From assembly GCA_035968315.1 (NCBI GenBank), contig JAVYIN010000005.1, forward strand, positions 930,001 through 994,000: DNA of 64,000 bases. The letters run 5' to 3'. Of this stretch, positions 1-64,000 are shown one piece after another. The notes below the pieces were generated by a model. That model searched no databases. It saw nothing but the letters and a program-made list of their open reading frames with translations, and was not told where the DNA came from. The stretch is from Nitrospira sp. (GTDB lineage: Bacteria > Nitrospirota > Nitrospiria > Nitrospirales > Nitrospiraceae). A program made the position numbers and the translations under genes. Each line of letters begins with the position of its first letter. The first letter of the stretch is position 1.

Positions 1-30
1 CAGATCAAACTCCCGGAACATTTAGAATAA
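1..30 (+). CDS. C-terminal end of an unidentified gene (partial, left edge)
   Basis: Only the last nine codons and a TAA stop are inside the window; they read QIKLPEHLE. The family cannot be recognised from so little. The first 16 bases are identical to bases 3092-3107, which lie in the end of another degraded reading frame (QIQIKLPADLA then stop), so the two are probably related copies. No function is proposed. Confidence 0.35.
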   Translation, partial: QIKLPEHLE

Positions 31-826
31 CCGCATCTCTCGCCCCAAAAGCTCACCGCCATATCAAGGCCGGTGCTTGGATCAATCGAGGCTCCAACCG
101 GGGCGTTTGACCCGAGGCTAAAGCTGAGCACGTTGGACTCCGGCCCAATGTTGGAGTCGTCCGGATCGGTGGCCGGAACCGTGAGGGTCAGCGTTCTCCC
201 CTGCTCGACCGACTGGGCGGGAATCCCTGCAATCACCGGGGCATCATTCGTCGGGGTGATCGTGAAGGAGACCGTGGCGAGATTCGAGAAAGTGATCCCG
301 TCGCTCACGCGATAGGTGAAGGAGTCGCTCAGCGTCTCGCTGCCGTTGTGGACGTAGGTAAAGCTACCGTCGGCGTTGAGTCTCAGCGTGCCATATAAAG
401 GACTGCTGACAAGAGCGGCTGACAAGCCTGTTGGGGCCGTATCGGGGTCAGAATCGTTCTGCAGAAGGCCAGAGGCGAGAGACACGAGGCGAGTGGAACC
501 TTCGGCGACAGAATAGGAGTCGTTGACGGCAACCGGTGCGACGGTCGGTGTGCCATCCGTGAGTAGCACGTTGTCGATGGTCACCGTGGAGGTCCGGTCG
601 CCGAAGCCGAGCAGGTCGAACGAGAGCCGTGCCCCCGCCCCTGCCATGATGCCGGTCAGATCGATATTAACGACCCAGGCACGAGACGAGGGGCTAGAGG
701 TGAGCAGCGTCACAGTCACACCCGGAGCCAAGAACATAGTGCCGTCGGCTTGGATGTTGAGCAACGAGTCGGTGTGATCCAGACCTCTAATGGTGAATGG
801 TCGGAGTCGATTGACGTCCCCGAACC

Positions 827-853
827 AGATAGACCAGACAGACCAAATAGACC
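827..853. repeat. Tandem 9-mer array, three units
   Basis: Three consecutive 9-base units (agatagacc, agacagacc, aaatagacc). On the minus strand they encode the GLFGLSGLSG stretch of the degraded surface protein, three residues per unit. The frame of that protein changes just 3' of the array (near 790). Confidence 0.75.
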
Positions 854-1023
854 TACATCGAGTGATGATGGGAGCCGGCGAATACCGGGGTCAATGGAGC
901 CAGCCATGAGACGCGTGCCATCCACCGCGGAACTCACATGGCCCAAGCCCATCACGTGCCCGAGTTCATGCATGAGCACGGTCATGAGGTCGATCTTGCC
1001 TGCAGCGGCACCATTTGGGTCGG

Positions 1024-1044
1024 CTGATAGCTGATGGCTGATAG
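1024..1044. repeat. Tandem 7-mer array, three units, at a frameshift
   Basis: Units ctgatag, ctgatgg, ctgatag in direct succession. The array lies exactly where the surface-protein reading frame jumps. Removing two units (14 bases) would restore a continuous frame, '...EFLLSADPNGAAAGK...', leading into the HELGH motif. Confidence 0.8.
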
Positions 1045-1211
1045 CAAGAATTCTTCACTCGTGAATGGCGTCGGATCCACGAACCACCCATACCCGGCGG
1101 CATCGGTATCCAGCGTGATCGTTGTGCCGGACGTGAGCGCCAGATACCCATCAGCCAGATCGGCAATAGTAATGGTGGCCTGGTTGAGCAGCGTGAGTTG
1201 ATCAAAAGAAA

Positions 1212-1239
1212 GTGACGAGTGACGCGTGAACAGTGATGG
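1212..1239. repeat. Tandem 7-mer array, four units
   Basis: Units gtgacga, gtgacgc, gtgaaca, gtgatgg. It lies inside the minus-strand surface-protein remnant and codes for part of 'PSLFTRHSSLSF'. It resembles the gtgaaac-type array at 9989. Confidence 0.7.
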
Positions 1240-1252
1240 GTTCGATGCCTCA

Positions 1253-1293
1253 GGACTAGATAGACTAGACAGACCGAACAGACCAGACAGACC
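1253..1293. repeat. Tandem 9-mer array, four to five units
   Basis: Units ggactagat, agactagac, agaccgaac, agaccagac and a partial agacc. Same family as the array at 827-853. On the minus strand it encodes 'SGLFGLSSLSSPE'. The 9-base unit keeps the frame, so it adds residue triplets. Confidence 0.75.
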
Positions 1294-1359
1294 ATTTCCC
1301 ACAGAAGGATTGACCACATTCCGATCAGGCGGTACAGTTTGGTTACCGAATGAGAGACT

Positions 1360-2010
1360 ATGCTGAAGCGTGTTCTGATTATCCTGGTCCTCGTTCTGAC
1401 TCAGACCGGGTGTGATGCCAAATATGGGGAGGATCTGTCCCCTTTTGTCCGAGGTAAGCTGGACGCTCAGGGACAACTCGACCTCGAGCGGCAGAAGCGG
1501 GAACTGCTTCAGATTGAGGACATCAAGGTTGGAACTGGTCCCGTCGCCGCTTGGGGACGACGTCTCTCCGCCGATTTGACTGTTCGGTACACCGACGGCA
1601 CTCTGATCTATCAAGGCCCGATCTACACTTACGTTGGATTCGTCGACATTACCGGCATCGAAAATGATATCCGAAGCGGTCCATTTCTCACGGGAATCAA
1701 CGGAGGCATTCAGTTGGCGCTGAACGGCATGGCCGTTGGTGGTCAACGCCGATTCACTGTCGACAGGAGTTTGGTCTGTTTGAATATCAAGATGGATGCC
1801 GGTCCCAACGCTACTTGTGGCCTGATTGAGCGAATCAAAGTCCGAAAAGATAAATTGATTGCGGAGGCCGCTCTCACCGAATCCTGCATTCCCTTGAGCT
1901 TCCGCGCCATCTATATGAATGGGGAATACCTGCTGCATTTCCGAGCCGGTTGCCGCAATTCCGATCTGCCTCGACTCGCCCCCAACGGTCCCATTTGGCA
2001 CGTTTACTAA
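1360..2010 (+). CDS. FKBP-like peptidyl-prolyl isomerase domain protein, probable lipoprotein
   Basis: 216 residues. It starts with a hydrophobic signal ending in LTQTGC, which suggests lipidation at Cys18 although Gln at -3 is unusual for a lipobox. The middle resembles an FKBP fold: 'VGTGPVAAWGRRLSADLTVRYTDGTLIY' (quoted in two parts: VGTGPVAAWGRR, SADLTVRYTDG), then the core GMAVGGQRR (family GMxxGxxR). FKBPs catalyse prolyl cis-trans isomerisation, here presumably in the periplasm or on the outer membrane. The C-terminal 60 residues carry extra cysteines and are unlike the family core. The long overlapping minus-strand frame (982-2076) is judged a shadow, because this one has a signal peptide and domain logic. 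Isomerase activity is uncertain. Confidence 0.7.
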   Translation: MLKRVLIILVLVLTQTGCDAKYGEDLSPFVRGKLDAQGQLDLERQKRELLQIEDIKVGTGPVAAWGRRLSADLTVRYTDGTLIYQGPIYTYVGFVDITGIENDIRSGPFLTGINGGIQLALNGMAVGGQRRFTVDRSLVCLNIKMDAGPNATCGLIERIKVRKDKLIAEAALTESCIPLSFRAIYMNGEYLLHFRAGCRNSDLPRLAPNGPIWHVY

Positions 2011-2025
2011 ACTAGGGGAAAGAGA

Positions 2026-2050
2026 TGGGGTCATTGCTTGACTTTGCACT
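2026..2050 (+). repeat. Left terminal inverted repeat of the Y1 transposase element
   Basis: 25 bases, the exact reverse complement of 2997-3021. It begins tggggtcattgcttg and ends 25 bases before the transposase start codon. Confidence 0.85.
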
Positions 2051-2074
2051 ACCACCCTCTTACCCTCCCGCCTC

Positions 2075-3016
2075 ATGGCCCGCCAACTGCGATTGGAATA
2101 TCCCGGCGCCCTCTACCACCTGACCGCCCGCGGCAACGAGCAGCAGTCCATCTTTCACGATGACACCGACCGGCAGCATTTCCTCACCTTGCTCGGGCGC
2201 GAAATCCTCCAGCAGCGCTGGCGGTGTTATGCTTATTGCCTGATGGGGAATCATTATCATCTGCTCCTCGACACACCCGAACCAAATCTGAGCCGCGGTA
2301 TGCGGCGGCTGAATGGCAGCTATACCCAGCGCTTCAATTGGCGTCATCAGCGCGTCGGCCATCTCTTGCAGGGGCGGTTCAAGAGTATCGTGGTCGAGCG
2401 CGAGAGTTATCTCTTGGAGCTCTGCCGGTATGTGGTGCTGAATCCGGTGCGGGCAGGCATGGTGTCGACTCCAGAGGAGTGGGCATGGAGTAGCTATGGA
2501 GCGACGGCCGGAGTCAGTACAGCCCCGCCATGGCTCAATGTGGCGAGTGTGCTCGAGCTGTTCGAGGCGGATCAGGCGCGAGCGCGGCAGGCTTATCGGC
2601 AGTTCGTGGCGGACGGGATCGGGCGCCCCTCACCCTGGTCGGAGATTACGGGCCAGATTTTCCTGGGAAGTCCGTCTTTTCGGGAACGAATGGCAGAACG
2701 ACTGCCCAAGCAGCGACCGGCTAATGTGCCGCGCGCCCAAACTGATCCTACCAGGCTGGTGCCGGATGAGATTCTTATTCGCGTGGCAACCGTATTTGGG
2801 ATTTCACCGCCAGCAATCATAGCCAGAACACATCGCGAGGCCTACCACACGGCAGTATGGCTATTGAGACGCGCCGCCAACGAGCCGCTGAATACGGTCG
2901 CCATCCGTTTTGGGGTCTCAGCTTCCAGGATTTCAAAGATTCAAGATGCTGTCGAATCAACGCCCCTCACGCCCCAACAACTCCAGGTGATGACGGAGTG
3001 CAAAGTCAAGCAATGA
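2075..3016 (+). CDS. REP-associated tyrosine (Y1, HUH) transposase
   Basis: 313 residues. The N-terminal Y1/HUH nuclease domain shows 'YPGALYHLTARGNEQQSIF', the metal-binding His pair in GNHYHLLLD (His60, His62) and the catalytic Tyr119 in LCRYVVLNPVRAGM. These enzymes nick single-stranded DNA at REP/BIME palindromes. The C-terminal part (about residues 225-300) is a DnaA-C/HTH-like DNA-binding region, common in this subfamily ('RFGVSASRISKIQ'). All catalytic residues are present, so it may be active. The start is the ATG 25 bases after the left inverted repeat; the stop lies inside the right one. Confidence 0.9.
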   Translation: MARQLRLEYPGALYHLTARGNEQQSIFHDDTDRQHFLTLLGREILQQRWRCYAYCLMGNHYHLLLDTPEPNLSRGMRRLNGSYTQRFNWRHQRVGHLLQGRFKSIVVERESYLLELCRYVVLNPVRAGMVSTPEEWAWSSYGATAGVSTAPPWLNVASVLELFEADQARARQAYRQFVADGIGRPSPWSEITGQIFLGSPSFRERMAERLPKQRPANVPRAQTDPTRLVPDEILIRVATVFGISPPAIIARTHREAYHTAVWLLRRAANEPLNTVAIRFGVSASRISKIQDAVESTPLTPQQLQVMTECKVKQ

Positions 3017-3021
3017 CCCCA
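2997..3021 (-). repeat. Right terminal inverted repeat of the Y1 transposase element
   Basis: 25 bases, a perfect inverted copy of 2026-2050. The transposase stop TGA (3014-3016) is within it. Confidence 0.85.
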
Positions 3022-3121
3022 GCTCGCCCGTGTCAACAATCCCAACTTCACCGTGGCCTGCTGCGACGTGCGCGTCGTCGACGGCCAGATCCAGATCAAA
3101 CTCCCGGCAGACCTGGCATAG
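3020..3121 (+). pseudogene. 3' fragment of an unidentified gene cut off by the transposase element
   Basis: Immediately after the right inverted repeat an open frame runs QLARVNNPNFTVACCDVRV, then VDGQIQIKLPADLA, stop at 3119-3121. It has no start of its own and looks like the end of a gene whose 5' part was lost at the insertion. Its last codons match the fragment at bases 1-30. The family is not recognised. Confidence 0.45.
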
Positions 3122-3629
3122 GCGGCATCGGCGGGGCTCCTGGCAACGGAGGCGCAGGCGTCTGCGGGCGCTCGGAGTCCGGCGGCTTGGGAGTGACCCC
3201 ATCTGCTGGCAACGAAGCCGCGTTCACTTTCTTCACGCCCAGGTGCGCGTGCCAGATAAACTCCCGCTCAAACCATTGCCCGCTCACACTTTGATCCCGA
3301 AGCTGCACCCGGATCTCGTAGAGATCCCCTTCAACCTGCTTAACCCGCCATTCCCCAAGCCGGACGCCTTCGCCCCGCTCTTTTTTAGCGCGCACATGTT
3401 CATTCATCGCTTGAAGAATCGTCGGAAATCCCAGTGCCTGATGGGTCTGCACGAGCGCCAGCGCCTCGGCGGCCCGCTTGTCGGCCATGGGATTGAGCGC
3501 GGGCGGCTTCATCCAGACGTAGGCCACTCCTCCAAAGACCAGCACGGCCACGACGGCATAGTGGAGCGTTTTGACGAGAGACGATGACCGCGATTGGCCA
3601 GAGACAGTGCGAGACGAATCGGTACTCAT
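3096..3629 (-). CDS. Hypothetical single-pass membrane protein with proline-rich tail
   Basis: About 177 residues from the ATG at 3629 (MSTDSSRT); a start at 3680 is also open but adds an unlikely leader. One transmembrane helix near residues 22-40 (VVAVLVFGGVAYVW) follows a Ser-rich cytoplasmic start. The globular part contains 'GEWRVKQVEGDLYEIRVQL', and the C-terminus is Pro/Gly-rich (PPLPGAPPMPPMPGLPG). Topology is probably N-in with the body outside the membrane. Its 3' end overlaps the gene fragment on the other strand. No family recognised. Confidence 0.6.
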   Translation of the reverse strand: MSTDSSRTVSGQSRSSSLVKTLHYAVVAVLVFGGVAYVWMKPPALNPMADKRAAEALALVQTHQALGFPTILQAMNEHVRAKKERGEGVRLGEWRVKQVEGDLYEIRVQLRDQSVSGQWFEREFIWHAHLGVKKVNAASLPADGVTPKPPDSERPQTPAPPLPGAPPMPPMPGLPGV

Positions 3630-3808
3630 GAACCCCCACACACGTTCCAGATCAGGTGAAGAGCCATATCGAAATCCCACGGCATCTTAGGAACCCCTTC
3701 GGGAGGTTGTCAATGGCGGCGCGCCCCACCTTGTCTGACCAAAAGCGGGTGTGCTACAAGTACCGCACACATTGAAGCAACACGATCGATACACCCTGAG
3801 CATATGGC

Positions 3809-4252
3809 ATGAAATTCTTCCTGTACGGCGATAACCTGAATCTCACCCAGCTCAAGCGGCGAGCCCCGGAACATAAGTTCCTCTACCTGGCGACGTTGGC
3901 GGACCACACCATCAAGTTCTGCCGCTGGTCCTCGCAATGGCGCTGCGGCCTGGCCAGCATCGCCCCCTCACCGGGCGAGAAAGTCTGGGGCGGCGTGTTC
4001 GAGTTGACCGACGAAGACCTGAAGATCATGGATCAGTTCGAGGACGACGTGCCGCAAGGCGCGTATCGGCACCTCCAGATCACCGTCGTGAACGAGGCCG
4101 GAGACAAAGAGCTCGTCACGACCTATGCCGCCAACCCGATCGGCAAATTCAAACCCAAAGACCACTACCTCGACTGGGTCCTCAAAGGGCTCAAACAGTG
4201 GAAACTGCCAGAGGAAGCCATCGAACAATGGCAAGCCTACCGGCCGCATTAG
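3809..4252 (+). CDS. Gamma-glutamylcyclotransferase-like (GGCT/AIG2 fold) protein
   Basis: 147 residues. The family signature is visible: a YG turn in the first strand (FLYGDNLN, residues 4-11), the VWGGVFELTDEDL segment, and an acidic residue in MDQFEDD (about Glu78) at the place of the catalytic Glu, followed by a Tyr (GAYRHLQI). Family members cyclise gamma-glutamyl amines to 5-oxoproline or act on related amides; the substrate here cannot be told. It lies 85 bases upstream of a small ferredoxin on the same strand, separated by a palindromic 7-mer array. Confidence 0.75.
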   Translation: MKFFLYGDNLNLTQLKRRAPEHKFLYLATLADHTIKFCRWSSQWRCGLASIAPSPGEKVWGGVFELTDEDLKIMDQFEDDVPQGAYRHLQITVVNEAGDKELVTTYAANPIGKFKPKDHYLDWVLKGLKQWKLPEEAIEQWQAYRPH

Positions 4253-4255
4253 CTG

Positions 4256-4318
4256 GCCCGGGGCACGAGGCCAGAGGCAAGGGGCATCGCCCCTCGCCCC
4301 GAGCCACTCGCCCCTCGC
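4256..4318. repeat. Palindromic array of nine 7-mers
   Basis: Units gcccggg, gcacgag, gccagag, gcaaggg, gcatcgc, ccctcgc, cccgagc, cactcgc, ccctcgc. The first half is G-rich and the second half is its inverted form, so the array can fold into a hairpin. It starts 4 bases after the GGCT-like stop codon and ends 20 bases before the ferredoxin start. Confidence 0.75.
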
Positions 4319-4337
4319 CTTAAACCCAAGGAGCATC

Positions 4338-4664
4338 ATGCCAAAACCCACGCACCATATTCTCGTCTGCACCAACTCCCGTCCGCCGGGCCACCCGAAG
4401 CCGTCCTGCGGCAGTTCCGGGGCCGCCCAGCTGCTCATGGCCTTCAACATGGGCCTGATGCAGCGCGGCGTTATGCCGGGCCAAGTGCTCGTCAGCGCGA
4501 CCGGCTGCCTGGGCCCCTGCGAGCAGGGACCGACCGTCGTCGTCTATCCGGATGCCACCTGGTACTCCAAGGTGACCGAAGCCGACGTCGCCACGATCCT
4601 CGACGAACATATCAAGGGCGGCAAGCCCGCGGCCAAGCTGAACCCCGACGCGGTGTGGAAGTAA
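4338..4664 (+). CDS. Thioredoxin-like [2Fe-2S] ferredoxin
   Basis: 108 residues. Four cysteines have the spacing of the thioredoxin-like [2Fe-2S] ferredoxins: Cys11 (HHILVCTNSRP), Cys24 (KPSCGSSGA), Cys57 and Cys61 (TGCLGPCEQGP). The rest, 'GPTVVVYPDATWYSKVTEADV', is also typical. It acts as a small cytoplasmic electron carrier; the partner is unknown. The start is chosen at 4338 because AAGGAG lies 5 bases upstream; the longer open frame reaching back to 4125 overlaps the previous gene. moaB follows 16 bases later, so the two may be co-transcribed. Confidence 0.9.
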   Translation: MPKPTHHILVCTNSRPPGHPKPSCGSSGAAQLLMAFNMGLMQRGVMPGQVLVSATGCLGPCEQGPTVVVYPDATWYSKVTEADVATILDEHIKGGKPAAKLNPDAVWK

Positions 4665-4680
4665 CGCACGCGATTGCATC

Positions 4681-5193
4681 ATGGCCAGCGCAACCCATCA
4701 TGAACACAAGCACCATGCACCCCGGTCCATCGGGTGCATGGTCATTACCTGCAGCGACACCCGCACGCCCGAAACGGATACGAGCGGCCAGCTCATCCAG
4801 AAACTGCTCAAGGAAAACGGCCACAGCGTCGCCGCCTACCATCTCGTGAAAGACGAGCCGGCGCAGATCAAGGGACGGATCGCCGAAGGGATTGCGAATG
4901 ACGCGGTGCAAGCCATCATCATCAACGGCGGCACCGGCATCTCGCGGCGGGACTCCACGTTCGAGGCGGTCGATGCGATGCTGGAGAAACGGCTGGATGG
5001 ATTCGGCGAAGTCTTTCGCTATCTGACCTATCAGGAGATCGGCTCACCGGCCATCATGAGCCGCGCCACCGCCGGCATCATCAAGGGCCGCATCCTCTTC
5101 TCCACCCCCGGATCAGAAAACGCCGTCCGCCTGGCGATGGAAAAGTTGATCCTCCCCGAACTCGGGCATCTGGTCAAAGAACTCACGAAGTAA
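4681..5193 (+). CDS. moaB: Molybdenum cofactor biosynthesis protein MoaB/Mog family
   Basis: 170 residues. Contains the molybdopterin-binding signature: CMVITCSDTRTPETDTSG near the start, INGGTGISRRDSTFEAV (GGTG..RD.T) in the middle and 'ILFSTPGSENAVRLAME' towards the end. The family adenylylates molybdopterin before metal insertion (Mog), or is its MoaB homologue. A His-rich leader (ATHHEHKHHAP) precedes the domain. It is followed by a palindromic repeat element that separates it from the convergent CBS gene. Confidence 0.88.
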   Translation: MASATHHEHKHHAPRSIGCMVITCSDTRTPETDTSGQLIQKLLKENGHSVAAYHLVKDEPAQIKGRIAEGIANDAVQAIIINGGTGISRRDSTFEAVDAMLEKRLDGFGEVFRYLTYQEIGSPAIMSRATAGIIKGRILFSTPGSENAVRLAMEKLILPELGHLVKELTK

Positions 5194-5211
5194 GCGGACA
5201 CTCCCTTCTTT

Positions 5212-5334
5212 AGGATGCTCAAAACGGTCTTCTAGCAAGGCCACAGACGATGACAGCACCGGAGGCGTAGCCTCAGGGCTACGTTGAGGATGCTGTCGAG
5301 GCGAGAACGCCACTAGAGGCCGTTTTCAGCATCC
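5212..5334. repeat. Palindromic interspersed element, family A, copy 1
   Basis: Ends are inverted: aggatgctcaaaacggtc at the left and 'ggccgttttcagcatcc' at the right. The core has caaggcc, an internal hairpin (gtagcctcagggctac) and gcgagaacgcc. It fills the gap between the convergent moaB and CBS genes, 2 bases from the CBS stop, so it may act as a two-way terminator. Related copies are at 7195, 8334 and 46583. Confidence 0.75.
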
Positions 5335-5335
5335 G

Positions 5336-5770
5336 TCAATCCTGCCCGATCTTCGGTTCCGAGTACGTCACCTCGGTTGAAATCTTCGACTGGGCATACT
5401 TCCGGTAGGACAACATCACATCCCGCACCGAGACCACGCCGACAATCGCTCCGCCCTTCGTGACCGCGAGATGGCGCACACCGAGATCGCCCATCATCTC
5501 CTGGGCATCATCCACCGGCTGATTTCCCTCGATCGTGCAGAGGGGCGTCGTCATCACTTTATCGACCGTCAACTTGCCCAGCGGCTTGCTGGTAGCGACA
5601 GCCCGGCGAACGATGTCGGTATCCGTCACGATCCCGACCAACTGCTTCCCCTTCTTCACCAGCAGCGACCCGACGCGCGCACTGCGCATCGTCTTGGCGG
5701 CGCTGACAATCGACGTCTTGGGCCCGATAGACTTCGGACGTTTCGTCATGATCTGCGCAACAGTGGACAT
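5336..5770 (-). CDS. Tandem CBS-domain protein
   Basis: 144 residues, essentially two CBS domains. The first (about residues 5-62) has 'MTKRPKSIGPKTSIVSAAK', VGSLLVKKGKQLVGIVTDTD. The second (about 70-130) has VDKVMTTPLCTIEGN and RHLAVTKGGAIVGVVSVRD. CBS pairs bind adenosine nucleotides or similar ligands and usually regulate a partner; no catalytic domain is attached. A good ribosome site (AAAGGAG, reading the minus strand at about 5779) precedes the ATG. The target is unknown. Confidence 0.88.
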   Translation of the reverse strand: MSTVAQIMTKRPKSIGPKTSIVSAAKTMRSARVGSLLVKKGKQLVGIVTDTDIVRRAVATSKPLGKLTVDKVMTTPLCTIEGNQPVDDAQEMMGDLGVRHLAVTKGGAIVGVVSVRDVMLSYRKYAQSKISTEVTYSEPKIGQD

Positions 5771-5879
5771 CAGACACTCCTTTCGTCGCGAACGTGATCG
5801 ATGAGAAGAACGCCGGCCGCGTCCAGACTCTCCCTACCTTCCAAGCTTGCCTTCCTCCTGCTCTACCAGGCGGCCTGGT

Positions 5880-5943
5880 TAATCCTCAAATGCGCGCGTC
5901 GAACGAGGCCCTTCTGAGGGCGCGCGTTCCGCGAGCAGGAGGA
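5880..5943. repeat. Palindromic interspersed element, family B, copy 1
   Basis: Arms taatcctcaaatgcgcgcg and 'gcgcgcgttccgcgagcagg', with gtcgaacgag and ttctgagg between them. It lies in the gap between the CBS gene and the dehydrogenase. Copies 2 and 3 are at 7088 and 57201. Confidence 0.65.
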
Positions 5944-5978
5944 TGACCAGGGCACTCACCTCCCCGTTTCCAGCATCC

Positions 5979-7007
5979 TCACACTGTCAGTACAATCTTC
6001 CCGAAGAACTTGCGAGACAACATCTGCTCTTGCGCCGCTCTCGCCTCTTTCAGCGGATAGGTGCGATCGATCACCGACATCAGACGCTTCTGCCCCATCA
6101 GCTCCGCCGCCTTTACGAGTTCCGCCCGCGTGCCCATGTAGGATCCTCTGATCGTATACTGGCGGGAGTAGATATACCGGAGATCCAGCTTCACCTCAGC
6201 GCCGGTCGTCGCGCCGCAGGTAATCAACCGCCCTCCCTTCGCGAGGGACTGCAGACAGCTCTCCCAGACCTCGGGTCCGATATGTTCGATCACCACATCG
6301 ACCCCATGCCCTTCGGTCAGCAGCTTCACTCGCTCCGCCACCTTTTCCTTGGAGTGGTTGATGACAGCATCAGCGCCAAGCACCACCGCCTTGGGAATCT
6401 TGTCGTCCGACCCGACGGTCGTGATCACCCGCGCTCCGGCCAGCTTGGCCATCTGAATGGCCATCGTCCCCACCCCGCTCCCGCCGCCCATGATCAGCAC
6501 CGTCTCGCCATGCTGCAATCCCGCGAGCGCGAACAACATATGCGACGCAGTCACGGACACGAGTGGAAAGGCCGCCGCCTGCTCGAACGAGAGATTCTCC
6601 GGCATCGGCAGCACATTGCGGAAAGGCACCTTCACATACTCCGCATAGCCGCCATGCATCATGGCGCCGATCAGGCTGTAGGTGCGGCAGAAGTTATCCC
6701 GGCCGGACAAGCAAAACTCGCACTTCCAACAGCTGATCCCCGGCGAGACAAAGACTTTCTGCCCGACCGTCACCCCCTCGACCTGCGCCCCCACCTGCTC
6801 CACGATCCCGGCGATGTCTGACCCCGACACATGGGGCATCGGCATCGGATAGGCCGGATTCCCCTGGCGAATCCAGATATCGAGGTGATTCAGCGCGCAG
6901 GCCTTAACGCGCACCAGCACATCCTCCATCCCGAACGACGGCAGCGGCACGTCTTCATACGACAACTTATCCGGCCCACCATGCGCGCGAAAGAGTACCG
7001 CTTTCAT
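5979..7007 (-). CDS. Zinc-type alcohol dehydrogenase-like MDR oxidoreductase
   Basis: 342 residues from the ATG at 7007 (MKAVLFRAHGGPDKL); upstream frame to 7190 is low-quality leader. The GroES-like N-domain carries the four structural-zinc cysteines in SCWKCEFCLSGRDNFC. The NAD(P)-binding Rossmann motif is 'LIMGGGSGVGTMAIQMAK' (GGGSGVG). It likely oxidises or reduces an alcohol/aldehyde or quinone-type substrate; the exact substrate is not predictable. The catalytic-zinc Cys of classical ADHs is not evident at the usual N-terminal position (HLDIWIRQG), so it may be a non-classical member. Confidence 0.85.
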   Translation of the reverse strand: MKAVLFRAHGGPDKLSYEDVPLPSFGMEDVLVRVKACALNHLDIWIRQGNPAYPMPMPHVSGSDIAGIVEQVGAQVEGVTVGQKVFVSPGISCWKCEFCLSGRDNFCRTYSLIGAMMHGGYAEYVKVPFRNVLPMPENLSFEQAAAFPLVSVTASHMLFALAGLQHGETVLIMGGGSGVGTMAIQMAKLAGARVITTVGSDDKIPKAVVLGADAVINHSKEKVAERVKLLTEGHGVDVVIEHIGPEVWESCLQSLAKGGRLITCGATTGAEVKLDLRYIYSRQYTIRGSYMGTRAELVKAAELMGQKRLMSVIDRTYPLKEARAAQEQMLSRKFFGKIVLTV

Positions 7008-7087
7008 CTTTTCACCTCTCCCCCTCCAACTGAAACTTTGAATGCACGGATCGTGCGCCCTCTCTCCCCTCACTGGTGGGCCGATTG

Positions 7088-7152
7088 GTCTCCTACTGCG
7101 CGCATGCAACGAGGGCCTTCCGAGGCCGCGCGTTGCGCGAGCACAGGAGACT
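7088..7152. repeat. Palindromic interspersed element, family B, copy 2
   Basis: ggtctcctactgcgcgca at the left and 'gcgagcacaggagact' at the right with gcaacgagggc and ggccgcgcgtt inside. It lies upstream of the dehydrogenase start. It shares gcgcgc-gtcgaacgag...cgcgcgttccgcgagca with copies 1 and 3. Confidence 0.7.
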
Positions 7153-7194
7153 AACAGACCGCCTCGCCTTCGGGCACTAGCAGGGCACAATCCC

Positions 7195-7361
7195 CAGGAT
7201 GATCAAAACGCCATATAACAAGGCCGCAAGGAGCATGGCGACTGAGGCGTGGCTTTCTCACCCACCCACCTCAAGCTGCCGGTGCAGCTTGTTCCCTGCG
7301 AGGTACGTCGCAAGGAGACGTGCGACTGAGAACGCAGTGAGATGGCGTTTTCATCATCCTG
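7195..7361. repeat. Palindromic interspersed element, family A, copy 2
   Basis: Inverted ends caggatgatcaaaacgcca and 'tggcgttttcatcatcctg'. The inside contains acaaggccgcaagg, a hairpin (agctgccggtgcagct) and gactgagaacgc. It ends directly at the PhzF stop codon and sits between the two minus-strand genes. Confidence 0.8.
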
Positions 7362-8291
7362 CTAGAATTTCAAAGTTCCTTCCACCACCATCACACACTG
7401 CCCGCCCACCTTGACCGTCTGAATAATGTCGTCGTCCGAATCCACCTGCACGAAAATACGCGAGGGCCGGTCGATGGCGTAGCCCTGCTCGACAATGATC
7501 TCCGTCGTCGGCGCCACGTCCACCACACCGTTCTGCACCAGATAGGCCCCCAGCGCACCGCTCGCGCTGCCCGTCGCAGGATCTTCGAGAATCCCGATGG
7601 CCGGAGCAAACATGCGCGCGTGCACCGTGGAGGAGGGCTCCACCGTCACGGTCGTGTACACCATGATGCCGTTCGCGCCGAATCGCCGGCACACATCCGT
7701 AATGGCCGAGGCATCGGGACGGATCGACCGCACCGCCGTGAGCGTCCGCACCGGCACGATCATCACCGGCAGCCCGGTGGAGACCACTTCGATCGGCCAC
7801 TTCGTATCGGCGATCACATGCTTGGCCAGCCCCAGCGCGCTGGCGACCTTGTAGAGATCTTCCGTCTCCTCCACCGGGCCCAGGAACTCCGGCTTGGGCT
7901 GCGTCATCACGACCCGCTCCACCAGACCATCCTCCGCTTGGAGCTCAACCGGGAACAGCCCGATGTTGCACTCCTGCATGACGCGGATCACCGAATCTTT
8001 CACGGGAATGATCCCCAACTCGGCCAGCACGAAGAACGTGCCCAGCACCGGATGGCCGGCAAAGGGAATCTCCTGCGTGGGGGTAAAGATGCGCAGCCGC
8101 GCCACCGCGGCCTTGTCCGTCGGGGGAAAGACGAAGACGGTCTCGGAGAGATTCATCTCCCGGGCGATTTGTTGCAGCTGATCGTCGGACAGCCCGTCGG
8201 CCTCGGGAAAGACGGCCACCGGATTGCCACCGAACGGCTGGGAGGTAAAGACGTCGGCTTGGTAGAACTTGAGCGAGCGGCGATCAGGCAT
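7362..8291 (-). CDS. PhzF-family epimerase/isomerase
   Basis: 309 residues, the usual PhzF length. Motifs in order: FTSQPFGGNPVAVF near the start, MNLSETVFVFPP with the conserved catalytic Glu (about residue 51), IPFAGHPVLGTFFVL, and in the second half 'EDPATGSASGALGAYLV'. PhzF proteins have a diaminopimelate-epimerase fold and isomerise trans-2,3-dihydro-3-hydroxyanthranilate in phenazine producers; most homologues, like this one outside a phenazine operon, have unknown substrates. Family A repeats flank it on both sides, so it is probably a single-gene unit. Confidence 0.88.
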   Translation of the reverse strand: MPDRRSLKFYQADVFTSQPFGGNPVAVFPEADGLSDDQLQQIAREMNLSETVFVFPPTDKAAVARLRIFTPTQEIPFAGHPVLGTFFVLAELGIIPVKDSVIRVMQECNIGLFPVELQAEDGLVERVVMTQPKPEFLGPVEETEDLYKVASALGLAKHVIADTKWPIEVVSTGLPVMIVPVRTLTAVRSIRPDASAITDVCRRFGANGIMVYTTVTVEPSSTVHARMFAPAIGILEDPATGSASGALGAYLVQNGVVDVAPTTEIIVEQGYAIDRPSRIFVQVDSDDDIIQTVKVGGQCVMVVEGTLKF

Positions 8292-8333
8292 TTGTAGTGA
8301 CTCCTCTATAAATCCTGATTACAACCTACCTCC

Positions 8334-8457
8334 AGCCTGTTCAAAAAGGTCTTGTGGCAAGGCCGCAGGGAGTCTGGCAACTGAGGCGTACCCTTTGGGG
8401 CACGTCGCAAGGAGACATACGACCGAGAACGCCGCCAGAAGCCTTTTTCAACAGGCT
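8334..8457. repeat. Palindromic interspersed element, family A, copy 3
   Basis: Inverted ends agcctgttcaaaaagg and cctttttcaacaggct, with caaggccgcaggg, ctgaggcgta and ccgagaacgccgcc inside. It abuts the radical SAM stop codon (8459-8461) and lies upstream of the PhzF start. Confidence 0.8.
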
Positions 8458-8458
8458 A

Positions 8459-9697
8459 CTACGCAGGGCGCGGAAGCGCCTCATACTCCTGCACCATCGG
8501 ATTGCGCACATAGTTCTCAATATAGTTTTGCAGCGAGCCGTTGCGATAAAGCTGCTCGTTGGCAAAGCGCGTATCGACCTTGTGCAGCACCTTCACCTTC
8601 ACGCCGGTCTTCTGCGTGAACTGGTCGAGCGTGACGCCGGTAATATCGGTGTACGGCCCGCGCCCCGATTGCATGATGCACTTCGGCACATGGATGATCT
8701 TCTCGGTGGTCAGCCGCCGCATGATGTCGTCGAACGTCAGCAGCACCGTGCAATCCGAGTCCCCGCTCAGCATCGCATTGGGCACGTAGAGCACCTTCGC
8801 CTTGTTCTTCCGGTACATCGACAGGATCTTCGACACACTCCCGCCTGTTACCAGGGTATCCTTTTTCTCCAATTCAAGCGAGTCAAAGAGGCTCACGATC
8901 CGTTTGCGGCTCAAAAAGGCCGTAATATAGGCTTCCGTATGGATGGTCTGGAGATTCGGCAGGGCCGCGTCGTAGATCCGCAGGGCCTCTTCCGCCAGAT
9001 GCTTCCGGCCCTGCCGCATGAGGCTGGCCGTCTCCTCCTTGAGCCCCCGCACCGGCGTGAGCGTCCCCATCCAGAGCACGCACTTCTGATTGATCTTAGA
9101 AATCTCCAGCGCGTCCTTCGACATCGTCTGCCGATCGAACGAATAAAAATTCGCCGAGGATACGGCCGGCCCGTCCAGCACCTTCATCACATGCTTCACT
9201 GAGGGCGCGTGAGGCATGAGCCGCTGGCGATAATCGCTGAGCGTGATGACCGAGAGCTCGAAGTTGATCCGCCCCGGATACTGCGCAACCAGCTGATGGA
9301 TCTTCGGCACATGCACAAAGCCGACGGTGAAGAACTGAATGCTCTTGTCCGTGTACTTCAGAAAGTCCTCAACCCACTCCATGGCCTTCGGATGCAGGAA
9401 GAGGTCGGTCCATTCCATGTACTCATTGCCGCCCAGGCACCAGAACTGTTTCGGATCGGTCGGCTTCTTGCTGATGTAGTCGAGGATGTACTTCCAGTCG
9501 TCGTCGCTGGTCTTGGGCGGGTCGAGCGTCTCGCGGTAGGAGTGGTCCAGCTCGTAGCAGAACTCGCACTTCACCGGGCAATCGCGCCCGAGACTGAGCG
9601 GGATCTTCCCCGCGTCCATCTCACGGCGCAGCACCTCACGATAATCTTTCTTCGTGAAGATCGGAGCGGCCTGAAGCATGGGAATCGGTATTGGCAT
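8459..9697 (-). CDS. Radical SAM protein (CX3CX2C)
   Basis: 412 residues. The [4Fe-4S] cluster motif is CPVKCEFC (Cys40, Cys44, Cys47), preceded by 'GKIPLSLGRD'. A long body follows (LGGNEYMEW, GFVHVPKIHQL, NFELSVITLSDYRQRLMPHAP). The C-terminal third ('AKVLYVPNAMLSGDSDCTV' and GVKVKVLHKVD) resembles the C-terminal part of DUF512-type radical SAM proteins. SAM is cleaved reductively to a 5'-deoxyadenosyl radical; the substrate is unknown. It is the first of three radical SAM genes in 5.6 kb, with a divergent small J-like gene starting 34 bases from its start codon. Confidence 0.8.
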   Translation of the reverse strand: MPIPIPMLQAAPIFTKKDYREVLRREMDAGKIPLSLGRDCPVKCEFCYELDHSYRETLDPPKTSDDDWKYILDYISKKPTDPKQFWCLGGNEYMEWTDLFLHPKAMEWVEDFLKYTDKSIQFFTVGFVHVPKIHQLVAQYPGRINFELSVITLSDYRQRLMPHAPSVKHVMKVLDGPAVSSANFYSFDRQTMSKDALEISKINQKCVLWMGTLTPVRGLKEETASLMRQGRKHLAEEALRIYDAALPNLQTIHTEAYITAFLSRKRIVSLFDSLELEKKDTLVTGGSVSKILSMYRKNKAKVLYVPNAMLSGDSDCTVLLTFDDIMRRLTTEKIIHVPKCIMQSGRGPYTDITGVTLDQFTQKTGVKVKVLHKVDTRFANEQLYRNGSLQNYIENYVRNPMVQEYEALPRPA

Positions 9698-9731
9698 TGA
9701 TTGACCGTCTGACTCCGGCTACAGTAGTCCC

Positions 9732-9992
9732 ATGACCGACGATATCATCCCCAAAGAAGTCGCCCATGCGCTGGAGGTGCTGGGCCTCACGCTCCCCGTC
9801 ACCTCCGAGGATCTGGAACGGGCCAAGCGCGTGCAGCTCTATACCTGGAACCCTGCCCGCTACTCAAACCTGACCAACAATCCCAAAGCCTACATGCAGG
9901 CCTACAAGAAGGCCGAGGAGATGACCAAGCTGGTCGAAGCCTCGTATGCTCTCCTCACCGCCGTCCTGGTGCCGGATGAGTCTGGCGCGTGA
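9732..9992 (+). CDS. Small degenerate J-domain-like protein
   Basis: 86 residues. The pattern ALEVLGLTLPVTSEDLERAK, a basic/aromatic stretch (VQLYTWNPARYSN), then 'KAEEMTKLVEASYALLTAV' matches the helix arrangement of a DnaJ J-domain, but the HPD tripeptide needed to stimulate Hsp70 is replaced (NPA). It may serve as a docking or scaffold module rather than a true co-chaperone; that is inference. It is transcribed divergently from the radical SAM gene and convergently with the B12 radical SAM gene, and its stop codon is inside a 7-mer array. Confidence 0.65.
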   Translation: MTDDIIPKEVAHALEVLGLTLPVTSEDLERAKRVQLYTWNPARYSNLTNNPKAYMQAYKKAEEMTKLVEASYALLTAVLVPDESGA

Positions 9993-10036
9993 AACGTGAG
10001 ACGTGAAAGGTGAAAGATTTACGTTTCACCGTTCAC
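9989..10036. repeat. 7-mer array with inverted arm between convergent genes
   Basis: Units gtgaaac, gtgagac, gtgaaag, gtgaaag, a four-base spacer, then inverted units gtttcac and gttcacg. It contains the TGA of the J-like gene and overlaps the last codons of the opposite radical SAM gene (the SHDVS end), so it shapes both C-termini. It can form a hairpin. Confidence 0.75.
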
Positions 10037-11985
10037 GAAACATCGTGGCTCGTGACCCGACTCATCCCCTCATCTCCCTCCGGCTGCGCTACCGGCCAGG
10101 TAACGAGACCTGACACCCCTTCAGCCGCGCCGACCGCCACCTGCTGCTTGGCGTAAATCTGCGGCAGCTTGTTCGTCCCGAACTTGGAGATATAGAGAAA
10201 GACGTGCTCGCGGGAGTTCACCCGCACCGCCCAGGGCTGAAAATCGTTCTTGTAGAATTCTTCGCAAAGCTGCATCGCGTCGAGGCAGGAGAGGGTGCTC
10301 GGCTCGTTCAGCGTGTAGTAGTAGTCCAGCGGCAGGTCGTACTCCTCCTGCTTGTGGATCGTGATGCCGAACTTCTCCGGATTGCGCACCATCGGCGTGT
10401 GCCGATAGGCCACGAAGTAGAACAGTTCCACGGAATGGATCACCGGCTGGTTGTCGATGACGAACTGGCGCGTTTCCAGTGCCTCGTCGCGCGTCTCGCC
10501 GGGGAAGCCGTAGAAGGCCATTACATGATTCCAAATCCCCGCCTTCGCCGCCTGGTGGAGGTTGTTCTGGATCACGCTCTTCTTCGCGTGCTTGTCCATG
10601 AGATTCAGCACACGCTCGTTCGCCGACTCCATGCCGTAATAGAGCGTGCAGCAGCCGGCCTTGGCGGCGAGATCCCAGATGGCCTGATCTTGCAGCGTCT
10701 CCTCAAAGCGGATCAGCGTCGTCCACTTGATGCCGACGTTGTGCTCCACCAGCAGCTGCGAAACTTTCTTGAACAAAGCCGGCGGATAGGACTCGTCGCT
10801 GAAAAGAAAATGCCGGCAGTTGTACTTGTCGCGCAGCGCCGTCACCTGCTCGATCACATGCTGCGCCGTCATCCCGCGATATTGATCGAAGTAGCCCTGT
10901 CCGTGGTCGCAGAACGTGCAGCGGCCCCAGTAGCAGCCGCGCGTCGCGAGATAGGGAATGATCAGCTCCGGCACGAAGTAGCGGTCCAGCGGCAGGCCGT
11001 CGAAATCCGGCAGCGGGAGGGCCGCCGTCTTCTCCGTATAGACTTCCTTGCTCTGCTTCACCCCGTCGGCATGGCGATACATGAGGTTCGGCACCGACTC
11101 CATCGCCCGCTGGCCGTTCAGCGCCTCGATGTACCAGAGCAGCGCATGCTCGCCTTCGTAGAGGATCGCCGCATCGAACACCTCGGTAAAAAACCGCTCG
11201 TGATGCGGCAGCTCTTCCTGCAGCCGCGTGATCACGTTCCCCCCGACCACCACCTTGATGTGCGGGAAGGTCTCCTTGATCATCTTGCAGAAGGTCAGGC
11301 CCGCCAGCAGCTGCATCTGCGTACCGATGGACACGCCAACCACGTCCGGCTTCTCCTTGGCGACCGACGGCAGCACGAGCTGATTACAGATATCGCGGTA
11401 GACATTCACCTGCTCGTCGTCGAGACAGGCAAAGACTTCTTTCGAGACGCCGGGCCTGTAGCCCAGGTTGCTTTCCATCGGATAGAAGACGAGGGAGGCC
11501 GGATAGTAGGCGGCGGAAATATACTGCATCGCCTCGCGGAAGCAATTCAGCGCGCCTTCCAGCTTCTCGGCTTCGTAAAACCGTTCGCCGCGCACGATCA
11601 GCTTGGCGTCTTCCGCCCGCTCGGCCAGATCGAACACATCCACCGCATAGGCCTGCTCCAACACAGCCTTCTGATCCGCCTCGCGGTCCGTGAGCGTCCC
11701 GGCCTTTTCCTTATCTTGCAGCGGCTTGAGCTGCATGCCCAGACGGCCCTTCACCCAGATCAGGAACTCCATGGTGAAGAAGTGGTCGTACATCTCGATG
11801 TTGATGTCGCGCTGCACGACCGTATGACCGGCTTCGCGCAACACCGCCGTCAGCGACGGCAGCGCCAGATAGGGCGCCGTCGGCACCCACTCGGGCGGAA
11901 ACAGCAGCATCACCTTGGAGGTCTTCCGATCCTCTTTCTTGATCGGCGACAAACCGTCTATCTGTACGAGACCGGAGCTACTCAT
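10033..11985 (-). CDS. B12-binding domain radical SAM protein (paralogue 1)
   Basis: 650 residues. The N-terminal half has a cobalamin-binding-like Rossmann region (VMLLFPPEWVPTAPYLALPS, then VVGVSIGTQMQLLAG and VVVGGNVITR) with a long insertion at about residues 70-200. The radical SAM half carries RGCYWGRCTFCDHG, Cys351-X4-Cys356-X2-Cys359, a spacing one residue longer than canonical, then SDESYPPALF, 'YYGMESANERVLNLMDK' and FYGFPGETRDEA. Class B members often methylate or rearrange unactivated carbons, but nothing shows the substrate. A near-identical architecture is encoded by the next gene upstream on the same strand. Confidence 0.85.
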   Translation of the reverse strand: MSSSGLVQIDGLSPIKKEDRKTSKVMLLFPPEWVPTAPYLALPSLTAVLREAGHTVVQRDINIEMYDHFFTMEFLIWVKGRLGMQLKPLQDKEKAGTLTDREADQKAVLEQAYAVDVFDLAERAEDAKLIVRGERFYEAEKLEGALNCFREAMQYISAAYYPASLVFYPMESNLGYRPGVSKEVFACLDDEQVNVYRDICNQLVLPSVAKEKPDVVGVSIGTQMQLLAGLTFCKMIKETFPHIKVVVGGNVITRLQEELPHHERFFTEVFDAAILYEGEHALLWYIEALNGQRAMESVPNLMYRHADGVKQSKEVYTEKTAALPLPDFDGLPLDRYFVPELIIPYLATRGCYWGRCTFCDHGQGYFDQYRGMTAQHVIEQVTALRDKYNCRHFLFSDESYPPALFKKVSQLLVEHNVGIKWTTLIRFEETLQDQAIWDLAAKAGCCTLYYGMESANERVLNLMDKHAKKSVIQNNLHQAAKAGIWNHVMAFYGFPGETRDEALETRQFVIDNQPVIHSVELFYFVAYRHTPMVRNPEKFGITIHKQEEYDLPLDYYYTLNEPSTLSCLDAMQLCEEFYKNDFQPWAVRVNSREHVFLYISKFGTNKLPQIYAKQQVAVGAAEGVSGLVTWPVAQPEGDEGMSRVTSHDVS

Positions 11986-12054
11986 AGGCTCTTTCTATTT
12001 CGCGGCTCATCGCGCGTCACTGCCATTCTTCCCCCGGACCTCTACCCCACCTCG

Positions 12055-12075
12055 CCTCCCCTTACAAAGGGGAGG
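12055..12075. repeat. Short perfect hairpin between the two B12 radical SAM genes
   Basis: cctcccctt, loop aca, aaggggagg: a 9-bp perfect stem. It has no T-tract on the minus strand, so if it stops transcription it is not a classical intrinsic terminator. Confidence 0.5.
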
Positions 12076-12089
12076 AACGATCGCACCAC

Positions 12090-12124
12090 TTCATTCCTCT
12101 AGCCTCTCGCCCCTAGCCACGCAC
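12090..12124. repeat. Tandem 7-mer array, five units
   Basis: Units ttcattc, ctctagc, ctctcgc, ccctagc, cacgcac. It lies 3 bases from the stop codon of radical SAM paralogue 2. The c/g-rich units resemble the right arm of the array at 4256-4318. Confidence 0.65.
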
Positions 12125-12127
12125 CCA

Positions 12128-14026
12128 TCACATCTTCCCCGCCAGCGTCGGCGTATGCCCGGCAATCTTGGCGGCTTGATATTGCAGATCCCGCAACTTC
12201 TCCAAGCCGAACTTGGCGATATAGAGAAAGATATATTCCCGGATATAGAGCCGCAGGTCCCAGCCGGAATAATGGTTCCGCTCGAATTGTTCGAACACCC
12301 GCTCGGCCTCTTCGATGCTCATCCCGTTCTTCACCGTGTAATAGTAGTCGAGCGCCAAGTCCCACTCGGGGTTCTTGTAGGCCGTCACGCCCCACTTATC
12401 CGGATGCTTCGCCACCGGGTTATGCCGGCCCAGGTCGAACGTGCCGAACCCCAGCGAATGCACATGCTCTTTGTTCTGCTCTAGGAACTCCACCGACGAC
12501 CAGGCCTCTTCCTTCGTCTCGCCGGGAAAGCCGAAGAAGCCCATGCAGTGGTTCCAGATGCCCGCTTCAGCGGTGCGTTTCAAATGCTCGGTCATGATGG
12601 CGGTCGTCGTGGCCTTGTCCATCAGCTTCAGCACCCGCTCGTTCCCCGACTCGTAGCCGAAGTGGAGATACTTGCAGCCAGACTCCTTCGCATCCTGCCA
12701 AACTTGATCCTCAAGCAAACTCTTCTCGAACCGCATGTGTGTCGTCCAGAAGATGTCCATCTTGCTGTCGATCAACCCGCGCGTCAGCTTGCGGAAGAGC
12801 GCCGGCGGATAGGACTCGTCGGTGAAATGGAAATGCTTCGCCCCGTACTTGTCGCGCAGGTGCTGGATTTCGCCGAGAATGTCCTGAATCTTCTTCGTCC
12901 GATAGCCGGCGGTATAGCCCTCGCCATGGTCGCAGAACTCGCAGCGGCCCCAGTAGCAGCCGCGCGTCGCCAGATAGGGCAGAATCTTCGTCGGGACGAA
13001 ATACTTCTCCAGCGGCAATCCGTCAAAATCCGGCGGAGGCAGCGCATGCATGTCTTCCGCAAAGCTAGTCGCGGAGGTATGGACGCCGGTGGCGTCCTTA
13101 TAGATCGTGTTGGGCACCTCGGCCAGGCTCCGCTTCGCCCCCACCGCCGAGACCAGCTGGACGAAGGCCGTCTCCCCTTCATAGACCACGGCGCTGTCGA
13201 AGTATTGGAACAGGGGCGACTGCGGCAGCACATCGCGCAGGCGCGTGACCGTATTGCCGCCGATCGTGATGTGGATATGGGGGAAGTGCTGCTTGATGAG
13301 GGCACAGAAGGTCATGGTGGAGAACATCTGCTGCTGCAGAACGATCGAGATCCCGATCACGTCCGGCTGGGCCTGCTCAATCGCCGGCTTCACCAGATGC
13401 TCGAACACATCGCGGTAGATATTGACCTGTTCGTCGTTCACCGCCTCCATCACTTCGGAGGAGACGAAGACCTTATAGGACAGATCCGTCTCCATCGGCG
13501 GCATGCAGATCCGCGCCGGGGCATAGACCATCGAAATGACCGCAGTCACTTCGCGGAACACTTGAATGGCCCACTCTAACTGGTCGATTTCGTAGAAGAC
13601 TTCTCCGCGGATAATTGCCTTCGCCTTCTCCGCTTTCTTGATCAATTCATCGATCCGCTGCCTAGTCACATCGCAAAGCGCCAGCTGCAAATCCATCTCG
13701 TTGGCGTCCAGATCCCGCTTCTTGGAGAGCTTCCGGAGCCGGTCAAGTTGCTGCGGCACCCGGCGCAGGACTTTCTTCAAAAAGTCCTCGCTGAAGTACC
13801 AGTCCCACATTTCGAGGTTGATGTCTTTTTGGATGACGGTATGACCGGCCTGACGGAGGACAGCGGTAAGGGAGGGAAGGCTCAGATAGGGTTCGGAGGG
13901 AAACCAGTCCGGCGGGAAGATCAGCATGACCTTCATCTTCCGGCCGCTGCTAGCTTCAAAACTCTGACGATTCAGGAGAATCAGTTCTTTGGAAGCCCGC
14001 TCGCCCTTCGAATACTCAATGCGCAT
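12128..14026 (-). CDS. B12-binding domain radical SAM protein (paralogue 2)
   Basis: 632 residues. It parallels paralogue 1 along its length: VMLIFPPDWFPSEPYLSLPS, a helical insertion at 80-200, VIGISIVLQQQMFS and ITIGGNTVTRLRDVLPQ, then RGCYWGRCEFCDHG (Cys357-X4-Cys362-X2-Cys365), TDESYPPALFRKL, 'HFGYESGNERVLKLMDK' and FFGFPGETKEEAW. The pair clearly arose by duplication and then diverged. Both proteins could act on successive steps or form a complex. The start at 14026 is the first ATG; MKVMLIFPP at residue 31 is an alternative. The 143-base gap to paralogue 1 contains a hairpin and a 7-mer array. Confidence 0.85.
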   Translation of the reverse strand: MRIEYSKGERASKELILLNRQSFEASSGRKMKVMLIFPPDWFPSEPYLSLPSLTAVLRQAGHTVIQKDINLEMWDWYFSEDFLKKVLRRVPQQLDRLRKLSKKRDLDANEMDLQLALCDVTRQRIDELIKKAEKAKAIIRGEVFYEIDQLEWAIQVFREVTAVISMVYAPARICMPPMETDLSYKVFVSSEVMEAVNDEQVNIYRDVFEHLVKPAIEQAQPDVIGISIVLQQQMFSTMTFCALIKQHFPHIHITIGGNTVTRLRDVLPQSPLFQYFDSAVVYEGETAFVQLVSAVGAKRSLAEVPNTIYKDATGVHTSATSFAEDMHALPPPDFDGLPLEKYFVPTKILPYLATRGCYWGRCEFCDHGEGYTAGYRTKKIQDILGEIQHLRDKYGAKHFHFTDESYPPALFRKLTRGLIDSKMDIFWTTHMRFEKSLLEDQVWQDAKESGCKYLHFGYESGNERVLKLMDKATTTAIMTEHLKRTAEAGIWNHCMGFFGFPGETKEEAWSSVEFLEQNKEHVHSLGFGTFDLGRHNPVAKHPDKWGVTAYKNPEWDLALDYYYTVKNGMSIEEAERVFEQFERNHYSGWDLRLYIREYIFLYIAKFGLEKLRDLQYQAAKIAGHTPTLAGKM

Positions 14027-14449
14027 GAAGGAGGCTCCTCGTCTATCGCACCGGCATCCTGAAAGTGCCAGAATGCCAAGGGGTTAGGCTGTCGGAGAGG
14101 ACATTGTAAGGGGGCCAAAGATTGATATGCAAGAGCGTGAGACGGAGCGGCCAGATAGTCCTTAGATGTGGAGTGGAGAGGAGAAGGGAACGTAGGGGCA
14201 ACCAGGTGCTTTCCTATGCTCGCTGCCCGCGCACGCAAAAGCCGATTGTAGTGACAATGCAGGGGCGGTGCTCGGTCAATACGCGCAAACCGGAAAGCCC
14301 CTGGCCGCCCTTCCCCAATACAAAGGGAGAGGCGAGAAAGAGCGGCACCAACAGAAACACGAGGCCCTATGGCCACTCAGACAGCCGAGCCCTCTCTCAC
14401 TGTAAAGGCATACTTGACAGTTACGCCTGACACGAGCAGGATGGTAGGC
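14027..14449. other. Intergenic region upstream of higBA
   Basis: No convincing gene. It lies between the divergent radical SAM and higB genes and should hold both promoters. A ttgaca at 14414-14419 could be the -35 box for higBA, but no good -10 box follows at 17 bases. Confidence 0.4.
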
Positions 14450-14728
14450 GTGATCGAGAGTTTCAAGCACAAGGGGCTTGCAAGATTCTTTGAGGACGAT
14501 GACCGGCGAAAATTACCGGCATCACAGATTGACAAGATTGCCCGCATCCTGGCGCGGCTAAATGAAGCGATGATCGTGCAAGACATGGGGCTGCCAGGCT
14601 ATCGGCTCCACCCCTTAAAGGGAGAGCTGGCAGGCTTCTGGTCCGTAACTGTATCCGGCAATTGGCGGATTGTGTTTCGATTTGAGAATGGCAGCGCCTT
14701 CGACGTAGATCTGATTGACTACCATTAA
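14450..14728 (+). CDS. higB: HigB-type (RelE superfamily) toxin
   Basis: About 92 residues. 'IESFKHKGLARFFEDDDR' at the start, 'KIARILARLNEAM', then YRLHPLKGELAGFWSV and NWRIVFRFENG match the HigB mRNA-interferase family (ribosome-dependent cleavage). Start is taken as the GTG at 14450 (VIESF); an ATG at 14441 is equally open, and the frame reaches further upstream without a ribosome site. The higA antitoxin follows after 11 bases, the usual inverted toxin-first order of hig operons. Confidence 0.88.
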   Translation: MIESFKHKGLARFFEDDDRRKLPASQIDKIARILARLNEAMIVQDMGLPGYRLHPLKGELAGFWSVTVSGNWRIVFRFENGSAFDVDLIDYH

Positions 14729-14739
14729 GGAGCCCTACG

Positions 14740-15039
14740 ATGCGTATGAAGAACCCTCCCCATCCAGGCTTGGCGGTGCGGCATGATTGCCTCGAACCGC
14801 TTGGCCTCTCTGTGACCGAAGGCGCCAAGGTACTGGGTGTCACCCGGCAGGCCATGAACAACTTGGTCAGCGGCAAGGCCGGGATTTCGGCAGAAATGGC
14901 GATCCGTCTTGAAAAAGCCTTTGGCGGCGGCGCGGAGACCTGGTTGCGGATGCAGGCGGCTTACGACCTGGCGCAAGTGGAGAAACAGGTTGGGAAGATT
15001 AAGGTCCGGCGCGTCAAAGACGCATTGGTATCGACATAA
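14740..15039 (+). CDS. higA: HigA antitoxin (XRE-type HTH)
   Basis: 99 residues. The helix-turn-helix is at about residues 30-65 (EGAKVLGVTRQAMNNLVSGK), followed by AEMAIRLEKAFGGGAETWLR, the classic HigA/VapI signature. It should bind HigB and repress the operon promoter. The ATG follows an AAGGAG at 14727-14732. All core residues are intact, so the pair is likely functional. Confidence 0.9.
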   Translation: MRMKNPPHPGLAVRHDCLEPLGLSVTEGAKVLGVTRQAMNNLVSGKAGISAEMAIRLEKAFGGGAETWLRMQAAYDLAQVEKQVGKIKVRRVKDALVST

Positions 15040-15149
15040 TCTTCCAGGTCTCAACATAAGACCCATTATGTGATTTCTGATAGGTGCTAGTGGCCTACCG
15101 CAGGCCACCCGTGTGGCAGCATTTCCTGAACAATGGGAGCCCGGCGAAT

Positions 15150-16373
15150 ATGTCTTTTCCCGCTCAAGTCTTTCGAATATTGATTGCTTCCCCATCCGAC
15201 GTGGAGGAAGAACGCGAGATTGCTGTCAAGACCATTCAGGAGTGGAACGATTTGAATTCCTCTGAGCGTCAGCTCGTTTTGCTACCACTAAGATGGGAAA
15301 CGCACTCGGCGCCAGAGTATGGGCGGCGCCCTCAAGAAGTGATCAACCGCCAAGTTGTAGATCACTGTGATTTACTGGTAGGAATTTTTTGGACTCGAGT
15401 AGGCAGTCCAACAGGAATCGCGGATAGCGGAACGCTCGAAGAGATCGAACGAGTAGCAAACCAGGGAAAGCCCGTGATGCTTTACTTCTCTAAGGTAAAG
15501 CAAGATCCGGAACACATCGATCTTGTACAACTGCAAAAGTTGCGAGACTTCAAACAGAAGACTTTCCCCAAAGGCCTTGTTGAAGCATATGCGAGCCCAA
15601 TTGAATTCCGCGATAAGTTGGCCAAGCAGATCGAAATGCAACTTCGCACGTTGCTGGTAGAGCAAGGACTTGGCCTTAAGGGCGGGCTAAATTCAAAGCC
15701 GGTGACTGACATCTTGTTTGAATTTGCAGACCCTGCTACTGGAGTGAAAGCAGGCTCCAAGGTTACGTTCGAAAGCGATTTGTTAGAGATTTCAGACTTT
15801 GACTCGATACCTGATTACCAAGAACCAAAATTGCAGGATGAGTATAAGTCCGAATCAACAGGGCTCCTATCCATGGCGTGGCTGCATCCGAATAAAGACT
15901 ATTACAGGGAAATGGTTCGACATATCGTTTTTAGCAAGTATTATCGGCCGGTTCGTTTTTGGCTGAAAAATATTGGAGCGGTTGGTGCTCGAGATGTATA
16001 CGTGGATGTCCGCATAGTCTCTGATGGAGGTGAAGTAATTCTGTCCTCCATTTCAAAAGCAAAGCTCTCGCCTCCCAGTAAATCTGGCAGCGGTGTGATA
16101 TGGACAGGGGGTGTTGAGCAGCGAGAGGATGAGCCCGAAATGCAGGGCAACAAATGGAGGACACACCTAGAATTGAGGGCGTTGCAGCCTCAAAGAGAGG
16201 TCAGTCTGAATCCTAGCTTTGTGATTGGCGCAAAAGCCAACTGCGTGGTAACGATAACGGCATCGATTTATGCCGACACCTTGCCCGAGCCACTTGTCCA
16301 TCAGCTTGAAATAGATTGGAAAGTTAACAGAACATCGGTTAAAGCAGACCAGTTGCTCAGCGACTTGCGGTGA
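15150..16373 (+). CDS. DUF4062-domain protein, possible immunity/defence effector
   Basis: 407 residues from the ATG at 15150 (MSFPAQVFRILIASPSDV). The N-terminal DUF4062 domain (about 5-110) shows 'FRILIASPSDVEEEREIA', ETHSAPEYGRRPQEVINRQ, HCDLLVGIFWTRVGSPTG and SGTLEEIERV, a flavodoxin/TIR-like fold seen in NTPase-linked and other signalling proteins. The rest (about 190-407) has beta-rich stretches such as 'YRPVRFWLKNIGAVGARDV' with no family recognised. Local GC is lower than in neighbouring genes, and it sits between a toxin-antitoxin pair and IS debris, so horizontal acquisition is likely. An antiphage role is inference from context. Confidence 0.65.
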   Translation: MSFPAQVFRILIASPSDVEEEREIAVKTIQEWNDLNSSERQLVLLPLRWETHSAPEYGRRPQEVINRQVVDHCDLLVGIFWTRVGSPTGIADSGTLEEIERVANQGKPVMLYFSKVKQDPEHIDLVQLQKLRDFKQKTFPKGLVEAYASPIEFRDKLAKQIEMQLRTLLVEQGLGLKGGLNSKPVTDILFEFADPATGVKAGSKVTFESDLLEISDFDSIPDYQEPKLQDEYKSESTGLLSMAWLHPNKDYYREMVRHIVFSKYYRPVRFWLKNIGAVGARDVYVDVRIVSDGGEVILSSISKAKLSPPSKSGSGVIWTGGVEQREDEPEMQGNKWRTHLELRALQPQREVSLNPSFVIGAKANCVVTITASIYADTLPEPLVHQLEIDWKVNRTSVKADQLLSDLR

Positions 16374-16870
16374 TAGTTAGTTGCCAGTATTTACAGCTAT
16401 ATTGGTTGGCCGCCGCACCACAGCAAGGGGCCATGGAGCCGCTGACGGTTGTAGAAGCCTGTAGTGCTTCCCTGAAATCAAGCTGCCTGGGTTGATTCAG
16501 GGGGAGCGCTACAAGAGAACCGTCGTCACCTGAGGCCTCGCCCCACGAGCCCCGTGAGGGTGCACGAGGTGTCTTGCCCTCCTGACCGGAGCCTTCGAGA
16601 TGGGCGACCCTTTTATTTTCGTCTGGCCTTCGCTTGGTGACATACCGTCCACGCTCCTCCCCAAAGTGGTCTTTGTTCGACTTGCGAAAGTGGTTTATTA
16701 TAATTAGGATTGATAACTTGCATAGCGCTAAAGAAAGAGCTGAGCACACTGAGTGCAGGTTTAGCGAGGCTCGTCGCCGAAAACTATACCAGCAAGACTT
16801 TCCCCTGATCCTTCGATATTGATTTGGTTCATTTTTGAGTTTGCCAACTATCTCAAGAAAGGTTCTGCTT
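16374..16870. other. Intergenic region with a promoter-like site
   Basis: About 500 bases without a convincing gene. A tataat-like box lies at 16695-16703 (tttattataatt), with ttcgac about 16 bases upstream, which could drive the truncated hydrolase gene. A minus-strand frame spans the area but has no recognisable features. Confidence 0.4.
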
Positions 16871-17125
16871 ATGAGACAAAGCATTGAGAAAAAACCTTGT
16901 CGTAGTGCATGGGGCTCGCCCCTAACTCGGCCCCTCATGCTTGGGATTGTCATGGTCGCAACCGTTTCTTGCTCCTCGGTTCCGCCGAGTGTCCTTTTAC
17001 CTAATGAGTCTTGGGATTCGCAAATTACCAGTCCATCAACAGCCTGCACTCCATCGAATGAAAAGAACCGTTTAATTGTGTTTGTTCACGGAGTCCTAGG
17101 TGATGCAGCGTCAACATGGCGCTCA
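16871..17125 (+). pseudogene. 5' fragment of a lipase/alpha-beta hydrolase gene, cut by IS3 debris
   Basis: About 85 codons. The N-terminus is basic then hydrophobic (PLMLGIVMVATVSCSS), likely a signal peptide, perhaps a lipoprotein. It then reaches 'RLIVFVHGVLGDAASTWR', the first strand and oxyanion-loop HG motif of an alpha/beta hydrolase. Homology stops here because sequence of an IS3-type end (ccggaaattcggac) begins. Nucleophile and His are therefore lost. AAAGG lies 11 bases before the ATG at 16871. Confidence 0.7.
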
Positions 17126-17217
17126 TAGAGGGGGCTCCGGAAATTCGGACAGTGTGCTAAGTGGTAGCCTGGCTTCACCCACCCTGCTGAGGGGTGGCCG
17201 ACGAAAGGAGCGAGGCG

Positions 17218-17475
17218 ATGAAGCGAACACGACGGAATCACGGGGCCACGTTTAAGGCGCAGGTGGCGTTGGCGGCGGTCAAAGGCGACAAGACGCTGGC
17301 CGAATTGGCTGAGCAATTCAGCGTCCATCCCACCCAGATCACCGAATGGAAGCAGCAGTTGCTGGCGCGGGCGGCGGACGTGTTTGGCGGGGCGCCCCCG
17401 CCAGCCGACACGCCGGATCTCAAGACGCTGCATGCGAAGATCGGCCAACTGGCGCTGGAGAATGTTTTTTTAGCC
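17218..17475 (+). pseudogene. IS3-family transposase OrfA, 3'-truncated
   Basis: The frame begins MKRTRRNHGATFKAQVALAA and continues 'KTLAELAEQFSVHPTQITEW', an HTH of the IS3 OrfA (Tnp_1 type), then a leucine-zipper-like 'LHAKIGQLALEN'. After VFLAG the expected sequence is lost and replaced by unrelated codons. A ribosome site (AAAGGAG) precedes it. Confidence 0.85.
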
Positions 17476-17636
17476 GGAAAGAAAAAGGTGTCAGGAACCA
17501 TTTCCAGGTCTTGCCATCCGACACGCCCAGCAGACGTCATGCCCTCCGGCCGCCTCTCCACGCGGAATCCAAGACAGGGATGCGCGGAAGAAGTAGCGGG
17601 GTCGGGTTGAGGTGCCTCGGGTTTATGGCCGCCAGG

Positions 17637-17800
17637 TTACGGGGCACCGATCCATCGTTTGAACTCCATCGGCCTGTGATAACCCAGACTCTGATGCAGC
17701 CGCCCGTGATGCTCCAATGCATTCTACAGGCTGTTGAAGAAGCTCTCCACCACTGCATTGTCGTAACAGTTCCCTTTGCGCTCATGCTCGGCCTCGGGCC
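17637..17800 (-). pseudogene. IS3-family transposase OrfB, C-terminal fragment with an internal stop
   Basis: Read on the minus strand: RKGNCYDNAVVESFFNSL, an in-frame TAG, then 'NALEHHGRLHQSLGYHRP' and FKRWIGAP. This is the end of the DDE integrase core (catalytic Glu in VVESFF) plus the usual YHRP tail of IS3 transposases. It has no 5' part. Confidence 0.85.
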
Positions 17801-17871
17801 GAGAGCCGTTACTTGTCGTTGACCAGCCAGAAGACTCTATTAGAATCCTCGGTCCGAGTGGCTGAACATAT

Positions 17872-17911
17872 GGGGATCGGCGAGAGCATTTGATATGCCC
17901 TCACCGATCCC
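17872..17911 (-). terminator. Long hairpin downstream of the PKD-repeat gene
   Basis: ggggatcggcgagagcat pairs with 'atgccctcaccgatccc' across a short loop, with a few mismatches. It lies 30 bases past the stop of the minus-strand PKD gene and before the IS debris, so it may end that transcript; there is no clear T-tract. Confidence 0.45.
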
Positions 17912-17940
17912 GGGACGGACCTTCGTAGACGAGGCGTCGT

Positions 17941-19944
17941 CTATCGACTCATCCGCTTTTGCCCGCCTTTCTGCACGGCAGGGGCTCCGCCGTTCACGCC
18001 ACAGTTCGTCGGCGCCCCTGCGACGGGTGTCATCTCACTGGACAACCCATTCGCCGTGGCTTGGACGGCGCATGGCACAAACGGCATGGGGGTAATAAAG
18101 GCCCGGAAGCGCCCCGTATCCCCCGCTAACACCGTCGTGAGCAACGTGCCACTGTCCGCATCGAGGATCTGAACGGTCGCATTCTTCGGCGCCCGTCCGA
18201 CCACCGTGAGTTTGCCCGTGCTCGCAGTCCACTTGGCCCGTTGGATATAGACGCCTGAGGCCTGTGGAATCGTGCTGGTTTTGATCATGACCGTATCCGG
18301 CATGCTGGATACTGTTCCATCGTTGACGATGAGCTGGGCGATATATTCGCCGCTCAGATCTGCCGTAAACGTCGGCCGCATGGCGCCGGGATTGGACAGC
18401 ACCGCGGTGCTGCCGATCGGTTTCGTCGTCAAGGCCCACAGGAATGTCAGCGGATTCCCGTCGGCATCTCTGGACAGGCTGCCATCCAAGGTCACCACCA
18501 TCCCCGTTTGCACGGTTTGATCTGGGCCGGCATTGGCGACTGGCGCCGTGTTGCCTCCCAGCGTCGTAATGGTGACCGTATCCGGCGCGCTGTTGACCAT
18601 GCCATCATTGACGGTCAACTGGACCACGTACTGTCCGGCCACATCGGCGATGACACTCGCCATCATGGTCGTCGCGTTCGACAGAGTCGCCCTGCTCCCT
18701 GTCGGCTTGACGGTCAGGGCCCACTGATAGCGCAGCACATTGCCGTCAGCGTCTGCGGAGGCGCTCCCATCCAATTGAACCGTTGACCCGGCAGGGACCG
18801 TCTGATCCGGACCGGCATTGGCGACCGGTGCCAGATTCACGGCGGTCGTGGTGATCGTCACAGTATCGGGTAAGCTATTGACCATGCCATCATTGACGAT
18901 CAACTGGGCCACGTATTGGCCAGCTCTGTCAGCGACGAATGTCGGCTTTGCGGCCGTCGGGTTCGAGAAGGTCGCGGTGCTTCCCGTCGGCACGGAGACG
19001 AACATCCAGTCGTAGGTCAAGGGATTGCCATCCACATCGGTTGACCCACTCCCGTCCAAAGTGATCGTTGAGCCAACCGTGGCCGCCTGATCAGGGCCGG
19101 CGTTGGCCACCGGTGCCGTGTTAGTCGTGGTGATCGTCACGGTCGCTGGAGCGCTATTCACCGTTCCATCGTTCACAATGAGCCGCACCAGATAGTCCCC
19201 CGCTTTATCCGCCACGAAGGTCGGCTTGACGGTGGCGGGCCCCATCAGCGTTGCGGCACTTCCGGTTGGCACGGAGACAAATGCCCACTGGTAGGTGAGT
19301 GAATTGCCATCTGCATCCGTCGATCCACTGCCATCGAGCGTTACGGTGGCTCCCATTCTGGCCGTCTGATTCGGCCCCGCATTGGCCACCGGTGCCGTAT
19401 TGGACGTGCTGATCGTCACGGTTGCCGGCAGGCTGTTCACAAGCCCGTCATTGACGATGAGCTGGACGACATATTGTCCAGCCATGCCAGCCAGAAACGT
19501 CGGCTTGGCTGTAGTCGGGTTGGCAAGCGTAGCGCCACTGCCTGCCGGCTGGGATACAAACGACCACTGGTACGTCAGAGGATTGCCATCGACGTCGCTG
19601 GATCCCGTGCCGTTTAGCGTGACCGTCGTGCCAAGCGCGACCGTTTGATTCGGACCCGCATTGGCGATTGGCGCGGTGTTCTTGACCGGACACATCGCAG
19701 CTGAAGGTGCGAACCCATTATTTTTAAACAAGGTCCCCGTACTGTTTAAGGCTGGAGGCACTCCGTTGACATGGCAGAGCGCGCAGCTTTGATCGGCGTA
19801 CGGGGTCGTGCCGTTGTACGACTGGCAAAACGTATCAGTTTGTGAGCCGAACAACCCCAGTGCATGGCTGGGCGTCGCATCAACCGCGATCAAACCCTTG
19901 GCCACCAGGAGGACCAAGAGGAAACGGAACAGCGGGTGTTTCAT
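17941..19944 (-). CDS. Secreted PKD-repeat protein with one CxxCH motif
   Basis: 667 residues from the ATG at 19944, which has AAGGAG 6 bases upstream; the frame continues upstream but as an unlikely leader. Signal peptide: HPLFRFLLVLLVAKGLIAV, cleaved after SHA. Next comes SCALCHVNG (one CxxCH, possible c-type heme site, about residue 50). Five PKD/Ig-like repeats of about 95 residues each begin with N(T/L)AP(I/V)ANAGP(N/D)Q. A C-terminal domain follows ('VYIQRAKWTASTGKLTVVG') with a Cys pair. PKD arrays are extracellular adhesive or spacer modules. The gene is monocistronic. Confidence 0.85.
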   Translation of the reverse strand: MKHPLFRFLLVLLVAKGLIAVDATPSHALGLFGSQTDTFCQSYNGTTPYADQSCALCHVNGVPPALNSTGTLFKNNGFAPSAAMCPVKNTAPIANAGPNQTVALGTTVTLNGTGSSDVDGNPLTYQWSFVSQPAGSGATLANPTTAKPTFLAGMAGQYVVQLIVNDGLVNSLPATVTISTSNTAPVANAGPNQTARMGATVTLDGSGSTDADGNSLTYQWAFVSVPTGSAATLMGPATVKPTFVADKAGDYLVRLIVNDGTVNSAPATVTITTTNTAPVANAGPDQAATVGSTITLDGSGSTDVDGNPLTYDWMFVSVPTGSTATFSNPTAAKPTFVADRAGQYVAQLIVNDGMVNSLPDTVTITTTAVNLAPVANAGPDQTVPAGSTVQLDGSASADADGNVLRYQWALTVKPTGSRATLSNATTMMASVIADVAGQYVVQLTVNDGMVNSAPDTVTITTLGGNTAPVANAGPDQTVQTGMVVTLDGSLSRDADGNPLTFLWALTTKPIGSTAVLSNPGAMRPTFTADLSGEYIAQLIVNDGTVSSMPDTVMIKTSTIPQASGVYIQRAKWTASTGKLTVVGRAPKNATVQILDADSGTLLTTVLAGDTGRFRAFITPMPFVPCAVQATANGLSSEMTPVAGAPTNCGVNGGAPAVQKGGQKRMSR

Positions 19945-20552
19945 GACTTGCTCCTTCATCAAGACCAGCATTTCCTTCGCATGCGCGGCCGCGCGGCAAA
20001 AGAAACCGATCCTTGTCGTGAATAGAAAACACTGGGCCCAACACGACTGGACTAGAGCAAGGCCGGTGCCAATAGGCATCCCCTGATATTTCCTGCAGAT
20101 CAGCCACTATTTACAAAATTTGTCGCACGCAGGATTGTCCGAGCAGCATGACAAACCATACATGTCTGGGAAACATATCCCAAACTCATCGACATAGATC
20201 GACGTGATTTTCAATCTCACGGCACACGCCTGACGACTGTACAGATAGTCGGACGAACAGAGAGGGGCTTGGTTTGAGAAACTATTTCCCGGAGACACGG
20301 AATAACGTTGCACAAGAATCGCACAATCAGGGTCTTCTCATCCGCCATTTCACGGCGCGTGGCGGTCTTCTGAGGTGCTCTTCATCGCGTGCCGCGCATC
20401 TCGCCGGTTTCAATTTCCCATTGCCATCGGCCATACGCCACCAGATTGCCCCCCGACTCACAAGCCCATAGACCACGCTAATCCTGCACAGTAGAATATT
20501 CCCGTTCAGTGCCTCCGTGTTTGTACCGCCATGATATCGATGGGTGGTCATC
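19945..20552. other. Intergenic region between divergent genes
   Basis: About 600 bases between the PKD gene and the flavoprotein gene. Short frames occur on both strands but none has a ribosome site or recognisable sequence. It must contain the promoters of both genes; no strong consensus box stands out. Confidence 0.4.
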
Positions 20553-21887
20553 ATGCGTGCACTCCTCCTCAACGGAGCGATCGGTCCTGATTCGCGCCTT
20601 TCACGATGCGAAACCTACCTAGTGCGCGCACTCAAAGAGCGCGGCGCACAGGTCGATGTGCGGCGGATGCTCGAGATCTCCGTAGCCTGGTGCCAGGGCT
20701 GCTTTGAGTGCTGGGTCCATACGCCCGGTCTCTGCAAGATCGACGATGCCGGCCGCAGTATTGCCGAGTCCTTCGCGCAGAGCGATATCGTGATCTATCT
20801 CACCCCGGTGACGTTCGGCGGGTATTCGTCCGAACTCAAGAAGGCGCTGGACCGGATTCTCGGCGTCCTCCTCCCCTTCTTCACACGGATCGACGGCGAG
20901 GTGCATCACCCGCAGCGATACGCACACCGCCTGACGATCGGCGTCGTGGCCACATTCGACCGCCCAGATGCTGAAGCCGAGGTCACACTGCGCACACTCG
21001 TGGCCCGAAATGCGATCAACTTTGCGGCCCAGCCGCACGCGGTCGCGGTCCTTGAAGGGCCTCCCGATGAGAGGCGTGAATTGGCCGTCTGCACGGCACT
21101 CCTCGACCAGATGACGACGCCACCATCCGTGAAAACACCCGCGCACATTGACGATGTGGATCACCTTCTCCCGGCATTGCCCTGCGCAGGGGACACCGCA
21201 GCCCCTCCACAACACGCGTTGCTGCTGGTGGGGAGCGCCAAGCCGCGCGGCACCAGCACCTCGGAAACGCTGGGGCGCGAGATGCTGGCGCGCCTCGAGG
21301 CCCGCGGCATCGCCACCACCACGCGGTGGGGCCAGCACGATGCTCACTCGGCGCATGGGCTTGCCGCGCTCACCGCTGACACGCGCGCGCACGACCTGCT
21401 GCTTATCGCGACGCCCCTGTACATCGACTCGCTGCCATCGCTTGTTACCCGATCGCTTGAAGCCATTGCCGCCGATCGACGGTCTCTCACCTCGCCGCCG
21501 CCGCTCACCGTCGCACTGCTCGTCAACTGTGGCTTCCCCGAAGCACGGCATTGTTCCGTGGCAGCGGCCATTTCTGCGCTCTTTGCTCGTGAAACCGGCG
21601 CGCGCTGGGCTGGGGCGTTGCAACTCGGTGGCGGCGGGACCATCAGCGGGCGCTCGCTGAACGAAGCTGGACAGGTGGTCCACCATCTATCCGCCGCACT
21701 CGACGAGGCTTGTGCACGACTCGCTGAGGGGCGTGCCATCCCGCCTGACGCCATGGCAGCCTTCCGAAAGCCTCTCATGCCCACGACGCTCTACATGGCT
21801 GCTGGCAATGCCGGATGGCTCTGGACGGCTGCGCACGAGGGAACGCTCACGAAGCTGTGGCAGCGCCCGTATACCGAAACACATTAG
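20553..21887 (+). CDS. Two-domain NAD(P)H-dependent FMN reductase/iron-sulfur flavoprotein-like protein
   Basis: About 444 residues; start at ATG 20553 (MRALLLNGAIGPDS), with a GTG at 20544 also possible. The first flavodoxin-like domain (1-190) has 'WCQGCFECWVHTPGLCKIDD', the Cys-rich loop of iron-sulfur flavoproteins (CxxCxxC...C), and YLTPVTFGGYSSELKKALD. A second related domain begins near residue 225 (HALLLVGSAKPRGTSTSETL) and keeps LLIATPLYIDSLPSLVTRSLE but lacks the cysteines. It may be a fused homodimer-like pair that binds FMN in one or both halves. Redox role; partner unknown. Confidence 0.78.
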   Translation: MRALLLNGAIGPDSRLSRCETYLVRALKERGAQVDVRRMLEISVAWCQGCFECWVHTPGLCKIDDAGRSIAESFAQSDIVIYLTPVTFGGYSSELKKALDRILGVLLPFFTRIDGEVHHPQRYAHRLTIGVVATFDRPDAEAEVTLRTLVARNAINFAAQPHAVAVLEGPPDERRELAVCTALLDQMTTPPSVKTPAHIDDVDHLLPALPCAGDTAAPPQHALLLVGSAKPRGTSTSETLGREMLARLEARGIATTTRWGQHDAHSAHGLAALTADTRAHDLLLIATPLYIDSLPSLVTRSLEAIAADRRSLTSPPPLTVALLVNCGFPEARHCSVAAAISALFARETGARWAGALQLGGGGTISGRSLNEAGQVVHHLSAALDEACARLAEGRAIPPDAMAAFRKPLMPTTLYMAAGNAGWLWTAAHEGTLTKLWQRPYTETH

Positions 21888-22047
21888 CCTGCACAGATGA
21901 AACAAACGGAGGGCCGAGGATTATCGGAACCGCTTCACAGACAAGCCTCAACTCGAAATTCTGATTTACTTTGGTGCTCGCCCTTGCCGGACAGGAAAAA
22001 GGACAGCGCACTCTTATCCGGCGCTATCGGGAGGGTGTCATAACCAG

Positions 22048-23145
22048 CTAGGCCGCCGGGCAGGACGCGGCCTGGGCCATCGGCCCCAATCTCCGGCAAA
22101 TGGCCAATCCTTGCTCGGCATACTGCCTGGCTATGGTGTTATAGAATACGGTTTTTCGCTCACCCTCTCCCCGATTCGCCGCCTTGAGGTAGGACCGCAT
22201 CGCAACATCGTAAACCTGTGCCATGCTGCCTTGAATGGCGGCCTGGCGGGCCAGGCGCTTGCTGACCATAGCGGAGACATCCGAGCGCGCAATCAAGGAC
22301 AGCAGCGCCTCGGCCCGATGGTGGCTCGTGTGGCGGGCCAGCACGGCCTGACGTCCGCACGCGGCAATCGCCTCCCGCTCCGAGGGATGGTTCTCATAAT
22401 AGCGGGCAATCTCCACGATCTGCTCCACATTGCCTTTCTCATACACGGCACAGTGCACACGGTCCTGGAACAGCTCCTCGAACCCGTTCCCCACCCGCTC
22501 GGTCACCAGCATCGCGCCGCAGGCCATGGCCTGGAATGTCCGAAAATTCACGTCGCCGGCGACCGATTGATTCAACACCATCTGCGCCTGATTGAAAATC
22601 TCCACATAGGCGCCGGTGCGCACGTCGATCGGATACCGGGCCTGCAGCCGCTGCATTAACTCCACCCGGTCTGGATTCCAGGCCGGATTCAATGTCCCCA
22701 CGAACACCAGCGGCGCCGTCCGCGCCCTGTTGAGATCACGGTCATGAGCCGCATGGCAAAAGAGCGGCATCCACGACACGGTTTGCCGGTCAGGCTCCAG
22801 CGCATAGAGCGGCGCCCATTCCTTCTGTGCCACAAAGACAAAGTCCCACACCGCGGAATAATGCCGGTGCCAGTCATGATGGATGTGTGAATCGACGGCA
22901 TACCAGGCAAGGGGAATCGAGAGCGCTTCCAATCCCAGAATCTTGGGAAAACCGCTGTGGTCACCCATGACGATCACGTCGGGCCGCCAATCCGCCGGCA
23001 AGGCCGCCAGGAGATTCTTGGCCTCCACCAGGAATGGTGACAGCACCACATCGGCGCCCGGATCGGTTGAGGCCCACTTGACCTCATGCCCCATCTCCCG
23101 GAAGGCTCCCCCAAAATAACAATTGCCGAGTTGAAGAATCTTCAT
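22048..23145 (-). CDS. CgeB-like glycosyltransferase
   Basis: 365 residues from the ATG at 23145 (MKILQLGNCYFGGAFREMGH); the frame upstream to 23211 is less likely. N-terminal Rossmann half with 'DVIVMGDHSGFPKILGLE', 'LAWYAVDSHIHHDWHRHY'; C-terminal half with LVFVGTLNPAWNPDRVELM, 'VAGDVNFRTFQAMACGAML' and FQDRVHCAVY, the donor-binding pattern of GT4/CgeB-type transferases. A short helical tail of about 60 residues follows. Probably adds sugar to a cell-surface or spore-coat-like acceptor; acceptor unknown. It stands alone. Confidence 0.8.
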   Translation of the reverse strand: MKILQLGNCYFGGAFREMGHEVKWASTDPGADVVLSPFLVEAKNLLAALPADWRPDVIVMGDHSGFPKILGLEALSIPLAWYAVDSHIHHDWHRHYSAVWDFVFVAQKEWAPLYALEPDRQTVSWMPLFCHAAHDRDLNRARTAPLVFVGTLNPAWNPDRVELMQRLQARYPIDVRTGAYVEIFNQAQMVLNQSVAGDVNFRTFQAMACGAMLVTERVGNGFEELFQDRVHCAVYEKGNVEQIVEIARYYENHPSEREAIAACGRQAVLARHTSHHRAEALLSLIARSDVSAMVSKRLARQAAIQGSMAQVYDVAMRSYLKAANRGEGERKTVFYNTIARQYAEQGLAICRRLGPMAQAASCPAA

Positions 23146-23576
23146 CGTCAATCCCGCCACGGTGGCCAGCCCGGAGCCGACCCCTACCTCTCGTCGTTCC
23201 TTCTTCGGCACCTATCCATAGAGACTTGAGCGAAACGAGGAGCAACCCACTCCAATGAATACACACCAACCGTCTGAAAACTGAACACGTGGCTCAACGG
23301 TGATTTCAAACAGCCCCAGATTCTGCGATTTTGCCCGCCCCCTCAGGTCCTGTAATCCTCTATTCCCCGGCACGGGGCGATCCGGCGCCCCTGCTCCGAG
23401 CGTTGCCAACATTCTCATCCCGCATCGTGTTCTCCACATCACGGCTTCAGACCCCTCCCCCAATCTCCCCGCCTTCAGCCCGCGTCAATGGCATGGGCCG
23501 CTCCGCACCTGTAGAATGACCCCGCGCCTTCGCCAGATCCTCATTGCACCACATACGCTGGACCAGGAGCTCATCT
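23146..23576. other. Intergenic region between divergent glycosyltransferase and MFS genes
   Basis: About 430 bases, with no gene supported. It must hold two divergent promoters. aggag at 23565-23569 is the ribosome site of the MFS gene. Confidence 0.4.
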
Positions 23577-24767
23577 GTGACTGTGACCGGGCGTTCTCTC
23601 CGTGACATGCCTTCAGGCATTTGGGTGCTGGGCTTCGTCAGCCTCTTGATGGACATCTCCTCTGAAATGATCCACAGCCTGCTGCCGTTGTTCATGGTGA
23701 CCACGCTGGGAGCCGGCACCCTCGCCGTCGGCATCGTGGAAGGGCTCGCCGAGTCGCTGGCGCTGGTCGTCAAAGTCTTTTCAGGCACGCTGAGCGACTA
23801 TTGGGGCAAGCGGAAGGGGCTGGCCGTCTTCGGCTATGCGTTGGGCGCCTTCACCAAGCCCCTGTTTGCGCTGGCCTCCGGCATCGGCCTGGTGCTGACC
23901 GCCCGCCTGCTGGACCGGGTGGGCAAAGGCGTGCGCGGCGCGCCACGGGATGCGCTGATCGCCGACCTTGCCCCGCCTGCGATCCGAGGCGCCGCGTTCG
24001 GGTTGCGGCAATCGCTCGATACGGTCGGCGCGTTTCTCGGCCCGCTGCTCGCCGTGGGATTGATGCTGCTCTGGGCCGACGATTTCCGGGCCGTCTTTTG
24101 GGTCGCGGTAGTGCCGGGCCTGCTGGCGGTCGTCCTCTTGTGGTTCGGCATCCACGAGCCTGACGCTCGGCATGGCTCCAAAGGACACCCCCCGATTCAC
24201 TGGGAGACTCTGGCCCGCTTAAGAGTTCGCTATTGGTGGGTGGTCGGATGTGGGGCGGTCTTCACGCTGGCGCGATTCAGCGAGGCTTTTCTGGTGCTGC
24301 GGGCGCAGCGCGGTGGCATTCCCATCGCCTTCGTCCCCCTCGTCATGGTGGCGATGAACGTCATCTACGCCGCCACCGCATACCCCTTCGGCAAGCTCTC
24401 CGACCGGATGCGCCACACGAAATTGCTGTCACTCGGGCTGCTCGTCTTGGTGGCGGCCGATCTGGTCTTGGCGGCTGACGACCATTGGAACACGGTGGTC
24501 GCGGGTGTGGGCCTGTGGGGGCTTCACCTGGGCATGACGCAAGGCTTGCTCGTCACCATGGTGGCCGACGCGGCGCCCGCCGATCTGCGCGGAACGGCCT
24601 ATGGCTTTTTCAACCTCGCGAGCGGGCTGGCCATGCTCATCGCCAGCGTGCTGGCGGGATTCTTATGGGATCAGCTCGGCCCGTCATCCACTTTCTATGC
24701 AGGAGCCGCATTGTGCGCGATCGCTCTCGCGGGCCTTATCTTTTACCAGCTCAAGTATGAGGGATGA
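23577..24767 (+). CDS. MFS transporter
   Basis: About 396 residues with 11-12 transmembrane helices. 'SSEMIHSLLPLFMVTTLGA' and 'ARLLDRVGKGVRGAPRDALI' (the loop 2-3/4-5 motif of the sugar/drug MFS branch) are clear, as is 'TAYPFGKLSDRMRHTKLL' in the second half. It probably exports or imports a small molecule in the inner membrane; substrate unknown. The start is set at the GTG with AGGAG 7 bases upstream; ATGs at 23544 and 23607 are alternatives. Confidence 0.85.
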   Translation: MTVTGRSLRDMPSGIWVLGFVSLLMDISSEMIHSLLPLFMVTTLGAGTLAVGIVEGLAESLALVVKVFSGTLSDYWGKRKGLAVFGYALGAFTKPLFALASGIGLVLTARLLDRVGKGVRGAPRDALIADLAPPAIRGAAFGLRQSLDTVGAFLGPLLAVGLMLLWADDFRAVFWVAVVPGLLAVVLLWFGIHEPDARHGSKGHPPIHWETLARLRVRYWWVVGCGAVFTLARFSEAFLVLRAQRGGIPIAFVPLVMVAMNVIYAATAYPFGKLSDRMRHTKLLSLGLLVLVAADLVLAADDHWNTVVAGVGLWGLHLGMTQGLLVTMVADAAPADLRGTAYGFFNLASGLAMLIASVLAGFLWDQLGPSSTFYAGAALCAIALAGLIFYQLKYEG

Positions 24768-24945
24768 CGGGCGGGGCTAATCCTCCGCCACGCTTCCCCA
24801 GCACGCGGTCACCCCGGCCTGACCGCGTAGCATCTGCTACTCTGTTCCTATACTATTCGCACGAGGTCTGGGTGAGGCCGCCCTGTCGTCCGAGCAGGCA
24901 TCCGGCGCGTCATAATTTCCATGACCGCAAGAGAGGAGACATTCC

Positions 24946-25758
24946 ATGAATCCAAACAAAGCCCTCTGGGAAAAGGGCGATTTTACCCGCATCGCAGCGA
25001 GCATGAGAGAGAGCGGAGAGACGCTCGTGACAACACTCGGCATTACCAAGGGGCTCAAGGTGCTGGATCTCGGATGCGGCGATGGCACGACGGCATTACC
25101 CGAAGCGAAACTCGGCGCAGACGTGTTGGGCGTGGATATCGCGAGGAACCTGGTTGAGGCCGGAAATAAGCGCGCACAAGAACAGGGCCTCACGAACTGC
25201 ACGTTTCAGGAAGGCGACGCGACGAATCTGCACGAGTTGCAGGATCATGCGTTCGATCTGGTCGTGAGCATCTTTGGCGCCATGTTCGCGCCTAAACCGT
25301 TCGATGTGGCTAAGGAGATGGTGCGCGTGACCAAGCCCGGGGGGCGGATCGTGATGGGGAACTGGATTCCCAATGATCCGACATTGGTCGCGCAAATTTT
25401 AACAATCAGCTCCGCCTACTCGCCGCCGCCTCCGGAAGGCTTCGTGAGCCCGATGACCTGGGGGATCGAGAGCCACGTGATTGAACGCTTTACGGCTGCG
25501 GGAATTCCTCAGGAGAACATCTCGTTCGCCAAAGACACGTTTGTCTTCAATTTTCCAGGCACGCCTTCGGCACTCGTCGAGGTGTTTAGAAGATACTATG
25601 GTCCGACCATGAATGCCTTCGAAGCGGCGGAAAAGAGCGGGCGGGCCGGTGAGTTGCAAAAAGAGCTGGAGGTGCTGTTCACCAACCAAAACACCAGCCC
25701 ACGTAAAGATGCCACATCCATCCCCGCCACGTTCTTGCGCGTCACGGTGCGGGTCTAG
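24946..25758 (+). CDS. Class I SAM-dependent methyltransferase
   Basis: 270 residues. Motif I is LKVLDLGCGDGTTALPEAKL (residues 35-54), with VLGVDIARNLVEAGNKRA as the acidic post-I region, 'FDLVVSIFGAMFAPKPFDV' as motif II and 'VTKPGGRIVMGNWIP' as motif III, as in the UbiE/Coq5 methyltransferases. The substrate is probably a small molecule. Ribosome site GAGAGGAG precedes ATG 24946. No operon partner is adjacent. Confidence 0.88.
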   Translation: MNPNKALWEKGDFTRIAASMRESGETLVTTLGITKGLKVLDLGCGDGTTALPEAKLGADVLGVDIARNLVEAGNKRAQEQGLTNCTFQEGDATNLHELQDHAFDLVVSIFGAMFAPKPFDVAKEMVRVTKPGGRIVMGNWIPNDPTLVAQILTISSAYSPPPPEGFVSPMTWGIESHVIERFTAAGIPQENISFAKDTFVFNFPGTPSALVEVFRRYYGPTMNAFEAAEKSGRAGELQKELEVLFTNQNTSPRKDATSIPATFLRVTVRV

Positions 25759-25866
25759 CAGGTCTGGATCTATTTCCCGGCACGCGCCGTAGAGTTTGTC
25801 TGATTGGTCGGCCCGGCCTGTCTCTGGTCGTTCTGACACAGCCCGCTCGACGACCGGATTCGATTA

Positions 25867-26343
25867 TCAGCCGCGCTTGCGTGGCCGCAGCGCTTCCGCA
25901 ATTGCAAAGATCACATACACCGGCGGCATCATCAAATAGTTGTAGAACAATTTCAGCGCAGTCGTGCCGGCACCCGGCGCTCTCCGGCCTTCGTCCGCAT
26001 CCCACATCGCGGCGAACGGGGCATTGACGGCGCGAAACCGCTTGGACCAGGCCTTCACCTCAGCGGCTGAACGGCCGCTCTCGGCCAGGAGCTGTTTGGC
26101 CACCGCCTCGTCATCATTCGATTCCCGGAGCAGCCCCAGAACATGGGCATCGTTCGTACGCAGGAACGTGAGGAGCTTGCCATCGGCATAATCGTTATTG
26201 CCGAAGAGATAGCTATTCATCAGATCTTTGCCTTGGCGGCGGCTTTCCAAGGCTTGCCGCCCCTTATCCAACAGGCGCGGCAGCCAGATGCATCCCATCA
26301 GCTCCGCATTCCAGGGACGCGGCATCCAGTGCTCTGTCGCCAT
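25867..26343 (-). CDS. DUF5069-like protein
   Basis: 158 residues. 'IWLPRLLDKGRQALESRRQG' near residue 20, MNSYLFGNNDYADGKLLTFL, then 'VAKQLLAESGRSAAEVKAWS' fit the DUF5069 pattern (a short all-helical family of unknown role). A hydrophobic segment near residues 127-148 (KLFYNYLMMPPVYVIFAIAEAL) may anchor it. AAAGGA lies 8 bases before the ATG. Assignment is by pattern only. Confidence 0.65.
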   Translation of the reverse strand: MATEHWMPRPWNAELMGCIWLPRLLDKGRQALESRRQGKDLMNSYLFGNNDYADGKLLTFLRTNDAHVLGLLRESNDDEAVAKQLLAESGRSAAEVKAWSKRFRAVNAPFAAMWDADEGRRAPGAGTTALKLFYNYLMMPPVYVIFAIAEALRPRKRG

Positions 26344-26472
26344 AGGGATCCTTTCTCATCACACGGTTGGCAGACACAGACGGGGCACAGCACTCCGTGT
26401 TTCATCAATGCCGATCACGATGGGATGATTGTAGCGAGACTCGGTCGGGAAAAACAGCGTGTAGGGAAAATG

Positions 26473-26517
26473 GCGGCGGCACCGGAGAGCGAACGCTCGT
26501 CTCTCCGATGCCGCCGC
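26473..26517 (-). terminator. Strong hairpin downstream of the glycine-zipper gene
   Basis: gcggcggcaccggagag pairs with ctctccgatgccgccgc, a 17-bp stem with one mismatch and an 11-base loop. It lies 8 bases past the minus-strand stop codon and is followed on that strand by ttttccc. It is a probable terminator. Confidence 0.6.
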
Positions 26518-26525
26518 ATCCTTAG

Positions 26526-27047
26526 TTAGGCTGGATACCCTTTGGCATGCATGCAGGAAGTATAGGCCGCTTTATACCGTTCGTCGTTCGTTCTATTTTC
26601 GTTTAATCCAAAGAGGGTTCCGCCGGTTGCCCCGACGATGCCACCGATCGCCGCGCCTTTGCCGGCGCCTTTGCCACCGTCCGCGATCGCCCCGCCGGCG
26701 GCCCCGACGGCAGCGCCCAGCACCGCGCCAATGCCCGCATCCTTCACCACTTCCGTCGTTTTCCCAGTCACCTGTTCGTTCGCATACCGGTTACAAGCTT
26801 CGATGATGGCGGGCGACGGCTGGGCCGAAGCCGTATTCGCCGCCTGCTGCGTCCGGGCATGCGCGGGGGTGGGATTATTCGCTTTATGGGCAGCCGCCGT
26901 CTGAGCCGCAGAAGTGCTGGCAGCCCCGGAATCCGCCGTGTTTTTCTGGCCGATCACGAAGGTGGTCACCATGACCGTCCCACCGATGATGAGTAAGCCA
27001 ATCGTGGCCAGCTTCCACGGATTGATCGAAATTTGATTGTCGGCCAT
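26526..27047 (-). CDS. Glycine-zipper membrane protein
   Basis: 173 residues. A transmembrane segment (LATIGLLIIGGTVMVTTFVI) near residues 13-32 follows a short cytoplasmic start; an Ala/Thr/Gln-rich linker leads to a conserved C-terminal region. That has 'CNRYANEQVTGKTTEVVKD' and a glycine zipper (AVLGAAVGAAGGAIADGGK, then GAAIGGIVGATGGTLFG) as in YMGG/OmpA-linked glycine zipper proteins, ending 'YKAAYTSCMHAKGYPA'. Glycine zippers insert in or stiffen membranes. AAGGAGG lies just upstream. Cellular role unknown. Confidence 0.8.
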   Translation of the reverse strand: MADNQISINPWKLATIGLLIIGGTVMVTTFVIGQKNTADSGAASTSAAQTAAAHKANNPTPAHARTQQAANTASAQPSPAIIEACNRYANEQVTGKTTEVVKDAGIGAVLGAAVGAAGGAIADGGKGAGKGAAIGGIVGATGGTLFGLNENRTNDERYKAAYTSCMHAKGYPA

Positions 27048-27171
27048 GCGTCCTCCTTAAAAAAACCCATTTGTACGTTTCTACTAATTTCCTCGTCTCA
27101 ATGCCCATTCTACCAACTATCGAATCAAGCACAACGTATATTCGAACTTTCCGTGCAGCGCCAGACACAGA

Positions 27172-27642
27172 CTATCTCCAGTGCCCATGTCCGTGCCCAT
27201 GCTCATGTCCGTACTCATGCCCCCTTGATCGATAGGACTCGTATCCGCCATGCGAATACTGGCGCCAGCCACGATACGCCGCACGATGTTCACCGTACAA
27301 CAGATAGGGCCGGTCGGTCGCCAACCGCAGACTCACATAGGCTCCGGGATTGATCATTACGCCGGCAGGAAGCGTCACGCCAAACTGCCAGCCCCCTTGC
27401 TGCATGTAGAAATACGTGCCGGTGGCCAGACTGTAATACACGCCGGAATCGGGATAGTAATAATATTCATAGAGCGGCGCGCGATAGCCATACGCCGGCG
27501 CCCACGGCGGCGGCCCAACAGAATGAACCGGCATCGGCAATGGCGCACCGATCGCCACGCCCACATCAATCGGTTGCCGGTAGTCGAGCGCGCATCCCGA
27601 CAGGAACATCCACGCTAACATGACCACCATCTTGCGTGTCAT
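27172..27642 (-). CDS. Hypothetical His/Tyr-rich lipoprotein
   Basis: 156 residues. Signal peptide with lipobox FLSGC at Cys17, so it is likely an outer-membrane or periplasmic lipoprotein. The middle is Tyr-rich (YYYYPDSGVYYSLATGTYFY) with 'QFGVTLPAGVMINPGAYVSL', and the tail is His/Gly-rich (HEYGHEHGHGHGHWR), which could bind metal ions such as nickel, zinc or copper; that is inference. AAAGGAG precedes the start. Confidence 0.75.
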   Translation of the reverse strand: MTRKMVVMLAWMFLSGCALDYRQPIDVGVAIGAPLPMPVHSVGPPPWAPAYGYRAPLYEYYYYPDSGVYYSLATGTYFYMQQGGWQFGVTLPAGVMINPGAYVSLRLATDRPYLLYGEHRAAYRGWRQYSHGGYESYRSRGHEYGHEHGHGHGHWR

Positions 27643-28202
27643 GGATCGACTCCTTTCCGCTCACACCGCCCTCTGAATAGGGACTCGCACCGTACGACAT
27701 CCTCAGGCACCTACCTCCAAAAGGAGCAAAGACAATGCCAGCCCGGCATGTCCATTATCCAAGAATCCGGTTCGCACCACCTATCAGTTACGGCGCAATA
27801 TCAACTTGTTGCAGGAGTCTCTATCCAAGAATGGCAACGAGCCCTACACAACATATCCGCTCACTGCCTGACACACGTCCATCCCGCCACGCTCATGGGG
27901 CCATTCTGCAACAAATCCTCCCCTGCCTCTTGGCGATAGATCGAGAAGCCCAGCTGGCATGTCTATTGATGCGCCCTGTATCAAGAACCCTACACACTCT
28001 GGCACCCCACTCATGGCCACTCCTATCCATTGCGGTCAGCCGCGTACGTAGGCTCAACGCCTATGCTCAAACACAACACCCATCCCCTTACTACAGCTAC
28101 TCAGCCTTTGAGCACTCGTGATAGACCCGTTCCTGGCTTTGCAGTAGACTCGCCGGCGAGCGCCACTACTGAACGTCACCCTGTACTCATTCGAGGTGCG
28201 CG
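27643..28202. other. Gene-poor 560-base gap
   Basis: The only frame with a ribosome site is 27735-28121 on the plus strand (128 codons, AAGGAG 9 bases upstream), but its composition (Pro/His/Arg-rich, no domain) looks like non-coding sequence. I see no structured element. Confidence 0.4.
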
Positions 28203-28739
28203 ATGAAGGCAAACGAACTCCGATCCCGTCAAGCCCCACTCAAAGAACGCTATCGTGAACGTCCGGAGACGGCCCTCCTGACGTTGAAAGCCGAGGGACG
28301 TCTCGGAGCGGAACTTTCCTGCACCGTTGCGACCGGGAACGCGCTGATTGAAGCGGGACTGCATCCCGCCACAGGCGGGAACGGGCTCATGGCCTGTTCC
28401 GGCAACATGCTGTTGGAGGCACTGACCGCCTGCGCCGGCGTGACCTTGGCCGCCGTCGCGACCGCCATCGGTATCGACATTCGGGAAGGAACGGTTCGGG
28501 CGGAAGGCAACTTGGATTTTCGAGGCACGCTCGGAATCTCCAAAGATACGCCGGTGGGGTTTCAACAGATCCGGCTGTGTTTCGATCTTTCGACAGATGC
28601 CACGGAGGAACAACTGGCGACACTGCTTCGCCTCACCGAACGATACTGCGTCGTCCTACAAACTCTCCGGCAACCTCCATGCATCAGCGTTTCGCATCAC
28701 ACGACCAAATCGAGCGCATCGATCGGACCTCCCCCTTGA
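28203..28739 (+). CDS. OsmC-family peroxide-handling protein
   Basis: 178 residues. The two family cysteines are present: MACSGNMLLEALTACAG (first and second Cys about 15 residues apart, the second on the central helix). 'GFQQIRLCFDLSTDATEEQL' and ERYCVVLQTLRQPP (the final SP/Cys loop) complete the fold. OsmC/Ohr proteins reduce organic hydroperoxides through a disulfide cycle. It is followed by an HNH gene 101 bases downstream. Confidence 0.85.
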   Translation: MKANELRSRQAPLKERYRERPETALLTLKAEGRLGAELSCTVATGNALIEAGLHPATGGNGLMACSGNMLLEALTACAGVTLAAVATAIGIDIREGTVRAEGNLDFRGTLGISKDTPVGFQQIRLCFDLSTDATEEQLATLLRLTERYCVVLQTLRQPPCISVSHHTTKSSASIGPPP

Positions 28740-28839
28740 AGCTCCCAGCAGAAAACCATTTCCCAGCTCATGGCAAGCATTCGTTCACGACTTGTTGTAC
28801 AATCTCTTTGTACGAGTCTCCCTCCTCACCGAGGCGCGC

Positions 28840-29169
28840 ATGGCACGGAACTATCACTCTCCGCGTGAGCAGACCCCTCGCGAGCGCGCGCTCGCACTCT
28901 TTCCATGGATCTGCGCACATTGCGGACGAGAATTCTCCGGCAAAAAGGTAAGCCAGCTCACGGTCCATCACAAGGACCACAACCACGGCAACAATCCGCC
29001 TGACGGAAGCAACTGGGAATTGCTCTGTCTCTACTGTCACGACAACGAGCATCAGCGATATCTGGTGGCCAACAGGTCCGGTGAGCCACCGCCGAACCGC
29101 ACACAAGATCGGCCCTCGACCTTCACCCCCTTCGCTCGCTTCGCGGGCCTGCTCAACCGCAATACCTAG
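28840..29169 (+). CDS. YajD-like HNH nuclease-family protein
   Basis: 109 residues. ICAHCGREFSGKKVSQLTVH gives the first zinc Cys pair; HHKDHNHGNNP and 'NWELLCLYCHDNEHQR' supply the catalytic His, Asn and the second Cys pair, the complete HNH zinc-finger nuclease fold of YajD. It may cleave DNA; family function is unsettled. The start is taken at the ATG beginning MARNYHSPREQ; the open frame back to 28597 overlaps the OsmC gene in another phase. Confidence 0.88.
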   Translation: MARNYHSPREQTPRERALALFPWICAHCGREFSGKKVSQLTVHHKDHNHGNNPPDGSNWELLCLYCHDNEHQRYLVANRSGEPPPNRTQDRPSTFTPFARFAGLLNRNT

Positions 29170-29254
29170 CCTCCTCAACGCGCCAGGCCCCGATGTGATG
29201 GATACGCCTCTGCCTTTGCGCTACACTTGGCCGACAAGTTCACCAGAGAACAAC

Positions 29255-31204
29255 ATGCCTGACTATCTCGCTCCCGGAATCTCTCTCGAAGAGACGTCGT
29301 TTCGCCCCAAACCGATCGAAGGCGTCAGTACGTCCACCACCGGATTTGTCGGCCCGACCCGGTACGGGCCCACCGACGCAGGGACGGAAATCCTGACAAG
29401 TCTCAGCGAGTTCGAACGGATCTATGGGGATGGCCGGCGCCTGACCTACCGCCGCACGGCGATGCCTAACTACATGTGGCATGCGGCCCGTGCCTTTTTC
29501 GCGGAAGGCGGCAAGCGGCTCGCGATCGCGCGTGTTTTCAAACCCCTTGCCGGAACATACCCGCCGGCTGAGTTCTCGAGGCCCGCACAATCGACCGCCG
29601 GCCTTTACGACGACGGACATGCACGGGCGTCCCTTCCCTCTGAAGGCGGTGAGCAGGCGCTCAGCCTTCGCGCACGATTCCCCGGCACGGCCGGCAATCT
29701 GCGGGTGCGGTTTACGATCCGTCTGGGCCCCAATATTCTCGGTGGCACAACCCAAGCTCCCACTATCGGTGCGTTATCAAACCATGATGTCGTCTGGATT
29801 GGCGCTGAACCCTCCCCGGTTGTGGCTCCACCGGGAGCGGCCTCGCTCTATCTGGCGGAATTCGATACGACGGAGGGAACCTGGCGGTTCAAATCCAGCA
29901 CGACACCAACACCGGCGGATCTTCGTCTGCAACATGCCGATCCAAAGCTGTCGCTCGATCCCGCCCTAGGCATTCATGTGCGGGTGATGACCGTCACGGT
30001 AACCGTCCAACAAAACGACGGCATGCGATTGGTCTGGCAGGACCTCCCGCCCGATCCACACCATCAGCGAACCAGCGAGCCGGATTCGCTGAGCGCGCAG
30101 TTTGCCGACGAGCGGCGCCTTCGTGAGGATCCGCAGATCGTGCCTCTCATCATCACTCTCGGCAGCGGGATCACCGACGGCCTGGCGATAGTACAGGCCC
30201 TGATTGAGGCAAAGCCGGCTCTTGGCTCCGCTGTGAACTGTCCTCGGTCGAGTGACGCACAACGCTCGGTTACCGTCAAATTGACCGGGGGCAATGACGG
30301 CCGGCGCCCCACGGCGGATGAATACAGAGGGGCGCAGGATGCGGCATCGGATACGAACACCGGTCTCGTCGCCTTTGAAGCGGCCGAAGATCTCTCCATC
30401 ATTGCCGCGCCCGGGTCCACGTTCGGCCTGGAGGACGGGTATCGAGCCGATGCTGAAGCCATTGCGAGCGCGCTCATCTCACAGGCTGAACGCATGCGGT
30501 ACCGCATGGCGGTGCTCGATTGCGGCAATGCCCAGAGCCTTGCCCAGGTTCGGGCCATGAGAGCGAAATGGAACTCCGCCTACGCGGCTCTCTATTACCC
30601 GTGGGTGCGGGTACTCGATCCTCTCACGCACACTGAAATCTTGCTGCCACCCAGTGGATTTGTCGCGGGCATCTATGCCCGCACCGATAGCCAGCGCGGC
30701 GTGTGGAAGGCACCCGCGAATGAGGTGCTCACTCTCGCCATCGGATTCGAGCAGTCACTCGACAAAAGCCAGCAAGAAGTCCTCAATCCGGAAGGGATCA
30801 ATTGTTTCCGCTTCTTCGAAGGGCGAGGATTCCGCTTATGGGGGGCACGCACCATGAGCTCCGACCCTGAATGGAGGTATGTCAATCTGCGCCGCTACGT
30901 CTCCTATCTCGAACGATCTATCGAAACAGGCACGCAGTGGGCCGTGTTCGAGCCCAATGACCTGCCATTGTGGAATGCCGTTCGCCGGACGATCGAAGGC
31001 TTTCTCTTCAACGAATGGAAGAATGGCGCCCTGCTCGGGGCGAAACCGGAAGAGGCCTACTTCGTGACCTGTGATCGTTCCACCATGACACAGAACGATC
31101 TTGATGCCGGGCGCCTCATCTGTCTTGTCGGAGTAGCGCCGTTGCGGCCAGCGGAGTTCCTCATCTTCCGGATCGGACAGTGGACAGCGAATCACCAGGG
31201 CTAA
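29255..31204 (+). CDS. Contractile phage-tail sheath protein, orphan
   Basis: 649 residues. 'DYLAPGISLEETSFRPKPIEGVSTSTTGFVG' is seen here in pieces (YLAPGISLEETSFRPKPIEG; VSTSTTGFVGPTRYGP), the start typical of tail sheaths of myophages, pyocins and extracellular contractile injection systems; the C-terminal domain has 'FRFFEGRGFRLWGARTMSSD' and 'YVNLRRYVSYLERSIETG' followed by EPNDLPLWNAV. Sheaths contract to drive an inner tube. Here no tube, baseplate or ATPase gene is adjacent on either side, so it is an isolated gene. Start MPDYLAPG (ATG 29255); longer frames overlap the HNH gene. Confidence 0.9.
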   Translation: MPDYLAPGISLEETSFRPKPIEGVSTSTTGFVGPTRYGPTDAGTEILTSLSEFERIYGDGRRLTYRRTAMPNYMWHAARAFFAEGGKRLAIARVFKPLAGTYPPAEFSRPAQSTAGLYDDGHARASLPSEGGEQALSLRARFPGTAGNLRVRFTIRLGPNILGGTTQAPTIGALSNHDVVWIGAEPSPVVAPPGAASLYLAEFDTTEGTWRFKSSTTPTPADLRLQHADPKLSLDPALGIHVRVMTVTVTVQQNDGMRLVWQDLPPDPHHQRTSEPDSLSAQFADERRLREDPQIVPLIITLGSGITDGLAIVQALIEAKPALGSAVNCPRSSDAQRSVTVKLTGGNDGRRPTADEYRGAQDAASDTNTGLVAFEAAEDLSIIAAPGSTFGLEDGYRADAEAIASALISQAERMRYRMAVLDCGNAQSLAQVRAMRAKWNSAYAALYYPWVRVLDPLTHTEILLPPSGFVAGIYARTDSQRGVWKAPANEVLTLAIGFEQSLDKSQQEVLNPEGINCFRFFEGRGFRLWGARTMSSDPEWRYVNLRRYVSYLERSIETGTQWAVFEPNDLPLWNAVRRTIEGFLFNEWKNGALLGAKPEEAYFVTCDRSTMTQNDLDAGRLICLVGVAPLRPAEFLIFRIGQWTANHQG

Positions 31205-31292
31205 GGAAATAATCTGACGGCAAAGCCCCCCCTAGGAACTCCACCCTGCAGGCCCTCGGGCGTTCCTTCGGCTCAAGCCACGATGGTTCCGA

Positions 31293-32087
31293 TCAATTAA
31301 TGGTCTTGATCACCTCGGCGGACGGAAGGCTCTCAAGGCCATCGGTACTATACGCCCTCACGACAAAATAATATGTCGATCCGACGAGGAGGCTGTTGAT
31401 CGATGAAGACGTGACGTTCCCCACATCAATGGGGGTTCCATAGGTTCCCGACGTGGTTCCTACATAGACCTTATATCCGGCCAAACCCGCGCTGGTGACA
31501 GGGTCCCAGGTGACCGATACCGACTTGGTGCTGCTCACGATGGTTGTCGTCGTCGTGGTGGTCGAACTCGTCGTCGAGCTCGTGGTCGAACTTGTGGTTG
31601 AGCTCGTGGTCGAGGTCGTGGGATCCGTCGTTGAAGTCGTCGTCGAAGTCGTTGACAGGGTCGTTGCAGGAAGCACCGACAACGTCACCGGAACCACCGT
31701 GCTGCCCCCTTTATCCAACTTAATCGTGACAGAGGCGGTATAGGTGCCGGCCGGCAACCCGCTGATCTTTGCAGCCATGGACACCTGCGCGGTGCTCGTA
31801 ATAATCGCCGTCGCGGGGGAAACCGCAAGCCATGCCGCGTTGTCCGAGGCCGTCAACTTCGCTTGACGATAATTCCCCTTGGACACAGAGACTGACTGGA
31901 CGGAGGGATCGGCGGCACCCTCAATGGCATAAAAGGTCACTGCCGTTGGACTCACGTTCACCGCCCAGGCATCAGAAGATGCCCAGATACCGCCGGCCAG
32001 AATTACACCAAGGCCCACACAGAGACGAAACGTAATCCCACGCCATCCAGCTTGGGAAACCCGATCATATTGGTGAATGTGACGCAT
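31293..32087 (-). CDS. Secreted protein with Ig-like N-domain, Thr/Ser-rich linker and fibronectin type III domain
   Basis: About 264 residues from the ATG at 32087. The signal peptide ends around SSDAWA. The first domain (about 45-140) has 'NVSPTAVTFYAIEGAADPS' and DNAAWLAVSPAT, a BACON/Ig-like all-beta fold. A linker of repeated (T/S)TTS follows, low-complexity and probably flexible (about residues 140-185). The end is a FnIII domain with 'SVTWDPVTSAGLAGYKVYVG' and YYFVVRAYSTDGLES. Cell-surface or secreted attachment role is likely; the sheath gene next to it is on the other strand. Confidence 0.82.
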   Translation of the reverse strand: MRHIHQYDRVSQAGWRGITFRLCVGLGVILAGGIWASSDAWAVNVSPTAVTFYAIEGAADPSVQSVSVSKGNYRQAKLTASDNAAWLAVSPATAIITSTAQVSMAAKISGLPAGTYTASVTIKLDKGGSTVVPVTLSVLPATTLSTTSTTTSTTDPTTSTTSSTTSSTTSSTTSSTTTTTTTIVSSTKSVSVTWDPVTSAGLAGYKVYVGTTSGTYGTPIDVGNVTSSSINSLLVGSTYYFVVRAYSTDGLESLPSAEVIKTIN

Positions 32088-32631
32088 ACATACCTCGCGC
32101 ATTGTGTAAGAAGTCATTCGCCGGACATTGCCCTGAAACACCGATTAGTTCTTCAGCACTGCGACTCGCATGTGCCCAATGAGCAATATCAATGCCGTCG
32201 GCACGACTCCGCGCAGATCACCAAGCGACCAGGATTTATAGATATTTTTGGAATACAACGGAGAATCAGAACGTCCCCCAGCCTGTCAGCCCTGTATGCC
32301 ATTCCACTCAAAATCGACAGAACCGTACACACCTGAGAGACACGACCGTGCAATCGTGGCCTGAAATCGTAGGCCGTACCCTACAGACACCGTACGGTGG
32401 AACAGAGCAGACCCGCCTAGCCCTGAAGCAGACACATAATCATGACCCTGTGGCAGCGCACACCTCTCGAGGCCTGACTGTCGGCGGACCGCCTGCGCCT
32501 ATCGCTGATCTTTCCCACCTTGACTCAGGCACTTCATCCGCTTACTTTTCCGCAGACGCATGTTTGGGCAAGAGACACGGTGGTCTCTCCTGTCACGCGA
32601 TGTCCATCAGCAATACAAGGGAGCGCGAGTG
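32088..32631. other. Intergenic region, 540 bases
   Basis: No gene is supported on either strand. It lies between a minus-strand and a plus-strand gene and should hold both promoters. The lower GC in its middle (around 32230-32260) fits a control region. Confidence 0.35.
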
Positions 32632-32817
32632 ATGCGATTTATCAAAGTGAAGGATGAAGAACGGGCCGGTGAAGTGGCGATCAATCTCGATCTCGTCCGG
32701 GAAGCGCACTTTGGCGGAGGACTGCTCCATCTCTACTTCGAGCGCAGCTCCACAGCACAGGATGACATGACGTTTACCGGCGACAACGCGCAGAAGATCT
32801 GGGCTGCGATGGGATAG
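32632..32817 (+). CDS. Small hypothetical protein
   Basis: 61 residues: MRFIKVKDEERAGEVAINLD, then EAHFGGGLLHLYFER and 'DDMTFTGDNAQKIWAAMG'. The strand-helix pattern resembles small beta-sheet proteins that occur in bacterial genomes with no known role. A GGGAG lies about 9 bases upstream of the ATG. It is separate from the larger gene that starts 212 bases downstream. Confidence 0.6.
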   Translation: MRFIKVKDEERAGEVAINLDLVREAHFGGGLLHLYFERSSTAQDDMTFTGDNAQKIWAAMG

Positions 32818-33028
32818 CGCCGCGCCCCCATATAACGTGCCTGCTCCGGCTTCAACGCAGTCCGCCTTCTTGCCTGATGGCATTCGATGTGGCATAAGCA
32901 CATCCTACTAATGAAAATGTGCTCAACTAAAATCCATTGTGGATTTTTTGGCAGACGCACACGAGGCCCACAGGACCAGATTCGCAATACTATTCTCCCA
33001 CGCAACGAGCTCACTGAGAGAGGATTGC

Positions 33029-35038
33029 ATGAAACTCATCGCCACCATGATATGCCTTCTCATCTTTACCGGCTGCGCATCCAGCCTGCCCTATTCCATT
33101 GCCATCGACGATCCGAACCCTGACGCGGGTGACGCCGGGCGAGCCCATTGCGTGCTTCGCCTCAACGAGGTCGTGAAACAGGTCGCCGGCACATACGCCT
33201 CATCCAACTGGACCGTTCGCACGCTACAAGATCGGTTCGAACATCGATTGCATGAAGCGACGCAAGCGTTGCAACAATGCACCGACGACAAGGGACGTTC
33301 CGTGCAGGCCACCCACTTCCCCCCCATCGAAGAGGTCGCGAAAAAATGGCTGACGGCCTATGCCGTGGACGCGACCGATCCGGACCAGGAACTGGACCGC
33401 TTTCGCGAGTACGTTCGCTCCGCCATACTCGTCCAGCAACTGGCCGAACGCCAACTCTTGCCGGACCAGGACCCTCGCAATACCTACCGTCTCGTCGAAC
33501 AGTCCGCCATGCGTCAATCGCAGTGGTGCGGCACACTATCCATCCCGCTCACGGCCCACCCACAACAGAACCTGGCGGCGACAGGAGGGGATGCCTCCTG
33601 CCTCGCCGCGCAATCCCTCTATCACGTGGTCACTTCTCCCACAGACCTCTACGACCGGCTCCTGTCCGACATGACCCAGGCTGAGGCCGCGAGCACACCG
33701 CGGAACCAGCGTTATCTTGTTCTCGGCTATGAACTACCCTGGGATGAAGATCGAACCTTGGTTCGCTATGGAGTGACGTTCTATTTCCAGCACACTCTGA
33801 CGGAGAGTGGCCAACCTTCCACCGGGACTGCCGCCAGGGCCCGCTTGATCGGCTATGACCTCGTCTATGCCAATGAGGCCGACCCCAAGCCATTGGTCGA
33901 GCCTGTCACAGCAGCGTCCCCCGAACGGTCCACGGAAAACCTCCTGCCCTGGCAAGACAACCCCTGGCGCATCACGGGATACCCCTTCTCACTCGTGATT
34001 GGGCTGAAGAATGCAGCCTTTGAGTTGGCCAAAATCCCCTTCAGCACCATCGCGGGGCTGGCCTTCGGACGGGACCGCGCAAACTATCCGCTGGAAAATC
34101 TCGAAACCGCCTATAACGCGCTCTATGTCGAAGCCACTACCCAAACCCGCGGAGGAGCCGAATGGGGGCTCTATCGCCTCCTCCTCGAGACCCCGCTGGT
34201 GGGACAGCTCTTCCAATACAATTTCAGCTTTGACCGGTCGGAAAAGGACGACATCGCGCAAGACACGTCCATTCGCCGCAAGCTGTTCCTGTCTCGCGGG
34301 ATTTACGGGGGAAATAAATGGGGGCAGGACACAGGATTATGGGCGCTCTTTGCGAAACACAGCTACCCCACCTACGACGTCTATAGCCCTCCCTACCGCC
34401 ATGGCACCGTCATCGATGTGGTCTGGTCGATGTTCAACCTCTCCCATGGCCCGGCCTATAGCGAAGTCCGGTATATCTTGGACCATGCAAGCCGTGAGGA
34501 TCGTCTCTATCTCGCCGGTCATAGCGGCGGGGTACAGCGCAGCGCCGCCGCCTCGCAAATTCTCACACACCATAAGTACCGTGTCGTCAAAGCCGTCGGC
34601 ATTGCCGGGCCAAGTATCGGACAGGCGCTGGTCGATCCACGGTATCCGGAGGCCTTCAAGGTCTACCTCAATACCGGGTCGGGCGCCAATCAAGATGTGG
34701 TATCGAAAGTCGGCGTGGTGGCGGGCGGCTTCTCAACGCTCCTCGACTACGCTGTCATCATGCCCCTGAAATACGCCGTGGGCAATCTCGTTCCCTGGAA
34801 ACGCGACGACATCTATCAGGGCTTCGACCGGATCGGCTTTTCCAATGCCACTATCGTGGAGGTCGCCCGTAAACCATCGAGCCGCCACCAGACGCCGTTG
34901 CGCCTCTCGTTCACTGATCGCTTAGTCTTCGACGCCTATCTCCGTAACGAGTTTGCCACTGCCTTCCGGGAAGATTTGGAACGGCCGGATAGCCCGCATG
35001 ACACAGAACGCGAGCACGCCGTGCCCTGGGAACGGTAA
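33029..35038 (+). CDS. Large lipase-like alpha/beta-hydrolase lipoprotein
   Basis: 669 residues from the ATG at 33029. The lipobox is FTGC (Cys16), so it is a lipoprotein. The long N-terminal part (about residues 20-370) has no family match by eye. The C-terminal part carries a serine-hydrolase nucleophile elbow in YLAGHSGGVQRSAAASQI (Ser about residue 501), followed by 'VVKAVGIAGPSIGQALVD', as in lipases or esterases. Catalytic Asp/His cannot be placed with confidence. Substrate could be lipid or a cell-envelope ester. The frame reaching back to 32939 is not needed. Confidence 0.72.
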   Translation: MKLIATMICLLIFTGCASSLPYSIAIDDPNPDAGDAGRAHCVLRLNEVVKQVAGTYASSNWTVRTLQDRFEHRLHEATQALQQCTDDKGRSVQATHFPPIEEVAKKWLTAYAVDATDPDQELDRFREYVRSAILVQQLAERQLLPDQDPRNTYRLVEQSAMRQSQWCGTLSIPLTAHPQQNLAATGGDASCLAAQSLYHVVTSPTDLYDRLLSDMTQAEAASTPRNQRYLVLGYELPWDEDRTLVRYGVTFYFQHTLTESGQPSTGTAARARLIGYDLVYANEADPKPLVEPVTAASPERSTENLLPWQDNPWRITGYPFSLVIGLKNAAFELAKIPFSTIAGLAFGRDRANYPLENLETAYNALYVEATTQTRGGAEWGLYRLLLETPLVGQLFQYNFSFDRSEKDDIAQDTSIRRKLFLSRGIYGGNKWGQDTGLWALFAKHSYPTYDVYSPPYRHGTVIDVVWSMFNLSHGPAYSEVRYILDHASREDRLYLAGHSGGVQRSAAASQILTHHKYRVVKAVGIAGPSIGQALVDPRYPEAFKVYLNTGSGANQDVVSKVGVVAGGFSTLLDYAVIMPLKYAVGNLVPWKRDDIYQGFDRIGFSNATIVEVARKPSSRHQTPLRLSFTDRLVFDAYLRNEFATAFREDLERPDSPHDTEREHAVPWER

Positions 35039-35320
35039 GAACCGGCCCGGCATGATCGGAAGAGAAGTTCGCAAAATCTGATTTAGACAATAGTCTCCGC
35101 CCCCTCACCTGCCTATCGAAGGAGGGGGGCCAAGCATTGGCCCTCTTCCCGCTCCATCCCCATCGGCTTAATCCCGTAAACCGACTCTTGAGGGATGGAC
35201 CCGAGCCCCCCTGACAACGTAGAATAAGGAACTGCTTTTCCTGCCCCCTCTCAGCCTCCGCGAAGGCGCGTTGGAAACAGCACCTCTCAACCGGCCGTCT
35301 TACTAGATGAAGGGATCGTC

Positions 35321-36412
35321 ATGAGTTTGAAATGCGGAATCGTCGGGCTGCCCAACGTGGGCAAATCTACCCTCTTCAATGCGCTCACCAAGTCGGGCAT
35401 CGCAGCGGAGAATTATCCCTTTTGCACCATCGAGCCGAATGTCGGCATCGTGGAAGTGCCGGATGAACGGCTGAAGGCGCTCGCCGAGATCGTGAGTCCG
35501 CAGCGCATCCAATACGCCACGACCGAGTTCGTGGACATTGCCGGACTGGTCGCCGGGGCCTCGAAGGGCGAAGGTTTGGGCAATCAGTTTCTCGCCAACA
35601 TTCGTGAGACCGACGGCATCGTGAACGTGGTGCGCTGTTTCGAGGACGACAACGTGATTCACGTCGCGGGCAAGGTCGATCCGCTCTCCGACATTGCCAC
35701 CATCGTCACGGAGCTGGCGCTGGCGGACCTGACGACCGTGGAAAAGGCGCAGGAGAAAAACATCAAGCTCGTGCGCGCCGGCAATAAAGACGCCGCGAAG
35801 CTGGGCGAACTGCTGGATCAGGTGGCCGCCTGTTTAAACCAGGGCAAACCGGCCCGCACCATGAAGCTGGATGCGGCGCAGCTGGCTCTTTTGAAGCCGC
35901 TCTGCCTGCTCACCCTCAAGCCCGTGATGTACGTTGCCAACGTGTCGGAAAAAGGGTTCACGAATAATCCCCTCTTAACCCGTGTGGAAGAATTTGCCAA
36001 ACAAGAAGGCGCGCCGGTCGTGGCCATTTGCGCCGCGCTGGAATCAGAAATCTCGGTGCTGTCGGATGAAGAAAAGAAGGAATTCCTGGCCGACACCGGC
36101 ATGACCGAACCGGGGCTGAACCGCCTGATTCGCGCCGCCTACGAACTGCTCGGTCTGCAAACCTACTTTACGGCGGGTGTGAAAGAAGTCCGCGCCTGGA
36201 CCATTCACGTCGGGGACACGGCCCCACAGGCCGCCGGCGTCATTCACGGCGACTTTGAAAAGGGCTTCATCCGAGCGGAAGTGATCAGCTACGACGACTT
36301 CATCGCCTGCAAGGGCGAAGCAGGCGCGAAAGAAAAGGGCAAGATGCGGCTGGAAGGCAAGGAATACGTCGTCCAAAACGGCGATGTCATGCACTTCCGG
36401 TTCAACGTCTAG
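35321..36412 (+). CDS. ychF: Ribosome-binding ATPase YchF (Obg family)
   Basis: 363 residues, standard length. P-loop [15 protein letters not shown] (residues 8-22), switch region '[18 protein letters not shown]', [24 protein letters not shown]-type change typical of YchF (ATP preference), coiled-coil middle, and C-terminal TGS-like domain with '[20 protein letters not shown]' and '[16 protein letters not shown]'. It hydrolyses ATP and associates with ribosomes, with a role in translation/stress control. ATG 35321 is chosen; a weak ribosome site (AGGGATCG) lies upstream. Confidence 0.97.
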
Positions 36413-36416
36413 TCCA

Positions 36417-37505
36417 ATGCGGAAACAGTCTCTACTGGCTCCTGCCCTGCATCCCGCCATCCTTCCATCCCCGAAGCGACCGGTCACTGTAGCACGGGAT
36501 ACGACGGGGCCCATCACGACGGTCGCTCCGCTCCTTAGGATAGGTCTGCTCCTGCTCCTATCTGTATTCTCAGTCCCCACACAGGGGATCGCAAATCCAC
36601 CGAACCGGGATCTGCCGGTGATGCGCGATCTTGATTTGCATCACATTCGCCTCGTGGTCAAGTCGGCACCAGAGATGACGGACCGATTTCGTGAACGGGT
36701 GACAAACCTTTTCCTAACAGCTGGCCTTTCTCTGTATTCTCCAGCTCAGACTTATACCGCACCCACTGCGCTGCTGAAGCTCACGCTCTATCCCGCACCG
36801 CTCGGCGACATCTGCCCAACAAAGGTCTTATATACCCCCTCCATAGTCCTCATCGAACCGGTACTCGTGCCGAGAAACAGCGAAGTGATGCAGGACATCA
36901 CCTGGTCTGCTGAAACCTCTCCTCAAGCACGACCGCCGTTGACGATTGAAGAACTTGAACAGGATCTGGACTGGCTCATTTGGCGGTTTATTAAAGCTTA
37001 CCAACTGGCAAATTCCGCGCGACCCCAACAGAAAGTCGAATCCGAACAGGCGAACTCGATGAATCCACACGGTGATGATGGGCCTTCGCCTTTGACACCT
37101 GATACCCGCACCGGCGTTAGCATGCACGGCCTTTCTCTCGACAGGGTGCAGTTGTCGGTCGTAGCGGGGCGATTGACCCCCCCGCTTGCAACCAAAGCGC
37201 TTCGTCAATTCAGAGCCGCGGGCCTTTCCATATCTCTCGAACCTCAAGGACAAGATACGGCGAGTCTGTCGCTTGAAATGACCCAGCGGGCCATCAGCGA
37301 GCACTGCCCGGGTAAGGTTTTCTATAAAGCAGGACTCTTTCTCGTCGAGCAAGTCACGCTTATCCGCAACCAACGGATCCGCATCTGGAGCGACACCTGG
37401 GCCCGGGAACATATCCAGATCGCCCCGCCAGTGTCTTTGCAGCAATTCGAGTCCGACCAAGAATCTTTGCTGGGAGAATTCATTCGGGCATTTCAGGCAA
37501 ACTAG
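36417..37505 (+). CDS. Hypothetical secreted/membrane-attached protein with an internal duplication
   Basis: 362 residues. A hydrophobic segment LLRIGLLLLLSVFSVP lies near residues 38-55, followed by 'TQGIANPPNRDLPV'; so a signal-anchor or signal peptide with a long N-region. Two related halves follow: the first (about 70-195) has LHHIRLVVKSAPEM...PLGDICPTKVLYTPSIVLIEPV...LIWRFIKAYQ, the second (about 235-360) has LDRVQLSVVAGRL...ISEHCPGKVFYKAGLFLVEQV...LLGEFIRAFQ. Each has one Cys at the same place, so possibly an inter-repeat disulfide. No family is recognised. It starts 4 bases after ychF. Confidence 0.65.
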   Translation: MRKQSLLAPALHPAILPSPKRPVTVARDTTGPITTVAPLLRIGLLLLLSVFSVPTQGIANPPNRDLPVMRDLDLHHIRLVVKSAPEMTDRFRERVTNLFLTAGLSLYSPAQTYTAPTALLKLTLYPAPLGDICPTKVLYTPSIVLIEPVLVPRNSEVMQDITWSAETSPQARPPLTIEELEQDLDWLIWRFIKAYQLANSARPQQKVESEQANSMNPHGDDGPSPLTPDTRTGVSMHGLSLDRVQLSVVAGRLTPPLATKALRQFRAAGLSISLEPQGQDTASLSLEMTQRAISEHCPGKVFYKAGLFLVEQVTLIRNQRIRIWSDTWAREHIQIAPPVSLQQFESDQESLLGEFIRAFQAN

Positions 37506-37609
37506 GATAGGTCAAGCACCCAGCACAGAGGACGTACGTACCACAGTTGGCACATCTTGCAGGAAACAACCGTACCGAGTACTCTGCTGTAAGAAAGCCC
37601 ATCGCGCGT

Positions 37610-37840
37610 ATGAACCAACCAATACCACCGCCCCATCCACGCGATCCGCTGCACGGAATCACGCTGGAGACCATCGTCACGCAACTGGTCGAACGACACG
37701 GCTGGGAGGTGTTGGGGAAACGCCTCCCCGTCCGCTGTTTCCTGCATAACCCCAGTATCAAATCCAGCCTCACCTTTTTGCGCAAAACGCCCTGGGCGCG
37801 GGAGCGGGTGGAAGGCATGTACATCGCGGAACTGCCGTGA
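37610..37840 (+). CDS. VF530-family DNA-binding protein
   Basis: 76 residues: [59 protein letters not shown]. This is the complete VF530 (DUF2132) pattern, a small helical fold with structural similarity to DNA-binding proteins. Start at the ATG of [11 protein letters not shown]. It precedes YaeQ by 15 bases. Confidence 0.88.
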
Positions 37841-37855
37841 CGGAACACTGATACG

Positions 37856-38416
37856 ATGGCATTGAACGCGACCATTTACAAAGCGTCCCTGCAAATCTCC
37901 GATATGGACCGCCAATACTACGGCGATCATGCGGTCACGCTCGCGCGCCATCCGTCAGAAACTGACGAGCGCATGATGATGCGGCTGCTGGCCTTTGCAT
38001 TACACGCCCACGAACACTTGTCCTTCGGCCGGGGCATCGGCGTCGAAGACGAACCGGCGCTCTGGCAAAAGGATCTCACCGGCGCCATCGACCTCTGGAT
38101 CGAGGTGGGCCAGCCGGAGGAGAAATTGCTCCGCCAGGCCTGCGGCCGTGCTAAGCAGGTCGTGGTGTATGCCTACGGCGGCCGAGGGGCTGATCTGTGG
38201 TGGGAGAAGAACCGAGGCACCCTGGAGCGATTGCACAATCTCACGGTGGTCAATCTTCCGTCAGACGGGAGCCGCGCCTTGGCAGAGCTCGCGCAACCCA
38301 GCATGCAGCTGCCCTGCACCATTCAAGAAGGACAGATGTGGGTGGGAGAAGGCTCCCATAGCGCACATATCGAATGGACGATCCTGAAAGCCGCCTCGAC
38401 TCCGTTCAAGTCCTGA
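37856..38416 (+). CDS. yaeQ: YaeQ family protein
   Basis: 186 residues. Starts MALNATIYKASLQISDMDRQ and has 'AVTLARHPSETDERMMMRLL', GVEDEPALWQKDLTGAIDLW and AKQVVVYAYGGRGADLWW, the YaeQ signature (a PD-(D/E)xK-like fold; the E-DxK-like residues are around EDEPAL and DLWIEV). Function in enterobacteria is linked to RfaH-independent elongation, not proven here. It overlaps by no bases with the downstream gene, whose start is 12 bases on. Confidence 0.9.
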   Translation: MALNATIYKASLQISDMDRQYYGDHAVTLARHPSETDERMMMRLLAFALHAHEHLSFGRGIGVEDEPALWQKDLTGAIDLWIEVGQPEEKLLRQACGRAKQVVVYAYGGRGADLWWEKNRGTLERLHNLTVVNLPSDGSRALAELAQPSMQLPCTIQEGQMWVGEGSHSAHIEWTILKAASTPFKS

Positions 38417-38427
38417 TCAGAGATGAC

Positions 38428-38823
38428 ATGACCAAGAGAACCCGCATTCCCACAGATGGCGAACCCACGGCCTGGGCAAGCCCATTCGCGGCACTCAAGA
38501 ACGTGACGCTCCCGCCGGACCGCGCGAACCAACCGACGGCCATCCAATCAGCCCTAGTACCCACCGCGCCAATGAAGAACCGTGGACGGGTAGACATCAT
38601 CCGCTCCACCGCCCATCGCGGGGGCAAAACGGTCACGGTGGTCACGGGTTTTGTCGGAATTGGACAGGCCGAAAAAGAACAGCTCGCGAAAGAGATGCAG
38701 AAGGCCTGCGGCGCAGGCGGCACGGTGAAAGAAGGACGGATCGAAATTCAGGGCGATCAGCGCGAGAGTGTAGCCCGCATCCTCACCGCAGCAGGCTTTC
38801 GCCCGGTGTTCGCCGGCGGATGA
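38428..38823 (+). CDS. yciH: SUI1/YciH-type translation initiation factor
   Basis: 131 residues. The SUI1 fold occupies the second half: 'RVDIIRSTAHRGGKTVTVVT', KEQLAKEMQKACGAGGTVK, GRIEIQGDQRESVARIL (the EIQGDH-like core). The N-terminal 55 residues are a variable leader. Bacterial SUI1/YciH proteins bind the 30S subunit in low abundance and monitor start-codon selection. It is the third of a run of small genes after ychF. Confidence 0.88.
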   Translation: MTKRTRIPTDGEPTAWASPFAALKNVTLPPDRANQPTAIQSALVPTAPMKNRGRVDIIRSTAHRGGKTVTVVTGFVGIGQAEKEQLAKEMQKACGAGGTVKEGRIEIQGDQRESVARILTAAGFRPVFAGG

Positions 38824-38853
38824 GCGGCGCACGCACCTTGCTTGACACCTTGA

Positions 38854-39819
38854 ATGCCGATCCTCACAATGCCCCGCATGCCGGAACAGATCATTATCGA
38901 ACGATTGGAATTCCGCGGACGTTGCGGCGTCACGCCTGAGGAGCGGGCCAAAGCGCAGCCATTGGCCGTCGATCTGAAGCTGGACTGCCGGATCGGACCG
39001 GCAGGGCATTCCGACGATCTGGCGCACACGATCGACTATGCCGCCGTTGCCCGGCGCATCGTGGACATCGGCACCGCACAAGAGGCCTGCCTGCTGGAGA
39101 CCATGGCCGAGCGGTTCCTCTCCACGCTCTTCACAGAATTCCCTATCGAGGGCGCCACGCTGTGGTTACGAAAACTGCATCCTCCCATTAGCCAAGTCAC
39201 CACTTCCGTTGGCATTTCCCTGACTCGCACCAGACTCCAGCACCACCCGGAACAGAGCGGCTCGGCACCGGCCCCGTTTCTCCTGCAGCAAACGCATCGC
39301 CTGCCGAAAGGCCTCGTGCTGGATGTCGCGGCCGGCAGCGGACGGCATGCGCTCTGGCTCGCGGCTCAGGGTTTTCATGTCGATGCCGTGGATCGTGACA
39401 GCGCCGCGCTGGCTCAGCTTGCACAATCGGCAGCGGCGCACCGCCTGCCGGCCATTACGACTCGAACCGTGGATCTCGAACAGCCGGCCCCGTTCGATCC
39501 GGCCTTCGGCCGAGAACGGTACGATGCCATCGCCGTCTTCTTCTATCTCCACCGCCCGCTCTTTCCATTGCTTATCGAGGCCCTGAAGCCGGGCGGCGTC
39601 CTCATCTATGAAACCTTCACAATCGACAACCATCTCCGGCACGGCCATCCGCGCAGGCGTGAGTTCTGCCTGGCCCAGAACGAACTGCTCTCGCTGGCAT
39701 CGCCGCTTCACATCAGGCACTACGACGAAGGGGCCCACGACGGCGTGCAGGGTTCCGGCGCGACCTATACCGCGCAATTGGTGGCCCAGAAGCCCCAGCG
39801 ATTGGCGCTGCCTGCATGA
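38854..39819 (+). CDS. Dihydroneopterin aldolase (FolB) fused to a SAM-dependent methyltransferase
   Basis: 321 residues. Residues 10-125 are FolB-like: 'IIIERLEFRGRCGVTPEERA' (Glu of TPEE), DLAHTIDYAAVARRIVDIG, LETMAERF and the Lys in LWLRKLHPPI, the expected catalytic pair. Residues 150-320 are a class I methyltransferase: LVLDVAAGSGRHALWLAAQG (motif I), DAVDRDSAALAQL, 'YDAIAVFFYLHRPLFPLL', LKPGGVLIYETF. FolB splits dihydroneopterin in folate synthesis; what the attached methyltransferase modifies is unknown. A single open frame joins the two with a linker of about 20 residues. The stop overlaps the next start codon (ATGA). Confidence 0.85.
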   Translation: MPILTMPRMPEQIIIERLEFRGRCGVTPEERAKAQPLAVDLKLDCRIGPAGHSDDLAHTIDYAAVARRIVDIGTAQEACLLETMAERFLSTLFTEFPIEGATLWLRKLHPPISQVTTSVGISLTRTRLQHHPEQSGSAPAPFLLQQTHRLPKGLVLDVAAGSGRHALWLAAQGFHVDAVDRDSAALAQLAQSAAAHRLPAITTRTVDLEQPAPFDPAFGRERYDAIAVFFYLHRPLFPLLIEALKPGGVLIYETFTIDNHLRHGHPRRREFCLAQNELLSLASPLHIRHYDEGAHDGVQGSGATYTAQLVAQKPQRLALPA

Positions 39820-40664
39820 GCCGCATCGACCTCCATCTCCACACAACCCATTCGGACGGCAGCCTGCCTCCGGCCGAGGTCGTGCGGCTGGCCCACGAGG
39901 CCGGCGTGACAGCACTGGCCATCACCGACCACGACATCACCACCGGCCTTCCGGAGGCCATCACAGCCGGACAGGCGCTCGGCATCGAGATCATCCCGGG
40001 CATTGAAATCAGTTCGCGCTATGGAGAATCGGAATTGCACGTGCTCGGCTACTTTCTCGATTGGCAGGACCCGCAACTGAATGCGCGCCTTGCCACCCTG
40101 CGAGACAGCCGTCACCGCCGCAACCCGCAGATCATCGAACGGCTGCAATCCCTCGGAATCGACATCACCTACGACGAGGTGCGCGCCGTCGCCGGAAGCG
40201 ATTCGGTCGGCCGGCCGCACATCGCCCGGGTGCTCATGGACAAAAAGGTCGTCACCTCGGCCAAAGAAGCTTTTGACCGCTTCCTCGCCAACGGCAAGCC
40301 CGCCTATGTCCCGCGAGACCTGCCGGAACCCGCCGACGCCATCCAATGGATCAAGGCGGCACAAGGGCTGGCCGTCCTGGCTCATCCGACCTGGGTCAAA
40401 ACTACGGAAGGCACATTAACCGATCTCGTTCGGCAGCTCAAAGCCGACGGACTGGATGGCGTGGAAGTTCACTACAGCACCCATACCCCCCGTCAGACCC
40501 GCGAATACCTGAGCCTGGCCAAGCAGATTGACCTGCTCGTGACCGGCGGCAGCGATTTTCACGGCATCACCAAACCGGACATCGAGGTCGGAATCGGCAA
40601 GGGCACGCTGCACGTCCCCGACCACCTGCTCACAAAACTCAAAGATGCCACGGCTCGCCTCTAG
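39816..40664 (+). CDS. PHP-domain metal-dependent phosphoesterase
   Basis: 282 residues. PHP motifs in order: 'MSRIDLHLHTTHSDGSLPPA' (HxH), LAITDHDITTG (DHD), EIIPGIEISSRYGESELHVLGY (E and H), 'AQGLAVLAHPTWVKTTEGT', GVEVHYSTHT, 'DLLVTGGSDFHGITKPDIEV'. All metal-binding residues seem present. Family members are 3',5'-nucleotide bisphosphatases/oligonucleotide phosphatases (TrpH/RnaAM-type); the substrate here is unknown. ATGA overlap with the fused folB gene means translational coupling. Confidence 0.9.
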   Translation: MSRIDLHLHTTHSDGSLPPAEVVRLAHEAGVTALAITDHDITTGLPEAITAGQALGIEIIPGIEISSRYGESELHVLGYFLDWQDPQLNARLATLRDSRHRRNPQIIERLQSLGIDITYDEVRAVAGSDSVGRPHIARVLMDKKVVTSAKEAFDRFLANGKPAYVPRDLPEPADAIQWIKAAQGLAVLAHPTWVKTTEGTLTDLVRQLKADGLDGVEVHYSTHTPRQTREYLSLAKQIDLLVTGGSDFHGITKPDIEVGIGKGTLHVPDHLLTKLKDATARL

Positions 40665-40741
40665 CCTTCTGCATGTTTCCCGCTATTCATTGACTCCCTC
40701 CGCCACTCCGTTAGACTTCGGACAATTGCCCCTGACAACCC

Positions 40742-42145
40742 ATGATGTCGAACGCGTCCGGCTGGCTCATTCAATTTGCCATGGTCTCGCTGGTGGCCCT
40801 GTTTGCCGGGCCGCTGCTGAGCAAGCTCCCTCTCGCGCACACATTTCCGCTGACGCTCTTTGGACTGACGGGACCGCAGACAATCCGCCTCATCGTGGAA
40901 GCGACCGGCCTGCTGACCCTCTGGCTCCTCGCATTTCACGCCTTCCGGACCATGCCGGAGAATGGGCGAGGATTTTCATTTACCCGGCGCGTGATTCTGC
41001 CGCTGATCACCATCGCGGTAATCATTCTCGCGGATAAGACCCTCCGAGTCGCCGGACAGCCGCTGATCGACCGAATCGGCCCCCACCGCTATTACACAGG
41101 CTACACGGCAACCCTGCTTGCCGTCACTCTTTGGTTGAGTGCCACCTGGTTGCTGAACCTTGAGACGCTGCATCGGTGTTTTTCCCATCCCACGCCATCC
41201 AAGGGCCGGAACAAATCAAAACCCGCATTCGGCGAACACGCGCAGGCCGATGACGGAGCAGACACTCCCGATTCCTTTCCCTCGGCCTCCAACACAGCCA
41301 GCGACACCGGTGCTCCACCAGCGACGCTTGGACGATACAAGGTGCTCAAGGAACTGGGCCGCGGCGCCATGGGAGTGGTCTACCTTGGGAAAGACCCGAC
41401 CATTCAGCGATTCGTGGCAATCAAAACCATGCGCCTGGATGAAACCGACGATGCGGAGAAACAGCAGGAGGTCACGCTGCGGTTTTTCCGCGAGGCTGAA
41501 TCGACCGGCCGCCTCTCCCATCCCAATATCGTCACCATTTACGATGCCGGGGAAGAAGCGAATCTCGGCTACATTGCGATGGAAATGCTCCAAGGCAACA
41601 CGCTCAAAGACTGGTCGCGCAAACCGAACCTGTTGCCGCTCGACAAACTCATTCCCATTCTGGCCACAGTCGCCGAGGCGCTGGATTACGCACATCAACA
41701 AGGGGTCGTGCACCGCGACATTAAACCGGCCAACATCATGGTCACCAAAGACCAGATCGTGAAGGTCATGGATTTCGGCATTGCCAAGATGGCCTCCTCA
41801 TCGAAGACTCAAGCCGATGTGGTGCTGGGCACCCCGACCTACATGTCGCCCGAGCAGATCGCGGGCAAGAAAGTGGATGGCCGATCCGATATTTTTTCGC
41901 TGGGAGTGGTGCTCTATGAGCTCTTGAGCGGCAAGCCTCCATTCACCGCCGACAACCTCTCCGCCCTGCTCTTTGCCATCGCCCATCATCCCTATCCATC
42001 CATACACACGATCAGGCCAGACCTGCCTCCGGCTATGCTGGAAGTCTTGAACTGCGCCCTGCAGAAAGATCCGGCGCTTCGGTTTCGGCGGGCCGGAGAG
42101 TTTTCCCAGGCCATTCGGGCCTGCCTCCAGGGACTTGCCGCTTAG
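40742..42145 (+). CDS. Membrane Ser/Thr protein kinase (N-terminal TM, C-terminal kinase)
   Basis: 467 residues. The first 145 residues hold four likely transmembrane helices (AMVSLVALFAGPLL; LIVEATGLLTLWLLAF; VILPLITIAVIILA; ATLLAVTLWLSATWLL). A low-complexity linker (about 145-195) leads to a complete kinase: GRGAMGVVYLG, VAIKTM, 'VVHRDIKPANIMV', DFGIAKM, GTPTYMSPEQI, RSDIFSLGVVLYELLSGKPPF. All catalytic Lys/Asp residues are present. The domain order is unlike PknB-type kinases, which have kinase first then one TM. No extracellular sensor domain is visible. Possibly expressed alone. Confidence 0.9.
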   Translation: MMSNASGWLIQFAMVSLVALFAGPLLSKLPLAHTFPLTLFGLTGPQTIRLIVEATGLLTLWLLAFHAFRTMPENGRGFSFTRRVILPLITIAVIILADKTLRVAGQPLIDRIGPHRYYTGYTATLLAVTLWLSATWLLNLETLHRCFSHPTPSKGRNKSKPAFGEHAQADDGADTPDSFPSASNTASDTGAPPATLGRYKVLKELGRGAMGVVYLGKDPTIQRFVAIKTMRLDETDDAEKQQEVTLRFFREAESTGRLSHPNIVTIYDAGEEANLGYIAMEMLQGNTLKDWSRKPNLLPLDKLIPILATVAEALDYAHQQGVVHRDIKPANIMVTKDQIVKVMDFGIAKMASSSKTQADVVLGTPTYMSPEQIAGKKVDGRSDIFSLGVVLYELLSGKPPFTADNLSALLFAIAHHPYPSIHTIRPDLPPAMLEVLNCALQKDPALRFRRAGEFSQAIRACLQGLAA

Positions 42146-42397
42146 ACCGAAGCACCCATGGCCTTTGACCTCTTCCATGCCGCCCAATCGGATATCGGCC
42201 GGAAGCGGCGGCAGAACGGTCTCCGCGCCGGAATCTGGTCACTCACGCCGTCTGGGTCGATCGGTAGGTGGAGGTAACGCTCGGCGAAACTCCGCTGTAA
42301 CCAGGCGACCGGTTCCTGCTGTGCTCAGACGGCTTGACCACCGGCATTTCGAATCATAGGCGCTGGACAAAGGAAATAGCGTGGAGGGAACGTCCGG
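42146..42397. other. Intergenic region with no recognisable element
   Basis: 250 bases between convergent genes. Short unsupported frames only. I see no terminator hairpin with a T-tract. Confidence 0.35.
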
Positions 42398-43039
42398 CTA
42401 GTTTCGATAAGTGAGGGAGCCTTTGGGAAGCGTCCTATAGCACGACTCAGAGACATCCTGGGCATGACGCTGCAGACATTGCAGAACCCGTCCTTCTCCC
42501 GGCTGTATCTCACGGCACAACCGCTGCACATCCTCGACACAAGCCTGGGCATGGCCTGAGCGTTCTTTCCACCGCACCAGTCGCGGCTGAAGAATCTGCT
42601 GACACATCAGCGGGAACTGTGTCATGCGGCGTTCCATGCATTGCCGTCGTTCTTCTTCCGGCAGAGACTGGGGGCACACTTGCTCCACTTCCACATCGCA
42701 TTTCATCTCGACGATTTGCCTGGCCCGAGGATCCAGCGGTACCGACGGCATCCCCAGATCCGTTCCCGCCTTCGGCCCTTCGGCCCCATTCACCACCACC
42801 ACAGGCGAGGGAGTCGCACTCGCCTTGTCATCCGCTGGAGGCACGCCGGGAATCGTCAGGTCCAACACGGGCGAAGGAGGGGCGGTCTCCGCCGCCTGCG
42901 GCGGCACTTTCGACGCCCGCAGCTCCTCCAACGTCGGCAAACTCGCCCACACCACAGTCCACACCACTGCCAGGACGGCAAGAGACACGACCATCGTGAG
43001 GACTCGGCTGGAATACGGCTGTGGTTGCGGCGAAGCCAT
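42398..43039 (-). CDS. Membrane-anchored Cys-rich repeat protein
   Basis: 213 residues. N-terminal transmembrane helix 'LTMVVSLAVLAVVWTVVW' (residues 14-31), then a Pro/Ala-rich linker to about residue 105. The C-terminal part has two repeats of the cysteine-rich (GLG1-like) type: 'EMKCDVEVEQVCPQSLPEEE' and 'CVEDVQRLCREIQPGEGRVL', each with C-x-n-C and a paired C about 20-25 residues on (QCMERR, QCLQRHAQDVSESC). Such repeats are disulfide-paired, so the domain lies outside the cytoplasm. Confidence 0.75.
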   Translation of the reverse strand: MASPQPQPYSSRVLTMVVSLAVLAVVWTVVWASLPTLEELRASKVPPQAAETAPPSPVLDLTIPGVPPADDKASATPSPVVVVNGAEGPKAGTDLGMPSVPLDPRARQIVEMKCDVEVEQVCPQSLPEEERRQCMERRMTQFPLMCQQILQPRLVRWKERSGHAQACVEDVQRLCREIQPGEGRVLQCLQRHAQDVSESCYRTLPKGSLTYRN

Positions 43040-43159
43040 GATGTGCGTCCAGCATAGGGCAGTCTGTGGAGAAAATCACGGAAAGCTGGAATTTCCCGCA
43101 ACACCGGCGCTCAGGCCTGGCACAATCCCTTGCAGAACGGAGGCGGCAGAAAAGACGCG

Positions 43160-44173
43160 CTAATTGTCGGGGGCTTCGATAATGTGGTTCTCGAACCGCG
43201 TGCACCCTTCCGCCAGCAGCCGATTCGTCAGCATTTCTCCCGGCCACTCGATCGGCAGATCGGCGGTAAAGACCCATACATCCGGAGACGTCCAGACCGG
43301 GCCGTGTTCTTCCGGCAGCTCCGGATCGAACAAATCCGTCCAGACCGGCATATACACGCCATTGCCGCATTGTGTGTGCAGATGCACGATCGTGCGCGAC
43401 CGTACGAGCGGATCGAGGTCGCGCCAGACTGCGGCGGTTTCGTCGGCCAGGCGGTGAATCCGCACGGCATTCTGGGCATCGAAGGTCGCGTACGCGGCAT
43501 AGACCGGCGCCTCGATCGTATCGGGAGCCAGCGCCAATTCCGGACATTGCTCGACCAGGCCTTCGAGAATCGCGCGGCGATGACGATCTTCCCATGCCTC
43601 CGGCAGGCCGGGATCCGGCGCCCCGATGATTTCAAACAGCAAAAATGCCGTATTCTCAACCGGCGGATACAGCCGCGCCGCCACCGATTGCGTCCGCTGC
43701 GAATCGGCCACATTGGTCAAATGGTCCTGCAACGCCTGCAAATCCAGCAGCTCCAGCGTCGAATCCGTCAACAGGCGGGACTCCACTCGCACCACCGTCC
43801 CGGCCGGCAGCCGAAGATGGCGATGCAGCAGCTCCGCCGTGGCGATGGGATCGATCTTGAGATTGAGCGGGGCCGTCAGATTCGCTTGCAACGGAAGCGC
43901 CAAGGCCGCCATCGTCGCATAGGCGGGCTTGTCGTCATCGGGCCCATCCAGCATGAGCGTGCAGCTGGCCTCCGCCAGCAGATCGAACAGCCACTCCGCC
44001 ATGTCCTCGTCCAGCGCCGCCAGCACCGTCAAGAGCTCGGCTTCCCGGCCTTGCTCAAGAAACGCCTGAAGCGTATCGATGGCCGCCTCGGTATCGCCAT
44101 GGTCGTGACGCCGGGCGTTGATCAGATGAATGAGATCGCGTGTGAGGGGATCGGGCCGAGACCAGGCTAACAT
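43160..44173 (-). CDS. Hypothetical acidic helical protein (about 337 residues)
   Basis: Start at ATG 44173 with GGAG 7 bases upstream (a TTG three bases earlier is less likely). 'PDPLTRDLIHLINARRHDHG', 'LDEDMAEWLFDLLAEASCTLMLDGP', then HRHLRLPAGTVVRVESRLL and 'DLFDPELPEEHGPVWTSPDV'. It has no signal peptide or transmembrane segment, so it is cytoplasmic. I cannot place it in a family. It is upstream of the YjbQ-like gene by a 130-base gap on the same strand. Confidence 0.6.
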   Translation of the reverse strand: MLAWSRPDPLTRDLIHLINARRHDHGDTEAAIDTLQAFLEQGREAELLTVLAALDEDMAEWLFDLLAEASCTLMLDGPDDDKPAYATMAALALPLQANLTAPLNLKIDPIATAELLHRHLRLPAGTVVRVESRLLTDSTLELLDLQALQDHLTNVADSQRTQSVAARLYPPVENTAFLLFEIIGAPDPGLPEAWEDRHRRAILEGLVEQCPELALAPDTIEAPVYAAYATFDAQNAVRIHRLADETAAVWRDLDPLVRSRTIVHLHTQCGNGVYMPVWTDLFDPELPEEHGPVWTSPDVWVFTADLPIEWPGEMLTNRLLAEGCTRFENHIIEAPDN

Positions 44174-44309
44174 CAAGCTCTCCTAAATAATGCATACGGC
44201 GGGAACGCGTCGACCGTGTTCACAATCCATGTTGCCAAACTTTCCCCACCGGAGCAAGGACGAAGGGTATTCCGGTTGCACAAACGCCCGCCTGCTATTC
44301 GACGCGGCC

Positions 44310-44723
44310 TCATTCGCCGATCACTTTCACCAGCACGCGCTTGCGGCGGCGGCCGTCGAACTCGCCATAGAAGATCTGTTCCCATGGCCCGAGATCCAGC
44401 GTCCCACCGGTGATCGCCACCACCACTTCCCGGCCCATGATCTGCCGCTTCAGATGCGCATCGCCGTTATCTTCACCCGTGTCGTTGTGGCGGTAGACCG
44501 CCTCCTGCGGCGCCAGGCGTTCGAGAAAGTCATCGTAATCCCGCAAGAGACCCTGTTCATCGTCGTTGATATATACACTCGCTGTAATATGCATCGCGTT
44601 CACGAGCACCAGCCCCTCTTGCACCCCGCTCTTCTTGACCGCCGCCTCAACCTGCGGCGTCACATTGAGATAGGCGCGGCGCGTCTTCGTCTCAAACCAG
44701 AGTTCTTCGCGATAGGATTTCAT
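44310..44723 (-). CDS. YjbQ/UPF0047 family protein
   Basis: 137 residues from the ATG at 44723 ([16 protein letters not shown]); the frame beyond is leader. Contains '[20 protein letters not shown]' (the family HxTxSxxxN core), [20 protein letters not shown] (His/Asp), '[18 protein letters not shown]'. Members were linked to secondary thiamine phosphate synthase activity, but the true function is debated. It is transcribed towards the DUF gene. Confidence 0.9.
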
Positions 44724-44829
44724 CGGCCCCGTCCGTGTGTCGAACAGGCATTCTGCCGAACGGATCCTCAGAGATTCAAGTGGCCCCACAAAATGCCGGC
44801 AAGAGGCTGTTGCAATCCTGCGAAGGGAT

Positions 44830-44841
44830 TATAATAGTTCT
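44830..44841 (+). promoter_or_regulatory. Promoter -10 box of a possibly leaderless nrdJ
   Basis: A perfect tataat at 44830-44835 ends 6 bases before the nrdJ ATG (44842). A transcript starting about 7 bases after the -10 box would begin at or next to the A of ATG. No Shine-Dalgarno sequence precedes the ATG. The -35 region is weak (ttgcaa at 44810, 14-base spacing). Confidence 0.5.
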
Positions 44842-46593
44842 ATGCGGGCAGCCCTTCCACGACGGTCTCCACGGCAGCTGTCAGAGAATGCCCTGACCGT
44901 CTTGCGCCAGCGCTACCTGGCGCGCAACAGCCGCGGCACGTTGTGCGAATCCCCCACCGGGCTCTTCTGGCGAGTGGCCGAGGATATTGCCCGGGCCGAG
45001 CAGAACTACCCGCGCACCGCCCGCGTCCCGCATCTCGCCAGGCAATTCTTCGATCTCATGCACCGTCTCGACTTTCTGCCCAACTCCCCCACCCTGATGA
45101 ATGCCGGACGCCCCCTGCAACAACTCTCCGCCTGCTTTGTCCTGCCGATCGACGACTCACTGGAATCGATTTTCGATACCGTGAAATACCAGGCCCTCAT
45201 CCATCAATCGGGAGGCGGCACCGGCTTCTCCTTCAGCCGGCTTCGTCCCAAGGCCGACCGGGTCGCCACCACCAACGGGGTGGCCTCGGGACCGGTGTCC
45301 TTCATGCGGGTCTTCAACCTGGCAACCGACGTCATCAAGCAAGGCGGAACGAGACGCGGCGCCAACATGGGCATCCTCCGAGTCGATCACCCGGATATCC
45401 TCGACTTCATCGCGCTCAAACAGAACCCATCGGAGATGACCAATTTCAACCTCTCAGTGGGTCTGACCGACCGTTTTATGCGCGCCGTGCAGCGCCGCCA
45501 AGACTATGCGCTGATCAATCCACGCACCGGCCGGTCTGTCCGTCGGCTTCCGGCCGAACAGGTCTTCGACCGTCTCGTCGAGGCCGCGTGGCAATCGGGA
45601 GAACCGGGCGTCGTCTTTCTCGACACCATGAATCGCGCCAATCCGACTCCGCAACTCGGCGCGATCGAAGCCACCAATCCCTGCGGGGAACAGCCGCTGC
45701 TGCCCTATGAATCCTGCACGCTGGGCTCGATCAATGTCGCCCGGTTCGTGTCTCACGCCAAGGGACGCGCCGCCATCGACTTCAACCGCCTGCGGACCGT
45801 CATTCCAACCGCCGTGCGCTTCCTCGACAACGTGCTCGACCGTTCCCGGTTTCCCTTGGACGCCATCGCCAGCCACACCCAGCTGACTCGCAAGATCGGG
45901 CTTGGGATCATGGGTTTTGCCGACTTGCTGATTCACCTTGGCATTCCCTACGACACAGACGAGGCCCTGGCCGTCGCCGATCGGCTCATGGGATTCATTC
46001 AACTCGAGGCGCACCGGGCCTCCGCGCAATTGGGACGGGAGCGGGGCCTCTTCCCCGCCTTCACAGAAAGCCGGTTGCACGCCAGTGGAGACCGCCGGCG
46101 CAATGCCACCGTGACAACCATCGCCCCGACCGGCACCATCAGCATCATCGCGGACTGCTCGGCCGGCATTGAGCCTCTGTATGGCATCAGCATCGTGCGC
46201 CGCGTCTTGGAGGGGCTCACCCTCACCAGCCTCCATCCTGAATTCATGCGAGCGGCCGCCCGTCACGGACTGCCGCTCGCCACACTCCAGGCCGACATCA
46301 GCCGGACGGAATCCATCCGGCACCTCACCGCCATCCCAGAGCCGCTCAGATCCCTCTTCGTCACCGCGCATGACATCCCCCCCTCACACCATGTGCGGAT
46401 GCAAGCCGTCTTCCAGCGCTACAGTGACAGTGGCGTGTCAAAAACCATCAACCTCCCCATGCAGGCGACGCCCGAAGATGTGGCCGAAGCCTTTCGCCTC
46501 GCCCATCAGCTCGGATGCAAGGGGCTCACCGTCTTCCGTTCCGGCAGCCGAAGTCATCAGGTGCTCTCCTGCTCTCACGTGCAAGCCTGTTAG
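44842..46593 (+). CDS. nrdJ: Adenosylcobalamin-dependent ribonucleotide reductase (class II, NrdJ)
   Basis: 583 residues, shorter than most NrdJ proteins because the C-terminal tail is missing. 'PNSPTLMNAGRPLQQLSACF' (N-terminal Cys), SGGGTGFSFSRLRPKADRV (the B12-class signature), 'EATNPCGEQPLLPYESCTLG' with the thiyl-radical Cys, 'RRNATVTTIAPTGTISIIAD' (phosphate site), ending 'FRSGSRSHQVLSCSHVQAC'. It reduces ribonucleotides to deoxyribonucleotides using adenosylcobalamin. The usual zinc-finger/Cys-pair tail is absent or replaced by SCSHVQAC just before a repeat element that provides the stop codon. Confidence 0.9.
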   Translation: MRAALPRRSPRQLSENALTVLRQRYLARNSRGTLCESPTGLFWRVAEDIARAEQNYPRTARVPHLARQFFDLMHRLDFLPNSPTLMNAGRPLQQLSACFVLPIDDSLESIFDTVKYQALIHQSGGGTGFSFSRLRPKADRVATTNGVASGPVSFMRVFNLATDVIKQGGTRRGANMGILRVDHPDILDFIALKQNPSEMTNFNLSVGLTDRFMRAVQRRQDYALINPRTGRSVRRLPAEQVFDRLVEAAWQSGEPGVVFLDTMNRANPTPQLGAIEATNPCGEQPLLPYESCTLGSINVARFVSHAKGRAAIDFNRLRTVIPTAVRFLDNVLDRSRFPLDAIASHTQLTRKIGLGIMGFADLLIHLGIPYDTDEALAVADRLMGFIQLEAHRASAQLGRERGLFPAFTESRLHASGDRRRNATVTTIAPTGTISIIADCSAGIEPLYGISIVRRVLEGLTLTSLHPEFMRAAARHGLPLATLQADISRTESIRHLTAIPEPLRSLFVTAHDIPPSHHVRMQAVFQRYSDSGVSKTINLPMQATPEDVAEAFRLAHQLGCKGLTVFRSGSRSHQVLSCSHVQAC

Positions 46594-46719
46594 CAGGCAG
46601 TCCAGAAAGACCGCCAGCGGCGTTCTCGCGGCGCTCAGAGGCTCCACGTACGCTCATCAGTACGCGTCGCCTCTTTGCTTGCTGCGGCCTTGCTGGACGG
46701 CCTTTCTAAACAGCCTGCG
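46583..46719. repeat. Palindromic interspersed element, family A, copy 4, overlapping nrdJ 3' end
   Basis: gcaagcctgttagcaggcag at the left and ctttctaaacagcctgc at the right, with gaccgccagcggcgttctcgc, tccacgtacgctcatcagtac and 'ggccttgctggacggcc' inside. It is inverted compared with copies 1-3. It contains the nrdJ TAG stop (46591-46593), so the last NrdJ residues are encoded by it. Confidence 0.72.
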
Positions 46720-46886
46720 ACCAATTATGAGGAAAGCTGTGCCTGTCCAAGCCTCGCCTCCGGTTCATACCGTCCCTGAACAGGCCGTGCAGAAATTGCG
46801 CACAAAATTGACTCCACCCCCCCTTGGTGATAAGTAGTTTCACAGAGTTTGCAAGAAGATCGACGCTCGCCATAGGGAGGTGCCTG

Positions 46887-47678
46887 ATGTTCGCTGTCGC
46901 TGCCGGCCCGTCATACACGGGTAGTCCGCTCTCCAATCTGTTCTTTGCCATTCAACCGGAGCCGGATCTGGAATTCACGGAAGAAGAATTGGAGCAGACG
47001 ACCGAAACACGCTCATCGTCCCCGAAGAAGTCCCCTAAAAAGTCCGGCGGACGTCCCCTGCTCTGGATCGTGCTCCTCGCCCTTGTCGGCGGCGGTGCCT
47101 ATGTAGCCATGGAACCGGAAATGGTCCTGGACTGGGTGAACCAGTTGCTCGGGGAAACCGCCGTTCAGGAGCCACAGCCGACCGCCGCCGCGAAACCGGC
47201 AGCCCCCATGTCGGCTCCGGCCGCACCGGGAGCCGCTGCCCCGGCGCCCGTCGCCGCGCCGCCTCAAGCCGCACCGACCCAAGCCGCACCGCCAACGGCA
47301 GCCCCCCAAGCAGCGACATCTCCGGCTCCAGCACCGGCCCCAACCGCCGTGGCACCGGCTGTTCCGACCACGCCCCCTGCGCCGTCGGCGGCACCCAAAG
47401 GTCCGATCGCCGCGCCGCCGCCTGCCGTCGCCGTCCCTGCTCCGATGTTTGGCGAAGGACAACGGGTGACGGTGGTCCTCGATCCAGCCACGGCGGGCGA
47501 CACCCTCACGTTTTCACAAGACGCGGCAGGAACCAAGCCAGGATTTACAGTTCGTCCCGGAACCCTCCTCACGATTCTTGACGGGGATCTCCAGCCAACC
47601 GGCTGGGTCTACTCCGTCCGCAGCGACGACGGCGCGAAAGGGTGGGTGGCTGAAAAGCGTTTGCGCCTCAAACCCTAG
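46887..47678 (+). CDS. Membrane protein with Pro/Ala-rich linker and C-terminal SH3-like domain
   Basis: 263 residues from ATG 46887, with GGGAGG 5 bases before it. One transmembrane helix (RPLLWIVLLALVGGGAYVAM) at about residues 50-70 follows a cytoplasmic start with Glu-rich and Ser-rich segments (EFTEEELEQTTETRSS, KKSPKKSGG). A Pro/Ala-rich linker of about 110 residues precedes the C-terminal fold 'RVTVVLDPATAGDTLTFSQD...TRPGTLLTILDGDLQPTGWVYSVRSDDGAKGWV' (given in part), an SH3b-like beta domain. Periplasmic tethered protein, perhaps a cell-wall binder. Confidence 0.75.
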   Translation: MFAVAAGPSYTGSPLSNLFFAIQPEPDLEFTEEELEQTTETRSSSPKKSPKKSGGRPLLWIVLLALVGGGAYVAMEPEMVLDWVNQLLGETAVQEPQPTAAAKPAAPMSAPAAPGAAAPAPVAAPPQAAPTQAAPPTAAPQAATSPAPAPAPTAVAPAVPTTPPAPSAAPKGPIAAPPPAVAVPAPMFGEGQRVTVVLDPATAGDTLTFSQDAAGTKPGFTVRPGTLLTILDGDLQPTGWVYSVRSDDGAKGWVAEKRLRLKP

Positions 47679-47705
47679 CGTCAATACGAATCTGGTTTCA
47701 CACCG

Positions 47706-47739
47706 GCGGGCGGCGATACAACCTTGTGTCGCCGCCCGC
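47706..47739 (+). terminator. Hairpin terminator downstream of the SH3-like gene
   Basis: gcgggcggcgatacaa pairs with 'ttgtgtcgccgcccgc' (one G-T pair), a very stable stem of 16 with almost no loop. No T-tract follows. It separates the SH3-like gene from the next promoter. Confidence 0.6.
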
Positions 47740-47741
47740 TG

Positions 47742-47750
47742 TGCTATAAT
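47742..47750 (+). promoter_or_regulatory. Extended -10 promoter for the HAD-hpnD-hpnE operon
   Basis: tgctataat: a perfect tataat with an upstream TG, an extended -10 element. The -35 would fall within the preceding hairpin (cttgtg at 47723) and is weak. The first start codon is at 47783 or 47801. Confidence 0.55.
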
Positions 47751-47800
47751 GCGCCCCCGTTAATCTCATAGACGTTGAACCCATGGCATCGAGACCACAC

Positions 47801-48496
47801 ATGAATACCTTGCGCGCCATCATTTTCGACTTCGACGGGGTCATCGCCGACACCGAACCCCTCCATTATGCCGGGCTCAGCCGGACGCTCAAGGACATCG
47901 GCATCACGCTCACCGAGCCTGATTACTACACTAATTATCTGGGCTTCGACGACCGCGGCTGTTTTCTCGCGGCACTCCAGGCCAATGGACGTCCGGTCAC
48001 GCCGGAAATCGTCCGCGATCTGATGCAAAAAAAAGCCGCCGCCTATCTCGACTCGATCAACGATCATCTGGTGATTTTCCCCGGCGTGCGCGAGTTCGTC
48101 CGCGCCGCTGCGGCCCGCTATCCGCTGGCCATCGCCTCCGGCGCGCTGCGCCCGGAGATCGAATTGATCCTCGAACAAGCCGGCATCCGAAACGCCTTCC
48201 TGCACATTACCAGCGCAGAGGATGTCAGCCGAGGCAAACCCGATCCGCAACCGTTTCATTATGCGCTGGCAGGCCTGTCGCAACAGCGCCCTGCGCTGGC
48301 GTTGCAAGCCGGCTCCTGCCTCGTGATCGAAGACTCGCTTCCGGGCATCCGCGCGGCAAAATCGGCCGGCATGAGAGTGCTGGCCGTCGCCAACACCCAT
48401 ACCGCCCAGGACCTGCATGAAGCCCACGCCATCGCCCACAGCCTCGCCGAGATCCAGCTCGCCGAGCTCGAAACCCGCCTATGGCCGCCGGTATAA
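47801..48496 (+). CDS. HAD-superfamily hydrolase, beta-phosphoglucomutase-like
   Basis: 231 residues from ATG 47801 (MNTLRAIIFDFDGV), or 237 from the ATG at 47783. Motif I IIFDFDGVIADTEPLHY (nucleophile and acid Asp), motif II LAIASGALRPEIELIL, motif III/IV with 'DVSRGKPDPQPFHYALAG', 'CLVIEDSLPGIRAAKSAGMR'. The small cap domain is between motifs I and II (YYTNYLGFDDRGCFLAAL). Likely a phosphatase/phosphomutase of a sugar-phosphate. It precedes hpnD by 16 bases, so part of the same operon. Confidence 0.88.
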   Translation: MNTLRAIIFDFDGVIADTEPLHYAGLSRTLKDIGITLTEPDYYTNYLGFDDRGCFLAALQANGRPVTPEIVRDLMQKKAAAYLDSINDHLVIFPGVREFVRAAAARYPLAIASGALRPEIELILEQAGIRNAFLHITSAEDVSRGKPDPQPFHYALAGLSQQRPALALQAGSCLVIEDSLPGIRAAKSAGMRVLAVANTHTAQDLHEAHAIAHSLAEIQLAELETRLWPPV

Positions 48497-48512
48497 GGAC
48501 AGAGACTCCATC

Positions 48513-49376
48513 ATGATGACCGCCGATGAAGCCCAAGCCTATTGCACCGCGCTCACGAAACAGAGCGGCAGCAACTTCTACTACTCCTTCCTGTTCCTGC
48601 CCAAGGCCAGGCGCCAGGCCATGTACACGGTCTATGCCTTCTGCAAAGCCGTCGATAGCGCCGTGGACGAACCGCCGCCGGGGAGCCAGCCCCAGGAAGA
48701 GCTCGCCCGCTGGCGCGCAGAACTGGACGCCGCGTATCACGGCACGCCGACCTGGCCGATCACGATCAGCCTGGCCCGCCATGTCAAAGCGCTGGGCATT
48801 CCCAAGGTCTACTTCGAGGAGCTGATCAAGGGCGTGGAAATGGACCTGCAGAACAACCGCTATCTCACCTTCGACGAGCTGTCGCTGTACTGCTACCGCG
48901 TCGCCTCCATCGTCGGCTTGATTTGCCTCCACATCTTCGGCGCCACCTCGCCCCGCGCGCAAGACTATGCGGTGGCGCTGGGCATGGCGTTTCAATTGAC
49001 CAATATCTTGCGCGACGTCGGGACCGACGCCGAGCAGAATCGCATCTACCTGCCGCTGGAAGATCTGAAAGCCTGCCAGCACTCGGAAAAAGCGCTGCGG
49101 CGCCGGACCTACTCGCCGGAATTCACGCGGCTGATGGAATTCGAAGCGGCCCGCGCGCACCAGTATTACGACAAAGCCCGCGCCGCCTATAGCGGGCTCT
49201 CCAAACAGGAACGGCGCGCGCTCACCGTGGCCGAAATCATGCGCGGTGTGTACGCCCGGATTCTCAAGAAGCTCGAAGACAGCGGCTTTCAGGTGTTTGG
49301 CCCCCGTATCCGTCTCTCGACCGGCCACCGGCTGGCCATCGCCGCAGGCATATGGGTGCGCGCTCGATTCTCGTGA
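48513..49376 (+). CDS. hpnD: Presqualene diphosphate synthase, HpnD type
   Basis: 287 residues, a squalene/phytoene synthase family protein. 'SGSNFYYSFLFLPKARRQAM', YAFCKAVDSAVDEPP (first Asp-rich motif, here DSAVDE), 'RVASIVGLICLHIFGATSPR', AMAFQLTNILRDVGTDAEQN (second Asp motif NILRDVGTDAE; A is G in the sequence). HpnD condenses two farnesyl diphosphates to presqualene diphosphate. With the overlapping hpnE it provides two of the three steps to squalene; hpnC is not in the window. ATG 48513 preferred (ATGATG). Confidence 0.9.
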   Translation: MMTADEAQAYCTALTKQSGSNFYYSFLFLPKARRQAMYTVYAFCKAVDSAVDEPPPGSQPQEELARWRAELDAAYHGTPTWPITISLARHVKALGIPKVYFEELIKGVEMDLQNNRYLTFDELSLYCYRVASIVGLICLHIFGATSPRAQDYAVALGMAFQLTNILRDVGTDAEQNRIYLPLEDLKACQHSEKALRRRTYSPEFTRLMEFEAARAHQYYDKARAAYSGLSKQERRALTVAEIMRGVYARILKKLEDSGFQVFGPRIRLSTGHRLAIAAGIWVRARFS

Positions 49377-50677
49377 CCACACCGCACACAGAGTCCGTGA
49401 TCATTCTCGGCCGCACCTTGCCGGGCTTGATCGCCGCCGCCGATTTAGCCCGGCAAGGCTATCCGGTCACCCTCGTCGAACATCCACGCTGGACCTCGGA
49501 CTCGCCCTCCCCCGCCTATCTGCTCGGCTGCCATCGGCGGACATGGGCACTCCTCCACTCGCTTCACCCCCAGGGATCGGCATACCGTGATCACGCGCTC
49601 CCGCTGGAATTCCGGCTCCCTGACGGGCGCATCGTCTCATATCGGTCCACCTCCTTGCCGGGATCGCTCCATTGGATCGCCGGCCTCGTCCGGTTTCGTG
49701 GCTTATCCTGGCAGGATCGCTGGCAGTTGCTCTCCTATCTGGAACGGGTCTGGGAACAGGAGGCGGCCGTCCCGACCTCGCTGGAACAACGCACCGCCGC
49801 CGCCTGGCTGACCGCCATCGGGCAAAGCCAAGCCGCATGTGACGCCGTGTGGGATCCGCTCGTGCGATTCCTCACCGGCAACCGGCTGGCCACGCTTTCC
49901 GCCGCCACATTCGCTCAGGCCGTCGCACAACCATTCCTCAGCGAATCCAGCGCCACACAGCTCACGCTGCTCGAAGGCTCCCTCGACGACCGGATCATGG
50001 CACCACTCGCAGCCGCCCTGGCGCACAGCGGCGTCACCGTCCTGCCGCAGCGGGACCTGCCCTATCTTCACTTCGAGCGCAACGCCATCGCTCATGTGCG
50101 GCTGTGCGACGGCACCGCCCTGCAAGCCACGTGGTACCTCTCCGCGCTCCCTCACCGCCACCTGCTGGCGCTCCTTCCCGATCGGCTGCTCACCCGCTAT
50201 GCCTACTTTTCACAGGTCGGCGAACTCCGAAACCGCCACGAATTGACGGTGGAGATCCGAGGGCCGCGGCACGAGCGGGCCCCCCGGCTCCTGCTGCTCT
50301 CCGGAACCTCATTCGAACGGCTCACCGTCACTGCGGCGGAATCGGAATCCTCCACCTTCAGATTGACGCTGACCGTTGATGACACCAGCGCCCCGCCAAC
50401 AGACGAAGTCCTGTTTGGGCTCGCCAGGAAAGATCTGCGCAGCATCATGCCGGCCATCCCAGACACAGCCCTTTTCCCCATCTCCGTCCAGCGAAGGGAC
50501 CAGGCCATGCTCTCACTCACACCGGGCACCGCGTTGTCGCGGCCGATTCAGCGCAGCCCTATGCATAATCTGCTGGTCGCCGGAGGATGGACGGACACCG
50601 GCTGGCCGGATCACATCGAAAGCGCCGTCGTCAGCGCGCACCGCTGCGCCGAGATCATTACCGGGGCGGTCGGTTGA
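49373..50677 (+). CDS. hpnE: FAD-dependent hydroxysqualene dehydroxylase-like, HpnE type
   Basis: 434 residues from the GTG whose TGA-overlap with hpnD (GTGA) gives translational coupling. The first strand is SVIILGRTLPGLIAAADLAR; the dinucleotide Gly motif is GRTLPG rather than GxGxxG, so only the first and last Gly match. The C-terminal FAD loop 'NLLVAGGWTDTGWPDHIESA' is standard. Its middle is variable. HpnE removes the hydroxyl to give squalene. Context supports the assignment more than sequence does. Confidence 0.8.
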   Translation: MTTPHTESVIILGRTLPGLIAAADLARQGYPVTLVEHPRWTSDSPSPAYLLGCHRRTWALLHSLHPQGSAYRDHALPLEFRLPDGRIVSYRSTSLPGSLHWIAGLVRFRGLSWQDRWQLLSYLERVWEQEAAVPTSLEQRTAAAWLTAIGQSQAACDAVWDPLVRFLTGNRLATLSAATFAQAVAQPFLSESSATQLTLLEGSLDDRIMAPLAAALAHSGVTVLPQRDLPYLHFERNAIAHVRLCDGTALQATWYLSALPHRHLLALLPDRLLTRYAYFSQVGELRNRHELTVEIRGPRHERAPRLLLLSGTSFERLTVTAAESESSTFRLTLTVDDTSAPPTDEVLFGLARKDLRSIMPAIPDTALFPISVQRRDQAMLSLTPGTALSRPIQRSPMHNLLVAGGWTDTGWPDHIESAVVSAHRCAEIITGAVG

Positions 50678-50709
50678 CCGGCATCCGTCCCGATGGTAGG
50701 AATACCTTC

Positions 50710-51024
50710 ATGTGGGGATATCGACATGCCGTCTTGCTGCTTGGCATGCTCATCATGGGGCTCAACGGCTGCGCGTCAGGCCCCTACGCACGAGGCGGGC
50801 ATCCAGCCGGCTACAGCCAGGCCCAAGTAGAGCGGGATTATATGGAATGTGACTACAAAGCTAGAATGGCGAATCAAGACTCATTCTACAACCAGCGTTC
50901 GCCCTATCCCTTCGGTCCTGGGCAGCAAAGTCCCGCCGACCATGCCCGCGCGCTGCACGGACTCTCGACCATCAATGCGATGCGAGATACCTGCCTGGCT
51001 GCGAAGGGCTACCGGGTCGAGTAA
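50710..51024 (+). CDS. Small hypothetical lipoprotein
   Basis: 104 residues from ATG 50710. Signal peptide with lipobox MGLNGC (Cys21). The body has GYSQAQVERDYMECDYKARM (a YMxC pattern) and 'INAMRDTCLAAKGYRVE' with two further cysteines. It matches the common small outer-membrane lipoprotein pattern (xxxCMxxxGY). It lies 33 bases after hpnE and could be in the same transcript. Confidence 0.78.
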   Translation: MWGYRHAVLLLGMLIMGLNGCASGPYARGGHPAGYSQAQVERDYMECDYKARMANQDSFYNQRSPYPFGPGQQSPADHARALHGLSTINAMRDTCLAAKGYRVE

Positions 51025-51057
51025 CGCCGATTCACGGAACCGATACGATCACACCGA

Positions 51058-51498
51058 TTAAAACGACAGGTAGTCGCAGGGACCGAATATCCGCCGGCCT
51101 CCCAGTAAATACAACGTCTCCCCGGACTCCATCTGAACCGGCTTGCTCCATCGCACTTCATAGACATTCGCGGTCCGGCCCCATCTGGAGCGGGACGTAT
51201 GCACTTCGATTAACTGTTTTTCCTGAATGGAGCGTCCCATGAACAGCAGGATCCCGTCCGCACTCCGGTTGAGCGTATAGCCCTCGCCCTGCTCAATGAC
51301 AAGCGACTCAGCTTCAGCAGCCTCAAGCACCTCATACGAGCACTGTTGCCGATAGGCCGTACGCGCTTCGGCACGGCGCCACAAAGGGCTGCTCTCTGCG
51401 GAGATCGCAGCCGCGCCCTCCGTCTCTCCTCCAGTCTGATCCTGCAGTGCAACCGACGCATATTGGGAGAACACGTCCTCAAGCGAGCGCAGTTCCAT
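51058..51498 (-). CDS. PilZ-like hypothetical protein
   Basis: 146 residues. 'ARTAYRQQCSYEVLEAAEAE' followed by 'GEGYTLNRSADGILLFMGRS' looks like a PilZ-type beta-barrel start with the strand 'NRSADGILLF', but the RxxxR motif of c-di-GMP binders is not clean (RxxYRQ). The end is 'SGETLYLLGGRRIFGPCDYL'. It may be a divergent PilZ domain. It lies near a second PilZ protein (51799-52212). Confidence 0.6.
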   Translation of the reverse strand: MELRSLEDVFSQYASVALQDQTGGETEGAAAISAESSPLWRRAEARTAYRQQCSYEVLEAAEAESLVIEQGEGYTLNRSADGILLFMGRSIQEKQLIEVHTSRSRWGRTANVYEVRWSKPVQMESGETLYLLGGRRIFGPCDYLSF

Positions 51499-51798
51499 GA
51501 TCAGGCCTCCACAATCACCGGGTGAGATACCGCCCTACCATGCCTTGTGGTGAGAGCAAACACCGTACCGTGTGACCATGAGAACCAATACATTCATTAT
51601 TGGCTATTTTGGCATCTGCCACCGGATTCTATCTACCAAAGGCTAACTTAGGTGAAGGGAATAGAGGTCACTCCATCCACCGACCAATGCTTTATGTATA
51701 TGATTTTACAGAGACTATAGAAATTGTAGCCAATACCATTCACTAGCGAGGAAAGTCCTTCACCCAAACCTGGCAGGTTGTACGGGGCAATCGACGAG
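51499..51798. other. AT-richer intergenic region
   Basis: 300 bases of lower GC between two minus-strand genes. It contains a short hairpin (ccaata, cattcat, tattgg at 51581-51599), and no gene is supported. It probably holds the promoter of the PilZ-like gene at 51058. Confidence 0.35.
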
Positions 51799-52212
51799 TC
51801 AGGAACGAGGAGGACTGGCAGCAGCAGAACTGGGATATTCTGAAAATACGCTCAGGCCCTTCTGTTCATCCGCCCGGGACTTCAGCGTGCGAATGAGCTC
51901 TAGACGCAATGCGCCATTGAGCCGTTGCCGGGCCTCAAATGGCAGACGAAGAAACTCCACTCCGAACTGATGCCCCTCCACCCATTTGACCGTGCCCAGG
52001 TCGATCGGCAGGGCCGATGGTTGATCGGGCAGCAGAACACTCACGCGGACATCGCTGCCACGGAGCAGCTCCCGGTCACACATGACCGAACAGCCCTTCA
52101 GCGACAGGTTGGTCAGAACCCCTTCGCCGACAAATGACGTCCCGCCAATAATGACGGGACAGTGGAGCGGAAACCGAGGATAGGTCCGAGCATAGTGAGA
52201 AGGCACCATCAC
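51799..52212 (-). CDS. PilZ domain protein
   Basis: 137 residues. 'ARTYPRFPLHCPVIIGGTSF' contains the N-terminal PilZ Arg, 'GEGVLTNLSLKGCSVMCDRE' is the D/NxSxxG-type core (here NLSLKG), 'WVEGHQFGVEFLRL' the last strand. A cyclic-di-GMP site would use RxxR and D/NxSxxG; the first is reduced to R..R-like YPRF, so binding is uncertain. No transmembrane segment. It may be a c-di-GMP receptor for surface behaviour. Confidence 0.82.
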   Translation of the reverse strand: MMVPSHYARTYPRFPLHCPVIIGGTSFVGEGVLTNLSLKGCSVMCDRELLRGSDVRVSVLLPDQPSALPIDLGTVKWVEGHQFGVEFLRLPFEARQRLNGALRLELIRTLKSRADEQKGLSVFSEYPSSAAASPPRS

Positions 52213-52436
52213 ACCTCCATGACCTCTTAAGGGCGGATTGTACCCGGATAAACTAAACGAACGCTATCCCACCTTGGGAGGGGGCACGGCAGTCATGACA
52301 TGATTCACAAGACCCTTGGCTCTTGATTTCCTGATACGGAGGGACGGTGGACGGAGGCAGGCGGAAAACCATTTCAGAGTCTTGCCAAGAAAATGCCAAC
52401 GAGTCCCCGCACAGAAAATATTTTCCAGGAAAGCAG

Positions 52437-52463
52437 TTGACAACCACGCCATATATTGATAAT
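52437..52463 (+). promoter_or_regulatory. Promoter of a probable small RNA
   Basis: ttgaca at 52437-52442 (perfect -35) and gataat at 52458-52463 (five of six for -10) with 15-base spacing. The -10 box is inside a Fur-box-like sequence. Confidence 0.55.
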
Positions 52464-52476
52464 GAGAATAGATATC
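52458..52476 (+). promoter_or_regulatory. Fur-box-like operator
   Basis: gataatgagaatagatatc matches the 19-base Fur consensus (GATAATGATAATCATTATC) at 15 of 19 positions. It overlaps the -10 region, so binding of Fur with Fe2+ would block the promoter. Confidence 0.6.
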
Positions 52477-52591
52477 ATGAGCGAATCGGCGACGTCCTTT
52501 CCGATTTGCCCTTCCAACACGAGTCTTCGCGAGGCCAGAGGTCGTAAAGACCGGAGCCCAAGGCATCAGCCGATGCCTTGGGCTTTTTTAT
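52470..52591 (+). ncRNA. Putative Fur-regulated small RNA (about 120 nt)
   Basis: Between a Fur-box promoter and a perfect intrinsic terminator lies about 120 bases with no ribosome site before the only ATG (52477), whose frame reads through the terminator. A small internal hairpin (ggtc gtaaa gacc, 52540-52552) precedes the terminator. Layout resembles iron-repressed sRNAs such as RyhB/PrrF in Proteobacteria; no sequence homology is claimed. Targets are unknown. Confidence 0.5.
52555..52591 (+). terminator. Strong intrinsic terminator
   Basis: agcccaaggcatc, loop agcc, gatgccttgggct, followed by ttttttatt: a perfect 13-bp stem plus a T-tract, the clearest terminator in the window. No gene lies between it and the promoter at 52437. 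Confidence 0.9.
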
Positions 52592-52654
52592 TATCAGCAC
52601 GACGCTACACACAGTCGGCAATCAGGAATGACTGCCTACACGAAAGGAGAAGCG

Positions 52655-52840
52655 ATGACCGGAGCATGCCAGAAATGCGGTGGATTGTTAGTCGTTGACA
52701 GAGTGCTGGACTACTACGGACCAATGGCGGGGGTGAAATGCGTCAACTGCGGATGGTTTCGCCGGGATCTCCAGCCCTGGTTCACCCCGGCAGGAAGATC
52801 GATAGGCCGCGGGTCTTCACGCAATCGGCTCACACAATAG
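52655..52840 (+). CDS. Small zinc-ribbon protein
   Basis: 61 residues from the ATG with AAAGGAG 6 bases upstream (a longer frame starts at 52628). Two Cys pairs: CQKCGG at residues 5-10 and CVNCGW at about 30-35, a rubredoxin/zinc-ribbon knuckle pair. The tail is basic. Function unknown. It is followed by a peroxiredoxin-like gene 10 bases later. Confidence 0.75.
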   Translation: MTGACQKCGGLLVVDRVLDYYGPMAGVKCVNCGWFRRDLQPWFTPAGRSIGRGSSRNRLTQ

Positions 52841-52850
52841 GAGAAGCGCC

Positions 52851-53249
52851 GTGAAACAAACCGGAACGTATGCGTTGGATTTTCAGGGGCCGGCACTCAT
52901 TGGAGACCGTCTCACCTATCTGCGTGGTGCACAATATGCCGATACGGTTGTCGCGCTGTGCTTTCCGCCTGATGCCAGGCTGATTTCGGCGGAAAAGATC
53001 GATTGGCAAGCACACCGGCTGCAGGAGCTTGGCGCAGCCCTGCTGATCGTCTGCTCCAGCGCCTACCCCTTGCGTCGCTTGTGGGCGGACCAAAGGAATA
53101 CCCTCGCCACACCGGTCTTGGCCGATCTTTGCGGGCGCATCCGCCGGTCATTCGGCGTCGCCGTCGCGGAGGAGGCCCAGCGATGCCACACATTCGTAAT
53201 CGACCGGATGGGCATCCTGCGGTTGCGCGTGAACCATGACTTTATCTGA
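52851..53249 (+). CDS. Peroxiredoxin-like protein lacking the peroxidatic cysteine
   Basis: 132 residues from a GTG start with AGGAG upstream. The thioredoxin/AhpC fold is visible: 'VVALCFPPDARLISAEKIDW' at the place of FYPxxFTxxC, 'ELGAALLIVCSSAYPLRRLW', 'RCHTFVIDRMGILRLRVNHD'. The residue corresponding to the peroxidatic Cys of AhpC/TSA is missing, so it is probably not a peroxidase. It is one of a series with a zinc ribbon and a small Cys protein next to a Fur-type site. Confidence 0.7.
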   Translation: MKQTGTYALDFQGPALIGDRLTYLRGAQYADTVVALCFPPDARLISAEKIDWQAHRLQELGAALLIVCSSAYPLRRLWADQRNTLATPVLADLCGRIRRSFGVAVAEEAQRCHTFVIDRMGILRLRVNHDFI

Positions 53250-53294
53250 CCACTGTCCAGTACCCATTGCCTGCCAAGCCGAAAGGAGACTGCC

Positions 53295-53516
53295 GTGAGG
53301 GAGAAGAATTTACAGATCCTTGGACCGACGAAGTTGGTGCTGTGCGAATGCGGACGGCTGCACGTGACCTGCGGCGCCGTCACGCTCCATTTCGACCGCG
53401 ACGAATTCCTCGTATTTGCCGGCTCAATGAACCGGCTCGCGGCAATCGTGAAACAGCAGCCTGTCCATGCGGGAGGAGCAGCCAGGCCGGACGCACAGAC
53501 CCAGATGTGCCATTAA
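53295..53516 (+). CDS. Small Cys-containing hypothetical protein
   Basis: 73 residues from a GTG start with AAAGGAG 6 bases before it. 'KLVLCECGRLHVTCGAVTLHFDRDEF' (seen in part) has a CxC and a third Cys, a beta-strand pair typical of small iron-associated proteins of unknown function. The C-terminus is variable. It is the third gene of the run that starts at 52655, 46 bases after the second. Confidence 0.65.
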   Translation: MREKNLQILGPTKLVLCECGRLHVTCGAVTLHFDRDEFLVFAGSMNRLAAIVKQQPVHAGGAARPDAQTQMCH

Positions 53517-53584
53517 AAGAACCGCGCCTTCTTTCTTCTTGTCCTTCCGCAGGCCTAGAATACTTTTATATAGGGAGGGACAAC

Positions 53585-54409
53585 GTGCGACTCCGATGTG
53601 CCGCCATAGGGCTGCTGGCCTCATTCCTTTTCGCATCTGCTTCCGCCGCCTCAGGCAAGACGGCCAGAGAAAAGAATGATCTGATCGGTCCGGTTCGATC
53701 CGTCGTCACCATGACACCAGACTCGTCCTTCGCTGACACCTATGATCGCGCGGGCAATCTGACCGAGGCACTCATCTATCAACGGGACGAACACACCTCA
53801 GTCCGGTATGTCTTTACCTATGGCCAGCGAGGCGAGCTGCAAGAAGAGAACGCCTATGAGACCGACGGGACGCTCAGCTACCGCAAACTCTTCGCCTACG
53901 CGCACGACCCAGACGGCCTGGAAACAGCCGTGGCCGCCGCCTCGCAAGAAGGCGAGTTTCACCATGTGGAATTTTCACGCTACGACCGGCACGGAACCCT
54001 GTCCGAAACGATCCGTGCCGACAGAGCAGGGACGAGCCGAAATCTGTTCGATGTCCTCGGACGCCTCCTCTATTCAGGGCAATACAGAGAAGGGCAATTG
54101 CTGGGCGAGTCAGGCCGCACCTATGACAGCCAAGGCAGATTGATCGCGGTGACCAGTTACAGCCCCGGTGGAGTAGTCGCAGGAAGAGTTACGCACGAGT
54201 ACGACGAGGTGGGGAAACGGATCCGGACGACGACCGAGACCCTTCAGCACGGTGGGACGAGCCGATGGATCACCACCTATGAATACGACGGCGCAGGCAA
54301 CTGGATTAAAGAACTCACGCGGCAGGAACCGAGTACTCCATCAGCTACCGAATCAGCGCCAAGCCAGATGCTGCAAGAGCGGCTGATCGATTATTACGAA
54401 ACACGGTAA
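53585..54409 (+). CDS. Secreted protein with RHS/YD-like repeats
   Basis: 274 residues from a GTG start with GGGAGG 5 bases upstream. Signal peptide 'LRCAAIGLLASFLFASASAA'. The rest is a series of about 20-residue beta-hairpin units, for example 'DTYDRAGNLTEALIYQRDEH', YDRHGTLSETIRADRAG, 'YDSQGRLIAVTSYSPGG', 'YEYDGAGNWIKELTRQEP', the YD/RHS-type pattern. These fold into beta-barrel or solenoid shells. No toxin domain is attached, so a structural or adhesion role is likelier than an RHS toxin. Confidence 0.78.
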   Translation: MRLRCAAIGLLASFLFASASAASGKTAREKNDLIGPVRSVVTMTPDSSFADTYDRAGNLTEALIYQRDEHTSVRYVFTYGQRGELQEENAYETDGTLSYRKLFAYAHDPDGLETAVAAASQEGEFHHVEFSRYDRHGTLSETIRADRAGTSRNLFDVLGRLLYSGQYREGQLLGESGRTYDSQGRLIAVTSYSPGGVVAGRVTHEYDEVGKRIRTTTETLQHGGTSRWITTYEYDGAGNWIKELTRQEPSTPSATESAPSQMLQERLIDYYETR

Positions 54410-54500
54410 CGCCGAACTCGGATGGCGGAGCTGGACATTCAGAAAAAGATTCCCGACCCCTTTGTTTCCGACCCGCTTATTCGTCCGGCGAGGCACTTCT

Positions 54501-54854
54501 TTAGTGTCGCGGATCACGACTTTCAGGCCAACAGGAGTATCTGATTTCAATCTTCCCATTCTTATTAGAGGTGACAATCCTGGGACCACCTCGTAAAATG
54601 GTTTCCTCGGCGCCTGAAATATTATCATTCTTATTCTTAAGCCTCGTGAAGTGGTCTGCGAGTGCCTTCTCTTGTAGTTCTACACACTCTTCAAAAGTCT
54701 TCGCAGTTCCGACTACGGTCCATTCTTTTGAACTACTATCCCCTGGTAAAATTACTTGCAAGTCATGCCAGAGAATCCAAGCACAGTCGGCAAGGACGAT
54801 CGTAGACGTAGCGGTTATTAAGGCCGTGAGGACAACGATCATTGCTAACTTCAT
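54501..54854 (-). CDS. Secreted Cys-containing hypothetical protein, third gene of a PIN operon
   Basis: 117 residues. Signal peptide 'LAMIVVLTALITATSTIVLA' then DCAWILWHDLQ. The mature part is Lys/Glu-rich ('AKTFEECVELQEKALADHFT') with three cysteines in total, ending with 'NGKIEIRYSCWPESRDPRH'. Translation starts 3 bases past the PIN stop, and the AAGGAGG that serves it lies within the end of the PIN gene. It may be periplasmic. No family recognised. Confidence 0.65.
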   Translation of the reverse strand: MKLAMIVVLTALITATSTIVLADCAWILWHDLQVILPGDSSSKEWTVVGTAKTFEECVELQEKALADHFTRLKNKNDNISGAEETILRGGPRIVTSNKNGKIEIRYSCWPESRDPRH

Positions 54855-54857
54855 ATT

Positions 54858-55367
54858 TCATTCCTCCTTTTCGAGCAGGAAACGGACGAGTCGTTCAAAT
54901 GTCCAGATCTCGCATCGCATGGTATGAGCCATGACTCGCTTCGTGAGTGTACGATCATCAGTGACCAACACGTCAGCCTTGGCTGCAGCAGTGGCACCGA
55001 TTAGCGCATCCTGCATTTTGCCGCGCCCACTAGTGGTGAACACTTCTAGCTCAGCGGCGGAATCCTTTATCTCGGCGTGGCCCAACCTAGAGATCCCAAG
55101 CACGAAGCCGGAAGTAGGGAGTTCAATGATCGGGAGCACATCATATACCTCCAGAAGCTGTGCGCGGCGCCCCGCATCACTCGTCTGGGCAAGCTGATCC
55201 CTGACTACGTGGATGAGTACGAAAACGATGCCACGTTGCTTGGCGGCTGCACTGATTTCATCCAACAATTTTGTGCTCACGAGCGAATTGATAGCATCCG
55301 TATCAAGAGCGATGCGCTTCACTCCACCAACGTCATCACCGTTGGTTACAACTCCATCACCAGTCAT
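54858..55367 (-). CDS. PIN-domain protein
   Basis: 169 residues. PIN nuclease traits: 'VKRIALDTDAINSLVSTKLL' (first Asp, then DAINSL), 'FVLIHVVRDQLAQTSDAGRR', 'GKMQDALIGATAAAKADVLVTDDRTL' (acidic residues after about 100 residues), ending 'TFERLVRFLLEKEE'. Three or four acidic residues of the Mg-binding site are present. PIN proteins cut RNA, usually as VapC toxins with an antitoxin, but here the upstream gene is a 53-residue membrane protein rather than a known antitoxin. ATG 55367; AGG(AGG) inside the previous gene. Confidence 0.75.
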   Translation of the reverse strand: MTGDGVVTNGDDVGGVKRIALDTDAINSLVSTKLLDEISAAAKQRGIVFVLIHVVRDQLAQTSDAGRRAQLLEVYDVLPIIELPTSGFVLGISRLGHAEIKDSAAELEVFTTSGRGKMQDALIGATAAAKADVLVTDDRTLTKRVMAHTMRCEIWTFERLVRFLLEKEE

Positions 55368-55370
55368 TGG

Positions 55371-55532
55371 CTAGAGCCTCCGTTCCGTCCGATCTAAAAG
55401 CTCAATAATTCTACCTAGCAGGACTTCGATAGCCGCAAGCCTCTGAATAATAAGATGGGCGTTGTATGCCATCCAGGTGCCCAATGTGCACACTAGAACC
55501 ACGGCCACTATCACATAGGTATTCTCAGCCAT
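55371..55532 (-). CDS. Small membrane protein, first gene of the PIN operon
   Basis: 53 residues (MAENTYVIVAVVLVCTLGTW, MAYNAHLIIQRL, LGRIIELLDRTERRL). A single transmembrane helix near residues 6-22, then an amphipathic helix. AAGGAGGAAAT lies directly before its ATG, the best ribosome site in the region. Its end overlaps by 4 bases' distance the PIN start (stop at 55371-55373, PIN ATG at 55367), so they are coupled. Too short for most gene finders. Confidence 0.7.
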   Translation of the reverse strand: MAENTYVIVAVVLVCTLGTWMAYNAHLIIQRLAAIEVLLGRIIELLDRTERRL

Positions 55533-55557
55533 ATTTCCTCCTTATCTGTCAAAGAAC

Positions 55558-55586
55558 GAGGGTCAGGTCTTGCAATCACGCATTCG
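55558..55586. repeat. Solo REP-like sequence
   Basis: gagggtcaggtcttgcaat and the following cacgcatt. It has the GGGTCA...TTGC architecture seen at the ends of the Y1 transposase element (2026), though not the same sequence. No transposase gene is near it. Confidence 0.45.
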
Positions 55587-55677
55587 GGAGAAACCAACGT
55601 GGTCGTGAGCCTTTTTCCGACTGCGCGACGCGATGCAGTCCAGGCCATCCCCGTCTCACTGTGCGCGATGGCCACGC

Positions 55678-55995
55678 TTACGCGGCCCGGTGGGTGTGAG
55701 GCCCAGGCACCAGCGTAATATCGAGCCGCCCGCCGCAGGCCAGGACAATCCTCTGCAGCGTGCGAAGTTCATAGCGATCGTACTCCGCGTTTTCGTACCG
55801 GCTGATGGCCGAGGCCGTGGTTTTCGCTCGCTGCGCCACTTGCGCCTGAGTCAGTCCGGCCTCTTGACGCAGCCGGGAAAGCTGCTCACCAATGGCTAGC
55901 TTCTGCATTTCCGCCTCGAACCCTTTGCGAAACTTCGAATCTGCCAGTTTTCTATCCAGCCACCCCTTGCCCGTTCTTGCTGCTTTAGCTTTCAT
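55678..55995 (-). CDS. XRE-family antitoxin-like regulator
   Basis: 105 residues from the ATG at 55995. 'DRKLADSKFRKGFEAEMQKL' is a HigA-like lead-in; the HTH (about residues 40-85) is 'LGRLRQEAGLTQAQVAQRAK' (L is S in the sequence) and TTASAISRYENAEYDRYELRTL, with 'IVLACGGRLDITLVPG' behind it. It is probably the antitoxin half of a hig-type pair whose toxin stub overlaps its start. It could act as a stand-alone repressor. Confidence 0.8.
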   Translation of the reverse strand: MKAKAARTGKGWLDRKLADSKFRKGFEAEMQKLAIGEQLSRLRQEAGLTQAQVAQRAKTTASAISRYENAEYDRYELRTLQRIVLACGGRLDITLVPGPHTHRAA

Positions 55996-56080
55996 GTTTC
56001 CCTCTCCCCTCACAGTCTTTCTTGCAGGCTTCTGCCGGAGCAGCCCCGCCCGGAGCGATGTAGAACTCGATCCGAAACAC
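55985..56080 (-). pseudogene. Stub of a RelE/HigB-type toxin, internally deleted
   Basis: 31 codons from a GTG at 56080: VFRIEFYIAPGGAAPAEACK and KDCEGRGKHES. The first 17 residues match the start of RelE/HigB toxins (xFxIEFYxxPGG); the rest looks like the last residues of such a protein. Its stop overlaps the antitoxin start by 11 bases, as in intact pairs, so about 70 central codons seem to have been lost. Confidence 0.5.
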
Positions 56081-56299
56081 CGCGCCGTCATGGACCAGGC
56101 GGCGTACCGGCACCTTGCTCGATAGACGTGCATTCTCCCTCTTTCGGAAACATAGCATATACGCTACAAATCGAACAAGCACGCAGCGATGACCTTCTTG
56201 TCTCTCGCCTAAAGACTTGCGAGATCGTGGCAGCAGGATTCGCGATGCCGGAAGTCCGCCAGTGTTGCCTACAGCACCAGTTTCGTATATACATAACTG

Positions 56300-56587
56300 G
56301 TGTTCGAATGGGACCCCAGGAAGGCCACCAGCAACAAGACCAAGCATGGGGTCTCCTTTGAAGAAGCCGGTACGGCCTTCTTTGACTCAGCCGGCCTTGA
56401 CGGTGAGGACGTCGCCCACTCGACCACGGAAACGAGACGATTCCGGCTGGCACAATCGGCAGCCGGTCACATTCTCGTCATCGCGTATACGCTCAGGAGC
56501 CACGGCCATGAAAAAACTATCAGAGTCATCAGTGCGCGACGGGCGAACCGGAAAGAAAAAAAGCGCTACCAAGAAGCGAAAGATTGA
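56300..56587 (+). CDS. brnT: BrnT-family toxin
   Basis: 95 residues (GTG start). 'FEWDPRKATSNKTKHGVSFE' and EAGTAFFDS, then 'RFRLAQSAAGHILVIAYTLR' and TIRVISARRANRKEKKRYQE, the BrnT RelE-like RNase pattern. All expected blocks are present, including the ISARRAN core. The BrnA antitoxin starts within its end (56508), the usual overlapping arrangement. Confidence 0.9.
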   Translation: MFEWDPRKATSNKTKHGVSFEEAGTAFFDSAGLDGEDVAHSTTETRRFRLAQSAAGHILVIAYTLRSHGHEKTIRVISARRANRKEKKRYQEAKD

Positions 56588-56801
56588 TTATTCGGACATC
56601 CCTCCACTCTCCGACCGGCAACTTGCCTCTATGCGTCGAATAGGACGACCTCCTTTGGGCGAGGAGCGGCGGCAACTCATTGCCATCCGGCTAGATTCTA
56701 ATGTGCTCCGCTGGCTGAAATCCCTCGCAGCCGAGCGGGAAGTTCCCTACCAATCACTCATCAACGACCTGTTGGCGGGAGAGATGAAGAAGGCCAGCTA
56801 G
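56508..56801 (+). CDS. brnA: BrnA-family antitoxin
   Basis: 97 residues from ATG 56508. Basic N-terminal segment (GRTGKKKSATKKRKIDY), then 'RRIGRPPLGEERRQLIAIRLDSNVLRWLKS' (ribbon-helix-helix, seen in part) and 'EVPYQSLINDLLAGEMKK', a normal BrnA/RHH antitoxin. Overlap with brnT by 80 bases in another frame. Confidence 0.88.
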   Translation: MKKLSESSVRDGRTGKKKSATKKRKIDYSDIPPLSDRQLASMRRIGRPPLGEERRQLIAIRLDSNVLRWLKSLAAEREVPYQSLINDLLAGEMKKAS

Positions 56802-56840
56802 CCTCTTCTTCTAACCCCGCATTTTCCTCCAGGCAATCCT

Positions 56841-56878
56841 CCCTCTGGAATTTCTCCATCCCCCTCTGGAATTTCTCC
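56841..56878. repeat. 17-base direct repeat
   Basis: ccctctggaatttctcc occurs twice, at 56841 and 56862, 21 bases apart. Nothing more is known about it. Confidence 0.6.
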
Positions 56879-56890
56879 CCAACTCTTAGA

Positions 56891-56925
56891 TCGTTTCTCG
56901 TATCTCGTCGTTCGTCGTTCGCATG
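56891..56925. repeat. Tandem 7-mer array, five units
   Basis: Units tcgtttc, tcgtatc, tcgtcgt, tcgtcgt, tcgcatg. It lies in the 200-base gap between brnA and the response regulator. Confidence 0.7.
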
Positions 56926-57020
56926 ACTTTTACCGATTAACTCACTGTTATTCCGCAGCATTCCGCCATCACTCCATCCCCTATCGTCCTCGGCACGGTC
57001 CCTGCTGATACATTTCACCG

Positions 57021-57578
57021 ATGCCGACTCATTCTTCCATACTCTTGATCGACGACAGCCCCGGCGAGTGCGAACTGTTTCGCCTGGCGCTGAAGCAGAC
57101 CGGGCTCGATGTCGCCCTCTTTACCGAGCAGGATGCCGAGGCGGCGTTTCATTTTCTTGAGGACCGTTATCACCAATCACCTATCCAATACTCCTCTAGC
57201 GAGACGGCTGGCGTGGTCTCCACTGCGCGCGTCGAACGAGGGGAGTCTTCGACCGCGCGTTCCGCGAGCACAGAGACCATGCCAGCCGTCTCGCACTCCC
57301 TCCCTTCCCTCATTCTGTTGGACCTCCACCTTCGCGGTGAGGACGGCTGCGAGTTGTTGAAACGGCTCAGGTCTGATGCGCGGTTTGCCGCGATCCCCAT
57401 CGTCATCTTCACCACGTCGGATGACCAGCAGGATGTCGCTCGCTGTTATGCCGGCGGAGCCAATGGCTATGTCGTAAAACCCGGCACCTTTGCGGAACTC
57501 ATTCAATGCAGCGGCGATCTCTGCCGCTTTTGGCTGGATCGAAACAGAGTACCGTCAATGATTGGAACCCCATGCTGA
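57021..57578 (+). CDS. Receiver-only response regulator with a repeat-encoded insertion
   Basis: 185 residues, larger than a normal 120-140 residue receiver. HSSILLIDDSPGECELFRLA (acidic pair), SLILLDLHLRGEDGCELLKR (phospho-acceptor Asp), 'AIPIVIFTTSDDQQDVARCY' (Thr switch), NGYVVKPGTFAEL (Lys). No output domain. Between the first and second blocks lies about 30 extra residues (QSPIQYSSSETAGVVS..., SSTARSASTETMPAV) encoded by repeat element B3. The stop overlaps the next start codon, so it is coupled to the RND pump gene. Confidence 0.82.
   Translation: MPTHSSILLIDDSPGECELFRLALKQTGLDVALFTEQDAEAAFHFLEDRYHQSPIQYSSSETAGVVSTARVERGESSTARSASTETMPAVSHSLPSLILLDLHLRGEDGCELLKRLRSDARFAAIPIVIFTTSDDQQDVARCYAGGANGYVVKPGTFAELIQCSGDLCRFWLDRNRVPSMIGTPC
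57201..57292. repeat. Palindromic interspersed element, family B, copy 3, inside a gene
   Basis: Inverted ends gagacggctggcgtggtctc (57201-57220) and gagaccatgccagccgtctc (57273-57292), 19 of 20 matching. The inside shares actgcgcgcgtcgaacgag and 'gaccgcgcgttccgcgagc' with copies 1 and 2. It is read through in the response regulator frame. Confidence 0.85.
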
Positions 57579-60500
57579 CCAAAGCGGCGCTGAAAAATCC
57601 CTACGCTGTCTTTGCCATCTGCATGATCGCGCTGGTGCTGGGCGGCGTGTCGTACCAGAAGATGCGGGTGGACATCTTCCCGGAAATCAAAATCCCCACG
57701 ATCCTTGTCACCACCTTCTACCGCGGCATGAGTCCCAGCGAGATGGAAGGGGCCATCACGCTCAAGATGGAGCAGCGCTTCGTCGAAGCCAGCTACGTGG
57801 AGCACATCGAGTCGCAGTCGCTCGCCGGGATGAGCTACATCAAAGTCTTCTTCCAGCCGGAATACAGCATCGATTCGGCCCAGTCGGAGCTGACCAGCCT
57901 GGCCTACAGCATCATCCGGCTCCTGCCGCCGGGCGTCTATCCGCCTTCCGTCTATAAGTTCGGCGTATCGAGCCTGCCGGTGGGGCTGCTCTCCGTGAGC
58001 AGCGAAACGCTCGGACCGAAGGACATCCGCGACCTGGCCTATTTCACCGTGCGCCAGCAGATCGCCACAATCCCCGGCATTTCGTTCGGCCCTCCGCTGG
58101 GCGGCAAAGTCCGGCAGATCACCGTGTTCATGGACCAATCGCGCATGCTCGCGCGCGGCATCTCCCCCTCGGACGTCGTGAAGGCGATCAACTCGCAGAG
58201 CGCGATCATCCCGGCGGGCGATATCAAGATCGGCGATCTGGACTACTACGTCTATTCCAACAGCCTCATCGACGCGGTGGACAAGATCAACGACATTCCC
58301 ATCAAAGTGGTGAACGGCACGCCGATCCTGGTGCGCGATATCGGCACGGCGGCGGACAGTGCGGCGATTCAGACGTCCATCGTACGGGTGAACGGCCGTG
58401 AGGCGACGTACATCCCCATCACCCGGCAGGAAGGCGCCAATACGCTGGAAGTCACGGATGGGATTCGCGCGAAACTGCCGAAGCTGACCGAGATTCCCGC
58501 CGGCGCCACGGTGAAGTTTCTCTACGACCAGTCGCTCTATATCCGGCAGGCCATCACCAACCTCCAAAAGGAAGGGTTGCTGGGCGCAGGGCTCGCGGGA
58601 TTGATGATCTTCCTGTTCCTGCGGAGCATCAAGGCGGCGCTCGTCGTCGGCCTGGCCATTCCCCTCTCGCTCACCGCCGCGCTGGTCGCGCTCTACCTGA
58701 CCGGCCAGTCGGTGAACATCATGACGTTGGGCGGCTTGGCCCTGGTGATCGGCACCCTGCTGGATAACAACATCGTCGTGCAGGAGAACCTGCACCGTCA
58801 TCTGGAAATGGGAAAGGACGGCCGCACGGCGGCGGAGGACAGTGCCGTCGAACTGACGTTGCCCATCCTCGTGGCGACGATCTGCATTTTGATCGTCTAC
58901 CTGCCGATCATGTTCTTCTCCGGCATCATTAAGTACCTCTTCGTCCCACTAGCCATGACCGTGGCCTTCGCCATGCTGGCGGACTATGCCGTCTCGATGA
59001 CGGTGACGCCGGTGGTCTTGTCGCGGCTCTATCACGGAGGACATGGCGGCGAGGCGGGCGGCAAGGGGCACGAGGACAAAGATTGGTTCCGCTTCGTGCT
59101 GGCCATCTACGAACCGGTGCTCAGGGCGGGCGTGCGCTTCAAGCCGGTCGTGATCGGCTTGGCCCTGCTCGCCCTCATTGGGACCGGCGCCTTGCTGCTG
59201 CCGCGCCTCCACAGCGAGTTCTTCCCCAAGGTCGATGCCGGCAACTTCACCATGCTTGTGAGCGCGCCGGAAGGCTCGCGCATCGAAAAGACGACGGCGA
59301 TTGTGGCCGACATCGAAAAGCTGGTGCAGGAGACGATCCCGAAGCAGGACCTGGAAGAGGTGATCTCCAACACCGGCCTCTATTTCGGCGACGCGGCCAG
59401 ATTCGCCCCCAACACCGGCAACCACACCGCCTTCGTGCTGGTGAATCTCGTCACCGGCCACGAAGGAAAGACCGACGACTATGTCTCAACCCTGCGAACC
59501 AAGTTGCGCGAGTCCCTCCCCGGTGTAGAAGTCTCCTTTCAAACCGGCGGCATCATCAGCGACGTGCTGAACTTCGGCCTGCGCGCGCCGATCGATATTC
59601 AGGTGAAGGGCCCGTCGCTGGATCTCATTCGCCCGGTGGCGGAAGCTATCCAGCAGAAAGTCGCCCAGGTGCCGAACACGGTGGATGTGCGCATCAAGCA
59701 GGGCAAGAGCTATCCCGAACTGCACATCGACGTGGACCGGACGAAAGCCGCCTACTACGGCATCACCCAGGATCGCGTGATCGTGGACGTGATCACCGGC
59801 ATCAGCTCGAACATCGCCTTGAGCCCGAACTTTTGGCTCGATCCCAAAACCGCCAACGGCTATTTCCTGCTGGCCCAATTTCCTGAACAGTCCCTGACGA
59901 AGACGGAAGACCTGCTGAACATCCCGATCATCGGGGCGCGCACGGCGCTGGGACCAACTTCGTCCCTCACCACGGGTGGCACGACCGGCTCGACCATCGC
60001 GCTTCAGAACACACCCTTCGCGGGACGCAATCTCGACCTCTCCAACGGCTTCTACGCCTCCGGCGACGAACGGCGCGGCCCGCCCGTGCTGCTGCGTGAT
60101 GTGGCCTCCCTGAACATGAAAACCGGGCCGGACTCGGTCGATCACTACGACCTCTCCCGGCTCATCGATGTGCTGGTGACGCCGGTCGGCAACGATCTGG
60201 GCCACGTCGCCAAAGACATCGAACAGGCGCTCGCCACCGTGCCCCTGCCGAAAGACGTGACGATCCAGCTCAAAGGCGAAGTGGCCAACATGCGTTCCGC
60301 CTTCAGCAATTTCGCCCTGGCCCTGCCGCTGGCCGTGCTGCTGATCTATCTCGTGATGGTCGGGCTGTTCCGCTCCTTCATCGATCCGTTGATCATTCTG
60401 GTCGCGGTGCCGCTCGGCTGGATCGGCACCGTGCTCATGCTCCATTTCACGAATACGTCGGTGAACGTGGAGTCGATGATCGGCACCCTCATGATGATGG

Positions 60501-60841
60501 GCATCGTGGTGTCGAACAGCATCTTGCTCGTGGACTTTGCCAACCGGATGGTGGACGCCGGCGCGTCGGCGGAACAGGCGGTGTTGGAAGCGGGCAAGCG
60601 CCGCATCCGGCCCATCCTCATGACCGCCCTGGCCACGATCCTCGGGCTCTTGCCGCTCGCCTTGGGATTCGGCGAAGGCAATGAAACCATGGTGCCCCTC
60701 GCCCGCGCGGTCGTCGGCGGACTTGCAGTGTCCACGATGATGACCCTGCTGGTCGTGCCTGTGATGCATGCTCTCGTACTGGGACGCCGGGTGCCTATCA
60801 TTGAACCAGTGACCCCGTCAGCGACCGGAGAGGATCTCTAA
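57572..60841 (+). CDS. RND-family efflux transporter
   Basis: 1089 residues from the ATG at 57572 (MLTKAALKNPYAVFAICMIA), the usual length. The topology is of 12 TM with two large periplasmic loops: first helix, then 'IFPEIKIPTILVTTFYRGMS' (pore domain start), 'GLAGLMIFLFLRSIKAALVV', 'LALVIGTLLDNNIVVQENLH' (TM4, one Asp; canonical DD is DN here), second repeat with 'AVLLIYLVMVGLFRSFIDPL', 'GIVVSNSILLVDFANRMVDA' and 'RRIRPILMTALATILGLLPL'. It exports drugs, solvents or metals by proton exchange in a tripartite complex with the next two genes. Confidence 0.93.
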   Translation: MLTKAALKNPYAVFAICMIALVLGGVSYQKMRVDIFPEIKIPTILVTTFYRGMSPSEMEGAITLKMEQRFVEASYVEHIESQSLAGMSYIKVFFQPEYSIDSAQSELTSLAYSIIRLLPPGVYPPSVYKFGVSSLPVGLLSVSSETLGPKDIRDLAYFTVRQQIATIPGISFGPPLGGKVRQITVFMDQSRMLARGISPSDVVKAINSQSAIIPAGDIKIGDLDYYVYSNSLIDAVDKINDIPIKVVNGTPILVRDIGTAADSAAIQTSIVRVNGREATYIPITRQEGANTLEVTDGIRAKLPKLTEIPAGATVKFLYDQSLYIRQAITNLQKEGLLGAGLAGLMIFLFLRSIKAALVVGLAIPLSLTAALVALYLTGQSVNIMTLGGLALVIGTLLDNNIVVQENLHRHLEMGKDGRTAAEDSAVELTLPILVATICILIVYLPIMFFSGIIKYLFVPLAMTVAFAMLADYAVSMTVTPVVLSRLYHGGHGGEAGGKGHEDKDWFRFVLAIYEPVLRAGVRFKPVVIGLALLALIGTGALLLPRLHSEFFPKVDAGNFTMLVSAPEGSRIEKTTAIVADIEKLVQETIPKQDLEEVISNTGLYFGDAARFAPNTGNHTAFVLVNLVTGHEGKTDDYVSTLRTKLRESLPGVEVSFQTGGIISDVLNFGLRAPIDIQVKGPSLDLIRPVAEAIQQKVAQVPNTVDVRIKQGKSYPELHIDVDRTKAAYYGITQDRVIVDVITGISSNIALSPNFWLDPKTANGYFLLAQFPEQSLTKTEDLLNIPIIGARTALGPTSSLTTGGTTGSTIALQNTPFAGRNLDLSNGFYASGDERRGPPVLLRDVASLNMKTGPDSVDHYDLSRLIDVLVTPVGNDLGHVAKDIEQALATVPLPKDVTIQLKGEVANMRSAFSNFALALPLAVLLIYLVMVGLFRSFIDPLIILVAVPLGWIGTVLMLHFTNTSVNVESMIGTLMMMGIVVSNSILLVDFANRMVDAGASAEQAVLEAGKRRIRPILMTALATILGLLPLALGFGEGNETMVPLARAVVGGLAVSTMMTLLVVPVMHALVLGRRVPIIEPVTPSATGEDL

Positions 60842-60845
60842 TACT

Positions 60846-62084
60846 ATGATGCACTCGTCTCTCACCATCCTGCTCGCTCTTCTGCTAGCCGCCGCTGGCT
60901 GTCAACGGGAGCAGCCTCCGCCGCAGGCGAAACAGGACAGCCCCCCCAAGCCGGCCCCGGCTGAGAACGGCTCCGCCAACGGCGCGCCCGTGGAGATCGA
61001 TCCCACTCACCCCGTCGATGTACAGGTCACAAAGCCGGCGCGGCAACCGCTGGTCTATACCATCGCGCTCCCGGCTAATGTCTCGCCGCGCTACCAGACC
61101 ACGCTCTATGCGAAGGTCTCCGGCTATTTGAAATGGATCGGCCCGGACAAAGGCGACCATGTGAAGAAGGACGAAGTCGTCGCCATCATCGACGCCCCTG
61201 AAGTCGAAGAGCAGTATCAGCAGGCCGTCGCCGACTACAAAATCAAGAAGATCACGTTCGAGCGGCTCGACAAGGTCTGGAAGGAATCGCCGGACGTGAT
61301 CGCGAAGCAGGACGTGGACGTGGCCGAAGCCACCTACCATGGGGCCAAGAATCTCATGCAGCAGCGGGCCGCCATGCGCGAATACACGAAGGTGCGCGCC
61401 CCCTACGACGGCATCGTGACGGCGCGGTTCGCCGATCCCGGCGCCTTGATCCAAGTGGCGACCTCCTCCGCCACGAATGCGATTCCTCTCTTCACCATCA
61501 TGGATTTGGACACTGTGCGCGTGTACACGAACGTGCCGCAGGACGATTCTCCCTGGATTGTCCCTGGCAAGACCAACGCCACCGTGAAAGTGAAGGAACT
61601 GCCGGATCGGGCCTTTACAGGCACCGTCACCCGGTCCACGCTGGCGCTCGACCCCTCCACGCGCAGCCTGCTGGTGGAAATCGACTTGCCCAATCCCGGC
61701 CACGCGCTGCGCCCCGGCACCTTTGCCGAAGTGTCGCTGGGCCTGCGCGAGATCCCGAATGCGCTGGTGCTCCCGCCACAGGCCATCATCAGCGGCACGA
61801 AGGGAAAATCGGTCTTTATTGTCGAGCAGGGCAAGGCGAAGTCGGTCCCGGTGCAAACCGGCATCACGGACGGCAAGTGGATGGAGGTCACGACCGGCCT
61901 CAGCGGCGATGAAGAGGTCGTCGTGGTCGGCAAGAGAAAGCTGCTGGAAGGCAGCCCTGTCCAGGTCTCGCCCTTCAAACTGCCAGAGGCAAAACCCTCG
62001 CAACAAAAGTTTGAGCGGAAGTCGGCGGGAGTGCCGCCTCAGCCTCAGAGCCCCCCTCCCACGACGCAAGGAGCCAAACCATGA
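60846..62084 (+). CDS. RND periplasmic adaptor (membrane-fusion) protein
   Basis: 412 residues. Lipoprotein signal (LLAAAGCQRE, Cys about 19), then Pro-rich linker. The barrel/lipoyl/hairpin order: 'LPANVSPRYQTTLYAKVSGY', 'VKKDEVVAIIDAPEVEEQYQ' (lipoyl), coiled-coil helix ('IKKITFERLDKVWKESPDVI'), 'VRAPYDGIVTARFADPGALI' (second lipoyl half), beta-barrel 'VYTNVPQDDSPWIVPGKTNA'. It links the RND pump with the outer-membrane channel. It starts 5 bases after the pump stop; the next gene overlaps. Confidence 0.92.
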   Translation: MMHSSLTILLALLLAAAGCQREQPPPQAKQDSPPKPAPAENGSANGAPVEIDPTHPVDVQVTKPARQPLVYTIALPANVSPRYQTTLYAKVSGYLKWIGPDKGDHVKKDEVVAIIDAPEVEEQYQQAVADYKIKKITFERLDKVWKESPDVIAKQDVDVAEATYHGAKNLMQQRAAMREYTKVRAPYDGIVTARFADPGALIQVATSSATNAIPLFTIMDLDTVRVYTNVPQDDSPWIVPGKTNATVKVKELPDRAFTGTVTRSTLALDPSTRSLLVEIDLPNPGHALRPGTFAEVSLGLREIPNALVLPPQAIISGTKGKSVFIVEQGKAKSVPVQTGITDGKWMEVTTGLSGDEEVVVVGKRKLLEGSPVQVSPFKLPEAKPSQQKFERKSAGVPPQPQSPPPTTQGAKP

Positions 62085-63436
62085 TGCCGACCCTGTTTTT
62101 CTTGATGCTCGTGCTCGCACTGCCGATGGCAGCACCCACCCAGGCGCAGCCATCCGGTCCGGCCGACTCGGCGGCCAAAGGGCGCTTTCTCGGATTGCAG
62201 CAGGCGATTGAAACCGGCCTGCAGAACCATCCGATCGTGCAGGAGGCCAACGCCGGCCTCGCCGCCTCCAGCGCCAGGACGGATCAAACCAAATCGCTCT
62301 ATTATCCTCAAGTATTTGCGAACGCCGACGGCACAGCCGGGTCCGGCCGCCTGAATCCCCGCTTCCTTGTCGGCGGCGGCTTGCTCCAGCCCAACTTGAG
62401 CACCTATACCGCCGGCGTCCTGGCCAGCCAGCGGATCTACGATTTCGGCTTCACCAAGAATCTGGTGGAGTCATCCCAGTACGGCGAGCGGGCCCAGGAG
62501 CAGGACGTCCACGCCCGGCGCGCGCTGGTGATCGTTTCCATTCAACGCAGCTATCTGAACAGCCTGAAGCGGCAACGGCTCGTGCGCATCGCGGAAGAAA
62601 CCGTGCGGGAGCGCGGCATCATCACCGGACAGATCGAGACGCTCTACCGGCAGCAGCTCAAGTCCAAACTGGATCTGGATCTGGTCAAGGTGGAGCTGGT
62701 GAACGCGGAATCGCTGCTGGTCCGCAGCCGCAACGACCTTAAGGCCAGTTTCGCCGACCTCAACCGCACCATGGGCATCGCCGGGTCGGACGACTATACG
62801 CTGGAAGACGTCACCACCGACGTGAAAATTCCGCGCGCGCTGAGCGACCTGATCGCGGATAGCCTGGCGCATCCGGAACTCAAACGGGCCAAAGAACAGA
62901 CGGCTTCGGCCGAAGCGAAGAAGCGGGCCATGAAAAGCCAGTACCTGCCGACTGTCTCCGCGATTGCAAGCGGCGGCTACTACGACACGTTCGATCCCAA
63001 CCGCAACGTGGCGACGGGCGGCTGGTGGGCGGCGGGCGGGATGGTCTCCATGCCGCTGTTTACGGGCGGGCTGATCGAAAATCAGGTGAAGGAAGCGAGC
63101 GCTCAGGAGGCTGCCGCGCTGGCCCAGAGCAACAATATCGAACAGGCGCTCACGCAGCAGGTGACAAACGCCTACCTCGACACGGTGACGTTCACCCAAC
63201 AGATCAAGCTGGCGGAAGAACTGGTCAAAACGGCACAGGAGGCCTTAAGCCTGGCCAAGCAGCGCTACAAACTCGGCCTCGGCTCGATCGTGGAGGTGAC
63301 CCAATCGGAAGTGGGCCTCACGGCGGCCCAGACGAAATTGGCTGAAGCCCAGTACGATTACAAGATTGCCGAGGTCACGCTGGCCTATGCCTCGGGAGGG
63401 CAGGCCCAGCTGGAGATCGATCCGGCTAGTCGGTAG
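62081..63436 (+). CDS. TolC-type outer membrane efflux protein
   Basis: 451 residues. Signal peptide 'FLMLVLALPMAAPTQAQ'. Two TolC-like repeats of helices and beta-strands: 'LQQAIETGLQNHPIVQEANA' and 'DLNRTMGIAGSDDYTLEDV', then 'ELKRAKEQTASAEAKKRAMK' and 'YKLGLGSIVEVTQSEVGLTA'. Start overlaps the adaptor stop by 4 bases (ATGA). It would complete the tripartite pump. The end overlaps the next gene's stop region by about 11 bases on the opposite strand. Confidence 0.92.
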   Translation: MMPTLFFLMLVLALPMAAPTQAQPSGPADSAAKGRFLGLQQAIETGLQNHPIVQEANAGLAASSARTDQTKSLYYPQVFANADGTAGSGRLNPRFLVGGGLLQPNLSTYTAGVLASQRIYDFGFTKNLVESSQYGERAQEQDVHARRALVIVSIQRSYLNSLKRQRLVRIAEETVRERGIITGQIETLYRQQLKSKLDLDLVKVELVNAESLLVRSRNDLKASFADLNRTMGIAGSDDYTLEDVTTDVKIPRALSDLIADSLAHPELKRAKEQTASAEAKKRAMKSQYLPTVSAIASGGYYDTFDPNRNVATGGWWAAGGMVSMPLFTGGLIENQVKEASAQEAAALAQSNNIEQALTQQVTNAYLDTVTFTQQIKLAEELVKTAQEALSLAKQRYKLGLGSIVEVTQSEVGLTAAQTKLAEAQYDYKIAEVTLAYASGGQAQLEIDPASR

Positions 63437-64000
63437 GCTTCGTGGGAGTCTCGGCCTTCAGCGCGGCCAGCTTCGCAAGGTTGATGACCACCTCGTCCGC
63501 CCCGTTGGCCAGCACACCGTCGATCCAGCTACTCTCGGTGCGCCGCATCGCTTCATGCGGCTGGAAGAAGAGATCGAATCCCTTGGCGGCGGTGGGCCGC
63601 ATGGGATACCGGCGGTCATAGATCATCCCGTACGTGGGAATGCCGTACACAATCTGCCAATTCCCCAAGATCAGATGCAGCTCATCGTCCTTGACGTAGA
63701 GCCCGCCGGAGGTAATCACCCGTTTTGTGGAGGTCTGCGGCAGGCTGAGATAGAAGGTCACCCGCTCATTGGGCTGGGCTTTGGCCAGCGCGTCGGCCAC
63801 ATGGACCGACAAGATGGCCAGCTCCTCCTCCTGAAACGCCGGCGTAAAGGGGGCCTCCCCTTGCAGCCAGTTCTGCAGCCAGATCCGGCGCTCCTGGATC
63901 ATCAGCCCCTGAAAAATCCCGCGCAGCGTCTCTGGCCCAATGATCGCCGGATGGCTGTGCTGGCTCGGCGGCCACTCCGGCAGAAAATGCTCCTCCTGCT
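63426..64000 (-). CDS. Conserved hypothetical protein, partial (5' end outside the window)
   Basis: The reading frame is open from the right edge to a stop at 63426-63428, about 190 codons. It reads (Q)EEHFLPEWPPSQHSHPAIIG, 'PETLRGIFQGLMIQERRIWL', 'VTFYLSLPQTSTKRVITSGG', 'DDELHLILGNWQIVYGIPTYGM'. An ATG at 63902 is inside this frame and is not the likely start. No catalytic motif is recognised; the protein is probably cytoplasmic. It is convergent with the TolC-type gene and shares about 11 bases with it. Confidence 0.6.
   Translation of the reverse strand, partial: QEEHFLPEWPPSQHSHPAIIGPETLRGIFQGLMIQERRIWLQNWLQGEAPFTPAFQEEELAILSVHVADALAKAQPNERVTFYLSLPQTSTKRVITSGGLYVKDDELHLILGNWQIVYGIPTYGMIYDRRYPMRPTAAKGFDLFFQPHEAMRRTESSWIDGVLANGADEVVINLAKLAALKAETPTKPTD

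Follow-up and report, generated by a model that had tools for sequence, protein, structure and literature searches.

The proteins P0003 and P0002, encoded by adjacent genes of Nitrospira sp., appear from their sequences to form one new subfamily with a third paralogue, P3, which adjoins the structural genes of nitrite oxidoreductase (NXR) in independent lineages (14 Nitrospirales clusters and nine anammox operons). We tentatively favour, with somewhat less than even confidence, the reading that the pair are cobalamin radical-SAM protein C-methylases of this P3 subfamily, with a residue in a protein of the nitrite-oxidation machinery as their substrate. This reading is based on the predicted fold, motifs, synteny, the place of P3 in the nxr operon and co-distribution, from which we infer the chemistry, the substrate and the role of an accompanying J-like protein.

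NXR, which makes nearly all nitrate in nature, has been described as among the least understood of nitrogen-cycle enzymes, and how its direction is set is an open question (PMC8387239). A probable cobalamin radical-SAM gene in the nxr operon, conserved between anammox Planctomycetes and Nitrospirales, is a candidate for an unrecognised step in NXR maturation. If true, such a role would be one reason for Nitrospira and anammox bacteria to require vitamin B12, and methylation of NXR would be a nitrogen-cycle counterpart of the methyl-coenzyme M reductase (MCR) modifications involving MgmA and Mmp10.

Domains, motifs and predicted folds

The genes lie in a 64,000-nt stretch (the window) of contig JAVYIN010000005.1 (GCA_035968315.1, positions 930,001-994,000). 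Re-reading of the ORFs and motifs bore out the original prediction of three radical SAM genes and a degenerate J-domain ORF at this site (Table 1).

Table 1. Features of the block and its neighbours, in window coordinates
Feature	Position (nt)	Strand	Basis
P0003, B12-binding radical SAM protein, 632 aa, CX4CX2C	12128-14026	-	ORF, Pfam, NCBIfam, AlphaFold2
CYWGRCEFC cluster motif of P0003	12932-12958	-	Re-read from window
Helical insert of P0003, residues 69-203, within cobalamin-binding Rossmann domain	13418-13822	-	AlphaFold2
P0002, paralogue of P0003, 650 aa, CX4CX2C	10033-11985	-	ORF, Pfam, alignment
CYWGRCTFC cluster motif of P0002	10909-10935	-	Re-read from window
J-like protein, 86 aa, degenerate J domain	9732-9992	+	ORF, orthologue comparison
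P0001, radical SAM protein, DUF512-like C-terminus, 412 aa	8459-9697	-	ORF, Pfam
CPVKCEFC (CX3CX2C) motif of P0001	9557-9580	-	Re-read from window
DUF512-like stretch of P0001 (probable cobalamin-binding), residues 280-371	8585-8860	-	Pfam PF04459
PhzF-like protein, conserved neighbour in 51/52 loci	7362-8291	-	Pfam, synteny
Zinc-type alcohol dehydrogenase/quinone oxidoreductase (QOR), conserved neighbour	5979-7007	-	Pfam, synteny
CBS-domain protein, neighbour in some loci only	5336-5770	-	Recognised by eye, synteny
MoaB/MogA-like protein, conserved neighbour in 44/52 loci	4681-5193	+	Recognised by eye, synteny
Thioredoxin-like [2Fe-2S] ferredoxin, conserved neighbour	4338-4664	+	Pfam, synteny

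P0002 and P0003 share 46% identity over 606 aa. In both, a B12-binding domain (37 and 41 bits; Pfam cut-off, 32.1) precedes a Radical_SAM domain (56 and 60 bits; cut-off, 29.5), which confirmed them as B12-binding paralogues. Both carry a CX4CX2C motif and a long helical insert. The cysteines C357, C362 and C365 of P0003 were invariant in an alignment of 27 relatives. This spacing is unusual, as predicted, but not new: together with B12 dependence, it has been described in GenK, GenD1 and Sis14 (PMC4340712). Those enzymes are aminoglycoside C-methylases with sugar substrates, encoded in antibiotic clusters, whereas such genes are absent at the Nitrospira block.

The AlphaFold2 model of P0003 (mean pLDDT 88) contained the expected helical insert of about 130 residues, mostly with pLDDT > 90. 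Its structural matches were OxsB (Z 23.6), TsrM (22.8), AprD4 (22.0) and MgmA (21.3). AprD4 has the same fold and is no methylase, which counts against the methylase reading. Despite the highest Z scores, OxsB and TsrM showed only 16%-19% identity, and they act in the making of natural products, where they catalyse ring contraction or the polar methylation of tryptophan. MgmA (TIGR04014, PDB 9ccb) shares the B12-binding Rossmann and radical SAM core, and a profile search gave a hit to it; MgmA is about 200 residues shorter, and this length suggests that it lacks the insert. MgmA methylates a glutamine of MCR, and its gene is clustered with the MCR operon in some orders (PMC11796369).

The two paralogues fell below the curated cut-offs of the following enzyme families, and membership was rejected in each case. 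The best-scoring profiles were TIGR04479 (PhpK P-methyltransferase; 143 and 131 bits against 600) and TIGR03975 (RiPP C-methyltransferase; 113 and 131 bits against 281.85). The MgmA profile gave 48 and 56 bits against 360, and the hopanoid and ladderane profiles HpnR, HpnJ and rSAM_ladder_B12 gave 51-72 bits against 650, 577.6 and 360, respectively.

For P0001, Pfam returned only a sub-threshold Radical_SAM match and a weak DUF512 match (PF04459; 13.7 bits against a cut-off of 25), although all 10 orthologues compared matched DUF512 (best E 5e-5). No PDZ domain and no PDB sequence match were found for this protein, and its structure model (pLDDT 33) was unusable for judging how the C-terminal domain folds. 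P0001 resembles cobalamin enzymes of the DUF512/Mmp10 type, with a C-terminal DUF512-like stretch following a CX3CX2C radical SAM domain as in the Mmp10/DUF512 methylases. It differs from Mmp10 in the sub-cut-off score within the window, the lack of a PDZ match and a patchy occurrence in Nitrospira. DUF512 is cobalamin-binding (PMC11659888); since it has this function in Mmp10-like methylases, P0003, P0002 and P0001 are all probably B12-dependent radical-SAM methylases.

The J-like gene lies on the opposite strand, a correction to the original prediction, and its J domain is indeed degenerate. A DnaJ profile matched six of 10 orthologues (best E 1.4e-6) and the family profile matched DnaJ structures, while the window ORF itself had no Pfam match. 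The Hsp70-stimulating HPD tripeptide was replaced by HPxR, NPxR or TPxR in all 10 orthologues.

Gene order, distribution and the link to NXR

In the 52 named Nitrospirales loci that offered enough sequence for comparison, P0003 was followed by P0002 every time, and the opposite-strand J gene was present at the pair in 50. These three genes therefore travel together, and independent occurrence without a shared context, named beforehand as what would refute the original prediction, was not observed in Nitrospirales. P0001, partly against that prediction, was a patchy companion (29/52 loci, 24/59 genomes). The block was syntenic in two families of the order, which argues against chance, and it holds up as a conserved island of radical-SAM enzymes with a product not assignable from its neighbours. 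In anammox bacteria, P0003 occurs alone.

P0003 orthologues were found in the Nitrospirales families f1-f3 and in anammox bacteria, and the P0002 clade was confined to Nitrospirales in the tree. The whole block was present in N. defluvii and in the f2 genomes, which we take to be lineage IV. In family f40, which lacks NxrA, P0003, P0002 and P3 were all absent. A search at E 1e-70 detected no P0003 in the phylum's other classes, except for a remote relative (34%) in one f15 genome. The one near exception to the distribution over nitrite oxidisers and anammox bacteria was a marine genome (L215) with P0003, in which NxrA was not found; a TIGR03975-like gene, whose product has CX7CX2C, adjoins P0003 there.

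In each of the 14 Nitrospirales loci that were examined, P3 was located inside the NxrC/TorD/NapG cluster, whose presence is reported to be diagnostic of nitrite oxidation (PMC12342949). P3 was found in 185 of 196 Nitrospirales genomes but in none of the four f40 genomes. In nine Scalindua-type anammox genomes it lay directly behind nxrA; genes for a NapG-like ferredoxin and Mrp came next and, in most cases, moaA-moaC after them. TIGR03479 was too insensitive as an NXR marker, so a real NxrA sequence was used as the query. Across the anammox class, the family and NxrA occurred together in 42 genomes, one alone in 7 and 11, and neither in 15 (Fisher p 1.5e-4, kinship ignored); NxrA-bearing genomes without the family included G430, G431 and G433. 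Many anammox genomes had P3 and no P0003. The anammox P0003 orthologues were 54%-64% identical, and Scalindua P0003 branched inside Nitrospirales (SH-aLRT 99), implying that the gene moved between nitrite oxidisers and anammox bacteria. The third paralogue in the NXR cluster, the distribution over nitrite oxidisers plus anammox bacteria and the DUF512 likeness of P0001 are additions to the original prediction.

No nxr gene adjoins the pair, which was missing from about one in ten of the high-quality genomes of the family; most of these genomes retain P3. The pair is dispensable for NXR, because NxrA and P3 occur without it in seven genomes of high quality. P3 offers a stronger case than the pair for serving NXR.

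Proposed function and competing explanations

In the proposed mechanism, the [4Fe-4S] cluster held by CX4CX2C would cleave SAM, and the Rossmann-held cobalamin would take up the methyl of SAM and pass it on to an unactivated carbon, as the fold and related families suggest. The substrate of P3 would most likely be NXR itself, and that of the pair NXR or a partner protein. Where P0001 is present, it may act as a second methylase, of the Mmp10-like (DUF512) kind; the J-like protein may help in substrate presentation or folding. The position of P3, the sister gene of the pair, in the anammox nxr operon suggests that NXR may carry chemical modifications. The fuller proposal, that NXR of Nitrospira and anammox bacteria is C-methylated by this system (P3, with P0003, P0002 and Mmp10-like P0001 in some lineages), is possible but on balance doubtful. 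Among the papers searched, none linked radical SAM enzymes to the NXR of Nitrospira or Kuenenia and none reported the predicted modifications; the Kuenenia structure paper does not mention a methylated residue, though a single methyl would be hard to see at its 3.0 Å resolution (PMC8387239).

The original prediction of an undescribed metabolite pathway was not favoured. Gaps between conserved genes of the block in the window were 34 to 168 nt, leaving little room for a RiPP precursor, and family members lie beside nxrA and, in an archaeal relative, mcrA (MCR_alpha E 7e-59). With the MgmA profile match and the PqqD-type domain in which this archaeal relative ends, this makes a protein the most likely target; MgmA acts on a key redox enzyme, as we propose for P3 on NXR and for the pair on NXR or a partner protein.

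Among the alternatives, methylation of a small molecule or membrane lipid common to Nitrospira and anammox bacteria, for instance fatty acids with mid-chain methyl branches or else a polycyclic lipid, is unlikely. Both groups have unusual lipids, and the HpnJ, HpnR and rSAM_ladder_B12 matches point the same way, but these scores were far under the cut-offs and the conserved block held no lipid genes in the loci compared. The fatty acid 11-methyl-16:0 marks N. moscoviensis but not N. defluvii and is only a trace in N. marina (PMC3660363), a pattern that mismatches the presence of the whole block in N. defluvii and f2 and led us to reject mid-chain methyl fatty acids as the product.

It is rather unlikely that the pair has shifted to a function in housekeeping or stress, apart from nitrite oxidation, leaving P3 alone to serve NXR. 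The genomes lacking the pair and its PhzF, QOR and CBS neighbours, unrelated to NXR, would fit such a shift, whereas P0003 is common to, and exchanged between, two NXR-bearing guilds and, the f15 relative aside, was not detected at E 1e-70 in the phylum's other classes, L215 being the one near exception.

That the enzymes act on a molybdopterin or haem cofactor belonging to NXR or a partner, and not on the polypeptide, seems improbable. The genes behind P3 in Scalindua-type operons, the MogA-like gene near the pair and a weak BchE similarity are consistent with it, but ordinary Moco maturation is not known to need a B12 enzyme. Moreover, the structure of Kuenenia NXR shows haem b and a bis-MGD whose pyran rings are open, and no unusual cofactor (PMC8387239).

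Least probable is a RiPP pathway, with a peptide encoded in the genome as the methylation substrate of the B12 enzymes: the second-best profile (TIGR03975), the similar gene in L215 and PqqD-type domains at the C-terminal ends of the mcrA-adjacent archaeal relative and a Dehalococcoidales relative hint at it, but P0003, P0002 and P3 lack a PqqD/RRE domain, the tight gaps held no conserved small ORF besides the J-like one in the window and compared loci, and locus comparison found no conserved protease or export gene in the block.

Two further gene contexts were uninformative: a remote relative in genome G234 was accompanied by phospholipase-like and hydrogenase genes, and a Myxococcus locus held siderophore-type transport and other genes.

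Conservation of the radical SAM block

All four genes originally predicted, three radical SAM genes and one J-like gene, were present at the expected positions. P0003 and P0002 are tandem paralogues with 46% identity over 606 aligned residues, and both carry B12-binding and radical SAM domains above the Pfam cut-offs. The CX4CX2C spacing claimed for them was re-read from the window as C-YWGR-C-xF-C, and the predicted helical insert was seen in the P0003 model (AlphaFold2, pLDDT 88.3), where residues 69–203 form a helix set between Rossmann strand 2 and the next helix-strand unit. The J-like reading frame lies between P0002 and P0001.

Coordinates of the features discussed
Feature	Location	Strand
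P0001 (radical SAM)	window 8459-9697	-
J gene (degenerate J-domain)	window 9732-9992	+
P0002 (B12-binding radical SAM)	window 10033-11985	-
P0003 (B12-binding radical SAM)	window 12128-14026	-
HigB-like toxin gene	window 14369-14728	
Transposase-like fragment	window 17194-17610	
712-aa protein	window 17941-20079	
NxrC/TorD cluster (L028)	G000:C3:200000-219500	
P3 (third paralogue)	G000:C3:209495-211270	
Marine P0003 locus	L215:720-5714	
Hemerythrin-like and cytochrome genes upstream of an anammox P0003	L222:1020-2361	
Archaeal relative	L192:1-4855	

Among 52 named Nitrospirales loci extending at least 6.5 kb past P0003, P0002 followed in every case, the opposite-strand J gene was present in 50, a PhzF-like gene in 51 and P0001 in 29. 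Since P0001 is patchy and the other three genes are nearly constant, the unit consists of the pair and the J gene, which travel jointly, with P0001 optional; the original grouping of all three radical SAM genes thus held only in part. Gene order was identical in families f1 and f2, and the window's block recurs in N. moscoviensis (L149) and N. defluvii (L171); in G355, an f3 genome, the pair is adjacent (L108) and P0001 lies on a separate contig. The host genome G000 (3.1 Mb) belongs to f1, and in named collections its relatives belong to Nitrospira. From NXR content, we infer that f1–f3 are Nitrospiraceae, UBA8639 and NS-4, and f40 is UBA2166, described as NXR-bearing and NXR-free, respectively (PMC12342949). 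By hand count, the pair was absent from 10 of 109 high-quality f1 genomes, absence being scored when the best match scored like P3 or no match was found. The pair is therefore dispensable, which argues for an accessory role.

The HigB-like gene (Pfam E 2.4e-21) lies immediately upstream of the block and is seemingly followed by a HigA-like frame. The transposase-like fragment (HTH_Tnp_1) is probably a mobile-element remnant, and the 712-aa protein, secreted by appearance, has about five PKD-looking repeats (AGPxQTV...DGSxSxDADGN).

P3, nitrite oxidoreductase and anammox relatives

P3 (36% identity to P0003; motif CYYKDCAFC) is flanked by a PDZ/NxrC/NHL/TPR group on one side and by NxrC-TorD-NapG with a two-component system on the other, a setting kept in 14/14 loci of f1 and f2. 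The cluster's gene content agrees with that of NITMOv2_3614-3631, listed among genes diagnostic for nitrite oxidation (PMC12342949). Across 196 genomes of the order, P3 was found in 185 and in none of four f40 genomes, and NxrA in 160 and in no f40 genome. G000 itself yielded N-terminal nxrA-like fragments only, sited at contig ends, which are probably collapsed repeats. The single-contig genome G070 (3.6 Mb, same genus) has P3 and the pair, and NxrA was not found in it. The G000 cluster also holds two multihaem cytochromes and an uncharacterised 332-aa protein, c4, which adjoins nxrA in anammox operons.

Starting from a remote relative, a scan of genomes recovered Ca. Loosdrechtia, Ca. Scalindua and another Brocadiaceae, whose proteins are P0003 orthologues (57–63% identity to P0003, 45–47% to P0002, 32–37% to P3). 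The family occurs in 49 of 75 genomes of the anammox class, mainly as P0003 orthologues, adjoined by neither P0002, P0001 nor J, and as P3 orthologues at 45–51%. Its co-occurrence with NxrA there was above chance in a simple test that ignores, and is inflated by, kinship. P3 lies directly 3' of nxrA in L263, L264 and seven more Scalindua-type loci, followed by a NapG-like ferredoxin, an Mrp/NUBPL carrier and mostly also MoaA and MoaC; in one anammox group it adjoins a histidine kinase and NtrC regulator of the Nitrospirales kind. At L222, two genes lie upstream of P0003, one hemerythrin-like and the other encoding a c-type cytochrome that bears three CXXCH motifs; similar genes occur in several other anammox genomes.

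A quick tree search with long outgroup branches, fixing three clades and not their order, separated P3 (anammox and Nitrospirales; SH-aLRT 99), P0002 (Nitrospirales only; 100) and P0003 (anammox and Nitrospirales; 96), with Scalindua P0003 grouped with f2 sequences (99).

Candidate substrates

Structure search placed P0003 with OxsB, TsrM, AprD4, MgmA, CysS and TokK; its closest curated families are B12 radical-SAM methylases, every score falling under the cut-off. P0001 orthologues match DUF512, the cobalamin domain of Mmp10-like enzymes. PqqD-type domains recognise peptides in RiPP systems, and one occurs in a Dehalococcoidales relative. Another is C-terminal in a B12 radical-SAM relative with CYWGRCTFC from the uncultured archaeon LFW-280_2_2, which adjoins the mcrA 3' end and is possibly a further MCR-modifying enzyme. 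Given these features and the modification of MCR by MgmA and Mmp10 (PMC11796369, PMC11659888), a polypeptide substrate is favoured. Because P3 sits in the nxr operon, NXR is the first candidate for its target; the 3.0 Å NXR structure neither reveals nor rules out a methyl group. The pair may be linked to NXR through paralogy, co-distribution and exchange between guilds. In the marine Nitrospirae MAG carrying L215, where NxrA was not found, a TIGR03975-like enzyme (CX7CX2C), a P0003 orthologue and an Mrp-type carrier stand in a row, and this Mrp gene resembles that of the anammox nxr operon.
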